Shown: positions 1 through 64,000 of the stretch, piece by piece
Layout of the letters: the number at the start of each line of letters is the position of its first letter
Numbering within the stretch: the stretch's first letter is position 1
DNA from: Aspidiotus rigidus
Lineage: Eukaryota; Arthropoda; Insecta; Hemiptera; Diaspididae
Reading direction: 5' to 3'
Assembly: GCA_035079385.1 (NCBI GenBank)
Contig: JAVHKY010000061.1
Span: 620,001-684,000, forward strand
Length of the DNA stretch: 64,000 nt
Made by a program: the position numbers and the translations under genes
Notes under the pieces: generated by a model
What the model was told of the DNA's origin: nothing
The model's database searches: none
Seen by the model: only the letters and a program-made list of their open reading frames with translations

Positions 1-316
1 ACACAGTATTCTTGGGCTAAATTAACATTGCGCTTATGGATGTTTTTCAGTTTTCATCAATTATCTCGGAAACCGTTCATTTTTATGAAAAAATGAAGAG
101 AACAAAATTTATTCCCCTCGTAATTTCCTATCAAATGAGACCTACTTTGAATTTTTTTTTTTTCAAAATATGAAATAGGTCTCATACGATAGGAAATTAC
201 AAGAGGAATAAATTTTGTTCTTTTCATTTTTTCGTAAAAATAAACGGTTTCCGAGATAATTGATGAATACTGAAAAACGTCCATAAGCGCAATGTTAACT
301 TAGCCCTACAATACAG
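1..316. repeat. Full-length palindromic MITE (foldback)
   Basis: Nearly the whole interval is one imperfect inverted repeat with arms of roughly 140 bp around an A/T-rich centre near 150-170. The outer ends match as AGGGCTAA.TTAACATTGCGC on both strands. Each arm carries a block (79-131 and its inverse) that also occurs in the element at 4306 and in all three Helitron copies. The left end may lie outside the window. Short open frames here are palindrome artefacts. Confidence 0.8.
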
Positions 317-436
317 TGGCGCTATCTCTTGGCACGTAAATTAGCTCGACAAAAATCGGGTACCGGATTTTAACACAGCGCATATGGAGAGTTAGCTATC
401 TTGTCTCTTTTAGGTATCTATAAACTTGCCCTTAGC

Positions 437-1294
437 AAACAAGTTACGCAGTACGCAGCATTCAAGCACACTCACTCGCAATCTTAGATTCCTTAGATTC
501 GCCATCAGTTATAAATACAACGCTCTCAAGGGAACGGCCCCCGAACTGAAAAAAAAGAAGGAAGAAAAAAAAAAAAAAAAGCGATTGCAAGTGGTTCTTG
601 ACTCCTACAAGCAAGAACCTAAAAATAAGCAAGAAAAATATGGGAATGTGAATATTATTTTGAAGGATGTACTCGATTGTCTTACCACAACGAGGAAACG
701 AGAAAAGTTGTTTTTGCGTTCAAATGTGAAGGGTTTGGTAACCGCTTTTTAGGTTCTTGCTTGTATTGGGATGTTAACCTGTGTTTGGTAGCGCTAGAAT
801 CGCCTTCCTCTCCTGCCGCACTCGCTTAAATTTCTGGGTGACGATTTTACGTTCAATGTATTTGGCCATGAGAATCGAGATTTTCAATTAGTCGTAGGTG
901 ACTCAATACTTCATTATTAGAATTACTTCTTTCAGTTATCGATTCTCTTGGAGTGTTTAAACAATTTATAGGACATAATTTTTCGATAATACAAATTGTA
1001 ATCATTTAAATCGTGTTTGAAAATTGCAAATTCCGCATCATGAAGCATGGTACGTTAAAATTATCCCCCACATCTTCGAACACGGCTACCAACTTACGCA
1101 ACTTAGGTTAACATCCCAATAGGAGAGTCAAGAACCACTTGCAATGGCTTTTCTTTTCTGCCTTTTTTTTTTTTTAGTTCGGGGGCCGTTCCCTTGAGAG
1201 CGTTGTATTTATATTTTATAAGTGATGGCGAATCTAAGGAATCCAAGATTGCAAATGAGTGTGCTTGTACTGCTGCGTACTGCGTATTTTGTTT
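437..1294. repeat. TIR element with ~190-bp arms
   Basis: The left arm (437 to about 620) is repeated in inverse at about 1107-1294. Shared landmarks are TACGCAGTACGCAGCA, a run ending AGGAATC..AGATTGC, GGGAACGGCCCCCGAACT and a poly(A) tract followed by GCGATTGCAAGTGGTTCTTG. A second inner inverted pair (about 765-785 versus 1103-1122) makes the fold two-layered. The ~480-bp centre has no recognisable transposase, so this is probably a non-autonomous DNA element. Confidence 0.75.
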
Positions 1295-1327
1295 TCCTTG
1301 TTATAAGATTTGACGCTTATGGCTTAT

Positions 1328-2074
1328 AAGCTATTAATTTAGGAACGTTGATCAATGATCACCTACGTTCTTCTTATTTTTTACTGCGGATTATTTTAAT
1401 CACGATTACCGTGCTATAATATTATTAATTACATTCGTTGTTCACATTTCTGTCTCTTGATTTGCGTCCAGCCCCAAAAGAGTCGCCCTCTACATTCACA
1501 GTAGCGGCCATTTGTGGAAACTGAACGAAAAGGTGATGTTTCAGATAATTGGTGAAATTTTTATTTTTATGATGTTCATACTATTCTACTAGTCAAGAGA
1601 GTCAAAAAAGGTCATTATAAGTGGTACTTTTCTTTTCAGTATTAACAGAGATATAGCTAGTTGAAATAACATACGCTCTTATGTAAATTTTCATGTGATC
1701 ACCTTTTTGTCCACGACACTAGCGCGTCTATAGTAGTGGCATGATGCGAATAGAGAGGTGTCAGTTTGATTACATGCGTTGAGTGTTCGCTTTTACACAA
1801 TAGAATTTAAGTGATAGGAGATAAATTGACATTGTTGCAATCGGTGGGGGAAATATGAAAATATTGTGAATAATAAAAGTAGAGTATCGAGTTATTAATT
1901 TAGGAACCTTGATCAATGATCACCTGCATTCTTCCTATTGTGTACTGCGGATTATTTTAATCACGATTACCGTCCTATTAATTACATTTGTTGTTCACTT
2001 TTCTGTCTCTTAATAGAGAGGTATCAGTTTGATTACATACATTGAGTTGAGTGTTCGCTTTTACGGAATAGAAT
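1328..2074. repeat. Interspersed direct duplication
   Basis: A block of about 130 bp at 1328-1461 (around GATCAATGATCACCT and ACTGCGGATTATTTTAATCA) recurs in the same orientation at 1890-2014. A second block at 1750-1806 (GTGTCAGTTTGATTACAT, then GTTCGCTTTTAC) recurs at 2013-2074. The offsets differ (562 and 263 bp), so this is not a simple tandem. No coding potential was recognised. Confidence 0.65.
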
Positions 2075-2309
2075 GAATAATAAAAGTAGAGTATTGGAGA
2101 AAAAAGAATGACCAATGATTGTATAGGGTAGTATTTCAATACTTGAACATAAAATCAATATTGAACTTAGATAGTGTATCTGTTTCAATCTCGCGTTTAT
2201 TGATCGTTATATTCTTCCCTCACTACCTATGCCTCGCAAATTGTTGAGGGCTCATTGCTTCGTCAATCCTATGTAGTGGTCTGTGTTATACGCGACCCGA
2301 TTTGTCAAA

Positions 2310-2507
2310 TAAATGTTTTTCTAAATACATGATGTTAAAGAGCTCTTTTACCCACGCAAAAGAGTGGGTAAAGTTGCGTTTTAACAGCGTCTGATTTCCA
2401 GCATGATGTAAAGATAGTGCGACGAGCGCAGCAGCTCTTTATGGAGAATTATCATTGCCGTATTCTCTCAATCTTCCTTTAACATCATATTATTTAGAAA
2501 AATATCT
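2310..2507. repeat. Short inverted-repeat element
   Basis: TTTTTCTAAATA-CATGATGTTAAAG at the left (about 2313-2341) is matched in inverse by CTTTAACATCAT-ATTATTTAGAAAAA at the right (about 2478-2504). This gives a ~200-bp MITE-like unit. No flanking duplication was clear. Confidence 0.6.
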
Positions 2508-2509
2508 TA

Positions 2510-2623
2510 CAATACAAGAGGGTAAGTGACCACTGACATACTCGTGCGATTGCTCAACTCGTCTTTGACTCGTTTCGCAAACTACCGCACTCGATGTCAA
2601 AAGGTCACTTTACCCTCTTGTAT
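2510..2623. repeat. Hairpin abutting the preceding MITE
   Basis: ATACAAGAGGGTAAGTGACC at 2512-2531 is complementary to GGTCACTTTACCCTCTTGTAT at 2603-2623, giving stems of about 20 bp around a ~70-bp loop. It starts a few bases after the preceding inverted repeat ends. Confidence 0.6.
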
Positions 2624-2639
2624 AGTAATATACTATTAT

Positions 2640-3510
2640 CGCGTAGCATAGTGTAAATAGTTTGAGGGCCTGGAATACTATTTTCTTATCATATCTTTTC
2701 ATATTCGCGTATGCGATCGGTTTGTGATAGGTTCATGTTCGGCAAAGTAGGTTGCATCACAACACATTCTCATGCGTTATGTTATTTGAAGAAAACAAGC
2801 AAGAAAAATATGAGAATGTGAATAACCAAAGAGAACAAGGAATGATAATTATGAATGTAGAAGTGTGGAGTAGAATGCGACAATATTAAATTATCAAAGA
2901 GGAGTCGGCCTACAGAAGTCTGAAAAAAGTGAGTCAATGAAATTGAGAATAAACTGAATAAACTGTTGACAAGAAAAGTGAGAAAAAGGTATACCATGGT
3001 TATTGGGTGTTTGTTTCAAGTTACTCATTACCTATACTTAGCGGTGATTGGAACTCGCATCAAGATCGAGAAGAATCAATATAATGTGATAAGTTAAGAA
3101 ATTAATGAATGTTTGTTTCCTTTTAAAAAATGGACGAAAATTTCTGCCAAGGGAAATGAGTATTATCAAAGAAATCAAGAACAAATTTTAGAACGCATGA
3201 AGCGTAAAGCCATAGATGTTGTGGGATCAAGAAAGCTGAAAGAAGAAACTCAGAAATAAATCCCAACATTGCAAGTCAAGTATTTGACAGAATTTTGATG
3301 GGAGAAACTAAAAACATCAAGCTAAAAGCCAAAGAATAACATTTATTTTTAGTGTAGAATTTAGAGAAGGATGACAAGTTGAAAGCTTAAAGGTGTATAT
3401 TTTAGAATACGAGCTAAAACTTGGGTGTCAAACGCTGAGTCGAGTCAGAAAGTCAAGAAGCTTAGCAAGAACCTCTTCCAGTCGACCAGCAGTCGGGTGC
3501 TTGTTCTTTC
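2640..3510. other. No gene recognised
   Basis: AT-rich sequence. One short block near 2795 (AAGCAAGAAAAATATG) recurs from the element at 437-1294 (near 630), suggesting repeat debris. Short open frames here lack recognisable domains. Confidence 0.5.
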
Positions 3511-3781
3511 CTTAGACCATACAACAGATAGACCGAGCATCGGCCATATAAGCGTGTACAGCGCGTTGAACGGAAGACATGATAAGAAAATAAGGGGGAC
3601 TGGACCTCAATGTAGGCAACGCGGGTGAACGCGCGGAGCAGTGAAACGCACCGTACACCCGCGCCGCTCATCAAACTTGTAAATAAGGTCCAGTCCCCCT
3701 TATTTTCTTATGTGTATTCTTATCATGTTCTCCGTTCAACGATTCATTACTATGCTCGGTCTATCTGTTGTATGGTCTAAG
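3511..3781. mobile_element. hAT-like MITE with 8-bp target duplication
   Basis: The ends CTTAGACCATACAACAGATA and its inverse form long TIRs (about 100 bp, continuing through CCGAGCAT and GGGGGACTGGACCT). The element is flanked by the perfect 8-bp direct repeat GTTCTTTC at 3503-3510 and 3782-3789. An 8-bp duplication is typical of hAT transposons. There is no transposase, so it is non-autonomous. A second copy with its own 8-bp duplication lies at 9603-10119. Confidence 0.9.
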
Positions 3782-3789
3782 GTTCTTTC

Positions 3790-4305
3790 TCCTTCAAGTT
3801 TTGGTGCGATTATTATTCTAGTGAACTTTTTACTTCCTTATCACGTAATCTATCATTATCAAGCAGAGTTGATGAAGCTGAAAGCTGAACGTCTGAAGCC
3901 AAAGCCACATAATTTTGGAAAACAAGCTGAATTTTGTTTTACTTATTCATAAAAAGACACAAGCAAGTGACTGTTCAGTTGTTCTGTGAATGAAAATCAT
4001 GTGGACATCCCTGAATTACAAAGGTTTATTGATGTAGGTCAATGCATATTATATTAACAATTGGAGAGAAAAGCCCTCCTTTATCGTTTAAAAGATACAA
4101 TTTGCCTGATCGTCAGTTTCAATGTACGTCAAGTCGTTAATTCTACTTTGTACAAAACAGCGCCGCAGGGCGTGAACCGCTTCCAACCTCCTGTGAGGTT
4201 GCTTGTTACCAAAGTCATATAGAAAAACCAAGTTAGTTCACGCACTACGTTCACGGGTCTTCCGCTGTGCAACAGCGTTAGCATATTACTGATGTCCTAC
4301 TTCAC
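3790..4305. other. No gene recognised
   Basis: Unique-looking AT-rich sequence between two MITEs. I see no exon, RNA gene or repeat that I can support. Confidence 0.45.
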
Positions 4306-4590
4306 TATAGGCTCTTATGGGCTGATGTTTAATTTTTCCCGTTATTTCCAAAACTATCGACTTTCATGAAAAATTGAAGAGAACAAAAATTATTCCTCTT
4401 GTAATTTCCTATCAGACGTGGGTGGTTTCAAATTTTTTTGTGATAAAATTTTTTTCTTCCCATCAATCGATAGAAAATTACAAGAAGATTAAGTTTACTT
4501 CTCTTCAACTTTGCGTAAAAATCAATATTTTTCGAGTAAATCAATAAAATTTGAAAATCGTCCATATGCGCTGTGTGAAAACTGGACATC
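4306..4590. repeat. Diverged foldback MITE related to 1-316
   Basis: Inverted halves around 4425-4465 share TGAAGAGAACAAAAATTATT and CTTGTAATTTCCTATC with the element at 1-316. The right end reads CGTCCATATGCGC, like the CGTCCATAAGCGC end of that copy. The arms are more diverged, so this is an older copy. Confidence 0.65.
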
Positions 4591-6625
4591 TATGCACCAT
4601 GCGCGCCTACCGCGATCAATTAACTTCATGTGTAAAGAATAACCTTGGTTAAATGCGTCGTGAACTAACTTGGTTTTTCTTCATGACTTTACTTGTTACA
4701 AATCACATTAGATTTAAAATCTCGCTACCCTACAAGGCCAGAAGTTAGAAATTGATAACAGCGCGCAGTGGGTTCTTATGAGTGATGGTTTAGGGCGGTT
4801 CCTATTCATTGGTGCGGTATAACTGTAGGTGAACTGTACCGCACTTCGTACCCTATCTATTTTTTAATTTTCAAACAATAATAACTCCTCTTGTACTGTA
4901 CCCAGTTCACTAAAATAGGGCTTAAAAAAATAGAAAATCATTTGATTTTTAAATTATATCCTTTTCGTTTTTTCCGAAACCCCCATTTTATTTGTTTACA
5001 AATCAAATTATTCAAATTATTTTGTTTTTTCCCATAAGCGTCCAAGTAAATCTGTATCTTCTGATTTTGAAATGCAATATTGTGACATCGCTACCTGCTG
5101 TAAACATTCACAAATAGGGTTATTCAGGTAACATGAAATTTTTGTGAAAAACAGTGAGGAATCAAATGAATGACGACATAAAAATGTAGATTGAATGTTC
5201 TTCAATCACAACCAAAAAAAGTGAGAAGATTGGTTAAATATTTGCCGAGTAATTTGTGATGTAATGGAACATTGTGTTTTGATAGAGTACTTTTCTTCAA
5301 GTTTTACGCTATCAAAACACAATGTTCCACAAAATCATAAATTACTCAGCAAATATTTGATCTATCTTCCTCCTTTTTTTTTTTTGCATGATAGAAGAAC
5401 GTTCAACCTATATTTTCATAATCATCATTCATCTGATTACACATCACTTTCAATATGAATTTCATATTCTCAAAATACCTAATTATGAGAGAGTTTTACA
5501 GGATCACTTAAGAACCTGACGTCCTTTCAAAATACGGAAAACGGCTTTAAATTTGGCGTTGAAAATAAATCGAGAATCAATTACTCCCATCCCAACAATT
5601 TTTAGGCTGTTGGGTTGTGATAATAACCCATTATAGTACTATAGTACGCTCGCGTTCTCAAATGATTGGAACCACAATCTTACAATAGAAGTATTCCCAA
5701 TAAGAACTAGCATATTTCAACAACTTTGACAGCAAACAGTACAGCTGTAGCCTCATTCTTTAAATATCTCCCTATATCCAGATCCCCTAAATACGATGGT
5801 ACCGGAAACTCTTGTCAATTTTGTGGTCACAAGCGACAAGCAACGTGGATTGGAACTAACATCGGTTGCAAGAGTTGTAACTTGTAACTTTGAATTTGTC
5901 TGTGGATGTTGTTTGCGAGTAGAATAGCGTGTAGTAATGACGTTCTTTGTTGTCAACCAGAACAACCCAAAATACGCGTGACCAAAAGCGCTCTCTGTAT
6001 TTAGATAAAAGGCCCCGGTGTTAGCATTGGAAGCAGGGATGGACACGACTCACCCCAAAGAATTGGTTCCAAACAATTAAGGTCCAATGATCCTTATTTT
6101 AGTATCACGTTCTCGTGTGAACGATAACCTCGCACTTATATGTATGAAGCTCGGTCTACCTCCTTTTTATGGTTTGTGAAAAGCTTTGACTCAGGTTTTG
6201 AAAAAAACATGAAAAATATAGCTGACTTTTGGCTTCTGCTTTCAACTTTTGACAGGCTGCTATGCCCTACACCAAATTTTGCTGCTAATTTAGACCATAT
6301 GAAATTTCGAGAGTGTGAATCTTATAGGTACCTATATCATTTGAGAAATGTAATTTTTCATGGCGCAATCAATAACATAATATTGTATAATTTTGTATAC
6401 AAACTTTTCTTTTTCATACTTCTCCTTACCACACTGTAATACCATATTGGTCCTAGCAATATTTACGGAAAGCATGTTTCTTTTATGAAATAGAATTCAA
6501 TTACTTTTGATTTAGGCAAATAAAACATGAATTATCTATAATATAAAGAAAAAATTTATGTAGGTAGGTACTTAAGAATAGCATTCAGGCTATTAATCAT
6601 GCTTAATTTTATTTTGTTCTAACAG
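4591..6625. other. Gene-poor sequence upstream of the first midkine-like exon
   Basis: Apart from the hairpin at 5232-5366, no repeat or domain was recognised. The missing 5' exon or exons of the midkine-like gene (signal peptide, ending in phase 1) could lie here or outside the window. I could not pick a convincing candidate. Confidence 0.4.
5232..5366. repeat. Compact hairpin MITE
   Basis: GGAACATTGTGTTTTGATAG near 5267-5286 faces TATCAAAACACAATGTTCC near 5308-5326. The pairing continues outward through ATTACTC(G/A)GCAAATATTT, giving arms of about 50-55 bp around a short loop. It is a non-coding palindromic repeat. Confidence 0.75.
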
Positions 6626-6769
6626 ATTGTCAGTACATCAAAGGAACTTGGTCAGAATGTAATCCCACTACAACTACAAAAACCAGAACATTGACTTTAA
6701 AGAAAAATCAGGATGAAGTTAAATGCGAAAAATTCAAAACTATTGAAAAGAAGTGTAAAAAATTAAAAG
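6626..6769 (+). CDS. Midkine/pleiotrophin-like (Miple-type) gene, exon with first half-domain
   Basis: This 144-nt internal exon follows a TTCTAACAG acceptor and ends before GTACCT, phase 1 on both sides. The translation starts C-Q-Y-I-K-G-T-W-S-E-C, then a Thr-rich turn, a Leu/Lys strand and two further cysteines (K-C-E-K and K-K-C-K). Cysteine and tryptophan spacing (C-x9-C with W three residues before the second Cys) is that of the heparin-binding half-domain of midkine/pleiotrophin growth factors, called Miple in flies. These are secreted, Lys-rich ligands of heparan sulfate. The exon is too short for ORF scans. The exon encoding the signal peptide was not located. Domain recognition is by motif, without a database search. 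Confidence 0.8.
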
Positions 6770-7249
6770 GTACCTACTACAGTAAAATTTTTGGAGATTT
6801 TCAAGAAGGGTTCCATTAATCGGCATGCGAAGTAAATAATGAAATAACACGAAAAAAACAGGAAAATCACAACCTTTTTATTAAAAGTTAAGCGAAAACA
6901 AAAAGTACACAATAAATGATCGGTAATCACTCGAAAAAAATTAGTATTGGCCGCGACAATTGTTATACAGAAAAGATTTTTAAAAATGAACAGGATCTGA
7001 CAGTACACGAAATTATACTGGTACCCGGTAACTTTATAATAACAAATTTTTCTTACTTTTGTGAACAAGAAACACCAGCTTAGCAGCCGAGAGTACCACC
7101 ACACGTTTTTGCCAAATTTGTACCCCCAGAGAATGTTAACAGATGAATTTTTTAATGAAAATCGGGCACGTACAAGTGGAGGAACCATCCTGCTTCAATG
7201 TAATCATCCAATTGTCCATTCTCCATCGCTGGAAATTGTCGAACGGTTT

Positions 7250-7380
7250 TCATTTGTGACCTGCAATGAGAGAACGATGCTCATTGCCCATTGGCAGGAA
7301 CACCATTTCTCTCTGATTGGATTTCTAATCAGAGAGAAATGGTGTTTCTCATGGCAGGTCACATTTTTATTCTCCTCTAG
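7250..7380. repeat. Perfect-stem hairpin in intron
   Basis: CACCATTTCTCTCTGATTGG and AATCAGAGAGAAATGGTG pair around a short loop near 7325. The pairing resumes outward at GTGACCTGC / GCAGGTCAC after an unpaired insertion in the left arm. This is probably a decayed foldback element in the first visible midkine-like intron. Confidence 0.7.
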
Positions 7381-7604
7381 TTCGATTTTGCATACCACGG
7401 TACTTATGATTGGTTTCTTAGCACTTTCACAATATTTATCAACGTTTGTTAAATCCATGAATAATCAACCCTTCTAAAGAACAATTTATTTTTCTTCAGA
7501 TTATTATAAGTTAATATCGCGTGAAATCATATTAATAAGGACGTGTGTACATCGTCGCGTGAATCAAATATAAGAAGTAGTTATAATTTTCATCTTTTTT
7601 ACTG

Positions 7605-9047
7605 TGCGTAATAAGCAGTCGTGCTGCTCATTACGCGTATTGTGCAAAGCTGCTGCCCATTACGCATAATCAGCAATATTTTTCTGCCTGTTACGAGTAA
7701 TAGGCAGCAATCTAACTGCCCGTTACACGTATTGAGCATCCTTATGAACCAATCCGAATTGGTTCGGCTTGGTTAAATGGGGACTGGAAGGGATATCGTC
7801 GGTGCGTCAAAGCAATCGATAAACATGCGTAAAGAATGACATAGTATGCAATTCGGCGTGCCATGCAGGCCAAATAGACAGGTGGACTTTTTCTTGAAAT
7901 GAATCTCTATTCTTAAGACATTTTGGCAACCATTGATTAATAAGGTAAAAACACTCGCTGAATCCGAATTTCATGGTTGCCAGTTGAATTTTGCCTCCTT
8001 TGAAATCCAAGATGGCGGCCAAACTCATTTCATTTCTGTTTCAAAGTAAAACAGAAGGTTGTAATTTTTTTTTATTTGGGAGGGAGTTGCTGATGTACAG
8101 AATTGGATCTTCAAACTCTACTTAAGATCACAGAGCTTTCTCTCAACTGCATCATACACTATCAAAACAAAGCATATGTACCTCAAAATTAGTCTGTAGA
8201 AATAAGATGAACTGTAAAATAAGGAGCATGATTTAAGATTGTAGCTCAAATAACTTTATTGATAAAGAATCATATTTCTTAAAAGAAAAAAGGATAAAGA
8301 ACTAATAACAGATAAGCATGTTTGTGACCCAAGAATCTCGACTTTTGATTCTCAGGCAAGCTCATGGTGGTCGTTTTTGATTTTTCCGAGTCAATAAACC
8401 ATAGAAACGATACCTCTTACTCTAGCATTATATTGCCAATAAATTTGGCCTTAATTTGACACAAATTTGGGTCCTCATCTTAGCTGTATGTGATCCCAAT
8501 ATCTCAAGTAGAGTTTGAAGATCCAATTCTCAGAAAAAAAAATACAACCTTCTGTTTCACCTCAAAACAGAAATGAAATGAGTTTGGCCGCCATCTTGGA
8601 TTTGGGCCATAAGGATGCAAAATTCTACTTGGCAACCATGAAATTCGGATTCAGCGAGTGTTTTTATCCTCATAACAAGTGGTTGCCTAAATATCTCAAG
8701 AAATAATGTTGGAATGAAAAAAATTAGCCATTTTTATGATTTGTCCACCAGTCTAGAAGTCGTGACAATCACAATAAATAATAGAATAAGATTTTGAATT
8801 TAGGAAGTAATGACGATCGAGTGACAATAGTCAAAGGTGACAATAGAAAGTAATTTCCATTATAAAGATTTCTTGAAGTATACCAAGTAAAATAAAAATA
8901 CAATCACCTTACAATCAAATCAGCTTCTCATTGGTCAATTCCACCTGCTCATTACGCGTAATGGGCAGCAGCTTTGCACTATACGCGTAATGAGCTGCAA
9001 GTCTGCTTATTACGCCTAATGAGCAATTACGTGAATTGAGCCTAACA
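7605..9047. mobile_element. Foldback element with ~530-bp arms containing GCTCATTACGCG repeats
   Basis: The arms (about 7605-8135 and 8500-9047) are inverted copies. The outer part of each arm contains several degenerate repeats of CTGCTCATTACGCGTAATGGG. The inner part shares GAGTTTGGCCGCCATCTTGG, ATTCGGATTCAGCGAGTG and AGAGTTTGAAGATCCAATTC. The ~365-bp centre has no recognisable gene. Long TIRs with internal subrepeats are characteristic of Foldback-type transposons. It lies in an intron of the midkine-like gene and ends about 2 bp before the mariner-like element at 9050. Confidence 0.8.
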
Positions 9048-9341
9048 TATACAGAGTGGTCCAAAAGTCTTTGCACGCGGTCCATAAGTCATTGCACACC
9101 AAAAAATTGATCATTACTCGTGAACGAGGGCATTTAATTCGATGAAATAAAAAAGGAAAACGTTTTTTTAGAAGTTCACGATCTTAATTACAAGAAGAAA
9201 TTACCACGCAGAGACAAGTGCAATGTTCATCTCAATAGCCTAGTGCTCTGTAGAGAGGAAAAATGCACCCTTAAAACAGTTGTTTACGTGCTAACGCGCT
9301 CTTTGTACACCCGTAGGTACAAGTACATGTCTGGCTGCGAC

Positions 9342-9536
9342 CAAGGTGTTTGAAAAGAGGTGTGCTCAGTTCGATTGTAAACAAAACGCAACCCGCATGC
9401 ACATTTAAAAATACATGGGACGCGGAACCGAGTGACATCACTCGGTTCCATTTTTACATTGTATTAAATGAAGATCAGCAGATGTAGCGCCTTATTGTTT
9501 ACATTGAGCTGAGCACACCTCTTTTCAAACACCTTG
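9342..9536. mobile_element. 195-bp MITE with 9-bp target duplication
   Basis: The ends CAAGGTGTTTGAAAAGAGGT and its inverse give TIRs of at least 28 bp (through GTGCTCAG, resuming at TTGTAAACAA). It is flanked by the perfect direct repeat GGCTGCGAC at 9333-9341 and 9537-9545. A 9-bp duplication is more like Mutator-type than hAT elements. It lies inside the mariner-like element. Confidence 0.85.
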
Positions 9537-9602
9537 GGCTGCGACTATTGCGACGAGTGATGTTCGTAGGCACCACCACTACCCTTTAAACCGGTATTCC
9601 CC

Positions 9603-10119
9603 CTTAGACCATACAACAGATAGACCGAGCATCGGCCATATAAGCGTGTACAACGCGTTGAACGGAAGACATGATAAGAAAATAAGAGGGACTGGACCTC
9701 AATTCGGACCGGGCATATTGTAGATTCGCTAGCGTCGCCTGTGTAAAATACATAGGAAATACTGTCGTAACTCAAAACTAAAGGGGATTTTTTGGTTTTT
9801 CTCCATTTCTCCAAAAATAATGAATTTAGGCGTGTACTCGTAAGGAACAAAATTGAAGAGCGGAAAATTTTCTTTTAGATGGACATATTTTTGAAAGATT
9901 TTAATATCTTCAAAATTTTTGCGCGACGCTAGCGCTGCCCGGTCCCAATGGTGGCAACGCGGGTGAACGCGCGGAGCAGTGAAACACACCGTACACCCGC
10001 GCCGCTCATCAAACTTGTAAACAAGGTCCAATCCCCCTTATTTTCTTATGTGTATTCTTATCATGTTTTCCGTTCAAAGATTCATTCCTATGCTCGGTCT
10101 ATCTGTTGTATGGTCTAAG
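9603..10119. mobile_element. Second hAT-like MITE copy, itself interrupted
   Basis: Same family as 3511-3781, with CTTAGACC...GGTCTAAG ends flanked by the perfect 8-bp duplication TATTCCCC at 9595-9602 and 10120-10127. Compared with the uninterrupted copy it contains an extra ~240 bp (9705-9946), another MITE. It is the middle layer of a three-level nest. Confidence 0.9.
9705..9946. mobile_element. GGACCGGGCA-type MITE, innermost of the nest
   Basis: The terminal GGACCGGGCA is matched by TGCCCGGTCC, with inner GCTAGCGTCGC-like inverted motifs. The intact hAT-like copy at 3511 supplies the empty site: there the sequence reads ACCTCAATGTAGG, whereas here CAAT is found on both sides of the insertion. 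Related copies lie at 20014-20269 and 31592-31846. Confidence 0.85.
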
Positions 10120-10797
10120 TATTCCCCTTACTTCTCCGATCATCGTGTCATTTGCCGGTCAGCTGACCAGGGTAAACGTGATCATGTTTTTACGCGCTTC
10201 TTTGGTTACCATGGAAAGCGTATTTCACATAACCCGGTCGAGAACTGCTGTCAATCATTCTCTCATCATACCTCTTCAACATTTACATGCGCTCGAGTAT
10301 TTACGAGTTACTATAACGGCGTGTTGGCCACACTTTGTAGAAATTTATAATATCTGTACACAGCTTCTTGAAAATTGCGCAAAGACTTTTGGACCACTCT
10401 GTATAGGTAACCCTTCCGAGAATAGCTTCATTTTATGATTATAATCATTGGTTATAATTATTATCATAGATTATATTTTCAGTTGTGAATTGATTGTCAT
10501 CTTTCTTTTGTTCTCATATGTTTCTACGCTTGCCATTGTTTTTTGTGCATTAAGTTTCTGAATGCCCAGCCCATTTCTTCTTCAATAAAAGTTTCTTTTC
10601 CCCTTTTGTTTGAAAAATCTGTGGAAAGTATACAATAATTCAATTCAAGTCTTTTTTGTCCACATCAAACGATCAAACAAATTTTGAACATTCCGGTACG
10701 GGTGCCTACTTGTTTTAATCTTGAATATTTTCAAATAATATGACTTGTTTGATTAACAGTAGAAAAAAATAGATATTTTTCCATGTTTGTATTTCAG

Positions 10798-10956
10798 GTT
10801 GCAAGTACGATAAAGGATCATGGAGCAAATGTAATGTGAACAATGAGATGACTCGCGCAGATATACTTCGAAATCCAAGTGAAAGTGATGCTTCATGCGA
10901 GAAAACAAAACTCATTACAAAAACGTGTAAAAATAAAACTGATCGCAATTCTAAAG
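10798..10956 (+). CDS. Midkine/pleiotrophin-like gene, exon with second half-domain
   Basis: This 159-nt exon lies between GTATTTCAG and GTATTG, phase 1 at both ends, so it joins the exon at 6626-6769 in frame through a Gly codon. The translation begins C-K-Y-D-K-G-S-W-S-K-C, repeats the cysteine/tryptophan pattern of the previous exon (later S-C-E-K-T-K and K-T-C-K) and ends in a Lys/Asn-rich linker. Two tandem half-domains, each in its own phase-1 exon, match the known two-domain layout of midkine/pleiotrophin proteins. The preceding 4-kb intron is almost entirely transposon-derived. Confidence 0.82.
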
Positions 10957-12067
10957 GTATTGTATCTAGACTATTGAGCTAAGGGTATCAAGCTAATCAT
11001 CAACATTACCGCGAGATTACTTCCCTTTGATTTTTCTTCTAATATACAGTTTCTCCAAGTCAAGGTCAATTCACTAACTTTTAGCTGATGATCTCCATTC
11101 AAAAGAGATCGAGTTTAAGGTACCCTACCATATGTTCTAACTAACTGTACAAAGGTTTATATTAATGAGTATAATATAGAACATTTAAATTGAAGAATCT
11201 ACCAGTATGAATCAGATGAGAGAAAAGTGTGACCCGTTGCAAGAAACCCTCAAAGCGTCGAAATAATTAATCAGGAGAAAGAATATTTTTCAATTCATCA
11301 AAATCATCGTAAAACAGAAAATATCTTGAAATATTTTTCTTTGACTTTTGAAGAGGTTCTTTTGTGATAACTCATAACGGCAACGGTCGTTTACAGGGCG
11401 CCCCTCAAGGGTTTTAGAAAAATAGTCTTGTTACTTATAATGAATTGATGTACACTCTTTTCCACAATCCGAGCTAAGGAAGAAAATCATAATTTCAGTC
11501 TTGATATTACTAGCAGGTTAGCAGTAAACTTTATGAAGAAAATTATAAAAAACGTAAAATTCGTGAAATTATTGAAGTGAGGAAAAATGATGATGGTGCT
11601 AATTTCAAAAGCCATACTCCGATTATAGAAATGTTCATTTGTACTGCACATTCAGATTTTAGGACTGTACTCTTGAATCCTTTTTTTATAATCGTTCTCT
11701 CTCGACAATGGGTTTGTGCTTATTTTTTTAGTTTTATTATTTTATCTCTCTTGATAATAATTACAAAATACCTATGCAACCGTGAAACGCTTGTCAAGAA
11801 GCTGGTATACCATTTTTCTGTAATCCGTGTCTTATACTTTTAAATAAAAAAGGTGTCAAAGATGTGTCAAAGTCTTTCTCAACAAAAAATTGCAACCAGT
11901 ATCAAAATTTTAGCATGTAGTCTTATGGGAGGGGGCAGAAAGATGGTAAAAAAATAGCAAAATATTGAAATAGTGACTGACATCTGTCAACGTTTTTGCG
12001 TGGCGCTAACTAAAACGTTGTTAAGATACAGGTTTTTTAAGAGTGTGGAAGAAGCCAATTGAAGGGT
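10957..12067. other. Intron of the midkine-like gene
   Basis: AT-rich intron sequence. I saw no strong repeat or nested gene before the MITE at 12068. Confidence 0.5.
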
Positions 12068-12305
12068 ACAGGGAAAAAACGGGGAATGTCCGTTTTTTTC
12101 ATTTTTGAGTCAACTATTGATTCTTGTAGTTGAAGACCTGCTCTTTGATGTACTGATCTCAACTTTTTCATTGAAACGCCGGTAAATGTACCATTTCTGT
12201 TCATTTTCTCGCAAAAGTACGTTAACAGCAAAAGATTGAATTGAAACATAAAACTACGATTTTCTCGAAAAAAAGTTTTTTGGACATTCCCCGTTTTTTC
12301 CCTGT
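12068..12305. repeat. 238-bp MITE in intron
   Basis: The ends ACAGGGAAAAAACGGGGAAT (extending to GTCC) and the inverse GGACATTCCCCGTTTTTTCC form 24-bp TIRs. There is no coding sequence and no clear target duplication. Confidence 0.8.
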
Positions 12306-12821
12306 GCGCTTCAATCAGTTTTGTTTTTAATTTAACATGATCTTCCTAGCACAAATTAGGTATTTTTAATTTCAAAAATTATCTTGTTTAGCATCTTTTA
12401 ACTCAATATAATATTAACAAATAGTTTGTCGGTATTTGTGGTAAGATGTCGTGCTGACTTATTTATCCATTGATTAAGGGGCTAGAAACGTTGGGAACAG
12501 ACCAATAAAACTAACCAAATAGATGCATCCTTGTTCATCTTCACTTTACTACACTGTACAACGTGAATTCAATGTGAAACATTGTTAGTAATAGGTACGC
12601 ATACAGTACGCAAATGACAGAGAATTGTACATTCACGTTTGTTTAATTTTAAGGTTTCTTTAAGAAAATAAGTTCAAACTTTTAGCCTTTATTCAAAGTG
12701 TAGACAATTATGCATAACTAGGCCTATAACCACTCAAATAATTAATTTGCAATGTGGTAAGTCTATTTACCAGCACTATATTTTCAAGAAAGCTTCCTCA
12801 ACTCCGTCTCTTTTATTTCAG

Positions 12822-12883
12822 GTCAACAAAAACCAAAACATAAACTAGAAGAAACATCGGATTCTAAGACGAAAAGAAATTGA
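12822..12883 (+). CDS. Midkine/pleiotrophin-like gene, last coding exon
   Basis: After a strong TTTTATTTCAG acceptor the phase-1 reading continues as Q-Q-K-P-K-H-K-L-E-E-T-S-D-S-K-T-K-R-N then TGA at 12881-12883. The short basic tail is as expected for this heparin-binding family. The join to 10798-10956 keeps frame through a Gly codon. Identification depends on that in-phase linkage, since the exon alone has no domain. Confidence 0.72.
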
Positions 12884-13074
12884 ATCACATTTTACATGAA
12901 ACAGCTTAATTAATTGGAGGTTTTGCATCATCAACGCAGTTGGTTCTTATTAAACATTCGAGAAATTTCCTCAGTGAAGCTCGATTAGAAAACACTGTGC
13001 ATTAATTTAGAAGAACGCAGAATTTATTATTTATTAAGTTGTAGTATTCTAGACAAACTGTGCTAGCCCAAGCA

Positions 13075-13080
13075 AATAAA
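13075..13080 (+). promoter_or_regulatory. Candidate poly(A) signal of the midkine-like gene
   Basis: AATAAA about 190 bp after the stop codon on the same strand is a plausible 3' end signal. In AT-rich DNA the hexamer is common, so support is modest. Confidence 0.4.
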
Positions 13081-13521
13081 ATAATTGGTTAGTTTTGTAT
13101 GCAAGCAAGAAACTACTTATCCCTTTGTGAAACACACATTTTTTTTCTATTTCAACTCATTAGGTACCTACGGTACAATACCTACAGAGTTTTTCATTTA
13201 CAGTGAGCCTAGATAGCGGAGAAGTGTACCTAACCTACAAAGGATTAGTTGTACTTTTTCAGTAGAGCTTTCAATTCTTCATTGTTGCGAGTTCCTCATA
13301 TATACTAATCTACCGACTTATTCATGCAGGTTGTTTAAAATACATTGTATCATATTGTGTAGGTATGCTCGCACTTACATAGTGAACTGTACCTAGTACT
13401 TGTAAGTAATTTCAATTAAAGATAAGTGGAAAAGATAAGTAAAGGTTTCCCATTGCTTTTTTGCTTCAGAAAATTGCGTGTTGACGTTTCTGGATCTCAA
13501 CATATGGAAAATATTATTTAC

Positions 13522-13620
13522 CTCTGGCGTCTCAGCTAGCTGCGGAGAATTTTCCGCCTGTAGTATGTTATAAGTTGACCCCGCTCCTTTTGGCTTACCT
13601 TTTCTCTTTAACCTTTTCAT
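13522..13620 (-). CDS. Possible first coding exon of an unrecognised gene
   Basis: An ATG at 13620 opens 33 codons (M-K-R-L-K-R-K-G-K-P-K-G..., ending L-A-E-T-P-E) that stop at a GTAAAT donor-like site just below 13522. The N-terminus is very basic. If the donor is not used, the frame continues to 13393. No downstream exon could be assigned and no domain is recognised. It is convergent with the midkine-like gene. It could be chance. Confidence 0.25.
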
Positions 13621-14107
13621 CGCTCAAATCAACTATAAACTACTATCAATTACGTATACACGAAAAATGATGACTAAATCAATAATAAATACTCATCCGA
13701 TCGTTAAAACAAATGCAGGTACTCATCTTCGATCATAAAACTATATAATCCGTCTAAGGTTCAGAGAAAAAAAATTCATCCAGTAGTCCTTCCCTTAATC
13801 TCTGCAGACCTTTATTACTTATTTAATATACTTAATTATTTGAAACGATGTTTAGAATTATCATCTGTAATCACCAATGAGGTGTGTAACCGCGAATGAA
13901 AAAACGGGGCTTGACGGCAAAATGCTTCTTTCGAAAGGGAGAAGAAACAAACTTCTTAATTTCAAAAAATAAAATGAAAATATACTTAGAAAAAAAAAAG
14001 CAATTGAAAATGATGATCCCATTTCCTGAGACACCTCAAACCAACTATGAACCTCTATGAACTACTATCTAAAAAATTGTCGTCATGCATTCAAACTCAA
14101 GATTTAA

Positions 14108-14540
14108 CAAAATAAAATTCAAGGCTCTAGGTGCTGTGGGAAGCGAGATAACAGGGTACTAAATTTCCAGGTAGGAAGAACGAATAACATATCATTGAAA
14201 ATAAAATTCAAGGAACCCTTGGTCAAGAATGAACTAAGAATGAGGTTCTTCATCACAATACACGTACTGATAACAAAAAGGATAGGAAAATCCGCTTCTC
14301 GTAACGTAAGTAGCTACACTCGTAATAGTGAGAAATTTTCCAAAAATATGGAAATTTCTCGAAAACTACTCATCCAAACCTCAAAAACATTGCAGGTGCA
14401 CATCTTCAGATATAGTGCTACGATATGGCCAAGTCACAAAAAAAATCCATCGGGTACCTAGTTTCTGGGGGGAGTTCCACGGACAAGAAAATCTTATACC
14501 TATATGATAATAAATAGGCCTATAAGGAAACCTGAACGGA
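14108..14540 (+). repeat. Solo arm of the large foldback family
   Basis: Follows the right arm of the element at 59631-62978 over several hundred bases. Shared landmarks are GCTGTGGGAAGCGAGATA, TCTTCATCACAATACACGTA, AAAATCCGCTTCTC, GGTGCACATCTTCAGATATA and GGAAACCTGAA. Only one arm is present. Confidence 0.75.
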
Positions 14541-16390
14541 CGGGTGTAGTCGGTAAAATCATATACATTCCAGTAAGGACAAAGTTGGTCTACGTATGCT
14601 CAGTTAAGATAGAGAAACAGCCAGTAATACCTATGTCAATCTGAGAAAAGAAAAAATGGGTTTCTATCAGGAACAAGGTTGAGGAAATTGAAGTTTTCAC
14701 AACCATTGATTACACTCAAACTCAAGATCTTCACTTTAAGGGTGTGTTTTGATTGTTTAATATGGTACCGGAAAAAGTTTCTCACTGCTTGAGTTTTCAA
14801 TGGATCTTTCTATTTTTCGTTATGTTCTTCTGAAAGGTTCAATTAGAGGCGGTATAAAAGCAGAATTGAAAATTTTCTTTCCATACCTATGCTTTTTATT
14901 TCACTTTGAAATCATCGACAATTCCTATTTTTCTGACAATGTGAAATTTTTTTGGGAGCAAAAATTCGGATTTCTGTTTTCATGTTTGACTTTTCTGTTT
15001 GCAACATAGCCGGAAATTTAAAAAAAATTCTTTAGAAAACAAAGCTTTGGGCAACTTTTTTCTGAAGTTTTGTGAAGTTATTCTTTATAAGGACTACCCA
15101 CGCACGTCCGACAAGCGTCGCATAGTAACTGCTGGTACAACAAACCTTGCAGGGTATTTGGAAAGTGTATATGCAACCTGTTGTTCACAGTTTAGGCGTT
15201 TCTCAACAAACAAAGCACACTTTTAAGAAATAGTTACAACAATTGAGGTTAGTGATTTGTACTTAGTTCGAATCATGAAACAGAACCGATGATATGTGAG
15301 CGGGAAAAAGGGGAAACTTTGTTTCTGCCACATTTAACACCCTGGAAGATTTGTCATTTTTTCATAAATTGATAGTCAATATTTCGGCATATCAACTTCT
15401 ACTTAGGTATTGAATATGATCGTAGGTTTATAAGTACGACTTTGAATAAGGAGAGAAAGGAAACATAACCTGACTTAGGTTGATGAAATCAACAACCTTG
15501 AACGCGGAAGCTCCCTCAACCAAAAAAATGGCGGGTTTCCTGCTAAAACAGGGTTTTTAATCTATCAAAAAAGAAAAAGAAGACAGAAACAAAAAGGTTT
15601 TTAATGTCTGCATAAAAACAACAAGCACCCTGTACCAGGCTGGAAGAGGTTCGTGCCTAGTAACTAGACATTAATTGTGAATAAAACGCAATACGAAAAC
15701 ACTCCTCTACTTCCTCACGCAAAAAATACTTTTCTCTGGAATGAATAGGGAATATTATTGTAAAACTTCGTAAAACAATCCACTTATGAATCGACATATT
15801 GCATCGCAAATCGAAAGATACGTAAACAATATCTGTGAACGATGATTGGAAGGCTGAAGAAAAGCAATCCGTCACTTTTTATACGTACATACTCCTATCG
15901 CAAAATCTATAATATTATTAAAAAATATTTATTCTAATAATACTATTATCTTTCGAGAATTCATTTGATCATGATGTAGGCCTAATTTGAAACTTGGATG
16001 ACTCGAAACACAATACACACTAGCTACCGATACACGAACCAATAAGTTTCGAAATCATCATCTACTATCACTCATATTTGTCTGATCAAAATCAATTTCA
16101 ATAGCTTCTCATTGCTTATGTAGGTACTGACCAAAAACAATATAATAATGCGTTCTCAAACTACCAGCCATTCGATAAATGATTCCACAGTTTCTCTCAT
16201 AAAGTATGTTTTCGTTTCAAACACAGTTCCTCTTTCTTTTTTAAATAATATCCATAGTTTCGTTCGTAAATTCTATCAGCTTTACTATAACTGCACACGA
16301 TGAACAAATGTAGAATTTGCCAATTTACGAATAATAAGTGTTTCTATACACTCCTTTCTCGTCTTCTGGATCGGCCGTTTCATCTTCAAT
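14541..16390. other. No gene recognised
   Basis: AT-rich sequence with short open frames but no recognisable domain, RNA gene or repeat. Confidence 0.45.
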
Positions 16391-16392
16391 CA

Positions 16393-17005
16393 AAGAAGAA
16401 AACAAATATTACTATAGGAACGGGCTATACAGTATTTGTTATCATCTGAATCATATTTTCGCCACACCTCTCACTTTTGATAAATCTGTTGAAAATATTT
16501 GGTATCACTGTACCAACATCTGTGGCACACAGTTCGACCAAATCTAGCCTGCTCCATTCATCATCAACTCACGCCGTCATCTGGTTCCCATGAGGCTGAA
16601 CTTGAAAAAAAAAAAGCGATTGCAATAGGTTCTTTGCTCCAAGAGCACAAACCTAACAAATATTACTATAGGAACGGGCTATACAGTTCACAAAATAAAA
16701 ATTTATTCGTTATCATCTGAATCATATTTTCGCCACACCTCTCACTTTTGATAAATCTGTTGAAAATATTTGGTATCACTGTACCAACATCATTCTGTGG
16801 CACACAGTTCGACCAAATCTAGCCTGCTCACCTCATCATCAACTCACGCCGTCATCTGGTTCCAATGAGGCTGATCTTGAAAAAAAAAAAAAGCGATTGC
16901 AATAGGTTCTTTGCTCGATTGCAATAGGTTCTTTGCTCGAAGAGCACGAACCTAAAAAAAAAGCGATTGCAATAGGTTCTTTGCTCGAAGAGCACGAACC
17001 TAATA
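16393..17005. repeat. Tandem ~262-bp repeat with hairpin-forming tail units
   Basis: A unit beginning ACAAATATTACTATAGGAAC at 16393 restarts at about 16655. Both copies contain GTTATCATCTGAATCATATT, TTTGGTATCACTGTACCAAC and ACTCACGCCGTCATCTGGTT, then a poly(A) tract. Each copy ends in GCGATTGCAATAGGTTCTTT-GCTC, and after the second copy this tail is reiterated (16885-17005). GGTTC..GCTC is followed by GAGC..GAACC, so each tail can fold into a hairpin. The same poly(A)-GCGATTGCAA motif lies in the element at 437-1294. Confidence 0.75.
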
Positions 17006-17050
17006 AAACATGTTCCAAACGGATATCTAATAACAATTACAAAATAGAAC

Positions 17051-17083
<33 letters not shown>

Positions 17084-20013
17084 GCTTAGGCAGCAGCGTA
17101 GGTAATCATCATCGACTTTTCATCTCTAAATTTAACCACCCCTCTAAATTCAACCATGTAAGTACTCTTACTCGTAGTAATCAAAAATATACATGGCTAT
17201 ATTTTAGATCTATCAATCACTTAGAACGTGTATCATAAAAGTTGATAATTTTTCTATCGTATAGGTACGCGGTTGTTCTTCAGGAATTTTTCCAGCCACT
17301 AAATGCTATGCATACGTAATAATCTTCATGACTTTTACAATACAATTGTGAAGATTCTAATAAATCGATTTGATTCATTTATCTTGAGAATTACTCGATA
17401 ACCATTCATCCAAACGACCCCAAAATTTCTCGTTATCTACATTGAACATACTGTAACTTCATACAGTGATATGAAGACGATTGGTTGTACCTATAGTTTC
17501 CGAGAATTGGCAATAACAAATTTGAGAGAAAACTGATAACTGCTCAAATAATCAACCGATCCACAAAAAATATCACGTGCACAACTTCAGATTTATGACT
17601 ATAATTTCAGTAAGTTTGAAGAGGATCCACTGATTAGTTTTGGAGAAGTTGAGCTAACAAAAAAGGTCTTATAAATAAATACCGGTATATATGTTACATA
17701 CTCACATTGATCCAAGACATATGAAACATCGAGAAAATACGTTGCTGGGCTTATCAGCCAAAACTGTGTCGGAAGTAATAGCTCACTTTTCAGTCTAGAA
17801 GTTGGTGAAAGGTATTTACGCACAGAATCCAGATTATGGAAAAGAAGAGAACTAGTTTGCATAAAAATTATGAAAAATCTTGTCATGCAATATTTAGAGA
17901 TTACATTAAACTAAATAGCAGCTCAACGCCAATTCGGAAGGACTACTTTTCTACCATACAATATAGAATGGACGTATCTGCACATTGAAAAAAAAGGAAA
18001 CTTTAAGTTCACACAAACAAAAACACGTTTTTGTCGTGCTTTGTAATTTGTTATCCGCGCCAGGTCGCGTTGTTTGTTCACAGGGAATAAAGACGCGTCG
18101 GGTTTTCCTTCAGGGAATTGGATCGCATTGCATGCGCATGCGCGACAAACATTTTTTGTGCAAAGCAAAAAATCGCGTACGCCATACGAGAACAAAGTAC
18201 GCAACAAACTCGCGCTGCTTAGCGGCCCTTGCTGGCTTGGGTCGCCAAAGTGCTTGTTCAGATATTGCTTACTTTGTTCTCTTGTAGCTTAATATATAGG
18301 GCTCTAACATTGCTCTTATGTAACGCAACACCTTTATGGTTTTGATGTATGCAATCAGTTCTACACATAAGAGCAATGTTATTTACACTGCCACTACAAT
18401 AAGAATCAGGGAAATTGATATGCAATATGCAACGATGGAAGAGCCCTATACTATAAAATTTGCTTTACAGTAGAACCCTAGTGCACATAAGTTGCACTAA
18501 AGTTTGAAATATACAGTGATGTTGTATTCTTTCCTTGGGTATTTAAAATTGTTTGAAGGGATAAACATTGTAAGGACAAACAGGAGGGCAAACACGGCGT
18601 CGCGCATTGCATATATGTGCAGAATGTTGTGTGAACCAAAGATCAGCATACGTCATACATGAACAAAATAAGCGATATCTGAACGGACCTGAGTCGTGGT
18701 GAAGACTGCCGCGCAGCGCAAGTTCAGAAATTACTTACTTTGTTCCCTCGTTTGCATAATGTACTATTTTGATTTTAAAGCGCTCAATAGTGAGATTTGG
18801 TCTTGTGTTGAAGTAATATGGTGGACTTAATACTTTCAGGGTCTCTATTTTGTGATGAGGCAATCTCTGTCAAATGATTGCAGTGTGTTGAATGAATGTT
18901 TTGTAAATGTTGATAGAGTGTTTGTTGATTGTATGGGGCTGTGTAAATGTGTTACCTGAAATTATCTTACTCGACACAGTCTTCCCTTTGAGGAGTTATA
19001 TATTTTTTTTTTTTTTGGCAAGTTTGATAGTTATGCTTGTTCTTGTACGCTGCCACCTTGATATGTTATACACACTGTATTAATCTTCGTTGATACATTT
19101 ATCATGTACATGTGGATGCTGTCATCACCTGACTTCTCATCTGGTGCGTCAACTTATATTTATAGATAAGATGTAAGTATAATTGGGGGGGGGGGGTGTA
19201 CAGGTTGTGATCGATTTTTCTGTACTGGTTGGAAGATGTCTGGGAAACTGCATCTTAGGAGGAGAGTTCATCTTTTTTTAAACTTTTATTTGGTCCATTT
19301 GTCTGAAGAAATGTGTTTTCCACTGTCCCCAGTTTGTCCTAAAACAAGACTTTTACTCTCTGAGTTGGTTGGTTGGAGTACTGGTTTGTGATGGAACCCT
19401 TTTTCATCACAATTTTTAGTCGGTACTATGGTTTATAGTGAACACACAATAAACATAATCACTTACACAGTGGCGTACTTATGGTAGTTATGAGCAAGTT
19501 TTAGAGTTACCCTCCACCCCCCCCCCTCCCTAAAAAAAAATAAAAAAAAAAAACTGAAATTGCCATAAAATTTGTAATCTATTTTTACGTGACTAAAAAA
19601 AAACCCAAAAGAATCTTAAATTCCTCCCCATCCGAAATTTTTAGTATAACTATGCTACTGCACGTACGACTGAGAGATCAATGTTCCAGTATTTCAAGCC
19701 TTCGAGTATGAATAGTAATTGAGGGACAGAAATCGCAACAGTTTTTTGTAGTTTGTGTGGGGTCTTGATCGAGCTCGTTGTGTTTGTGTCGCATTTTTTC
19801 CCAATAGCATTTCTCGTACATTTCATTTTATACAACTGAGATTCAGTTTAAGTTGTATAAAACACCGTATTAACACGCTCTATCAAGACCCGCAGCGGAA
19901 CTACAATTTCTTTCTTTCCATTACTATTCATAGTGAACAATTTTAAGCGCACATTATTATATTTACATTCCCTGAATTATTCAAGCGTAATGGACTTTTT
20001 GAACATTCAATTT
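17006..20013. other. Gene-poor region with repeat debris
   Basis: Around 17340-17900 are phrases like those of the foldback arms (a degenerate CGAGAATTACTCGATAACC and CATCCAAAC), probably an old copy. 18000-18290 is locally GC-rich. There are short G, C and T homopolymer tracts near 19000-19530. A loosely paired inverted repeat flanks 19700-19930 (TATGAATAGTAAT on one side, its inverse on the other). No host exon was recognised. Confidence 0.4.
18306..18383. repeat. 16-bp stem hairpin
   Basis: AACATTGCTCTTATGT faces ACATAAGAGCAATGTT around a ~45-bp loop. The stem resembles the terminal AACATTGCGCTTATG of the element at 1-316, so it may be a reduced relative. Confidence 0.55.
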
Positions 20014-20269
20014 GGACCAGGCATATTGTAGGATCGCTAGCGTCGCCCATGTAAAATACTCAGAAAGTACTGATAAGCGAACGGTGACCGTGACTTGAAA
20101 CTAAAGGTGATTTTTTAGTTGTTCTTAAATTACTCCAAAAATAATGAATTTAGGCGTGTACTCGTAAGGAACAAAATTGAAGAGCGGAAAATTTTCTTTC
20201 AGATGAAAATATTTTTGAGAGATTTTAAAAAATTCAAAAATTTTGCGCGATGCTAGCGCTGCCCGGTCC
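20014..20269. mobile_element. GGACCGGGCA-type MITE, second copy
   Basis: The left end GGACCAGGCATATTGTAGGA and right end GCTAGCGCTGCCCGGTCC match the copy at 9705-9946 along most of their length, including AATGAATTTAGGCGTGTACT. It is slightly diverged in the left TIR. Confidence 0.85.
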
Positions 20270-21413
20270 GAATAATACCCACAGATGACGCAGAAGCGTC
20301 GAAACGTAATCTTAATAAAATTATTGCTTAGTGGTCAGCGGCGGATACAACTTTTCTGCGGCCCTAGGCAGACGGCTAAGAGCCCTTTCCGTTGTGCCAC
20401 GATTGCCACCATCCATTTCACAAAAACAAGTAAGTCAAATTTTTTCTAACTTGGTAATTTTTTTTATATTTATTAATGAAAATACATCCAGAAATTTATC
20501 ATTTCTTGAAACTTGTCGCGTAGGTTGCCTCCACTGTTAGGTTTGCCAATTACCAACCTCTTCCTTTTTCCATGATCGTTACTTGTAAGGGTTTTTTCGG
20601 GCAAACTCAGAAATCCCGTTAAGCATTTGGTTTCCAAACGGTAAAAAAACCGGTATTATATCTCTTTTATGCACGTAAGTAGGTGAAATATTCCCAATGT
20701 ATCCCTATATCCCCAGTATGATCCTAATATATTCCCGGTGAGGACTTTTTGGGGAGTCGAGTATTCAACGGGATATGCTGCCGTTTATAATTTTCACCTC
20801 ATTGGTAATCATGTTTCGTTGTGCAATTCATTTCTCATTTGTCGCCTATTTCTATTTTTATTGTTCCTTACTTGAAATTAATTATTCACCGTATGTAAGT
20901 AAACCTCTGTGAATACGAGTGAGAACATGGGCTGTCACGATTAGTCGTTACGTCATCGTCATCATTTTATCCATATAGTTCCCTATTCAGGTTAGGAATT
21001 TGTACAATTAGTGAAGCTATTCTGCATTCCTTAATGGCGCTGAGTCTTATATTTTGTTTTGGCACTCAGTCTAATTGTTCTCTTATATAAACTAAACTAC
21101 AAGCCGTAAACCCGCGAAATATTATAACATTTCAAATTATTTTCAAAATTCTTGATATTTATTTATCATTAGTATTCTTTTAGTTCAATTTCTAATCTAA
21201 TTCTTTTAATTTCCAATTTTTCAATTTCATCGTTGATATTTTGTTTTACACTTTCAATCTCGTTCTTAATATCTTCTCCGATAGTCGAATGCCGTCTTTT
21301 TAGAAGATCCTTTGCGCTCTTATATCAGTAAGATCACCTGAAACAACAACAGCAGTTTCTCGGACTTACGGTAAATTTGTCCTACCTTTATGGACATTGG
21401 CTACAGGATCGAC
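20270..21413. other. No gene recognised
   Basis: A short motif near 20284-20308 (GATGACGCAGAAGCGTCGAAA) resembles the tail ends of some retroelements. Otherwise AT-rich with nothing I can support. Confidence 0.4.
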
Positions 21414-22104
21414 TCAAATAATCATTTTGATACTACTTGTAGAAGACATTCCTTCAAATTTTTTGCAGGCAGATTTAAATGATTGCACGTAAAAATTTAT
21501 GTTATGCATCATACTTTGCAATTCTTTTATCAAATCCAAATTTATAACTCTTGGATCGGTATTTTCTCTCGGCAAAAAGGCTTCCTCTTCTTCATTGTCT
21601 ATAAAATACAATTGCAGGCTCCTGCTCTTGGAGGAGGTAGAAAACTTCCTATATAATGATACAATTGTCCAAAAATTTTGAAAGTTGTAAATATGTTTGG
21701 AACTTCATTACACCCTAAATAAGTCATTGAAAGCGCATTTTGTTGTATTTACGCAAATTATTAAGAAAATGAGAAGATCTATTATCCCTTCCGTCTAATA
21801 GTTTTTGAAGAAGATCCGGCATTGAGGGTAAATCAGGTAACTTAATCTTACCACTCCCGCAACAGAAATTTAGATTTTCACTTCCAAATAATTCTCCATC
21901 ACTAAATGTGCACGTAATTGCCAGATTCTCAATTGAACTTATACTGGTATATTCTTTCTCAATAATGTACCTAATGAATGGACTATTATCGTTCTGACAA
22001 TCATTTTCCACATTATTTTCTGATGTCAAAATTTCGGAATTGACACGAGCCCTCTTCCCGTCGTTCGTCAACCGCCCTAGATTTGCTTTCTTGCGTTTCG
22101 GCAT
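21414..22104 (-). pseudogene. Decayed Helitron Rep/helicase N-terminal region
   Basis: An open frame from ATG 22104 begins M-P-K-R-K-K-A-N-L-G-R, the usual basic start of arthropod Helitron proteins. It continues to C-C-G-S-G-K-I-K-L-P-D-L-P and S-S-H-F-L-N-N-L-R-K-Y-N, the conserved zinc/start region of the Helitron helicase-like domain. After a stop near 21724 the homology resumes in other frames: G-Q-L-Y-H-Y-I-G-S-F-L-P-P-P around 21640, then Q-L-Y-F-I-D-N-E-E-E and Q-S-M-M-H-N-I-N-F-Y-V-Q in 21611-21414. The HUH nuclease and helicase parts are absent. It is therefore a frameshifted relic of an autonomous Helitron, close to but antisense to the non-autonomous copy at 22643. Confidence 0.78.
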
Positions 22105-22642
22105 TCCAATTAGATTGCAATAAAGTGAGACATCCGTTACTTCGATATTGAATTTTCGAAATTGACATGAATTGTTTTTCTTTTCTTAGTCCACACATTA
22201 AATTTGAAATAATGAAAGACAACCACCACTTCTTCAGATAATTGCTACCTAAGCAAAATCTTCATCGTAACCCTACACTATTCGATTACTCATAGTATGG
22301 ATACCTTCCGGTTAAAAAGAACCATTTTTCAAAAATGATTGCCTAGCACATATTAATTTTCGATGAACGTCAACAAAAATGATTGCTTAGCATTTTCAAT
22401 CAATAGCCTAAATTAATGAATGATACAGATTTTTCATCTCTTGAATCATTCATGACCCCCCCCCCCCCCCTCCCGCCAAGCACAAAGATATATACTACAC
22501 GCCATTCGCCTGATTTCGTAGGTAACTTCAAATTTATTACGTATAAACCTTCTCCTATGCAAGCTAAAGCAATGGAAACAAATTCCAAATTTGTAGGTGA
22601 AATAGGAATAAAGTTAAATGGATTTACGATTTTGCAACTTCT

Positions 22643-23982
<1,340 letters not shown>

Positions 23983-26249
23983 TCTCTTTATATAATAGAT
24001 AGATTATCACTAATATTGGAGTTGAAAAGTCTGAAAGTAAATTATGACGTCACGACTGAATATGGCAGATTGGTAGCCTATTATGTTCAGACTCGGCTCC
24101 AATATAACCACCCTCTAATTTTATCTCTCTCTCTCTCCTCCTCCTCTGAACGCCGTAGTTATGGTATGGTATATGAACGTATAATAATGCGTATCAAGAC
24201 TAGTGCATACTTACGTAGCATGCTGAGTAATACACTGCGCGTGTTTTACTCATTTAGAACACGATTTAGAACCTCCGGTTAGCCGTCTGCGGGACATATG
24301 TGAAGGAAGACACTAATAAAGGACGGAAGTTTCTTCTTCTTCCTTCTTCCTTCGGAAGACGCGCGCGAGCGTACGTGTGTGTGTGCTTGTGTGTACATCA
24401 GAAACTTCTTTTCTAGTCGAGTCGTGATAGACGTGAAGACCACGGACTCACTATTCCATTATTCGGAGGTCAATGATGGATTATTGATACGTCACCGCAG
24501 AAGCTTAGAAATGAAAGTAACACAGATTAATGAGTACTTATAGGTAAGCGTAATAGGATACAAATAATCAATTAGTGATAAACAAATTGTGGAGAGAGTA
24601 GTTTGGTGTTTTGTAAGAAGAGGAGAGTATAATAGTGACGATCGAGTAAGGTTCTATCATATTATGTATTCATCATATACTATAAATAAGATCTTTGCAG
24701 TACGTACACATACAATTTAGCGCGGTTTTGATTTTTTCAGTTCTTCTAGCTAGTGTAGTTCAGTTTCAGTGAGCGTTCGGGAACCAGTGTCGCATCGCGT
24801 GTTCAGACTACCTATAGATAGTACATACACTTCGTTGTCGCATCGTGTTGCATGAATGCACTGTAAGTATTCCCTGTTAATGTTGACTGTAGAGTAAAAT
24901 CTTGGATCACGTCACTTCGAACGGTCAATATGTGATAGTACAGTGATAGTAGCCCATACACATGATCTACATTTATGTAACATTATTAGGTGAGTGTAAT
25001 AAGTTTTTGTTCAATTATTGTTTTTAGTACGGTACGTAACCTAAAAGGAATACCGGTATAGGCCTAGGAGACATCTGTTGAACTATTGCTGTGATTTCAT
25101 TTCGGGTTACTTGGTGTTCGCTTCCTTTGTATATCATGTTCCATTGGTAAGTAACGGCTGTTATCTAATGGTGAAAATTAATTGATAATACATTCTCCAA
25201 TAAATAATTAATCATAGTGGCATGCATATTAGCCGTAATAAACTTGATCGTCCGATCCGGCGGCGGCTCTCATATGAGCAGTGTGCCCGTGTGTCGTTGT
25301 CCTAACATTGAGGAAGGATGAACGAAATCACTTGAATAAAGGTCTAAGTACTTCATTGCGGCGAAGCTTTGGAAACTCGAGAAAGCCGCGGAAGACGATT
25401 TGACTGTAGTAGAAATCCTTTCGGTACTTACTTTGCGTATCCTAACCCTTCAGGCGCCCCCTTATCATATCATTTGACAGGAAAATATGGATTTTGTTTT
25501 TGAATGTTTGTAATACCCGAATCCATACACATTTGATGGAGTTAACATTTGACGATCGCTCATTCCTATTTTACTGCCTTCGGCATTCATCAATCGGAAA
25601 GTGGGGTCTGAATAGGGAGACAACTCCTATTTTTATCGTTCGTCCACAATTATCCAACCCCATCTGTCGTTCACTTCTTCCGTTATCTATCTAGCTCTAT
25701 TTCTCAATAAAATAGGAATGTATTTTTCCTTGTAGTACCGCTAGGTGAATACTGTCCCGCGAGACCGTAGTATCGTCTGTTGTTAATCATGCATCTGCCC
25801 ATTCCGCAGCGTTCTCCGTATTTCATGGTCTCACGACTGACCTTACGAAGTGAGTGAGTGACGACCTTTGACTATATATTATACTAGCGTCTGTTGCGTC
25901 GTCGCGGACAGCCACTAGCAAGGTAAGTACCAATTTTGGAATAAGAAAATAATTTTTTTCTATAAAAATTTTCTGAAAAAAAAAAAAAATGATCAAGAAC
26001 AACGCGGCAATTTACTAATATAAAAGGATAGCATTCTATTCACCAGCAAAAAGACCACAGGAACTGCTCCAATGAACAGACAATATAGGTATTTTTCTCT
26101 GTGCGGACACTAAATTTCTTCTCTTCTAAAAAATAATTAGAAAAACTTCCCTATTTTTGAAACAGGTTTAGCTTCATTACATTCTTTGGTCCGCTTATGT
26201 ATAAGGCCAGTCTGCCCCTTGTGGTTGCATTTTCTGAAAAAAACATATC
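23983..26249. other. No confirmed gene; possible promoter or 5' exon region
   Basis: Locally less AT-rich, with CpGs. It contains initiator-like TCAGT motifs near 24739-24770 and good donor matches at 24863 (ACT|GTAAGTAT) and about 25922 (AAG|GTAAGTAC). These could mark 5' untranslated exons of a + strand transcript. No coding exon was recognised. Confidence 0.3.
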
Positions 26250-27120
26250 ACCCACTTTAATCAAACTGTATTTTAAAATATGAGTTCTACTTTGGAAGCA
26301 TTTCTAAAAAAAAACATATTGCTAAACTTTAACCAAACCCTATTTCAAAATGAGTTCTACTTTGGTCGCATTAAAAAAAAAATATATATATATATTTCCA
26401 AAAACCGAAAAAAATTTTCTGGCATAGCCAAATAAATGAAGATCATGTTTTATGTCTCTTATATTTTGTCAGTCATCTTGAAATAAGTATTCTAGTCTAG
26501 ACTTCTACTAGGTCAAGTGTTTGTGAGATATTACTCGTTTGTCCCCTTACCTTTCTTGGCGTCGTAAGTCTTGTATGAGAAATATTTTGAGGTATCGCCT
26601 TTCTTGGGGCTCACTCGCTCCGCTCGTTCGGCTTCTTTCTTGGTCCCTGTCTCAATTTAGCATAAGTCTGATATAAAATATTTTGGACTTTCGCCTTTTG
26701 TGGGGCTCAATCGCTCCGCTCGTTCGCCCCCTTTCTTGCTGTTGTATAAGAATGGTATGAGAAATATTTTGAGCTATCGCACAGGTATATATTTGCACGC
26801 GCACGCGGGACGTACTCGCAAATTTCTGAATCACCAACGGGGTAGAGATGTGCACGCGCACGCGGGGTGTACTCGCAAATTTCAAAATCGGGGTACGGTG
26901 AGAGAAAAGACACGAAACACGTCAACTTTAACCAAACCCTATTTTAAAATGAGTTCTACTTGGTTGCATTTCTAAAAAAAACATAAGTTATTGCTAAACT
27001 TTTATGAAATCCTATTTTTAAATGAGTTCCACTTTGGTCGCATTTCTTGAAAAAAAAAAAACATAATTCCAAACTTTAACCAAACCTTATTTTAAAATGA
27101 GCTCTATTTTGGTCACATTT
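26250..27120. repeat. Cluster of three short tandem-repeat families
   Basis: A ~65-bp unit with TTTAACCAAACCCTATTT and AAAATGAGTTCTACTTTGG occurs repeatedly at 26255-26370 and 26925-27110. Between these, a ~110-bp unit (GAAATATTTTGAG.TATCGC, then GGGGCTCA.TCGCTCCGCTCGTTCG) occurs about three times at 26560-26780. Two ~62-bp units (TGCACGCGCACGCGGG, ACTCGCAAATTT) lie at 26795-26885. It is non-coding. Confidence 0.7.
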
Positions 27121-27418
27121 TGAGGTTTCCCTACTTTCTTATTCTTTTGACGATCCTCTCAATCTATCAGAATTTCTTTCTTTCCAGAAATTACTTTTCG
27201 CAACTTTTCCTGATTTAGAATCAATGCGGTTTCTCAATTTATGGCCAGAAATACTAGACGAAGTCATACTCAAGCGAGTAATACAAACGGAGTAATTTAC
27301 AATTTTAGCCACAGAAATTAAACGACGCCGGAGCGCTTTCGATTAAACAATCATTGTCAACGGGGACTGGAAAGCGACTGAACCAACTCCGGCTGTAAAC
27401 TAGAAACATACGAGGAAA

Positions 27419-27769
27419 TCAGGATTGAACCAGCGAGTCATCACGACATGAATCATACTCGTAAACTAGTTCAATCAACCCCTCATCAGGTATGTACCTG
27501 TTGAGCACATTAAGGTCGTCGTTATTTAAATGATGGATTATTTCGATGTGTTCTAACGCTTTTCGCTTCGAATACGCGTTTTCTCTATAGAGGAGGACCT
27601 CGGACCCCTCTTTAATGCTATGACCGCTAGTGATTAGATGGTCCGCAAACGCCGATTCACCTGTATTCTTCTTTTCCCACGCCTTCCTGTGTTCAGCGAT
27701 TCTAATTTTCAACTGACGGCCTGTCTCGCCAATATAAATTCCATTACAATCCTTACACTAATTGGGAGA
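27419..27769 (-). pseudogene. GIY-YIG endonuclease segment, inverted arm copy
   Basis: Encodes the same 97 residues as the + strand copy at 28391-28684, from K-I-R-I-A-E-H-R to S-L-V-Q-S, with the N-G-I-Y-I-G-E-T-G-R motif just upstream at about 27715-27750. It lacks an adjoining reverse transcriptase in its own orientation, so it is a duplicated fragment. Confidence 0.8.
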
Positions 27770-27888
27770 CCAACAAATATTGAGGAGATTGAAAAATTCA
27801 CCCAATTCTTCTTAGCGAACATTTGTTTGAATCGAAAGGTCTCCCATATGTTGCATGGCGGTTGCTCTGGGGATATTGGGGAATAGGT

Positions 27889-28292
27889 ACGTAAAAGAAG
27901 TTAGACGTGTGATAAACGAGTGTGAATTTATTATTAAAACTCCCTCGCTAAAAAGATTGCTCCTGGAGCCCAACCCTGTGCCTCCCCTCTTGTACAGGCT
28001 ACCAAAAGTCCATAAAAAAGATAACCCGATGCGTCCGGTCGTATCCTTTGTGTCCTCCCCCACGTACGCTCTGGCGAAATTTTTGGACCGATGGTTTAAA
28101 TCGAGAGTTGACCATGAGTCACCTTACTCGGTGAAAAATTCGGTCTCCTTGGCTGATAGGCTTAAGGATAATAATCTTCCGCTGGGATCGACCCTGTGTT
28201 CATTTGATGTGATCGGCCTGTTCCCCAATATCCCCAGAGCAACCGCCATGCAACATATGGGAGACCTTTCGATTCAAACAAATGTTCGCTAA
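27889..28292 (+). pseudogene. Penelope-like reverse transcriptase fragment
   Basis: In frame are L-L-Y-R-L-P-K-V-H-K, then R-P-V-V-S-F-V-S-S-P-T-Y-A-L-A-K-F-L-D, then S-F-D-V-I-G-L-F-P-N-I-P. These match the thumb-side and motif-A region of Penelope reverse transcriptases. The frame closes at 28292 before the catalytic Y-x-D-D region, and the endonuclease follows about 60 bp later. Most of the palm is therefore deleted and the element cannot encode active enzyme. Confidence 0.85.
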
Positions 28293-28342
28293 GCAGAATT
28301 GGGTGAATTTTTCAATCTCCTCAATATTGTTGGTCTCCCAAT

Positions 28343-28684
28343 TAGTGTAAGGATTGTAATGGAATTTATATTGGCGAGACAGGCCGTCAGTTGAAAATTA
28401 GAATCGCTGAACACAGGAAGGCGTGGGAAAAGAAGAATACAGGTGAATCGGCGTTTGCGGACCATCTAATCACTAGCGGTCATAGCATTAAAGAGGGGTC
28501 CGAGGTCCTCCTCTATAGAGAAAACGCGTATTCGAAGCGAAAAGCGTTAGAACACATCGAAATAATCCATCATTTAAATAACGACGACCTTAATGTGCTC
28601 AACAGGTACATACCTGATGAGGGGTTGATTGAACTAGTTTACGAGTATGATTCATGTCGTGATGACTCGCTGGTTCAATCCTGA
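28343..28684 (+). pseudogene. Penelope-like GIY-YIG endonuclease segment
   Basis: After a TAG the frame reads C-K-D-C-N-G-I-Y-I-G-E-T-G-R-Q, containing the C-x2-C knuckle and GIY-YIG core typical of Penelope endonucleases. It continues through R-I-A-E-H-R-K-A-W, F-A-D-H and the conserved E-x-I-E-I-I-H-H region to the stop at 28684. The module looks intact but is separated from the truncated reverse transcriptase by stops and a deletion. Confidence 0.85.
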
Positions 28685-28845
28685 TTTCCTCGTATGTTTC
28701 TAGTTTACAGCCGGAGTTGGTTCAGTCGCTTTCCAGTCCCCGTTGACAATGATTGTTTAATCGAAAGCGCTCCGGCGTCGTTTAATTTCTGTGGCTAAAA
28801 TTGTAAATTACTCCGTTTGTATTACTCGCTTGAGTATAACTTCGT

Positions 28846-29909
28846 CTAGTAGTTTTCCTGATTTGTTTTTTCTTTTTCATTCAAGTACAGCTCTGCATTG
28901 CTTATCAATTTCAGCTGTTCAGCATTTCTAATAAGAGGCCAATAGTGAACATCTTGATAATACGTTAAATCAATAGTGTAACTCCCCTTTTCACTGAACT
29001 TGTAATCAATTTTTCTCATGTTTGTGAAAGCTTTGTTGACAACATGTACACAAATATTCAATGGTACACAAATACTCGTATTCAAATTGTATATCCGACT
29101 AACAGCAATAATCTCTATATGATCAGCAAAAGTGCTGAATTTTAACATACTTCTCACATACTTATTAACATTTCCCTCAATTATGTAATTTGTAAAAAGA
29201 TCTTTCTCTTTTTCAATATAGTCGATGCACTTCTTTCTAATGCTGATATAATTTTCCTTAATAAAATACAAAATTGAATGAAAAAGGCAGTCTCCATCGC
29301 CTGGAACAGGCTATGCAAAGTCTAATTCTTGCTTTTCAATAAACTAAAATCAATCATTCTTGCATTAAATTATCTACCTTTTTTGCAAAAGAAAATATGA
29401 CGTAACAATTCAGCGTTTATTTTTCAAAAATATGCAGATTACAGTCTTTTTATGACTAAATCCCTCAAGAAATGTCAAGGTTTTTCTATACAGGACAGAA
29501 GTTGTCAAACTTTCTTCTGTAAAAATTCTTATAAATAGGTATACTGAAGTACTGAGATTTCAACGTTTTACTCTCTTCAAGCGTACCTATTATACAATTA
29601 AAATGTAGAAAAAGGAAAAAAAAAAAAAAAGAAAAAGTTTGATCTTCTCATTCTGTTTATCTGAAACAAACCAAAGAAAATACAAATTAATGATCATTTT
29701 GATAAATAAGACACTTCAAAGTTATGATACATCTAGACAGTATTTGAATTGTATTACCTCATCAGCGTATTGCATTGATTAAAAGTCAAAGATATTTTTC
29801 CTACTTGGAAATTTTTTTAGATCATTTTTACACAAAACTACTTTCTCTGTAGATTCTGCGAGAAAAAACATGTCATCTGTAACAACATATTTCTGTGGTG
29901 AATTGGGTT
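28846..29909 (-). CDS. OTU-domain cysteine protease gene fragment (two exons), 3' end broken by retroelement
   Basis: Exon 1 (29909-29805) follows a long pyrimidine tract and CTCGAG acceptor and ends at a GTAGGA donor. Exon 2 starts at 29300 after CCTGTTCCAG. Both are phase 1 and join as K-F-P-S-D-G-D-C-L-F-H-S. D-G-D-C-L-F is the OTU catalytic Asp/Cys motif. Later come S-T-F-A-D-H-I-E-I-I-A-V-S and Y-Q-D-V-H-Y-W, the conserved helix and the catalytic His. OTU proteins are usually deubiquitinases. The stop now used (28846-28848) lies inside the Penelope-like insertion. Across that insertion the same frame would run a further ~15 codons to a TGA near 27160. Upstream exons were not found. It could be a host gene or part of an older mobile element. 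Confidence 0.6.
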
Positions 29910-31356
29910 CTCGAGAAAAAAGAGAAAAGAAAAAAAATGAAACAATTCTTGTCAAATGTTTGCTTTTCTGAAAAAATCTGCACACTTACAGGATAGGGGA
30001 ATTTTCAACAATATTGATCTATATAGGTACACTGGGGAATAAATAAAGATCTTAAACACGTCCTAATCACATATGAGCGGGTGAAGTGTGAATACCTCAT
30101 CTGCCATACAAAATAGAATTGACGTACCTACCTATATCTACAGAATCAAGGATCACTATAATAATATGTTACGATCTAATTTCCTTGAAAAATTCCTGAT
30201 ATATGACAGTAAATACAAAGTATACGTAAGTTCTGAGAAGTATTTTCGACAAATATTTGATAGTGAAGTCAGATTTAGGATAACAATCTTCGTTTTTCAA
30301 AACGCTTCATGAATATGAATACGTCCAAATTATTAGGACATAACTGCAAATCGGCTCTGGTCAAAATACAGCCTGATGCCTTCTCACACCTACATACTAT
30401 CACTTTGACCATGCCAATCATGTTGATATGTAGATAGGTCAGTTCTATTTTTTACGGCAGAAAGGAGTAAATATAAGATCTGATATATACTAAAAAAAAA
30501 AAAACTTGTCTTCTGTTTCATGAATCCATATCATTCATTTAAGAAAAACCTTCATCACATTTTGTTATCAAACATCATTTCATAGTCAAATGTACGTTCT
30601 AAAACAAGGTAGCTAGCCTACTAATATTTTAGGTACAATTTCTTACCAAAACTCTGGACAATAATATCAATGCTTTAGAAAATCAGCAGAGTTACATCGC
30701 AAGCGTTCCAAAGTTTTGAAAAATGATAAATTGGCCACCGTACTTTTTCACAAATCAAAACGAACTTTGCAGCTTGATTTCTTCTTGCAACTACAACAGA
30801 CCAAGGAAAAAAGTGTTAGGTAATTCAGAACTTTTCACAATAAAACTTGAACCAATGTGATATTTCAGAAGTTCTTTGAACAAACAATCAAGAAATGCTA
30901 TCATATATACAATGAAAGTTCTTGGAACGAACAATCAAGTAACGGACGAACAATCAAGTAACGAACAATCAAGTAACGTTAGCTATTATAAATTACAATA
31001 ATGGTGTTTACAATGAAGGCAAACTTACCTGATTCAGATGTTGAAGTTCCATCCCACGTCCAGAATTCAGGAATTCTTGTCTTCAATCAAATTTAATTTT
31101 TAAATTAGGTCGAAAACAAATTTCAAAACATAAGCAGCCTATAAAATATTATTATCACTTCACTTACAACTTGGAACTACCTGAAAGATTCTTTGGCATA
31201 GTGCTTGCTTCGCTCGCTTATAATCGTCCAATGCTGATCAACGAACGTACATCACCGACCAATAGAAACACCTTTTTCGGTATTCTGATCTCTCACAATC
31301 TTACCAAATCTCACACCGTAAATGTAAACAAACACTGCGTTCTTTTATTATAAGAG
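29910..31356. other. No gene recognised
   Basis: Should contain further 5' exons if the OTU gene is complete, but I cannot point to one. At 30920-30978 a short tandem of CGAACAATCAAGTAA (about four copies) is visible. Confidence 0.4.
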
Positions 31357-31548
31357 ATGGACTGCGCTAAGCCCCGCGAAACGCGGCACGACATCTCGGA
31401 GGTAAGACCTTAGACAACACGGGTTTGGATATGAGCGGCAATGATCACCTTGTATGAAAATACACGCAAAACGTGGTGCATGCTGCTTACGCTTATCAGA
31501 TCTGTGGACGCGCTTTTCGCTCATTTTATACACGTTAGCGCAGTCCAT
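31357..31548. repeat. 192-bp MITE, first of a row of three
   Basis: ATGGACTGCGCTAA at the left is matched exactly by TTAGCGCAGTCCAT at the right (14-bp TIRs). The interior is non-coding. No obvious target duplication. Confidence 0.75.
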
Positions 31549-31591
31549 ACAATATATAGTCAAAGGTGACGACGATGAACGGCCACGATTT

Positions 31592-31846
31592 GGACCGGGC
31601 AGCGCTAGCATCGCATAAAATTTTTCAATTTTTAAAAATCTCTCAAGATATTTCCATCTGAAGGGAAATTTTCCGCTCTTCAATTTTGTTCCTTACAAGT
31701 ACACGCCTAAATTCATTATTTTTGGAGAGATTTAAGAAAAACTAAAAAATCACCTTTAGTTTCAAGTCACAATCACCGTTTGCTTATCAGTACTTTCTGA
31801 GTATTTTAAATGGGCGACGCTAGCGATCCTACAATATTCCCGGTCC
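31592..31846. mobile_element. GGACCGGGCA-type MITE, third copy (reverse orientation)
   Basis: Reverse-complement copy of the family at 9705 and 20014. The ends are GGACCGGGCAGCGCTAGCAT and GCTAGCGATCCTACAATATT-CCCGGTCC, and the inner AGTACACGCCTAAATTCATT is shared. Confidence 0.85.
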
Positions 31847-31850
31847 GAAT

Positions 31851-32012
31851 AGGGCTTTTCCGCTTTTACAATGTTTACATTTTTCATCAGTTTGCAGGAC
31901 AAATACCATGAGAGCAAGAGAGACAGAAGGAGAGGGACGCTATCATTTTGTCTTTCTTGCACTCATCGGATTTGTCCTGCAAACTGAGAAAAATGTAAAC
32001 ATTGTGAGCCCT
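31851..32012. repeat. 162-bp MITE directly abutting the previous one
   Basis: AGGGCT...ACAATGTTTACATTTTT..AGTTTGCAGGACAAAT is repeated in inverse at the right end (ATTTGTCCTGCAAACT...AATGTAAACATTGTGAGCCCT), giving arms of about 55 bp. Confidence 0.75.
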
Positions 32013-32196
32013 GTATAGCTTCTACCCTACAAAGTTGGATTGACGTATATACAAATTGACGACCGGGAAGAAGTTCCATTTTCTTAAACTAAGATTAATT
32101 CGGCTAATAGAGGTGTAAATATGCGTTTTAAAGATGATTTTTTGATGAGCAATCCAATTATCATACTAGTTTTCTGATACAAGCATCCCTCGGTCC

Positions 32197-32321
32197 TATT
32201 GAAATATGTGGCAACTTTGCATTGTCTACCTAGTATCATGTACCTATCGTCTATTGACTGTCTAGTTGTTAATAAAGTGTGTTGTCGTTGAAGCGATCTG
32301 CGTATCTCTCTTGAATTTAAA
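32197..32321 (+). repeat. Copia element, left LTR
   Basis: Very short LTR, followed within a base or two by TGGTAGCAGAGCGTGG, a primer-binding site of the kind used by many Copia elements (half initiator-tRNA). Boundaries are approximate. Confidence 0.75.
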
Positions 32322-32401
32322 ATGGTAGCAGAGCGTGGTTGGAATTTGGTTGGAATTTTTGAATTTTGTGAACGGTGATTTTTCCTGAGGTGATAGCCAT
32401 T

Positions 32402-32672
32402 ATGTTGTCATCAACTTTAATCCCGCTTCGTATTTTTGATGGAACCAGCTATCAAGGATGGAGAACTCGCGTTCAATTGGTATTAGAATCCAAAGATCTA
32501 CTTGATTTTCTTACTGACGACCCTCCTGCCTCAGGTGACAAAAGTGCAGTTAGTACTTGGAAAAGGAAAGATGCAAACGCGCGGAGAATAATTACTGATT
32601 GAGTGAATAGCGACATCTTTCAGATTGTTATGCAGGAAAAGACAGCGAAAAGTATGATCAACTGTGTATAAT
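32402..32672 (+). pseudogene. Copia Gag N-terminal remnant
   Basis: From the ATG, L-I-P-L-R-I-F-D-G-T-S-Y-Q-G-W and later L-D-F-L-T-D-D match the N-terminus of Copia Gag (F-x-G-x-N-Y-x-x-W type). A TGA at 32600 interrupts the frame, which then continues to about 32672, where the sequence jumps to Pol. Confidence 0.75.
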
Positions 32673-33357
32673 CTAAAAATAGAAAAACCTTGCGTTGAAA
32701 GTAAATTTACAAAGAAGCCCTTCCGGCAATTGATAGGTTGTCTTAGTTACATAAGTATAATGACTCGTCCAGATATAGCTTATGCTGTACGAAAATTAAG
32801 TGAATTTCAAAATTGTGCAACTGATGAGATTTATAATGGAAATCATATTCTTCCATATTTAAAAGGTACTGTAGATTCAGGTTTGACGTATTCTAAGAAT
32901 GAAAATTTTAATGAGTTTATTGGATATGTTGATGCTGATTTTGGTGGTGATACTGTAGATAGAAAATCACGGTCTGGATTTGCTCTTTTTATTGGAAATA
33001 ATCTTATCACATGGAAAACCAGTAAACAACAAAATGTTGCGTCATCTACAACATGAGGCTGAATTTGTTGCTTTATCAACAGCAATATGTGAAGGTTTAT
33101 GGATTAAGCAATTACTTTTGGAGATTTCTATTGAAGTTAAAGTTATAACTATGTACGAAGATGATAGGAATGCTATTTTATTGAGTAATAATAAAGATAA
33201 TTATAAGCGTTGTAAGCATATAGGTTTGAAGCCTAAATTCATAACTGATGAAATTGAAAAAGGTAACGTAGTTGTTAAATATATTAAATCAGAATTTCAG
33301 ACCGCCGATATTTTTACTAAACCCCTAACAATTTTGTTTGACATTGAGATGCATTAG
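32664..33357 (+). pseudogene. Copia Pol C-terminal remnant (RT end and RNase H)
   Basis: Contains F-R-Q-L-I-G-C-L-S-Y-I, T-R-P-D-I-A-Y-A-V, Y-V-D-A-D-F-G-G-D and A-S-S-T-T, then after a +1 frameshift at about 33055 E-A-E-F-V-A-L-S and D-I-F-T-K-P-L. These are the hallmark segments of the end of Copia reverse transcriptase and RNase H. Protease, integrase and the RT catalytic centre are deleted. Confidence 0.88.
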
Positions 33358-33489
33358 GCATCATATAAATTTGTTGATATAAATTAGTTACCATTATTTT
33401 ATAAGTATTATATTTTTTATTTGTATTTGAGTGTGTTCTAAACTTAGTACCTGTATATTAAAAAAAAAAAAAAAAATGAAGGGGAGAAA

Positions 33490-33616
33490 TATTGAAATAT
33501 GTGGCAACACTGTATTGTCCACCTAGTATCATGTAGGTACCTATCGTCTATTGGGTTTAGTTGTTAATAAAGGGTGTTGTCGTTCAAGCGATCTGCGTAC
33601 CTCTCTTGAATTTAAA
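33490..33616 (+). repeat. Copia element, right LTR
   Basis: Copy of 32197-32321 with scattered differences, including an extra AGGT near 33535. Confidence 0.75.
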
Positions 33617-34125
33617 AGTTCCAATATTGGTGGAAGAAAGCTCCAATTTCGTAGATCAGAATTTTTCCTTGTTATTCCAGCAATGAAGTAGTGTCTTATC
33701 ATGATTCACCTACTCGCACCAATTGTCCAAAAGATTTAGTTTGAGGCTTGTCATCAATCACCCCTTGTATCCGCTGATGTAGAAGTATTGCTAAAAAATT
33801 TAGTAATGCTCGGTTAACTTGCTACAAAAATTTTTAGCGCTAAAATTCTTTCTTTATTATTAATTTTTTTTCTTTGCTGTTTGGGTAATGGAAATCGTCA
33901 CTGTAATGTTTTCGAGTTGAGCGCTCTTTTGTACTTAATTTTCCAGGAACAGAGCAGTGACGAATAATGAACATTTTATAGGAGCGTGTTAGCATTGTAA
34001 TAAAGGATATCATCTAGTGTTTTCTGTTGTAACAGAATACCGGGTGGACCAGGAAAATGTTACCAGTTCAGTAGGAATTTGCGCTAAATTCATTCCAGCG
34101 GAAAAACGCGAAACGATAGATGTAT
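33617..34125. other. No gene recognised
   Basis: AT-rich spacer between the Copia element and the ACTAGT-rich element. Nothing supportable seen. Confidence 0.45.
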
Positions 34126-35370
34126 ATGTTACAGTTAAAACCCGAAATCAGTAAATTTTAAAATTCACTAGTCAAAACTAGTTGCCACAAATGACTTTAG
34201 TCAGAACTAGTTTCGACTAGTTAACTCTAGAATTTACCGTGACCCTCAGCGTTGGAGCTAGTTTTAACTTAAATAATTTCAGGTAAAACTAACTTAGTTT
34301 TTACTAGTGAAAACTAGAATTGACTAGTAAAAAGTGAAATAGAGAAGAAATTATGATTGTCGGGGAACACTAGTTTTAACTAGTGAAAACAAGAATGGTG
34401 AATCCAATCAGTAAAGTGAATTTCTTCCCCAGTACAAATATAATTGCATTTTTATCAAGGGTGTTAGAGGCATATTTTTTTTAGAGGCCTCCGGAACGAA
34501 TACAGAAAATGACTCTCCGACTCTGGTTGCCTCCAGTGGACACGTTTGGAGGCGTCTTCTGACCTCCAAAGTATGTCTCTGGAAGTACCTCAAAATGCCT
34601 CCAACGCAATTACTGAGATTGGAGAAAATGCCTCCGGAGGCACTGTCGAAGAAACCAAGAAACCAAAGACGTCTTTGGAGACGCCTCCGAAGGCACTTGT
34701 AACGTTGATCCAGTGTGACCAGATGTAGCATATTGGCCTACCAGTGTTGCCAGATGACAGATGATATTCACAAGGTGTATTTAAAACTTTGGCTTTTCTT
34801 CAAACCGAGCAGCGCTAGCATCAAAGGGGCTGAATGAGGGTTCGAGGAATAGAATACTGTTGAAAAAAGTGCTTCCTAAAGGATCTTTGGAAGCACCTCC
34901 AAGCCTCTAGGTGGAAGCAAGGTACCTCCGGAGGCAAAATGCTCCAGCCTCCAACACCCTTGAATTTTTATTTTTCACAAAGCTTGTTTGTACTTGAATG
35001 GTGTGCGTCAATTAGTCACTGTTAGATTTGCTCTTGTAACGTTTATAGACCGGAATGTGTGATTTAAGGAAGAAAAATTTAGAACTTTTTCGTATATTTT
35101 ATTCCAGTGTGAGCTACTTATCCTCAAAGTTGAGCAGAACTACCAAATATCTATCAATTTGGCCGAAGTATGTCTGGAAATACCATCACCTTTTGAACTC
35201 GAACAATTTCAATTCATTTCAGCTATAACTAGAATTTACTGATGAATTCAAACAATTTTTTTATTCTAGAATTAACTAGTCAAAACTAGTTCTGACTAAA
35301 GTCATTTGTGGCAACTAGTTTTGACTAGTGAATTTTAGAATTTACTGATTTCGGGTTTTAACTGTAACAT
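34126..35370. mobile_element. TIR element with ACTAGT-rich subterminal repeats
   Basis: ATGTTACAGTTAAAACCCGA and its inverse form the ends, with TIRs continuing about 100 bp. Within and near the TIRs the palindrome ACTAGT occurs about a dozen times, often paired as ACTAGTCAAAACTAGTT. No transposase was recognised. A second MITE is nested at 34455-34963. Confidence 0.8.
34455..34963. mobile_element. Nested CCTCC-rich MITE
   Basis: TCAAGGGTGTTAGAGGC and GCCTCCAACACCCTTGA form the TIRs, flanked by the direct repeat ATTTTTA. The interior holds many GAGGC/GCCTCC and CCTCCGGAGG motifs, so it can fold extensively. Small open frames on both strands reflect the repeats. Confidence 0.8.
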
Positions 35371-36153
35371 CCGGCTCGGAAGAAAAATGCCTTATGGCTA
35401 AAACGCACTATACGAGAAAAACGCGTTTGAAGTTTGGGAACCCTGTTTCGTCGTTTTGAGAAGTTTTACGTCGTTTTCTTGCGGGCTTGTGTTATTGTAA
35501 GCAGTGTTACCATCAAGTAGGAGACGCCCCTCGTCGAGATGGACATGTACGAGTGTGTGTACGTATACACCACGTGTTCACGTTGCTCATTCGTGTCATT
35601 ACATTACACGGCGCGCGGCATCGTCTCATCCTATACTCGTTCAGCAGAATTCAGTGTGTGTGTTTGTCTGATATTTTTTGGAGGTACACTTTTCTTTCGT
35701 TTGTTTCTGTCGTAGCTCAGCCTAGGCCTAGCTCTTTCCCGTATTAATCAACCAACACGGCTCCGCATTATATCCGTATGACGAATGACGATCGGCTGAT
35801 CGTTTTTCTACTACTCTCGTCTTTCTATACCCATTCATGTCGTTCTGGTTGTGACTAGGTACTGATGATTTAATTATTCTCTTCACAGATTGCATTGTTG
35901 CAGAAATTTATATTATTTTTATTCCGTTTACTCAGAGGGTATATGTGTACGTGGAGAATTTATTTAATAAAAACAGTAATTTTGACAATATTTTAAGCAG
36001 GAAAAGGGTCCAAAAAGTGCTGAAAAGCTGGGTTTTAATGCGAATAATTTAAAAAAGTCAACGACATGTGAAAGAGGAAGGTTAAAAAAAGAAAAAAACG
36101 CTGAAAACTGAAAATCGATTTTTTAGCTATAAGGCATCTTTCTTCCGAGCCGG
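35371..36153. mobile_element. 783-bp TIR element, abutting the previous one
   Basis: CCGGCTCGGAAGAAAAATGC at the left (TIR 35371-35403) is matched in inverse at the right (36121-36153) with about two mismatches over 33 bp. It starts on the base after the preceding element ends. No transposase or clear target duplication. Confidence 0.75.
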
Positions 36154-36175
36154 TCACATATATACTTCATATCTA

Positions 36176-36545
36176 CAAAATCTGTATCTCAATTTTATCT
36201 TCAATTTGCGCCCCTACTCATTTCTTCGACTATTTTGAGCCGAGCTACGGCCCAAAATGTGCCAAAATTGACCAATTTGCCAAAATTATCAAAAATCAAA
36301 AATTGTGTAAATTTCCTTATTTCACTTGATTTGAAAAGGAAATTTCTAACGCTGATTCCGACAAAAATACCTAAATAATCCTATAAAGCTTGAAAGTGAG
36401 AGAATTTTCAATTTCTTATTTCAGAAATATTGTCAAATTGGTCAATTTTTGGTACATATAGGTTTGTAACTTGGCTCCAAAAAGTTGTAAAAAGTTGATT
36501 AGGGACGCAAATTGAAGATAAAATTGTGATACAAATTTTGTACAT
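36176..36545. repeat. Inverted repeat
   Basis: CTCAATTTTATCTTCAATTTGCG near 36187 is matched in inverse by CGCAAATTGAAGATAAAATTG near 36507, and the pairing continues inward (AAAATTGACCAATTTG versus CAAATTGGTCAATTTT). Arms are roughly 130-150 bp and imperfect. Confidence 0.65.
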
Positions 36546-36714
36546 TTGAAGTCAAAATGTGCCGAAAATTCACCAAATCGCCAAGGTTCCCAAAATAGGG
36601 CTTGAAAATTAATTAATTTACAGTATTGAGCTGAATTTCGAAAATTTTAACAATCAAATTATTGTTTCTTGAGTGAATTTGGACGGGGAAAACGAGAAAA
36701 ATGGCAACAAAATC

Positions 36715-37160
36715 CTAAGAAGCACCAAAATGGGTTAATGGGCCCAAAAAAGGTTAAAATTCCCCCAAATAGGAAAATTGTTCAAACTTTCAAATTTTAA
36801 TTCAATTTTCAAGTGGAATTTTACGCTGAGTCCGAAATAAATGCTCAAACATTTCCTTGAAAAAGGGTTAATGGGTCCAAAAGGGCCAACATTTTCCCAA
36901 ATTGGAAGATTGTTCAAACTTTCAAATTTTAATTTCAAGTGGACTTTTGCGCTGAGTCCGAAAAAAAATGCTTAGAAAGCTCTTCGAAGCACCGAATTTT
37001 TCGCTGAGTTTGAGAAGAATGCTTAAAAAATACTTCGGAGCACCAAAATGGGTTGATGGGCTCAAAGAGAATCAAAATCCCTCGAAGATGAAAAATTGCG
37101 TAATCTTTTCAATTCTGAAGTAAAATTTAACGCCAAGTCCGAGAAAAATACTGAAATGGT
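36715..37160. repeat. Degenerate ~100-bp tandem repeats
   Basis: Units contain CACCAAAATGGGTT(A/G)ATGGG, AAATTGTTCAAACTTTCAAA and ACGCTGAGTCCGA(A/G)A.AAATGC, seen about four times with variable length. Non-coding. Confidence 0.6.
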
Positions 37161-37260
37161 CCTAGATGATCTCCAAAATGAAAAATCAAAGATTGTTTCC
37201 ATTCTGCAGTAAAATTGTTGATTCAGGAGATGGAAGGAGTGTCGACAAGTTTGTCTGCCG

Positions 37261-37608
37261 TTGAGTGCTCGCGGAGTGAGAGATCGACTAGCGTCGGGTG
37301 ACAGATCCGAAAGAGGAAATTGCGGAAATTCTCCTCATTTGGGGATTGGAGGGAGACTACAAATTCATCTTCCATTGAAGATTCGCGGTGAGAGATCGAC
37401 TGAGGCACTGTGTATGATCGAGGCGGGTGCTTTTGCAAAAACTCCTGTTGTTTCGGGCGAAGGAGAAAATGATACTGGCGACTTCGTTATTCATTACATT
37501 CTCGCGTTAAAAGATCAACTGAGGCTCCGTGTATGATAAAGGCGAGTGCTTCCGCAGAAATTTGTCTTGTTTCGGGCAGAGGAGAGAATGATACTGGCGA
37601 CTTTGTTA
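37261..37608. repeat. ~145-bp tandem repeats
   Basis: GAGATCGACTGAGGCACTGT...GTTTCGGGCGAAGGAGA...GATACTGGCGACTTCGTT at 37391-37487 recurs at 37511-37608 with a few changes, and a partial unit precedes it. It ends at the MULE terminus. Confidence 0.6.
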
Positions 37609-38256
37609 ACAGGGAACCTGTTTTATGGGGGGTTTTTGAAAAATTTGCCGTGCGCCGTCCGCCGTCCGGCAAAAAACTTGGAAAATTCCCGACTCTCGAG
37701 CCATATATGATAGGAGGGGGACTTGGAAAAATTTCGACTCTCGAGCTATCATATATAGCTGAAGATTCGAGAAAAATTTAGACTCTCAAACTATATTATA
37801 CTAGGCTTACAGTAGGTCTAGGCCTTCTTTATACTAGCTTTATCTAGTGTTAGTATTCCATACTTGTCTAATGCTCTTCTTTACCGTGATACGGCATACC
37901 TTTGTCGCTGGACAACTATTAAAATCATATTTCCACATTTCTGTTACTTTTACGACTCAAAGCGAGAATCCGTTGTCTACCACCCAAAACCCTCGTTTTG
38001 GATCATAAAATTGTCCTTATTTATTCCTAACAATAGGGGTGATCCGACAAGATAGTCGAGTTGGTGCAACTAGATTTAATTAGCTGACTTAATACGTATT
38101 GAGGTATGTCGGTAGGATTAACTTCTTGAATCTTCGCCTTTGATCATAAAACGTCTAAACGCGTTTTGGAAATCATGTGGTCAATCGTAAAAGGGTTAAG
38201 ACGAGACAAGAACAATTTCGAGAGACGCTTCGAGATCGCTACCGAACCCCTTTTCT

Positions 38257-38301
38257 TATAAAAGCTCCTCGAAGCTAAGACAAGTAGTCAGTCAGTCAGT
38301 C
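38257..38301 (+). promoter_or_regulatory. LTR core promoter: TATA box and TCAGT initiator
   Basis: TATAAAAG at 38257-38264 lies about 31 bp before TCAGTCAGTCAGTC at 38288-38301, the arthropod initiator consensus repeated three times. This probably sets the start of R. The same site occurs in the right LTR at 47580-47624. Confidence 0.75.
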
Positions 38302-38381
38302 GTAATCTCTGAATCCAAGTCCGGACGAAGTAGCGTCAATCGCATAGTAAGAACGTATCATTTTTTGTATTTATTTCAAAG

Positions 38382-38387
38382 AATAAA
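38382..38387 (+). promoter_or_regulatory. LTR poly(A) signal
   Basis: AATAAA ~90 bp after the initiator. The functional copy for the genomic transcript would be the right-LTR one at 47705-47710. Confidence 0.65.
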
Positions 38388-38432
38388 CAATCTTTATTTC
38401 TCGTGCTCGATCGATTGGAAGCTAACATTTTT

Positions 38433-38446
38433 TGGCGCAGTCGAGG
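38433..38446 (+). promoter_or_regulatory. Primer-binding site
   Basis: TGGCGCAGTCGAGG, 5 nt after the left LTR. TGGCGCAGTCG is the type of site used by 17.6/297-like Gypsy elements, reported to be primed by tRNA-Ser. Confidence 0.75.
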
Positions 38447-39159
38447 TAGAACGAAACGCATATCCACCGGTTCTACGAAGCAGCTCTTCAGTCATCAGCA
38501 CAAAAGTGAGTTACTTTCCATTCTCTTATCCTCGTTCCTATCATCATTGTTCGAATCGCTATAATATCGCGTTTTCATTCTTTAAAATAAAATCTATTTC
38601 GTACCGCGATCATTCGTAGCGCGATCTTGAGTTTAATTTCATTTATTGTCAAAAAAAAAAAAAAATATTCGGTTGACTGACCCACCATTTACTATAACAG
38701 GTGTAAAAGACTAACGCGTTTTAAGGCGGGAAGATTTTGGAATAAATAGTTAGGTCGTTCACATAATCTCGTCGTAGGGTAACTGTTACATACCTGAACT
38801 CTCTATTTTTTTTTTTTTTTTTTCCTGTCTCCACCGTGAATAAGGCTAAGTCGTAAAATCACTTTCAGTTTCACAAGTAGGAGCATTTGTAGTTCAAGAC
38901 CAGTTAATAGGTCAGTGGAACACGGAATAGGTTGCACCCTATCTCTCTTGTCAGAGTACATTCACCTCACCTATATAGGTAGTGGTAGTTTTATTGTGTT
39001 CTTTCTTGAATAGTTATCGAATAGAGTTTGGAGCAGTTGTTGTTCTGAAATAAAGTTTTTCTTTATCTCTTCTTGGAAAAGAGTGAATTGGAGAGGTCGA
39101 TTACCCCTTCCGTTTACGGGATTGTCCCGGTTGTGTTTTACTCTATTCGATTTCATTAA

Positions 39160-39193
<34 letters not shown>

Positions 39194-39230
39194 GAGAATT
39201 TGAGGTCTGTTAAGGACATTTTGCGCAAAT
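38447..39230 (+). other. Errantivirus 5' leader with candidate splice donor
   Basis: Non-coding leader. AAAA|GTGAGT at 38506 fits a splice donor that could make subgenomic env and 3'-ORF messages. Three A- or T-rich runs are present, including about 30 A just upstream of the gag ATG (39163-39190). Confidence 0.5.
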
Positions 39231-42200
39231 ATGGATCCAATCCTTGAATTAGATGAATTTTGGGAAGTTGACGAGGAAACCTCTCAAAATGAAGAAAATG
39301 AACAAGCAGAGGAGGGAAACGATTATAAACTTCAATTTTTATCTTCCCTAATCCCCAAATCTTTTTCAGGAGTTAGAACAGAATTGAACAATTTTATAAT
39401 TAATTGTAATTCGGCTATGAAGCTAGCAAATTCGAATCAGAAAAGGGCTCTTCTGTACGTTATCTTATCTAAAATTGAGGACCCCGCCAAGTCGCAATTG
39501 CTTCATTTTACTTTTAAGACTTGGAAAGAATTAAGGGAAAAATTAAATCAGCTATATCGAACAAAAAGACATTATTCGCAATTTTTGGAGGATTTGAATA
39601 GTCTTCGGCAAAATGCTAATGAAACAGTAGTAGCTTATCACCGGAGAATTGAAGAAGCGGAATCTAAGGTCTTGAATGCTCTGAATTTGTCCACTATGGA
39701 CAAGGCTCTAAAGCCTGGGTGTATTGAAAACATAAAACAAATTGCACTGAGTCGTTTCACATTTCACTCTGCACCTGAAATTTCGAAGTTTTTACGTTGG
39801 AAAGGATACACATCACTTAATGAAGCATTAAATCCAGCTATAGAGGAGGAAATGGCTATTAATATGAGACGTGAAAAATTTGTTAAAACACCAAAACCAA
39901 ATTATCAAGGTTCTAATTCTAATAAGGGAAAATTTTGCACGTTTTGTAAACGATCAAATCACGATATAAGGTCTTGTTTCAAATACAAGGATCAACAAAC
40001 GCAAGGAAAATCAAATTTCAGAGCTAAGGTTTTTACTACAGGTAGCAAAATGGAAAATGGTCGCTCTCGTCCTGAAGGGGGCTCCAAACCCACATGTTTT
40101 TTTTGTAAAAGAGTGGGGCATATAGCATCTCAATGTGAGTTAAAGAAGGAGAAGGACGCAAAAAATAGGGACTCACGAAATTTTAGAACAAATCAGCCAC
40201 ATTCTCCCCCTGGTAACAGAAATAATACGCTTTCACGACCGGGATCTTCTGGAAATTATTTAAGTTCGACTGGGATTTATGCTTTGGATACCCTGTCAAG
40301 GAAGGCACTCATCTATGTAGAATTATTTACAGACGAAGCCATCTCAGGAAAATTAAATCTCCTACTAGACGCTGGGGCTGCGGTGACAGTCATTAAGGGG
40401 AATAGGTTAAAACCCCGAACTTGGTTTTGGTCAGATGAAAGTTTAGAGATGGTAGGAGTTGATGGAAAAAATCCAATAAAAACTTTGGGATCGGCTAACG
40501 TCTGTTTTACATTTAAACCACAAGGAGAAATTAAACACAAGGTTCAATTATTAAAAGAGGAGCATGGAGTCCCTGTTGATGGTCTCCTTGGTATCGATTT
40601 CTTCGATAAATGGGCAAGGTTTATTAATTTTGAGACAAAAGAATTAATTTTGAAGGGATGTAAGTACGGGATACCCTTCCATAGACTTGATGAGTTTGAA
40701 GAAAGGAAAAAATTTATGGAACCCATTCGAAGTAATCAGTTGTGGATCTCTCAAATTTACGTCGCTCCCCGTTCGGAAACTTTAGTTGATATAGAGGTCG
40801 AGAACCCAGAAATTGGGGAAGGAATAATTCCAGGATTACAATTAAAAGAAAATATCTTTCTTTCTCGAGCGGTAACGCGCGTAGAAGACACGGGTTATGC
40901 AAAGGCTACGTTATTAAATTTATCAAAAAACGAATATTTATACGAGACAGCCTTAATTAAGTTAGAAGAATTTCCGCAAGAACCCACAACCATTCTCCTA
41001 ACACAACCTAGCCAGGATCAGGCACCAAGTAAGGAAGAAAGGTATGAGCAGTTGAAAGAAAATTTAGATTTGTCACATTTGAACGCTGAAGAGAAGCAAG
41101 TTATTCAGTCTATCTGCCTTAAATTTCAGGATATCTTTCATCTGAAGGGAGATAAGTTGACCTTCTCCACCATAGCTAAGCATGACATTCGATTGAAGGA
41201 TGAAACTCCAATTAATATAAAAAATTATAGGCAACCTCACGCTTTAAAAGGAGAAATTAAAAAACAGGTAGATCAGATGTTAGAAGACGGAATCATTAGA
41301 CCTAGTATGTCGCCGTGGAACGCCCCTTTGTGGATTGTTCCAAAGAAGGGAGTAGATAAAGAAGGAAATAAGAAGTGGAGGTTAGTTGTCGACTATAGAC
41401 GCCTGAATGAGGTAACTATTGGACAAAGTTACCCCTTACCTCAAATTAACGAAATTTTAGAAGATTTAGGTTCGGCAAAGTATTTTACGTGTCTAGATCT
41501 AGCCAGTGGTTATCACCAACTAAAAATGGAAGAGAAAGATATTGAAAAAACTGCTTTTTCTACTATGGGAGGTCACTGGGAATTTTTGAGAATCCCTTTT
41601 GGACTCACGGGAGCACCCTCTACATTTATGAGAGCCATGCATGCATGTCTCTCAGGCCTAACGCCAGATCGAGCCATGGTTTATTTAGATGATATTATTA
41701 TCCATGCCCCCGATTTAGTCACCCACCAAGAGAAGTTACTATCAGTTTTTAAAAGGTTGAGACACTACAACTTGAAATTACAACCAGAGAAGTGTGAATT
41801 TTTAAAAAGGGAAGTTCAGTATTTGGGTCACGTTGTCAACGAGTTTGGAGTACTCCCCGACCCAGGAAAAATTGCCGTAGTTAGCGAATATCCTGCACCC
41901 TCCAAGGTTAAGGAGTTACAGGCTTTCTTAGGATTTGTGGGATATTATCGACGGTTTATAAAAAATTTTTCGGAAATTGCAAGACCTCTGACTAAGTTAC
42001 TGAGGAAGGGTGAAACATTTGAATGGGGCGAAGCTCAGGAAAAAGCATTCAACGAGTTAAAGAATTTACTTATTAGTGATCTAATATTAAAATTTCCTGA
42101 TTTTTCTAAAGAATTTATCCTCACTTGCGACGCATCAAACGCAAGTATAGGTGCAGTGTTATCACAAGGTACCCCACCAAATGATCTGCCTATAGCTTAC

Positions 42201-45200
42201 GCCAGTCGAGTATTAAATAAGGCAGAATTGAATTATTCGGTTACTGAAAAGGAACTCCTAGCAGTCATATTTGGAACAAAACACTTTCGTTCGTATCTTT
42301 TCGGTAAAAAATTTGTAATTTACACAGATCATCGCCCCCTCATTTGGTTATCGAAAGTGAAGGAGGGAGGAAACAGTAGACTCTTACGATGGAGATTGAA
42401 GTTAGAAGAGTATCAATTTGATATTTTATACCGTCCCGGGAAATCAAATCAGGTAGCGGATGCACTCAGTCGCATACCCAATCCGATAGCAACGCCTGTA
42501 CATCAATTTACAATTCTTTTGGGGCAAATTCACGACTATAAAGGGATGTTACGCGAAAATATTGCTTCTAAAGAAGAAATCAAAGTAAATATTATTAATG
42601 ATTCGGTCTTTACGAAAAAATCAATCATCCTATTTTCTGCCACCAGACCAAATGATGTAGAATTGAGGGAATTCCTGAATAAAACCAGGAAATATGGGCT
42701 AACAAAATTTCCAGTCATGCTCACTGGTCAAGCTCACCACACAAGACGTAAGGATTATAATTTAATTTTATGCGCGTATAAGGAAGATTATTATGATTCA
42801 GGAAAATATGAGGACATTTTCTCTTCTTTACAAGTAGCAAAAAATGTTGCAGAAAGGAAAGGTTTGAAGGAAATATTCATTGAAAAATTAGGAGATGTCC
42901 ATGAACGAATTAATCTCGAGAAATTTAAGGTTATCATTCACTACCTCTTTAAGGACACAAATATCAAGCCAACAATTTGCTTAAATCAGAAAATTCAGGT
43001 GAAAGAAGAGGAAAAGGAAAATTTGCTAAATTTGAATCACAGCACACCTGAAGCAGGCCACTGCGGATTTTGGAGAACTTACAATAAAATGAAAGATCTG
43101 TACATTTGGGATGATCTCAAAGGAGATATTACTGCCTATATTAAAAAATGTCACCAGTGTCAAGTAAACAAGGTAAATAGAAATCCCATTAGAAGTCCGT
43201 TAGAAATAACTACAACTAGCACTCGTCCCTTTGAGAAAATCTTCATTGATTTAGTAGGCCCATTGCCCATCACTGAACGCGGAAATAGATTTATCTTCAC
43301 TCTCCAAGACGACCTGAGTCGTTTTTCTTACGCAATACCTATTAATTCAGGGGAAGCCCTCGTCGTTGCCGAAGAATTAAACAAATTTATCTCTATTTTC
43401 GGTATCCCAGAAAAGGTGCAAAGTGATAACGGGACCAATTTTGCCTCTGAGGTTATAAAAGCCTTAATGAGAATTTACAAAATTCGACATATTTTCACTT
43501 CCTTGTATTGGCCTCGTAGCAATGGCGCGCTTGAACGCTGGCATTCGTCGTTGAAGGATTATTTAAAGCATTTTACAAGATCTACTCAGGATAATTGGGA
43601 TGAATATGTATTTCATGCAGTATTTTGTTACAATAGCCATGTCCATGCCTCAACCAAGAAAACGCCATACGAACTCGTCTTTGGCCACCCAGCTCGTGTG
43701 CCTAGCTCTATAACAACGAACCCCACGTTTCAATATACATATGATGACTATCACAGTCAATTAAAACTTCGTCTCACCAATAGTCATAGGCTTGCCAGGA
43801 AAAACCTTATAAAAAGTAAGGAAGAGTCAAAAGAGAGGTATGATCGTAGACTAAACCCTCATGATTTCCAGGAAGGCGACTTAGTATATATCAAAAATAA
43901 GTCTCATCAGGTTGGGCGCGCGAGGAAAATGGATCCAGAATATATAGGTCCTTATAGAATTCTCAAGGTGAATGACAATCATACTGTTAAGGTTAAGGTA
44001 GGTCGGAAACACAACCCCTACCATTTTGATATGTTGAGACCATGTACTGATGCGAATATAGCCGCAGATGAACGTACTCAACCTCTTACAAGGAGAAATG
44101 CAACTCGAATGAACTTAGGTCTCATTCCCATTCTTCTCTTAATTCTTGTAAACTCACCAATTGTACAGGCAGGCAACGTAAAGAACGCTATTTTTCCAAT
44201 AACTCATAAGTCAGGCATATATTTTGAGAATCTAGGCAGAGCAAAATTAACCAATTCCATCTGGAATTTTATTACCTTTCGGGATATGGATTTGTACAGG
44301 CAACGCCATGAGTTTCTAGATCAATCAATGAAAACGGTAAATGACCTTTGTCATCAAATGCAAATAAAAAATCGGACGCAGAGTTATGAATGTTATAAGC
44401 GATCCTCGTTTATTAGCACCTATAGAATTAAGTTAGAAGAAGGATATGAAAATATACAAAATTTAGTTCATCACTCTCTAAAACGAAGCAAAAGATTCCT
44501 TGACTATGGCCTTATTCCACAACTTTCAACAATTCAAAAATGGCTCACGGGTACACCTGATTCTGATGATCATAGACGTTACGATTCTTCAATAGAGAAG
44601 GTCTTAGGAGACACGGAAAATATAAGAGAGTTGGTTCGGGAGCAGTTTCACATTATAAAAAGTAGTATCCTCGATTTCAACACAACACTAGCTACTTTGC
44701 AGAATAATGAGCAAGCTCTAAAAAATAATTTTCTGGTCATAGGGAATTTTATGGAACAAACCGAGCAAAATTTAAACATGACCGTTTTGAGAGAATTATT
44801 CATCGAGAATGAATTAATTTTAACTTCAATGTTACAACAAGCTATAGAAGAGTATGACACGCTTACTACGGGCATACTCTTTGCGAAAAAAGGGATTTTA
44901 CACCCTAGTATCATAAAGCCTTCAGAACTCAGTAGAGAGTTAAGTCTGGTACAATTACCAAATGATAAAACATTTCCATTCGCAGTCGATCCGCTTTCAA
45001 TTCATACATTCATTGATCTCTGTAAAATAGATATAATTTTTACTGATCAAAATCGCCTAGTTTTCACCATACACATTCCCTTAGCACAAAATCAGGATTT
45101 TGATCTTTTCAAAATCTTACCATTTCCAGTAAGCATGAAAGATTCCCCTCTAGTTCATCGATTCATTCAACCTTCCAACGATTACTTTATTATAAATAAG

Positions 45201-46109
45201 GTACGAACTAAGAGAGCGGTGTTAAAAGATCTGAGTGTGTGCAGCGAAATTTTGGAAGGAACATTTCTCTGCCATTTAACGATCTTAGAATATACAAATC
45301 CAGAAAACAATTGCGAAACAATGTTGTTTTTAAATAAAAATGCAACTATCCCTTTCACTTGCGATGTTAAAACTATATTTTCAGAAATGTCAGTATGGTA
45401 TCCTCTTATGGGAAATCGGTGGCTTTTTAGCCTAACAAAAGGCGAAACAATTTCAATCGAATGCGTTAACAGGGAAAAAATATTGGATTTATATGCTGTA
45501 GGCACGGGTTTACTCTTTTTAGAAGATAACTGTCGAGCCTATACTTCAAATGGATTAATAATGTCTACCACAAAGTACAATCACACATATACCCATTACG
45601 TACCACTAACAGATATCGAATTAATTCCCAATACCAATACGTTCAATTTCACGCGAGGAAAACTCCAACCTATTAGAGTAACAGATTTAAATTCTAAAGA
45701 GTTAAAAGTCTTAGCGCATAAGATTGATGATTACGAAAAAATACTAGATTTACGCACCGGTCACGAACGATTGCAAGAACAAACGTCGTGGCTTGGATAT
45801 ACTATTGGGTTGTCTCTTCTTGGAGTAGGAATCTATTGGCTATTAAAATGTTGCCCAATAGTAGCGTGGTCCTTAAGTTCTCTCCTTCCATTTCTTGGCT
45901 GTTGTTTTGGGTCGCGTCCGTCAACGCAAGTAGAACAAGCCCACGAATTACTTCGCCTAAATTCCCCAGTAGTGGAACAGGTCTTAGAAGTACTTCATGG
46001 AAATTCTCCCGCCAGAAATGAAGAAGTCCCTCAACATCAGGAGTCTCCAACACCGTCAACTTCAGGACGTCCGTATCGTTTGCGGACAAGAGCAGTTAAA
46101 ATAGCGTAG
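39231..46109 (+). CDS. Gag-Pol-Env polyprotein of errantivirus, single 2,292-codon frame
   Basis: Starts at ATG 39231. Gag has two C-x2-C-x4-H-x4-C knuckles (residues 236-249 and 289-302). The protease region has D-A-G-A at 380-383, where D-S/T-G is usual. Reverse transcriptase shows L-D-L-A-S-G-Y and Y-L-D-D (818-821). RNase H has catalytic-type Asp near 967 and T-D-H-R at 1032. Integrase has an H-H-C-C finger (about 1270-1310) and D1340, D1399, E1435 (D-D-35-E). Env follows from Met 1627 with a signal-type hydrophobic stretch, a furin-type R-S-K-R at 1752-1755 before the presumed fusion region, and a hydrophobic anchor near 2188-2220. This Env resembles the F protein shared by errantiviruses and baculoviruses. 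Unlike most relatives, no frameshift or stop separates the three genes. Env may also come from a spliced message. Confidence 0.95.
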   Translation: MDPILELDEFWEVDEETSQNEENEQAEEGNDYKLQFLSSLIPKSFSGVRTELNNFIINCNSAMKLANSNQKRALLYVILSKIEDPAKSQLLHFTFKTWKELREKLNQLYRTKRHYSQFLEDLNSLRQNANETVVAYHRRIEEAESKVLNALNLSTMDKALKPGCIENIKQIALSRFTFHSAPEISKFLRWKGYTSLNEALNPAIEEEMAINMRREKFVKTPKPNYQGSNSNKGKFCTFCKRSNHDIRSCFKYKDQQTQGKSNFRAKVFTTGSKMENGRSRPEGGSKPTCFFCKRVGHIASQCELKKEKDAKNRDSRNFRTNQPHSPPGNRNNTLSRPGSSGNYLSSTGIYALDTLSRKALIYVELFTDEAISGKLNLLLDAGAAVTVIKGNRLKPRTWFWSDESLEMVGVDGKNPIKTLGSANVCFTFKPQGEIKHKVQLLKEEHGVPVDGLLGIDFFDKWARFINFETKELILKGCKYGIPFHRLDEFEERKKFMEPIRSNQLWISQIYVAPRSETLVDIEVENPEIGEGIIPGLQLKENIFLSRAVTRVEDTGYAKATLLNLSKNEYLYETALIKLEEFPQEPTTILLTQPSQDQAPSKEERYEQLKENLDLSHLNAEEKQVIQSICLKFQDIFHLKGDKLTFSTIAKHDIRLKDETPINIKNYRQPHALKGEIKKQVDQMLEDGIIRPSMSPWNAPLWIVPKKGVDKEGNKKWRLVVDYRRLNEVTIGQSYPLPQINEILEDLGSAKYFTCLDLASGYHQLKMEEKDIEKTAFSTMGGHWEFLRIPFGLTGAPSTFMRAMHACLSGLTPDRAMVYLDDIIIHAPDLVTHQEKLLSVFKRLRHYNLKLQPEKCEFLKREVQYLGHVVNEFGVLPDPGKIAVVSEYPAPSKVKELQAFLGFVGYYRRFIKNFSEIARPLTKLLRKGETFEWGEAQEKAFNELKNLLISDLILKFPDFSKEFILTCDASNASIGAVLSQGTPPNDLPIAYASRVLNKAELNYSVTEKELLAVIFGTKHFRSYLFGKKFVIYTDHRPLIWLSKVKEGGNSRLLRWRLKLEEYQFDILYRPGKSNQVADALSRIPNPIATPVHQFTILLGQIHDYKGMLRENIASKEEIKVNIINDSVFTKKSIILFSATRPNDVELREFLNKTRKYGLTKFPVMLTGQAHHTRRKDYNLILCAYKEDYYDSGKYEDIFSSLQVAKNVAERKGLKEIFIEKLGDVHERINLEKFKVIIHYLFKDTNIKPTICLNQKIQVKEEEKENLLNLNHSTPEAGHCGFWRTYNKMKDLYIWDDLKGDITAYIKKCHQCQVNKVNRNPIRSPLEITTTSTRPFEKIFIDLVGPLPITERGNRFIFTLQDDLSRFSYAIPINSGEALVVAEELNKFISIFGIPEKVQSDNGTNFASEVIKALMRIYKIRHIFTSLYWPRSNGALERWHSSLKDYLKHFTRSTQDNWDEYVFHAVFCYNSHVHASTKKTPYELVFGHPARVPSSITTNPTFQYTYDDYHSQLKLRLTNSHRLARKNLIKSKEESKERYDRRLNPHDFQEGDLVYIKNKSHQVGRARKMDPEYIGPYRILKVNDNHTVKVKVGRKHNPYHFDMLRPCTDANIAADERTQPLTRRNATRMNLGLIPILLLILVNSPIVQAGNVKNAIFPITHKSGIYFENLGRAKLTNSIWNFITFRDMDLYRQRHEFLDQSMKTVNDLCHQMQIKNRTQSYECYKRSSFISTYRIKLEEGYENIQNLVHHSLKRSKRFLDYGLIPQLSTIQKWLTGTPDSDDHRRYDSSIEKVLGDTENIRELVREQFHIIKSSILDFNTTLATLQNNEQALKNNFLVIGNFMEQTEQNLNMTVLRELFIENELILTSMLQQAIEEYDTLTTGILFAKKGILHPSIIKPSELSRELSLVQLPNDKTFPFAVDPLSIHTFIDLCKIDIIFTDQNRLVFTIHIPLAQNQDFDLFKILPFPVSMKDSPLVHRFIQPSNDYFIINKVRTKRAVLKDLSVCSEILEGTFLCHLTILEYTNPENNCETMLFLNKNATIPFTCDVKTIFSEMSVWYPLMGNRWLFSLTKGETISIECVNREKILDLYAVGTGLLFLEDNCRAYTSNGLIMSTTKYNHTYTHYVPLTDIELIPNTNTFNFTRGKLQPIRVTDLNSKELKVLAHKIDDYEKILDLRTGHERLQEQTSWLGYTIGLSLLGVGIYWLLKCCPIVAWSLSSLLPFLGCCFGSRPSTQVEQAHELLRLNSPVVEQVLEVLHGNSPARNEEVPQHQESPTPSTSGRPYRLRTRAVKIA

Positions 46110-46236
46110 AATCGCGTTTTGAACAATGTTATATATACATATATATTATTCCCCGTTTGTCTATCCATATATCTAATTCTAATCCTAAGAAACCCACTCC
46201 TTATTCCTAATTCTACTTATAACTTATGTGCATAGA

Positions 46237-46839
46237 ATGCCGGCAACGTTAGAAGAACTCGTCGTTAGCATATTCGCCCTTCGCGAATATTTGAAATATT
46301 GCTTGGTGAAGAAACCTAAATGGGGACTCTGCACATTTATCAACCTCCCCAAACCAGAGGACGAAGGCACCGAATTTCGCTTATACCACATACGCTACAT
46401 CATCGAGCGACTCCTCAATCGAGTAATATATCTACCGCAAATTAATATAACTCGCCAATCGAACAACCAGGTCCTGATTTTCACCGCTGATTCTGTCAAA
46501 TGTCCGCGAATCTACGACGAACAATTGGAGTTATTAGAGGCACTGCATCTCTTATACCGAAGCAACCTAACGGTACCTCTGATTACGAACATCCGAGACC
46601 GATGGTACGTAGAAGTCACTTCGTTCGTGACTCACTTCCAGTCAAGTTACGGCAACAGGATTGTATGCGTCCAACGCAACAATGCCTGGAATAGACTCGA
46701 GTTTCAATGTATCAAACGAGAGAAAAAACTACTGCCCGGCGTTTATTACACCCAAATCACAATACCAGACGATCCATGTGGTGATCTGTTACCGTCTGAC
46801 GACGACGATGAACCTGAATATATTCCTTTACCCTTCTAA
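46237..46839 (+). CDS. Extra 3' ORF of the errantivirus, unknown function
   Basis: Downstream of env by 127 bp and before the right LTR is an intact frame of 200 codons from ATG 46237 (no ATG further upstream in frame; a GTG lies at 46228). A pyrimidine-rich stretch and TGTGCATAG acceptor ends at 46235, two bases before the ATG, suggesting expression from a spliced RNA. The protein starts M-P-A-T-L-E-E-L-V-V, is mostly hydrophilic without a signal peptide or membrane segment, has scattered Cys and Trp, and ends in an acidic S-D-D-D-D-E-P-E-Y-I-P-L-P-F tail. I recognise no domain. Standard errantiviruses have three ORFs, so this is an accessory gene or captured host sequence. Intactness and LTR identity argue it is not decayed. 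Confidence 0.8.
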   Translation: MPATLEELVVSIFALREYLKYCLVKKPKWGLCTFINLPKPEDEGTEFRLYHIRYIIERLLNRVIYLPQINITRQSNNQVLIFTADSVKCPRIYDEQLELLEALHLLYRSNLTVPLITNIRDRWYVEVTSFVTHFQSSYGNRIVCVQRNNAWNRLEFQCIKREKKLLPGVYYTQITIPDDPCGDLLPSDDDDEPEYIPLPF

Positions 46840-47160
46840 CAGTTGTTCCCGGTTTGTAATAATTTTGTGTTTTTCTTTTTTTTATTATTTTCCTTTGTAT
46901 TCGTTACCACGAATAAGATTCTCTCCTATTGAAATCTAACGTATTAGGTATAATCAAAAAATCCCTTCATGTTCGAATTAAGTTTAATTTTCATTTTATG
47001 TATTTTTATGTCTCAATATTTGACGCATTTACTTTTTACTTTGTATATTACTATGATAATTATGTTCACAGAATGTTTATCAAACGGCGCTATTAGTTCG
47101 GACTATCCCACTTAGTAGGTGTCTTGTACTTAAATTTTTCGTTCCTCAAAATTTCATTTT
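46840..47160 (+). other. Errantivirus 3' untranslated region
   Basis: AT-rich sequence between the extra ORF and the purine tract. No further ORF or structure was recognised. Confidence 0.6.
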
Positions 47161-47170
47161 AGGGGGAAGG
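47161..47170 (+). promoter_or_regulatory. Polypurine tract
   Basis: AGGGGGAAGG immediately before the right LTR, preceded by T-rich sequence (CATTTT), as expected for the plus-strand primer. Confidence 0.85.
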
Positions 47171-47750
47171 TGTTAGTATTCCATACTTGTCTAATGCTCT
47201 TCTTTACCGTGATACGGCATACCTTTGTCGCTGGACAACTATTAAAATCATATTTCCACATTTCTGTTACTTTTACGACTCAAAGCGAGAATCCGTTGTC
47301 TACCACCCAAAACCCTCGTTTTGGATCATAAAATTGTCCTTATTTATTCCTAACAATAGGGGTGATCCGACAAGATAGTCGAGTTGGTGCAACTAGATTT
47401 AATTAGCTGACTTAATACGTATTGAGGTATGTCGGTAGGATTAACTTCTTGAATCTTCGCCTTTGATCATAAAACGTCTAAACGCGTTTTGGAAATCATG
47501 TGGTCAATCGTAAAAGGGTTAAGACGAGACAAGAACAATTTCGAGAGACGCTTCGAGATCGCTACCGAACCCCTTTTCTTATAAAAGCTCCTCGAAGCTA
47601 AGACAAGTAGTCAGTCAGTCAGTCGTAATCTCTGAATCCAAGTCCGGACGAAGTAGCGTCAATCGCATAGTAAGAACGTATCATTTTTTGTATTTATTTC
47701 AAAGAATAAACAATCTTTATTTCTCGTGCTCGATCGATTGGAAGCTAACA
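47171..47750 (+). repeat. Errantivirus right LTR (580 bp)
   Basis: Same length and, as read, same sequence as the left LTR. Ends CTAACA followed by the target duplicate CTAG. Confidence 0.95.
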
Positions 47751-48228
47751 CTAGGTCTAGGCTTCCTTGAATTTTCAATACCAAATCCCATATGACTCAT
47801 AAAACAGGTTCCCTGCGTTCCTCGTTTACTTTGTTAAGGGCATGCATTTTTCAGCACGCCCCAAGAAATGGGATTGCACGCCGGGAAGGGTGAACGGTCG
47901 ATTTAAAAAAATGCACGCCCTGCAAATGAAATGGCACGACTAAGAAAACAATACACGTCTCGGAATATATTCAACGCCTAGAAATGAAAACGTAGTTTTA
48001 GAATCACAATTTCTGCATAATATACAATGTTAAGGTATAAAAGGGGAGAAAAATTATACCTTCTGTTAAAAATGGCGAATGTATAATAAATGTTTGAGAA
48101 TGAAACAATAATGAAATAATTCTATTGAATCATTTACGCTTTTATAGATTTTGAAGGACGGCCCCGTTTTCGTTTCTATCCCATTCGTATATTCTTTGCT
48201 TCGTCGGGCACAGCGCACTGCTTAAGAT

Positions 48229-49160
48229 TTATCCACATATATGCCGAGTGAATGTTTGCAAATTCCACGCTTTATGAAAGGGGGGCACGTGCAGGTAAAC
48301 TGTGTACCATTCACTGTAACAGACCAAATTGAAAAGTGATTTCTGTTGAAAGCATCGAACATTTTCCACATCACCAGCATTCTTTGGCGTTTTTCGAGAA
48401 CAGCGGTTTTTAGTGGCTCCTTGAGCGTTATGAACCGACATAGTTGACCTACATCACTTTTCCGTTAGTTCCATTTCTCTGCAGCACTGGCTTATTCTCG
48501 ACAGTCCACTGGTAAGCTATTGTCGTTAGTATTGTTATACAAGGCGTTTCCGCGAAAAGTATGCAATTAGTGAAATTAAGATTACGCCGGTGCGACCAGC
48601 CTTGCACCAACTCAACAACTTTGCCAAGGAATTGGCTGACGGGTAGTCTTTCCCGCAATGTGTGCTGCCTTTTAATCCAGGAATTCGTTGACTCCAGCCC
48701 ATTATTCGTAGATGGAAATCCAGTGGCTGCTCCTTCATACCAGCACGGGTTCTTTATCAGCCACTGCTCTTCAAAGTGTTCGATGAAGGCTTTCACACAT
48801 GTGTTTGTATTACATTTCCACTTTCTCAAAAATTATTTTGACGTTTTTTGAAAGGTGTCTTCATTTTCACAAAGATGCAATGTTTGTTTATCATCCTTCA
48901 AATTTTTACGGTCACCTTTACTCAGTATTTTCAGGTATGTTTCGTTGTTTTGGACTACATGAAAATTACCCATGAGCCGCCCTTCTGGCTCCCCAAAAAC
49001 GGCGGGATAGCCAGCAGTTATAGCATTACTCGCGTCTCCCATAAGAATCGTTGGTTTCCATTCTGTAATGCTTCAAGTATGATCGTTTTTCTTTTTCGAC
49101 GTGCTATTGTGTTCCATTCGGCGTTTTTTTTTTTTTTCAGTCTGTGTTCTTTCTTTTTCC
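48229..49160 (-). pseudogene. MULE transposase remnant with SWIM-type finger
   Basis: Three frames carry consecutive parts. 49042-48833 has G-D-A-S-N-A-I-T-A-G and E-P-E-G-R-L-M-G-N-F-H-V (MULE domain D-A and W/F-H-x motifs). 48829-48449 has C-W-Y-E-G, G-F-P-S-T-N-N-G-L-E-S-T-N and H-T-L-R-E-R-L-P, the conserved segment after the catalytic domain. About 48290-48235, in a third frame, reads C-T-C-P-P-F-I-K-R-G-I-C-K-H-S-L-G-I, a SWIM zinc finger (C-x-C...C-x-H). Frameshifts near 48830 and 48300 and loss of the N-terminus make it inactive. It is encoded antisense to the errantivirus. Confidence 0.82.
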
Positions 49161-49412
49161 CCGACGTTTTACCCTCGCAGCGTTCAAATTTATTTTAAAC
49201 GGCGTGCTATTAAAATGTTCCCTTCGTTAAGGAAGCTGTAGTTTTTTCCAAGTCCCCCTCCCATCATAATATAGCTCGAGAGTCGAAATCTTTGGAAGTT
49301 GTTTGGCGAACGAGGAATTTCTTAAAAATGTTCTCATGGAACAGGTTCCCTGTTAGAATAGTGATTGTAATATGACCGGCCTTGAGGAAGGATATGTTTG
49401 ATACTATTAGCG

Positions 49413-49739
49413 TATGTACGTCACAAAGATTGGTTCTAGGCCTGACGCGACAACTCGATTCAAATTGACAAGACCCGGTTTTTCGGACGTTGAAAATATA
49501 ATTGAGGTTGCCTCCTGAAAAGTGTAGATGCTCCTGCTACCGCCGGAGATGATGATGCTGACGTCCACACTCCGCAGCATGTGGAATCATGGTGCCAGAG
49601 TTGGGTCTTGGGTCTCTGCAATGACGCAAAGTGCCGCAGTTTGCGAAAAAAGATCGCACGAGTGGCTAGCGTACAGAAGCTAGAAAACTACTTTGACTCG
49701 ATATCTGGCGCTTGTACCCAGGCAATCGAAGGCTCCTGA
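49413..49739 (+). pseudogene. Coding-like stretch of unknown origin
   Basis: From ATG 49413 a 34-codon frame (M-Y-V-T-K-I-G-S-R-P-D, ending V-E-N-I-I-E-V-A-S) stops at about 49516. In the +1 frame an open run continues from about 49506 to TGA 49739: D-A-P-A-T-A-G-D-D-D-A-D-V-H, Q-S-W-V-L-G-L-C-N-D-A-K-C and L-E-N-Y-F-D-S-I. Base composition is higher in GC than the surroundings and the residue mix looks like real protein. It could be the frameshifted C-terminus of an old transposase or a host gene. No family recognised. Confidence 0.4.
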
Positions 49740-50136
49740 TTAGATGCTTAGATTTCTATTTTGAAGAAAAAGAGAGGTAATATTAACAGACACACAGAAA
49801 CATCGCGATTTCTGCTGTAGTAGAGCACAAAACTTTGGTAGACGCGTTTATTATAATTTTACTGAAATAATATCTGCGTTTTGGCGAAATTATTTGTGAT
49901 TAATTGAACATTTTACATCTCTGAACAGAAGAACATGTTGTTTTGTTTTAGAAATTTGAGTCGACATCATTTTGTTTTTGATGAAAATTGCGAACTGGAA
50001 AAGAGGATTGCGTCACTCAAGTATTATAGTATAAGAAAAGAGATACCGTGTCAATCCTAGGGTTTATTCAACCACGAACGAGGTTATTTCCAATTACTTA
50101 ATCACACTCTATCAAAAAGAAGATTCATAGGAAATC

Positions 50137-51068
50137 ATGGAAGCATTAGGTGAGTACATTGAGTTGTACGTAAACAATTTTGTCTCAATGACGTATGACC
50201 ACATATAATTCTGTAATCGATACCCCCATACCTTGTCTGTATCAGATATGCGCAGGAAGATAAATTAAGAATGAATTTTCTCAATCAACATGACCCAATA
50301 TAGGTACTCTGTCCTTATTGAATATCGTGTACTAATCGTGCAAAGGAAAACCTTATTTTTCATTTCTAATGTACTTAGGTCCTCCCCCCCCCCCCCCTCC
50401 AAGAACGATTCACTCTGTTTATTATACAACCTTCCGCGTTTCAGATAACCCTTCTTACTTTTCGTTGCCTTCAAATGAAACGAAGAAACTACCCCGACGC
50501 CGTCATTTATTATCTCGTAGATGGTCGGATGATGAAACAAAAAACTACACCATTCCTTTTTCGTCGGCTACGAAAATTCGCGAAACTTTGGTAAAGAATT
50601 TCTCCCATTTTCGTCGATCTACACGACTATTGAATCGACATACGGACCCAGATTGGTTCATGTCGGGCAGGCCACGTCCTGAAGATGTCGCTCCTAGTTT
50701 ATACAACGAACGATACCAACACCATCAGCATCATCGTCCTAATCATCACCATCATCAACGACAAAATAGCGCCGATGACGTAAATAATTCGTATAATTTG
50801 ATGCATCAAGATATGGTTCATTGTAAAAGCGGTGAAAATGATTTACTCTTCAATACGGGAAGTAATACCCAGTACTACAACATCGCTGCTACAGTACCGG
50901 CACTCACAAATCGAAATTCATCTTCGTTTGAAGGATTGAGGAGTCAGCGCCAACATTCACTGGAATCGTTCTTGACGGATCGCGACAAGATATTCTCAAA
51001 TAATTCTGAACAGAATACGAAAAATATAGACCTCTCATTGAGGAAGAAATTCAAACAGACTTCGAAAA
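50137..51068 (+). CDS. Start of an unrecognised host gene (two exons)
   Basis: Exon 1 codes only ATG GAA GCA TTA G (50137-50149) before a consensus GTGAGT donor. Exon 2 starts at 50445 after CCTTCCGCGTTTCAG and runs 208 codons to a consensus GTAAGTAT donor at 51069. Both junctions are phase 1 and give M-E-A-L-D-N-P-S-Y-F-S. The protein is hydrophilic, with R-R-R-H-L-L-S-R-R-W-S-D-D-E, a segment H-T-D-P-D-W-F-M-S-G-R, a His/Gln/Asn-rich run (CAT/CAC/CAA repeats, about 50720-50765) and Ser/Asn-rich stretches. There is no signal peptide or membrane segment. If the donor at 51069 is ignored the frame continues to 51145. Later exons were not found. This looks like the 5' end of a regulatory-type protein, but I cannot name it. 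Confidence 0.5.
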
Positions 51069-51409
51069 GTAAGTATATACTCGTATGTATGGACAACAAA
51101 ACTGAGTTACCATCCAACCCACCGAAAGAAAAAACCTTTAAATAACTGCCACTTTGCCCATAAAATAGGAAAAATACGCGTTTTTCGATGGATTCTCAAT
51201 AGAAATGCAATCTTTAACCAAATTTATCTGAGTTTTGATCAAAATTACAATTTCGGAGGTCAAAAATAACCAATTATAAAACATCAAAACTATCTCATTT
51301 TAGGTCAAATTTTGCTGATCTTTCCGTTGAAAATAACTTCGCTTCAGTAGTTCTGAAGAAATGCGATGAGTAAACATTTGCTTTGGTCTACAAACCAAGG
51401 ACAAGGGTT
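51069..51409. other. Probable intron, nothing recognised
   Basis: Follows the donor at 51069. AT-rich, with no repeat or exon that I can support. Confidence 0.4.
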
Positions 51410-51679
51410 AATTCATTAAAGACAGTTTTGACAGCAGTGGCAATCAAACCTATTGTTTCACCGACTTTTCACTTGTGAAAAGTGAAGTATTACACACGAC
51501 ACAAGGTGGACCGGGGTAGGGGACAATGAACTTTCTCGACATTTTGGAGGTCCTAGATCATTTCTAGCCTAAAGAAAAAATTTCAGGTCTTCTTTTTTAT
51601 ATTTACATGTATAAGATCGTATAGATCACCAATGAAGAAAAACGACTTCAGACGAAATGCGTTTAATTCAAAGAAACGA

Positions 51680-53880
51680 ATTCTAAACAAAAGTCGTTTT
51701 ATGATAACTGTAAGCAAAATAAACACGAATGCGAGAGCATAAGATAAGCGAAAAAAAAGATAGAAAGAAAGATGTGTTTGCTATGAACGAGGAAATCAAA
51801 GTGTCGAGAGAAAATAAAAATACGGGGGCGCGATCGATTTGGCGCGGACAATTTGGCGCGAGAGTGAATTTGGCGCGGGGTTCAATTTGGCGCAAACCTC
51901 AAAAAACAACGTAGTAAGACAATCCGAAGTCTAATAATGAAATTTGACAGCAAGAATACATAATCAGGGATTATGAGCTATGCCCCGGAGGTATTCTATA
52001 TGCGTGCGATTGTTGTAATCACGCACAATTCGCGAGATACGCTCGTCAGTATTTTGGTACTTCGTTTTTTTCCTCGCAGGTGGAGCTCCCGCTTCTCCCT
52101 GCGTATATTCTAAATCTCGTGCTTTTTGGCATTTTCTCAACATGGTTATAAAATTCCAAACTGTCGGATGACAGCAACCGAATTCGACGTCTAATTTCCG
52201 ATGAGCCGCTTCCGCGTAATTGTTGGTGCGCGGCTCACTGCTTAGCGTCCTCTCGTAAACATTCCACCAACCTATTGGAAACCTTGTTACCTTCCTTCCC
52301 CGTCTCGTCCGTCGACCAACGTAGTAATCCTCAATATAGTCAAGAACAGGATCTAGTTGTAGGTCGACATACTCTTGCAAATCTTCAAATGCTTCCGCAA
52401 CGTCAGTGGGTGGGATGAAGGCTAACGCGATAATCATTCGCACATGAAGATTTAAATTTGGGTTATTGGAATACAAGGACCGCAAGTGCGATGAATTGAC
52501 CTTCTTTTGGACATTCTGAGAAAAATGGAACAGGCAGCCTCCAATCGCACTAGAAGGAAAAACTCGCGTTACTTCATTGATTACAGCTGCTTCGAAATCA
52601 CAGGAAAATAAACGCTCCTTATCATCAACTCCCATGGATTCTATCGCTTCAAACATTCGCGCGTAAGTTTGAGAAGTTTTATTACGTAGTAAAGCGTATA
52701 GAAGCGGATGACAGGCACCGTATCGCATTCCAAAAATCACGAACACTTGATAAAATAAATTTGGCGTGATATCGAAAGTGCCGTCGGCATGCCAAACTTG
52801 ACACGAATTCAATATCTGCGAAGCGCGAGGTCGACCGAAAATCAATATTCTATCTGCTGAGGGTCCGGAATCGTACTGCAGAAATGTTTCGCTTACTCCT
52901 GGAGAAGGACAATAAGTAGTGAAATCGTGAGGAATTATGAGATCTACAAGGGATGTAGGATTCGCGGGAGCTTTCCGTCCTTTTTTCCCTACGCGACGAA
53001 CACGCTGCTTTAGAGCACTTTTGCTCGGTAATGCTCCTTGTGATGCTTCACAATCCATTTCCAGCTCGTTAGAGATAACCACACTCGTAGGCTCCACCGT
53101 TTCTACAGGCCGTCGCTTCATTCCCGTGACAGCCGTAAAGGCTTGCACTTTGCCAGGGTTCGGCGCGTGCGTGTGCTTATTCAGTTCTTTCGTTACTTCA
53201 CCATTTTTTTCATGTAGCCGAGCTCTGCAAATATTTTTCTGCTCACAAAGCCAAAATCGTGTTACCTGTCACCTGTACCACACACATGTTGATAATTTCG
53301 ATGACGAGAGATATTAAAATATAATAATAATAATTACAGTACTACACGTACTTCGTCAACGCTACGTCTGTCCATTACGAACATGAAACCCTTATGCGCG
53401 AGTTTTTCTCGGCCTCTCTCAGATATCAACTCCATTTTTACAACAAAAAAATAACTCCAACAAAACTGCTACAGAATTATTACAAATCAACAGGTCACCA
53501 GCTCTTGTTTGATACTGAATATTACACTTCAATAAAATTGATAAAACATTTCTACTACCTACTTAAGATGAAATATGTTATGCTTGTTCATTCATGCACT
53601 AACAGAGACGACATTACATTATACTCATCAAAGTTATCTAAGAATCGCGCTGCCGAAATAATTACCGCTGAGATTATTTGCAGGGAAAATTTTTTACGAC
53701 AAATTCCAGTGCCCAATCGATCCGTGCGCCAAATCGATCTTCGCGTCAAATTGTCCACGCCAAACTGTCCGCGCCACATCGTCCGCGTCAAATCGATAGC
53801 TACCCGAAATACGAAAGAAAATTTAATGAACTAGGCGAACAAGTCGCAAGAGGAAAAGTGTCAAAGAATAGGTCATGAAC
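51680..53880 (-). mobile_element. MULE with FLYWCH-type transposase and subterminal tandem motifs
   Basis: A transposase gene is bracketed by inverted arrays of an ~18-bp motif. The left array (51828-51895) reads ATCGATTTGGCGCGGACAAT-TTGGCGCGAGAG..., and the right array (53705-53810) has its inverse (GCGCCAAATCGAT, GCGTCAAATTGTCC, CCGCGCCACATCGTCC). The outer boundaries are approximate. It sits inside a diverged foldback element. Confidence 0.65.
51964..53268 (-). CDS. MULE transposase with partial FLYWCH finger
   Basis: The frame is open from 53268 to the stop at 51964. The first in-frame ATG is near 53121. Upstream of it the frame still encodes R-F-W-L-C-E-Q...C-R-A-R-L-H...H-T-H-A-P, the second half of a FLYWCH zinc finger. 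A TGA at 53269-53271 cuts the finger after V-W-Y-R, so either the finger is mutated or an intron acceptor is used. The transposase domain shows W-H-A-D-G-T-F, S-C-D-F-E-A-A, G-G-C-L-F-H-F-S-Q and R-T-N-N-Y-A-E-A-A-H-R-K-L, the order of the MULE D-D-E domain. It would cut and paste its own element by binding the terminal repeats. The ~390-435 codons are otherwise intact, so this may be a recently active source. Confidence 0.82.
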   Translation of the reverse strand, partial: QVTRFWLCEQKNICRARLHEKNGEVTKELNKHTHAPNPGKVQAFTAVTGMKRRPVETVEPTSVVISNELEMDCEASQGALPSKSALKQRVRRVGKKGRKAPANPTSLVDLIIPHDFTTYCPSPGVSETFLQYDSGPSADRILIFGRPRASQILNSCQVWHADGTFDITPNLFYQVFVIFGMRYGACHPLLYALLRNKTSQTYARMFEAIESMGVDDKERLFSCDFEAAVINEVTRVFPSSAIGGCLFHFSQNVQKKVNSSHLRSLYSNNPNLNLHVRMIIALAFIPPTDVAEAFEDLQEYVDLQLDPVLDYIEDYYVGRRTRRGRKVTRFPIGWWNVYERTLSSEPRTNNYAEAAHRKLDVEFGCCHPTVWNFITMLRKCQKARDLEYTQGEAGAPPARKKTKYQNTDERISRIVRDYNNRTHIEYLRGIAHNP

Positions 53881-54175
53881 TGAAAGTGTGAATGTAGCGA
53901 AGAAATGGTAAAAGGAAATCAGATTACGTGTGCGAAGGAATGAGTCACGATGAGTAATCTTACATATGTACCGGTATATAAAATTTTTTTTGTCCTCGTA
54001 ACTCCTCTAAAAGTACTGGTTAAATTTTCATAAAGTTTGGTCAAGTTGTAGTGAATCATTCAAAGTTGAGAATGTGCATTCTTTTGTAGATTGGATGAGT
54101 ACTTGAGTAATCCTCAATTTTCTTCGAATCTTGTAGTGTTGTTACTCGGGAAATCTCAATCTTATTATCTTTATA

Positions 54176-55138
54176 CTAGCGGTTGGCAGCGCGCCTCCGG
54201 CGCGCCTGACCGCCAGCTGTGTGTTGAGTAGATATCAGTGTTTTGTAAATATTTCGATTTTAACGGTAAGAGCTGAGTTGACAGGTAAGGGCTGTATTGC
54301 AGCAAAAAACGGACTAATTCATGAACCGTCGCAATGATTAAGGAAATAGATGGACAGTAGGTAAAAAGCCTGCCATATCCCCGAAGCATTACATCAGTCT
54401 GTGTAGAGGCATGAGACGAACTCAGTCGTTTCCTATATGAGAAACCGGATGTAATTTTCTTAATTCTTTCTCGAACCCAGTACCTTTTCTTAGGTAGTTT
54501 CAAACTCTGACGACGATATTTACCTACCTAATGTATAGTTACTCGTCACAAAAGAAGAGCAAATTTTCAAGAAATTATTTTACATAAACGTCTCCTTTCA
54601 AAATCGAAAATTGGATACGTAAAACTCGAATAGTCTCTGTAGATTCATCCAGAGCAACCGGTTTAAATGCTCTCTCTCTCTGTAAACACAATGATCTTAA
54701 ATACGCATCAGTCAAAATACCAATAGTTCCAAAATTTCCTCCTAAAAATCTGGAATTGGGCTCGGCTCATTCGAAAGGAAATTAAAGGGGCAACAATTTT
54801 TGTTCTCTTCAATTTTTCATAAAAATGAGTAAAACTCGAGTTATCACCATAACTTAATTTTTATAACTGCGCCGCTCAACGCGTTTGAACGGTACGCGTT
54901 CGATGGCAAGCTACTGCACCACCACGTTTTTTTATATTGAAAAAAGTCATTGTTTTCGCCCTTTTTTGAAATTACTCAGCACCTCCCCGTCAAATTTTTA
55001 TTTTTATGAGTCTATGTGCTGCTCTGGGATGAGGACAATATATCCTGAAAGTTTGAAAGCGATCGGCCCAGTAGTTCTCGAGTTATAAACGGACAGGAGG
55101 ACGGATGGACGGACAAACTTTCTGCTTTATATATTAGA
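54176..55138 (-). mobile_element. Non-autonomous Helitron, copy 2
   Basis: Read on the - strand it begins TCTAATATATAAAGCAGAAA at 55138, preceded by A, and ends with hairpin GGCGCGCC-GGA-GGCGCGC and CTAG at 54179-54176, followed by T. The A/T flanks fit Helitron insertion exactly. Very close to copy 1 (22643) but with (AG)6 instead of ~200 units. Confidence 0.88.
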
Positions 55139-55544
55139 TAAAGCAAACATTTAGGATGAATAGTTGGACAGGAGAAGAGAGAAAGGCTCGGTAGATAGAA
55201 GTTATGTCTACGGGTAGCAAGGACGCAAAAGTTACAGGCTATGTAACAGTGAGTTGAGTACATAAGACTAATTTCCATTTTATTGGGATAACAGTTTGTA
55301 GTTGTCAAAAATTGAGGTCAAGAGATTAAGAAAAGACTGGGTTTGGAGTAGTGTAAGCTCAGTGGTATGTTGCTCCATTTACAGAGTATACAGAGACGCA
55401 TGTGTGCATGAAAGTGTTGGGCGGATATTTTTGATTTTTACACAGATTAAGATTACATGTATTGAAATGAGGTTGATTATAAAGTTTAAAAAAAAACAAA
55501 AAAGAGAAATATTCAATGTTTAAAAGAAACCTGAATTTTTTTAA
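55139..55544. other. Spacer inside the diverged foldback
   Basis: No gene recognised between Helitron copy 2 and the right arm of the foldback. Confidence 0.4.
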
Positions 55545-55809
55545 TTAGGCTAGAAGTGATCCAAGACCTTCAAAACGTCGAGAAAATTCATTACCCCTCC
55601 CCCTCTTCATCTTGTGTCGGGTATAATACCTCATTTTTCACAAGTAAAAAGTCAGTGAAACCATTGGTCTGTTTGCGGCTCTGCCGTCAAAATTGTCTTT
55701 AATGTATTAAATTATACCCGACGTTTTGGAAACACTGTTTCCTTTTTCAGAGATGGGAACAGACTGAAAATAAATTTATAAAAAGTAGAACGAGAAACAT
55801 AAGAATGAC

Positions 55810-57141
55810 CTAAAGCAGAAAGTTTGTCTGTCTGTCCTTTTATAGCTCGAGAACCGCTGTACCTATCGACTTAGAATCTTCGCCACATATTCGTATTATT
55901 CCAGAACAAATTTTAAACCATAAATGAAAATTTTAGCTCTCATAAGAAAAAAGTTCTTATTAAAAATTGTATACCCTCGCTGTGCGCGTCACTTAAGGCG
56001 ATCGCCAATCAGTTCACCAAAGAAGGGTACCTACCTACCTACAGGCAACCGTCCACTATATTTCTCTCCTACCCTCTCACATCTTGTATTCTTGAGAACC
56101 GGATTTTGGTGCTACCTTCTGAATTGCAGCACGTTAGCGGTGTTTGTTTTTATTTTCTTAACGTTACCGAAAGTACGGAAATCTTAGAATGTTTGTCTGT
56201 CTGTAGAAACATGAGTGCGACGACGATGATATGTTTGTATGCCTGTTATTTGAACGCTTTTACCTATTGACGTGCAGTATTTTCTGAAAGTCTTATTTAT
56301 ATTTGGCTAAAGTTTCAGATAAATGTCAACGTTCAGACTCCTTCTGGATGGAGTAATGAGCGAAAAAAATGGGAAGAAACGAGGAATTTGGACGTTGTAA
56401 AACTGCTTCTCACTGTACACGTTGTTCCAAATGTTTAAACGCGAGTTCTAAAAATTCAATTATTGTAATACCTAACTCGAATTTTACTCATTTTTGTGAA
56501 AAATTGAAGAGAACAAAAATTGTAGTCCCTGTAATTTCCTTTCGAATGGGTCTAATTTCAGATTTACAGGAGAAAATTTGGGAACTATCGGTATTTTGAC
56601 TGATGCGTATTCAACATCATTGTATTCACGCAGAGAGCATTTAAACCGGATGCTCTGGATAAATTTATTCTATATAGAAAGTTTCATGTATTTTTATATT
56701 GTAATTTCCTTTGCAATGAATCCAATTTTCGATTTTAAAAGGAGACGTTCATGTAAAATAATTTCTTGAAAATTCGCTCTTCTTTTGTGATACGAGTAAC
56801 TAAACATCAGGTAAATATCGTCGTCAGTCTTTGAAACCATCTACTGAAAGGTACCGGGTTCGAGAGAGAAATGTAAAAAGTACATCTATTTGTCATACAA
56901 AAAACGACTAAGAGCGTCTCATGCGTCCATAGACTGATGTAATGCGTCAGGGGTATGGCAGGCTTTTTACCTACTGTCCATCCATTTCTTTAATCATTGC
57001 GACTGGTAAAATATTGATGAATTTGTCCGTTTTTTGCTGCAATATAGCCTTTACCTGTCGAGTCGGCTCTTACCGTTAAAATCCAAAATTTACAAAACAC
57101 AGATATCTACGCAATACACAGTTGGCGCCGCCAACCGCTAG
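55810..57141 (+). mobile_element. Non-autonomous Helitron, copy 3 (diverged)
   Basis: Begins with AAAGCAGAAAGTTTGTCTGT and ends with GTTGGCGCCGCCAACCG then CTAG (57138-57141) and T. It shares the 3' two-thirds with copies 1 and 2 but has an unrelated stretch near 55920-56370. The hairpin has a different sequence, (GTTGGCG/CGCCAAC), and the AG tract is only (AG)3. Confidence 0.75.
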
Positions 57142-58199
57142 TACTGTATAGGTATATGTACCTACTATATTGTAGCAATCAGGTTTGAAATTGTTAGAGT
57201 TTTTACAAGTTTTAATTTTGATAGCCTCCAACTTATCGTTTTCCTCGTAGGTAATTTAAAAAAGTGGTATTATCGAAATTAAAACCACGACCTGTATTGG
57301 AGGTATGCTGGCAATGCGCAGGACTCTCAAGATTATTAGGAACATCCCTCCTAAGCTGTTTTATAACTCATCTCGTTCAGTGCAAGGAATATTGTAGATT
57401 TCATTAGAACGATAAATAGTGGGGACGGTGTTTTTCAATTTGGTGAAGAAAGTATAGATTTGTAAGCTTATAACAGCTAAATGTAACCAGATTTCTAGAT
57501 CGGGGGGTGGGCAATCCGGACTCACGGATTTCCGTTGGTGGAATGGGGGGGGGGGGTACTGGTAAAGACATTAAAAATGTCAACCTTTATAATTCTATTT
57601 TGATTATGCCTGCATTTTCAAAAAAAAATTCAAATCTCCAACTCTGGTCGAGTCGCGAGTTACATTACACCCGTTACACGTCTTCGTTCTTTCCCCTCTT
57701 AAATTTTATGAATGCAGTTGATTTTTTTTCTTTGTAAGTAAGCTTCTATTTACCGAAGTATGTATACTTTCTGAAAAAGTGGAAAATTAACGTACAGGTT
57801 ATAAATATTGTATCTACCGATCTAAGGAATTATTCAAAAAGTAGAAAATGTATTTTTAAACATTTTTCCAAGGGGTACGTATTTTGGATAGTCAGTCGGA
57901 ATGATGAGGTATTCACAACTTATCGATGTATTATTGTGCGTAGGCTACGAAGGAACGTGAACTTTTTTTCAAGTAGATTGGTATTTTTAATGATGATGAT
58001 GATGATGATGATGATGGTGATTGCATATTGACGTGACAGTCTAATGATTTGAAATCTATGAACAGAGTACTACGCACATCATTGTTATTCTCTTCATCTA
58101 TTTGACTTTTGGTCGAAAATTCGCCCATAAATTAATTATTGTATGAAGTGATGACACCACATTGGCAAATAATTCTAACAATTTCATCGTATGAATACC
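57142..58199. other. No gene recognised; (ATG)n microsatellite
   Basis: Contains a G9-10 run near 57546 and an (ATG)8-9 microsatellite at 57990-58016. A short - strand frame over the latter encodes a Ser run but has no other support. Confidence 0.45.
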
Positions 58200-58497
58200 T
58201 ACAGGGTGGCGCAAAAGTCACTTACCAATCTCGCGTTGCGCCAGAAGTCACCAATCACAAAAAAAAAAAAAATGCATGCGCGTCTTTACAGCTTTCTACA
58301 TGATTGTTTCAAATACACATTTCGGTACACTCGTTGGTGGGGCGATTGTCATTTACACCCGTGAAGTTTTTTGCGCCTCTCTTTGAATTCATTTTTTTTT
58401 TGGTTCATTTTTTTCGAATAAAATCATCATTTGCAAAACGTGGACATACTTTTTCAACATGTGCAAAATTGGTAAGTTACTTTTGCGCCACCCTGTA
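58200..58497. mobile_element. Mariner-like MITE
   Basis: TACAGGGTGGCGCAAAAGTC at the left and its inverse at the right (about 28 of 29 bp matching) with TA at both ends (58200-58201, 58496-58497). Inside the left TIR the motif is repeated as GTTGCGCCAGAAGTCACCAA. No transposase; 298 bp. Confidence 0.88.
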
Positions 58498-59630
58498 TTT
58501 ATATAGCAGTGGTCGTACAAATATGTGACTCTATGGTAGGTACCTGGAAACATCGTTTTGATAGGGGCCATGCTATTACTTCATCTAATTTGGCTAGTGT
58601 AGTCCCTGAGACTAAATGTCGAATTTAGTGAACTAGTTGCAGTATAGAAAACCAATGGGATAACAAATTCTTCATCTAGGAAGTCAAGAAGTGAATATGA
58701 AATTTGGTATTTTAATCACAGCTATGATTGGGCATTTGGCCAGTAGAGTGTAGACGTTCGTCTCTATTACACATGTTCTCATCTGATTTTCGTGGTTTTT
58801 AAGAAAAATGAAATTGTTGATTCTAAAAAAAAAAAGAAGAAGAAGCTCTTCCCTCGTGAAATATCGGTGACCCTCATCAGACGAAAATCGTGCAAAGGGG
58901 CCAAGGACTCTCTTAAAGATGGAGTTTTTGACAGTCCTTGGCTTCTTCGCGGTCTTCTATTCCATCATTAGAGTTAAAATGAAGATATGTTATGGGAATG
59001 TATCAATATTAAAGGTATGCAAATGTTAAAAACGATCATTTGTTAGAACTTGAACTGTAGGCTAAAAATCATGGAGTATTATATAAAACTTTGGGTTATT
59101 ATGACCTCATAATTTCGTCTATTTTACGACCTGACAATTTCGTCAGTACGTTCGAATGCGAGCGGACGAGAGTAAAACAATCCCGCGATAACTACCGCTG
59201 TACAATACTTAACTGAACTGCTGATTATAGTAGAATACGCTTTTACATGAAAAGACTCCTCGTTAAAAGACCTAATAATGACACTGATGATTTAAGACGA
59301 TTTTTAGAGGAACGATTCTGATTCGCCGATATCGGAAGAAATCACTTTTTACTTATATCGCTATGATATTTTAAACGAAAAAGCGATTTCGCGACATCTT
59401 GACCAATCAGAGATAGCCGTTGATTTTTGCTAGTTAAATATTCGAGGTATACGAGAAGTCGCACAATACGGCATAACCCTAGCTCATAAAAGGCGACTGG
59501 ATTCGCGTGTAGAAGCAGTATGATTTCAGTTTTAGTACTGTTCTCTTGCATAGCAATTAAACGGCGGTCTTGGTTTTTCCAGTTGCCAGAGTCGAGTACA
59601 ACAACTTGGTTTCTCCAGTTGTTTATTCAG
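58498..59630. other. No gene recognised
   Basis: AT-rich. Small inverted pieces near 58880-58950 (CCAAGGACTCTC / GACAGTCCTTGG). No exon or RNA gene that I can support. Confidence 0.4.
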
Positions 59631-60424
59631 CTTTTACCGACTTTTCTAACTAGAAAAGTGAGGTATTACACCCGTAGCAAGGTCAACAGGGGGAGTGGGT
59701 AATGAACTTTCTCGACGTTTTAGGGGTCCTAGATCACAACTAGCATAAAAAAAAATTTCAGGTTTCCTTATATATATATTTATATATATATATAAGATTT
59801 TTTTGTCCGCGGAACTCCTCCGAAACTACCCGATGGATTTTTTTGTAACTCGGCCATATTGTAGTATTATATTTGAAGATGTGCACCTGCATTTTTTTTG
59901 AGGATCGGATGAGTAGTTCTCGAGAAATTTTTACTTTTGTTGAAAAATTTTTCACTATTACGAGTAGCTTCTTACGAATAGCTGCGAGTAGCTGCTTACG
60001 TTAGGAGAAGCGGATTTTCCTATACGTTTACCACTTTCGTTATCAGTACGTGTATTGTGATGAAGAACCTTTCATCATTCGACAGGTTCATTCTTTGTTC
60101 ATTCTTTACCAAGGGTTCTTTGGATTTTATTTCCGATGAAACCTTTTCGTTCAAATTTAGTACACTTGTATCTCGCTTCCCACAGCCCCTAGAGCGTTGA
60201 ATTTTGTTTTGTCAAATTTTATTTGTTTTGTTAAATTTATTTTTGAACGGATAGTGGCAATGGCGAGTTGTTCATTTTTCTAGCTATTTTTCATTATTAT
60301 TAGTCATACTCCATAGTTTTTTTTTTTTTTTTTTTTTTTTTATTATTATTTTACGAGCATTATAAACTGCACGAGGGTTATTTTCTCGGCGTTACAATCT
60401 TATTTTAGAACATTACTTGAATTA

Positions 60425-60790
60425 GGTTAAATTAGGTACGTATTGGTGGAATTGAGTGGCGATCGAACGGAATTTGTTGGTGAATTATATGAAGTTGTAG
60501 AATTGAGTGGTGCGTAAATAAGTTAGGGTTGAGTCGATGGTTTCGGAGTTGTTGTTTAGTGCTGCATTGATATTGGAAGATATATTTAGGGAGGTTCGAG
60601 TGGGTTGCAGGACGGGGCATGAGAAAAAATGATCAACTGATAAATTTTCTTGGAGACGGTGAGGGCATGATGGAGGATCGAGATTAGTGAGAAGATAGGT
60701 ATGAGTAAGACGAGTGTGGCCTATTCGCAGCCGAGCTAAAATGACCTCCTCTTGCCTTGAATTTCGTTGGGATGAGGACCAAAATGTGGG
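60425..60790 (-). pseudogene. Non-LTR retrotransposon C-terminal fragment captured in the left arm
   Basis: On the - strand the frame reads E-V-I-L-A-R-L-R-I-G-H-T-R-L-T-H-T-Y-L-L, then D-P-P-S-C-P-H-R, S-V-D-H-F-F-S-C-P and on to I-P-P-I-R-T and a stop. R-L-R-x-G-H-T followed by C-x-x-C/H and L/V-x-H-x-x-x-x-C-P is the conserved tail after the RNase H domain of Jockey/I-type LINEs. The upstream part of the element is absent. Confidence 0.78.
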
Positions 60791-61825
60791 TTCACGTTTT
60801 ATTTTTCTTAATTTGTTATTCGACTGATTTTAGTGAAAACCTTGAGTTTGAATGATTAAGTACAATTTTTTAATCTTCATCAAGTGTGCTGATGCGAGAC
60901 TACCTGGGTGATTTCACTCTTAATTAATAATTGATTTATTTGTCATTTTTTCATGTATGGGTACATAATTAATAGTGGTTCATAGTTGATTTGAGGTGTC
61001 AAAAGAGATGGAAAGATTATTTTCAATTTGGACTGGCTTTTTTGAGTGAGATTTGAGATTAGACTAACGAGTAAACCGGGCTTGGGTGCTATATATTTTT
61101 ACCGAATTTTCTAGCTAGAAAAGTGAGGTATTTTGTTAATACGTTTGTAATGGTTGAAGCGTGAGGGAAGGAATGAGGGGTTGACTATTGGGTGATTGGT
61201 TGCTTCTTTCGTTTCGACATCGATTTTTTTAGTTTTTCGGGATCTCGTTGTAGCTGGATTGCTAGATGAAGAATTTTGGAGTGGAGTGTGCATAGAAAAT
61301 GGTGATATGATAGCGTGAAGGCAATTTATGAGTGCACGAGAGGAATAGCAGCTCGAGATAGCTTTAAGAGATGCCAGGAATCGGAAGTGATAAAGAATTG
61401 AACCACTCATCCTAATATACAGTATACTAGACTAATAATATGCTAAGAATAAGGTATGGGAAAAAATGATTGTAGAGCTCTTTTTTATTAGAAACAACTG
61501 TTATAGCCTCGTAGCAGTTTGGACAGGGGTAGGGGGAGTGGTTTTTCTGGAGACGTTTTGTAGGTTTTAGATGACTCTTAGCCTAAATTATAACAAAATT
61601 CAGGTTTCCTTATTGGATTATAGGTATTTTTACTCTGTTATCTGTCGATGTGACATCGTAGTGATAGAATTTATAAACTGAGTTTTATTGTTTATTCTAC
61701 AAATGTTTGACATGATTGACAGGTCATTGGTATTTAATTTAAAGAGAGGGAGTGACTCTCTCAATGTTTTTTGCATTGTGGGAAGAAAAGTCGTGTACTA
61801 CTCACGCGACTGCGTGAGTATTTTT

Positions 61826-62133
61826 TTCTCATGCCCCGTCCTGCAACCCACTCGAACCTCCCTAAATATGTCTTCCAATATGAATGCAGCACTAAACAAC
61901 AACTCGGAAACCATCGACTCAAAGCTAACTTATTTACGCACCACTCAATTCTACAACTTCATATAATTCACCAACAAATTCCGTTCGATCGCCACTCAAT
62001 TCCACCAATACGTACCTAATTTAACCTAATTCAAGTAATGTTCTAAAATAAGATTGTAACGCCGAGCAAATAACCCTCGTGCAGTTTATAATGCTCGTAA
62101 AATAATAATAATAATAATAAAAAAAAAAAAAAA
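61826..62133 (+). pseudogene. Same non-LTR 3' end in the right arm, with poly(A)
   Basis: Starts within F-F-S-C-P-V-L-Q, continues to the shared C-terminus and TAA/TAG-rich 3' end, then (AAT)n and about 16 A up to 62133. The mirrored tail in the left arm is a T run at 60319-60341. The poly(A) marks the original 3' end of the retroelement. Confidence 0.75.
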
Positions 62134-62978
62134 ACTATCGAGTATGACTAATAATAATGAAAAATAGCTAGAAAAATGAACAACTCGCCATTGCCACTAT
62201 CCGTTCAAAAATAAATTTAACAAAACAAATAAAATTTGACAAAACAAAATTCAACGCTCTAGGGGCTGTGGGAAGCGAGATACAAGTGTACTAAATTTGA
62301 ACGAAAAGGTTTCATCGGAAATAAAATCCAAAGAACCCTTGATAAAGAATGAACAAAGAATGAACCTGTCGAATGATGAAAGGTTCTTCATCACAATACA
62401 CGTACTGATAACGAAAGTGGTAAATGTATAGGAAAATCCGCTTCTCCTAACGTAAGCAGCTACTCGCAGCTATTCGTAAGAAGCTACTCGTAATAGTGAA
62501 AAATTTTTCAACGAAAGTAAAAATTTCTCGAGAACTACTCATCCGATCCTCAAAAAAAATGCAGGAGCACATCTTCAAATATAATACTACAATATGGCCG
62601 AGTTGCAAAAAAATCCATCGGGTAGTTTCGGAGGAGTTCCGCGGACAAAAAGGTACTCGAAATACTGCAAAATTTCTCAACAAATTGAAAATTTCTCGAG
62701 AACTACTCATCCGATTTTCAAAAAAATTGCAGGTGCACATCTTCAGATATACTACTACAATATGGCTAAGTTACAAAAAAATCCATCGGGTAGTTTCGGA
62801 GGAGTTCCGCGGACAAAAAAATCTTATATATATATATATAAGGAAACCTGAAATTTTTTTTTATGCTAGTTGTGATCTAGGACCCCTAAAACGTCGAGAA
62901 AGTTCATTGCCCACTACCCCTGTTGACCTTGCTACGGGTGTAATACCTCACTGTTCTAGTTAGAAAAGTCGGTAAAAG

Positions 62979-63547
62979 TATTTCACGAGTAGCTAGTGAA
63001 TTTAGGTTAAAATTTTTGATTTTATTTTCACTAATCAAAACGATAATCTCTTGAGTCAATCAACAAATTCCGTAATGAAACTTAGCCAATTTTTGACCTA
63101 AGTTCTCGATTTAGTTGGACAACTATTTGAAAGGCAGAATTCAAATTTGGTAAATAACGTTTTGTTTCCTGAAATACCAGATAAAACCTTGCAGTTATGT
63201 ACTGCAGTATATCAACGCAACGGGCTGCCGCTGCTCATAGAGTAATTCTGTAAGAATCCCACGAGACAGAAGGTTGTACGATGCAATGTACATAGCACTT
63301 TGTAGTATCAATAAAACAAATCAATATGCACATGCCCTCTCCCCCCTCCCTTTTTTGAAAACTTGGCCGCGTACGCATACAATAAGAAGAATATGCATTT
63401 TACTAAGCCATCTGTGGCAAAGAAGGTCTCTCTTAGCCAGAAAAGGAGACGTAGCCTCCTATAATACGTTCCATACTCGCTTCACAATTTATATGTGGAA
63501 ATTGACTTTGTCATGCTCTCATTAGGAGTCTAAAAAAACACCTCCTG

Positions 63548-63579
<32 letters not shown>

Positions 63580-64000
63580 CAACCCTTTGATGATAGAAAA
63601 TAGCGGAGAAACACGAAGAAAGCTTTCTTTAATTAAATGACTTTCGTACAGGTCGAAATACTATAATAATCGTTGATCAAAAATTACAATTAATTCTCCT
63701 TGGCGATTGTCCTCATTTTCTTCAAATTATGTCATAATCGAGGGTTGTGATTGGAGATTAATTATTATTATTATTTTAATACCAAATAAGGAAATAGGTT
63801 TATCGCGATGTGCGTGATTGTTTATTACGAGTCAGCAGTTTTAATTTTGTGTTCGATTAGATTTTCGAAAGGGCGAAACATAGGTAGATTTACGTTAACG
63901 GGAAATTTTATTGAATACGAATATGTGGCGATCGATCGGATTGTCACGAACCTTAAGATCCCTGTCCAATTGAACAGTCACTAATGAATTAAAAATTTTT
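62979..64000. other. No gene recognised
   Basis: AT-rich sequence with a ~28-A tract at 63550-63577. I see no exon or repeat family. Confidence 0.45.

Follow-up and report, generated by a model that had tools for sequence, protein, structure and literature searches.

Descriptions of insect errantiviruses list gag, pol and env, and the question raised by the present locus is whether an element of this type carries a fourth gene behind env that is kept by selection, which would mean a retrovirus-like complexity of its own in this lineage. The window, i.e. the whole stretch of 64,000 nucleotides from Aspidiotus rigidus that was analysed, contains a young element of Ty3/gypsy type (37848-47750) with a further open frame, ORF4, between env and the 3′ LTR. 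We asked whether this frame is real, whether it is maintained, how it might be expressed and which known systems it resembles.

Materials and methods

The host genome (441 Mb, 102 contigs) was subjected to two six-frame searches, with ORF4 and then with the protein of its most diverged copy (L011) as queries. It was also searched with env, and 30 env loci were taken for the comparison of post-env regions: 21 inspected loci (L041-L061) and nine copies of the window element. Values of dN/dS were calculated according to Nei-Gojobori between the ORF4 of the window and its diverged copies; 1000 neutral simulations per comparison served as the null.

Results

Architecture of the element

The features of the element are collected in Table 1. 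The LTR repeat was computed at 581 bases and read as 580-bp TG...CA LTRs with the CTAG target duplication. A sequence-only reading of the locus had called the element very young, and the identity of the two LTRs bears this out. Together with the TG...CA LTRs and the short target duplication, the order of gag followed by RT-RNaseH-integrase and a baculovirus-F-like env (Baculo_F PF12259, E 1.7e-42) are the errantivirus features present. The Pfam matches, obtained with the large frame searched in four pieces, were Retrotrans_gag, RVT_1, RT_RNaseH, Integrase_H2C2, rve and Baculo_F, and none was found for a protease.

Gag, pol and env share one open frame with neither frameshift nor stop between them; such a single frame is unusual among errantiviruses. 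For this reason ORF4 is physically the second long ORF, and the earlier designation "fourth ORF" does not describe the physical order. The primer-binding site is presumably a match to tRNA-Ser. ATG does not occur at all in 38260-39230, whereas 941-nt stretches outside the element contain on average 15.5 (minimum 6). It should be added that the leader has a run of 28 A at 39163-39190, about 40 nt upstream of the gag ATG, and that a short frame from the ATG at 44098 overlaps the putative env ATG at 44110.

Elsewhere in the window we observed an AG dinucleotide repeat of about 200 copies (23089-23488), a frame with a match to OTU-like cysteine protease (28849-29310, minus strand) and a frame with a match to MULE transposase and a weak, below cut-off match to a FLYWCH zinc finger (51967-53268, minus strand).

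Table 1. Features of the window element and diverged ORF4 copies of the host genome (slashes mark proposed exon boundaries).
Feature	Position	Strand	Remarks
5′ LTR	37848..38427	+	580 bp, TG...CA; identical to 3′ LTR; CTAG target duplication on left
Leader without ATG	38428..39230	+	primer-binding site TGGCGCAGTCG... five bases after LTR
Proposed splice donor AAAA/GTGAGT	38506..38507	+	top-ranked in leader and rank 3 among the 419 GT sites of 38290-47169 (generic splice matrix)
gag-protease-RT-RNaseH-integrase-env, one frame	39231..46109	+	2,292 codons; Pfam on four pieces
Proposed splice acceptor CATAG/AATG	46234..46235	+	CTAAT branch-point-like sites; 44-nt AG-free zone
ORF4 (candidate fourth gene)	46237..46839	+	200 codons ATG to stop; C-terminal LPSDDDDEPEYIPLPF
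Polypurine stretch AGGGGGAAGG	47161..47170	+	directly before 3′ LTR; read from sequence
3′ LTR	47171..47750	+	580 bp; identical to 5′ LTR
Diverged ORF4 copy L009			78-80% identity; cut after codon 121
Diverged ORF4 copy L010			73-77% identity; one frame break
Diverged ORF4 copy L011			46-47% identity; open 194 codons, then polypurine stretch and LTR start

The ORF4 frame and its predicted product

The intact frame of about 200 codons that had been noticed between env and the right LTR was confirmed. It starts 127 nt after the env stop (46107-46109), ends 331 nt before the 3′ LTR, differs in frame from gag-pol-env and measures 216 codons from stop to stop. Its length is not due to chance, since frames of at least 200 codons were almost never reached by shuffling: in none of 2000 rounds when 46110-47169 was dinucleotide-shuffled, and in one of 2000 when ORF4 was shuffled with 50-nt flanks. 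The codon periodicity was equalled by 1/2000 shuffles and by 20/5000 stop-free random frames. In codon usage ORF4 departs from gag-pol-env: a codon score trained on the large frame did not favour ORF4 (-0.03 bits per codon), its own frame being the best of six.

No domain was found above the cut-off in Pfam, NCBIfam returned none of note, the best PHROGs match had E 0.3, and a sequence search of the PDB gave no match; both the lack of a recognisable domain and the acidic tail agree with the sequence-only reading. ORF4 would thus encode a protein family without known relatives in the databases searched here. The protein starts with MP, has a highest 19-residue hydropathy of 0.91 and no transmembrane segment, and we propose a soluble product of about 24 kDa in which a basic body is joined to an acidic tail that has a conserved short motif at its end. 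An internal repeat in ORF4 was considered and was not supported, all profile comparisons of half versus half lying within the null.

Genomic copies of ORF4

The genome contained 14 matches to ORF4, ten with 100% protein identity and four from the three diverged copies; the second search revealed no further locus. The DNA that follows the LTR differs among the ten copies, which represent two nucleotide versions of ORF4. The 45 nt just upstream are identical in nine of them, L002 being off by one base. The large frame is full in eight (2,301 codons from stop to stop), has 2,046 codons in another and is cut in front in the last.

Two C20 copies, L041 and L043, have an env 97% identical and are without ORF4. 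They looked like counter-examples, but we read both as insertions that had been truncated and not as loci with a decayed ORF4: in L041 unrelated DNA begins 16 nt past the env stop, and in L043 the env match stops at residue 433. As a separate observation, L010, L011 and a further locus, L014, lie within about 18 kb (G000:C31:2213500-2231500) as broken errantivirus pieces (ORF4, env and a 92% LTR) in one orientation, and this cluster could be a piRNA-cluster-like graveyard.

Selection on ORF4

The dN/dS of ORF4 was 0.075 for L009 (120 codons) and 0.159 and 0.071 for two pieces of L010, values which are rough because dS is near saturation. The amino-acid differences were fewer than in any neutral simulation, with 24 against a null minimum of 39 in L009, 14 against 16 and 31 against 44 in the pieces of L010, and 100 against 125 in L011, where synonymous sites are saturated. 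None of the 1000 simulations for L011 stayed free of stops, as against 74 of 1000 for L009 and 402 and 5 of 1000 for the pieces of L010. These comparisons show purifying selection between subfamilies and are strong evidence that ORF4 is a maintained gene. In L009, the env showed dS of 0.5-1.1 and dN/dS of 0.05-0.13 and ORF4 a dS of 1.5, both near saturation, which we take to mean that ORF4 and env descended together.

A distant relative and the tail motif

A profile of four ORF4s, compared with 5.8 billion proteins, had a single match, P0005 (189 aa, E 6.3e-41, 42% identical). Its only contig is a JGI metagenome contig of 4,661 bp. P0003, a 68% relative of the window env, is likewise on a JGI metagenome contig of 4,661 bp, and the equal size and source make it very probable that the two adjoin on one contig. 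ORF4 thus appears to evolve faster than env, the C-terminal motif excepted. This motif, LPSDDDDEPE(Y/F)IPL, is identical at 13/14 positions between the window ORF4 and P0005, compared with 77/186 overall (P 5e-5, for a motif chosen after the alignment had been seen). Shorter forms, SDDEYIPFPF and SDDEFILLPL, occur in L010 and L011, and the frame of L010 continues after the motif beyond the position of the window ORF4 stop.

The ten copies with identical protein, the purifying selection and the relative in another sample all support the earlier notion of a maintained extra gene. Copies lacking ORF4 or decaying randomly there had been named as evidence that would tell against it; this was checked, and the outcome spoke for the gene.

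Proposed expression and its alternatives

Our preferred reading, which on the comparisons above we regard as highly probable, takes ORF4 for a true accessory gene that an env-carrying errantivirus expresses by way of a singly spliced subgenomic RNA. We infer splicing and translation as follows: the donor at 38506 of the ATG-free leader would be joined to the acceptor at 46235 directly before ORF4, yielding a singly spliced message in which the AUG of ORF4 would be the first, and in the diverged relatives the AUG would be put together at the junction (A/TG).

ORF4 is therein probably switched on by splicing. The stronger argument comes from comparison: in all three diverged copies the YAG is followed by TG (L009 CATAG/TGCCG, L010 CACAG/TGCCG, L011 CGCAG/TGTCG), so that an ATG in the conserved frame would result if the leader exon had A as its last base, as at the proposed donor of the window element. 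By insect-type features (a CTAAY branch-point-like site with an AG-free zone), which were chosen after the site had been seen, the acceptor is one of two among 237 YAG sites in the element, whereas the generic matrix ranks it 159th of 571. The sequence-only reading had placed an acceptor two bases before the ATG; the comparison of diverged copies upholds this acceptor and the generic matrix does not, and its AG ends one base before the ATG.

The alternative that survives best, which we nevertheless consider unlikely, is that ORF4 is real and dispenses with the proposed splice, its translation from the full-length or env RNA relying on reinitiation or an internal entry site. The weak rank of the acceptor speaks for it, and the window ORF4 has a complete ATG of its own, though ATGs at 46126 and 46226 intervene between the env stop and ORF4. 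An in-frame ATG stands shortly before the acceptor AG in L009 and L010, so that splicing is not needed for their start codon and only L011 is without one; since this ATG is present in L010 and not in L009 alone, we weighed splicing lower and translation without it higher. The preservation of YAG/TG in all three diverged copies is at odds with this alternative, as is L011, the frame of which (206 codons) is constrained although it contains no Met codon. P0005 begins with Val and has its only Met at position 48.

It is very improbable that ORF4 is a recently captured host exon, open only through the youth of the element; a captured host exon was among the options of the sequence-only reading. 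The third-position GC of ORF4, 0.505, does exceed the maximum of 0.395 across 2092 200-codon stretches of the large frame, and its CpG observed/expected ratio is 1.43 versus 0.88. However, the contrast in composition is not unique, with GC of 0.47-0.49 in the last 200 nt of env and CpG of up to 1.39 in 600-nt stretches of the large frame. Recent capture is already contradicted by the presence of ORF4 in an ancestor shared by subfamilies whose synonymous sites are nearly saturated, by its relative in an element from another sample and by the two six-frame genome searches, in which all matches were retroelement copies and no host homologue was found. Finally, a functionless chance frame in a young element, the LTR identity of which implies little decay in the window copy, has a negligible probability, being contradicted by the shuffles, the purifying selection and the distant homologue P0005.

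Post-env frames in other env families

Env had at least 64 matches in the host genome. Besides ORF4 (family F1), three env-bearing families, F2, F3 and F4, carry different post-env frames. Frames of about 200 codons or more were seen behind env at L044-L053, L058-L060 and L014/L055 (before the 3′ LTR); L057 and L061 had no post-env frame of 100 codons in the retrieved flank. In F2 (env 39-41%), CTTACAG/CATG precedes the frame, which measures from its ATG 237 codons in four of nine loci and 222, 213 and 72 in one each; for the other two the retrieved stretch did not show this ATG, and one of them has a match some 4.6 kb beyond. The F2 copies are not independent evidence, as those aligned are 97-99% alike. 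F3 (env 25%) has a frame of 203 codons in all three loci (98-99% alike), and the single copy of F4 (env 38%) has one with one in-frame stop behind CTTTCAG/AATG.

Pfam gave no match for the post-env frames of F2, F3 and F4 and none above the cut-off for the relatives of ORF4. Profile comparison showed F2 and F4 to be related (E 2e-6), and F3 was not significantly similar to either. Homology of ORF4 with F2, F4 or F3 was not supported, since pairwise profile comparisons were not significant; against a combined F2/F4 profile ORF4 scored 17.7, barely more than the 17.6 reached by the best of 60 shuffles, and the alignment was out of register.

We tentatively raise the possibility that this host harbours errantiviruses of the complex-retrovirus kind, in which several env families would each have a fast-evolving, spliced post-env gene engaged in an arms race with a host defence, for example the piRNA pathway. 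These genes might all go back to a single ancient accessory superfamily, the proteins of which would combine a two-part alpha-beta-alpha-beta-beta body with a tail that is acidic or bears a short motif.

Discussion

If the splicing is true, a start codon built by the splice itself would be part of the complexity of this lineage. Counter-defence and RNA handling are the viral functions for which ORF4 is a concrete candidate. The roles weighed in the sequence-only reading, as a suppressor of silencing or a trafficking factor, are conjectural. More specific is a speculative and rather doubtful scheme in which the body would bind RNA and the tail recruit a host factor, the protein aiding the viral RNA or blunting host silencing.

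In Drosophila errantiviruses and insect endogenous retroviruses (ZAM, gypsy and the springer subclade) env is made from spliced RNA, and in the springer subclade it starts via an AU dinucleotide exon, the start codon being made by splicing, according to the available sections of PMC12992720. The window element shares with them the LTRs, gag-pol and the baculovirus-F-like env, and springer env shares the principle of start by splicing proposed for ORF4. It differs from them by a single gag-pol-env frame and a further candidate gene, whereas their env is the third ORF and no fourth is described in those sections (PMC12992720). In the literature covered, including the accessible parts of PMC13172572 and PMC2774666, and the Chary and Hayashi survey (eLife 108449) aside, we found none announcing an errantivirus gene that lies after env and before the 3′ LTR.

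Accessory ORFs under purifying selection occur in Metaviridae as sORF1 and sORF2 of the mdg1 group, the latter downstream of pol in some Lepidoptera, and in this ORF4 is like them (excerpts of PMC11952523). However, mdg1-group elements are without env, and sORF2 has 63-107 aa and is transmembrane and myristoylated (same excerpts), while ORF4, with 200 aa, a position behind env, a start with MP and no transmembrane segment, does not have the properties of sORF2 or a FAST-like fusogen. The ORF3s of bdelloid rotifer LTR retrotransposons, mostly replacing env, encode a GDSL esterase, a DEDDy exonuclease or an env-like protein, as given in the available text of PMC5408684; ORF4 and its relatives differ from such enzymes in having no Pfam-detectable catalytic domain. 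Searches limited to gag, pol and env would miss genes of the ORF4 type.

Complex vertebrate retroviruses have accessory genes behind env (nef, pX, WDSV orfA), which are spliced from a leader donor and evolve fast. They belong to a different virus family, and neither PDB sequence search nor Pfam above its cut-off relates ORF4 to them. ORF4 has the feature of a retroviral-type accessory gene, a frame of its own that follows env, precedes the 3′ LTR and is kept by selection, and it resembles nef, pX and WDSV orfA in this position, in its apparently fast evolution and in the proposed splice from a leader donor.
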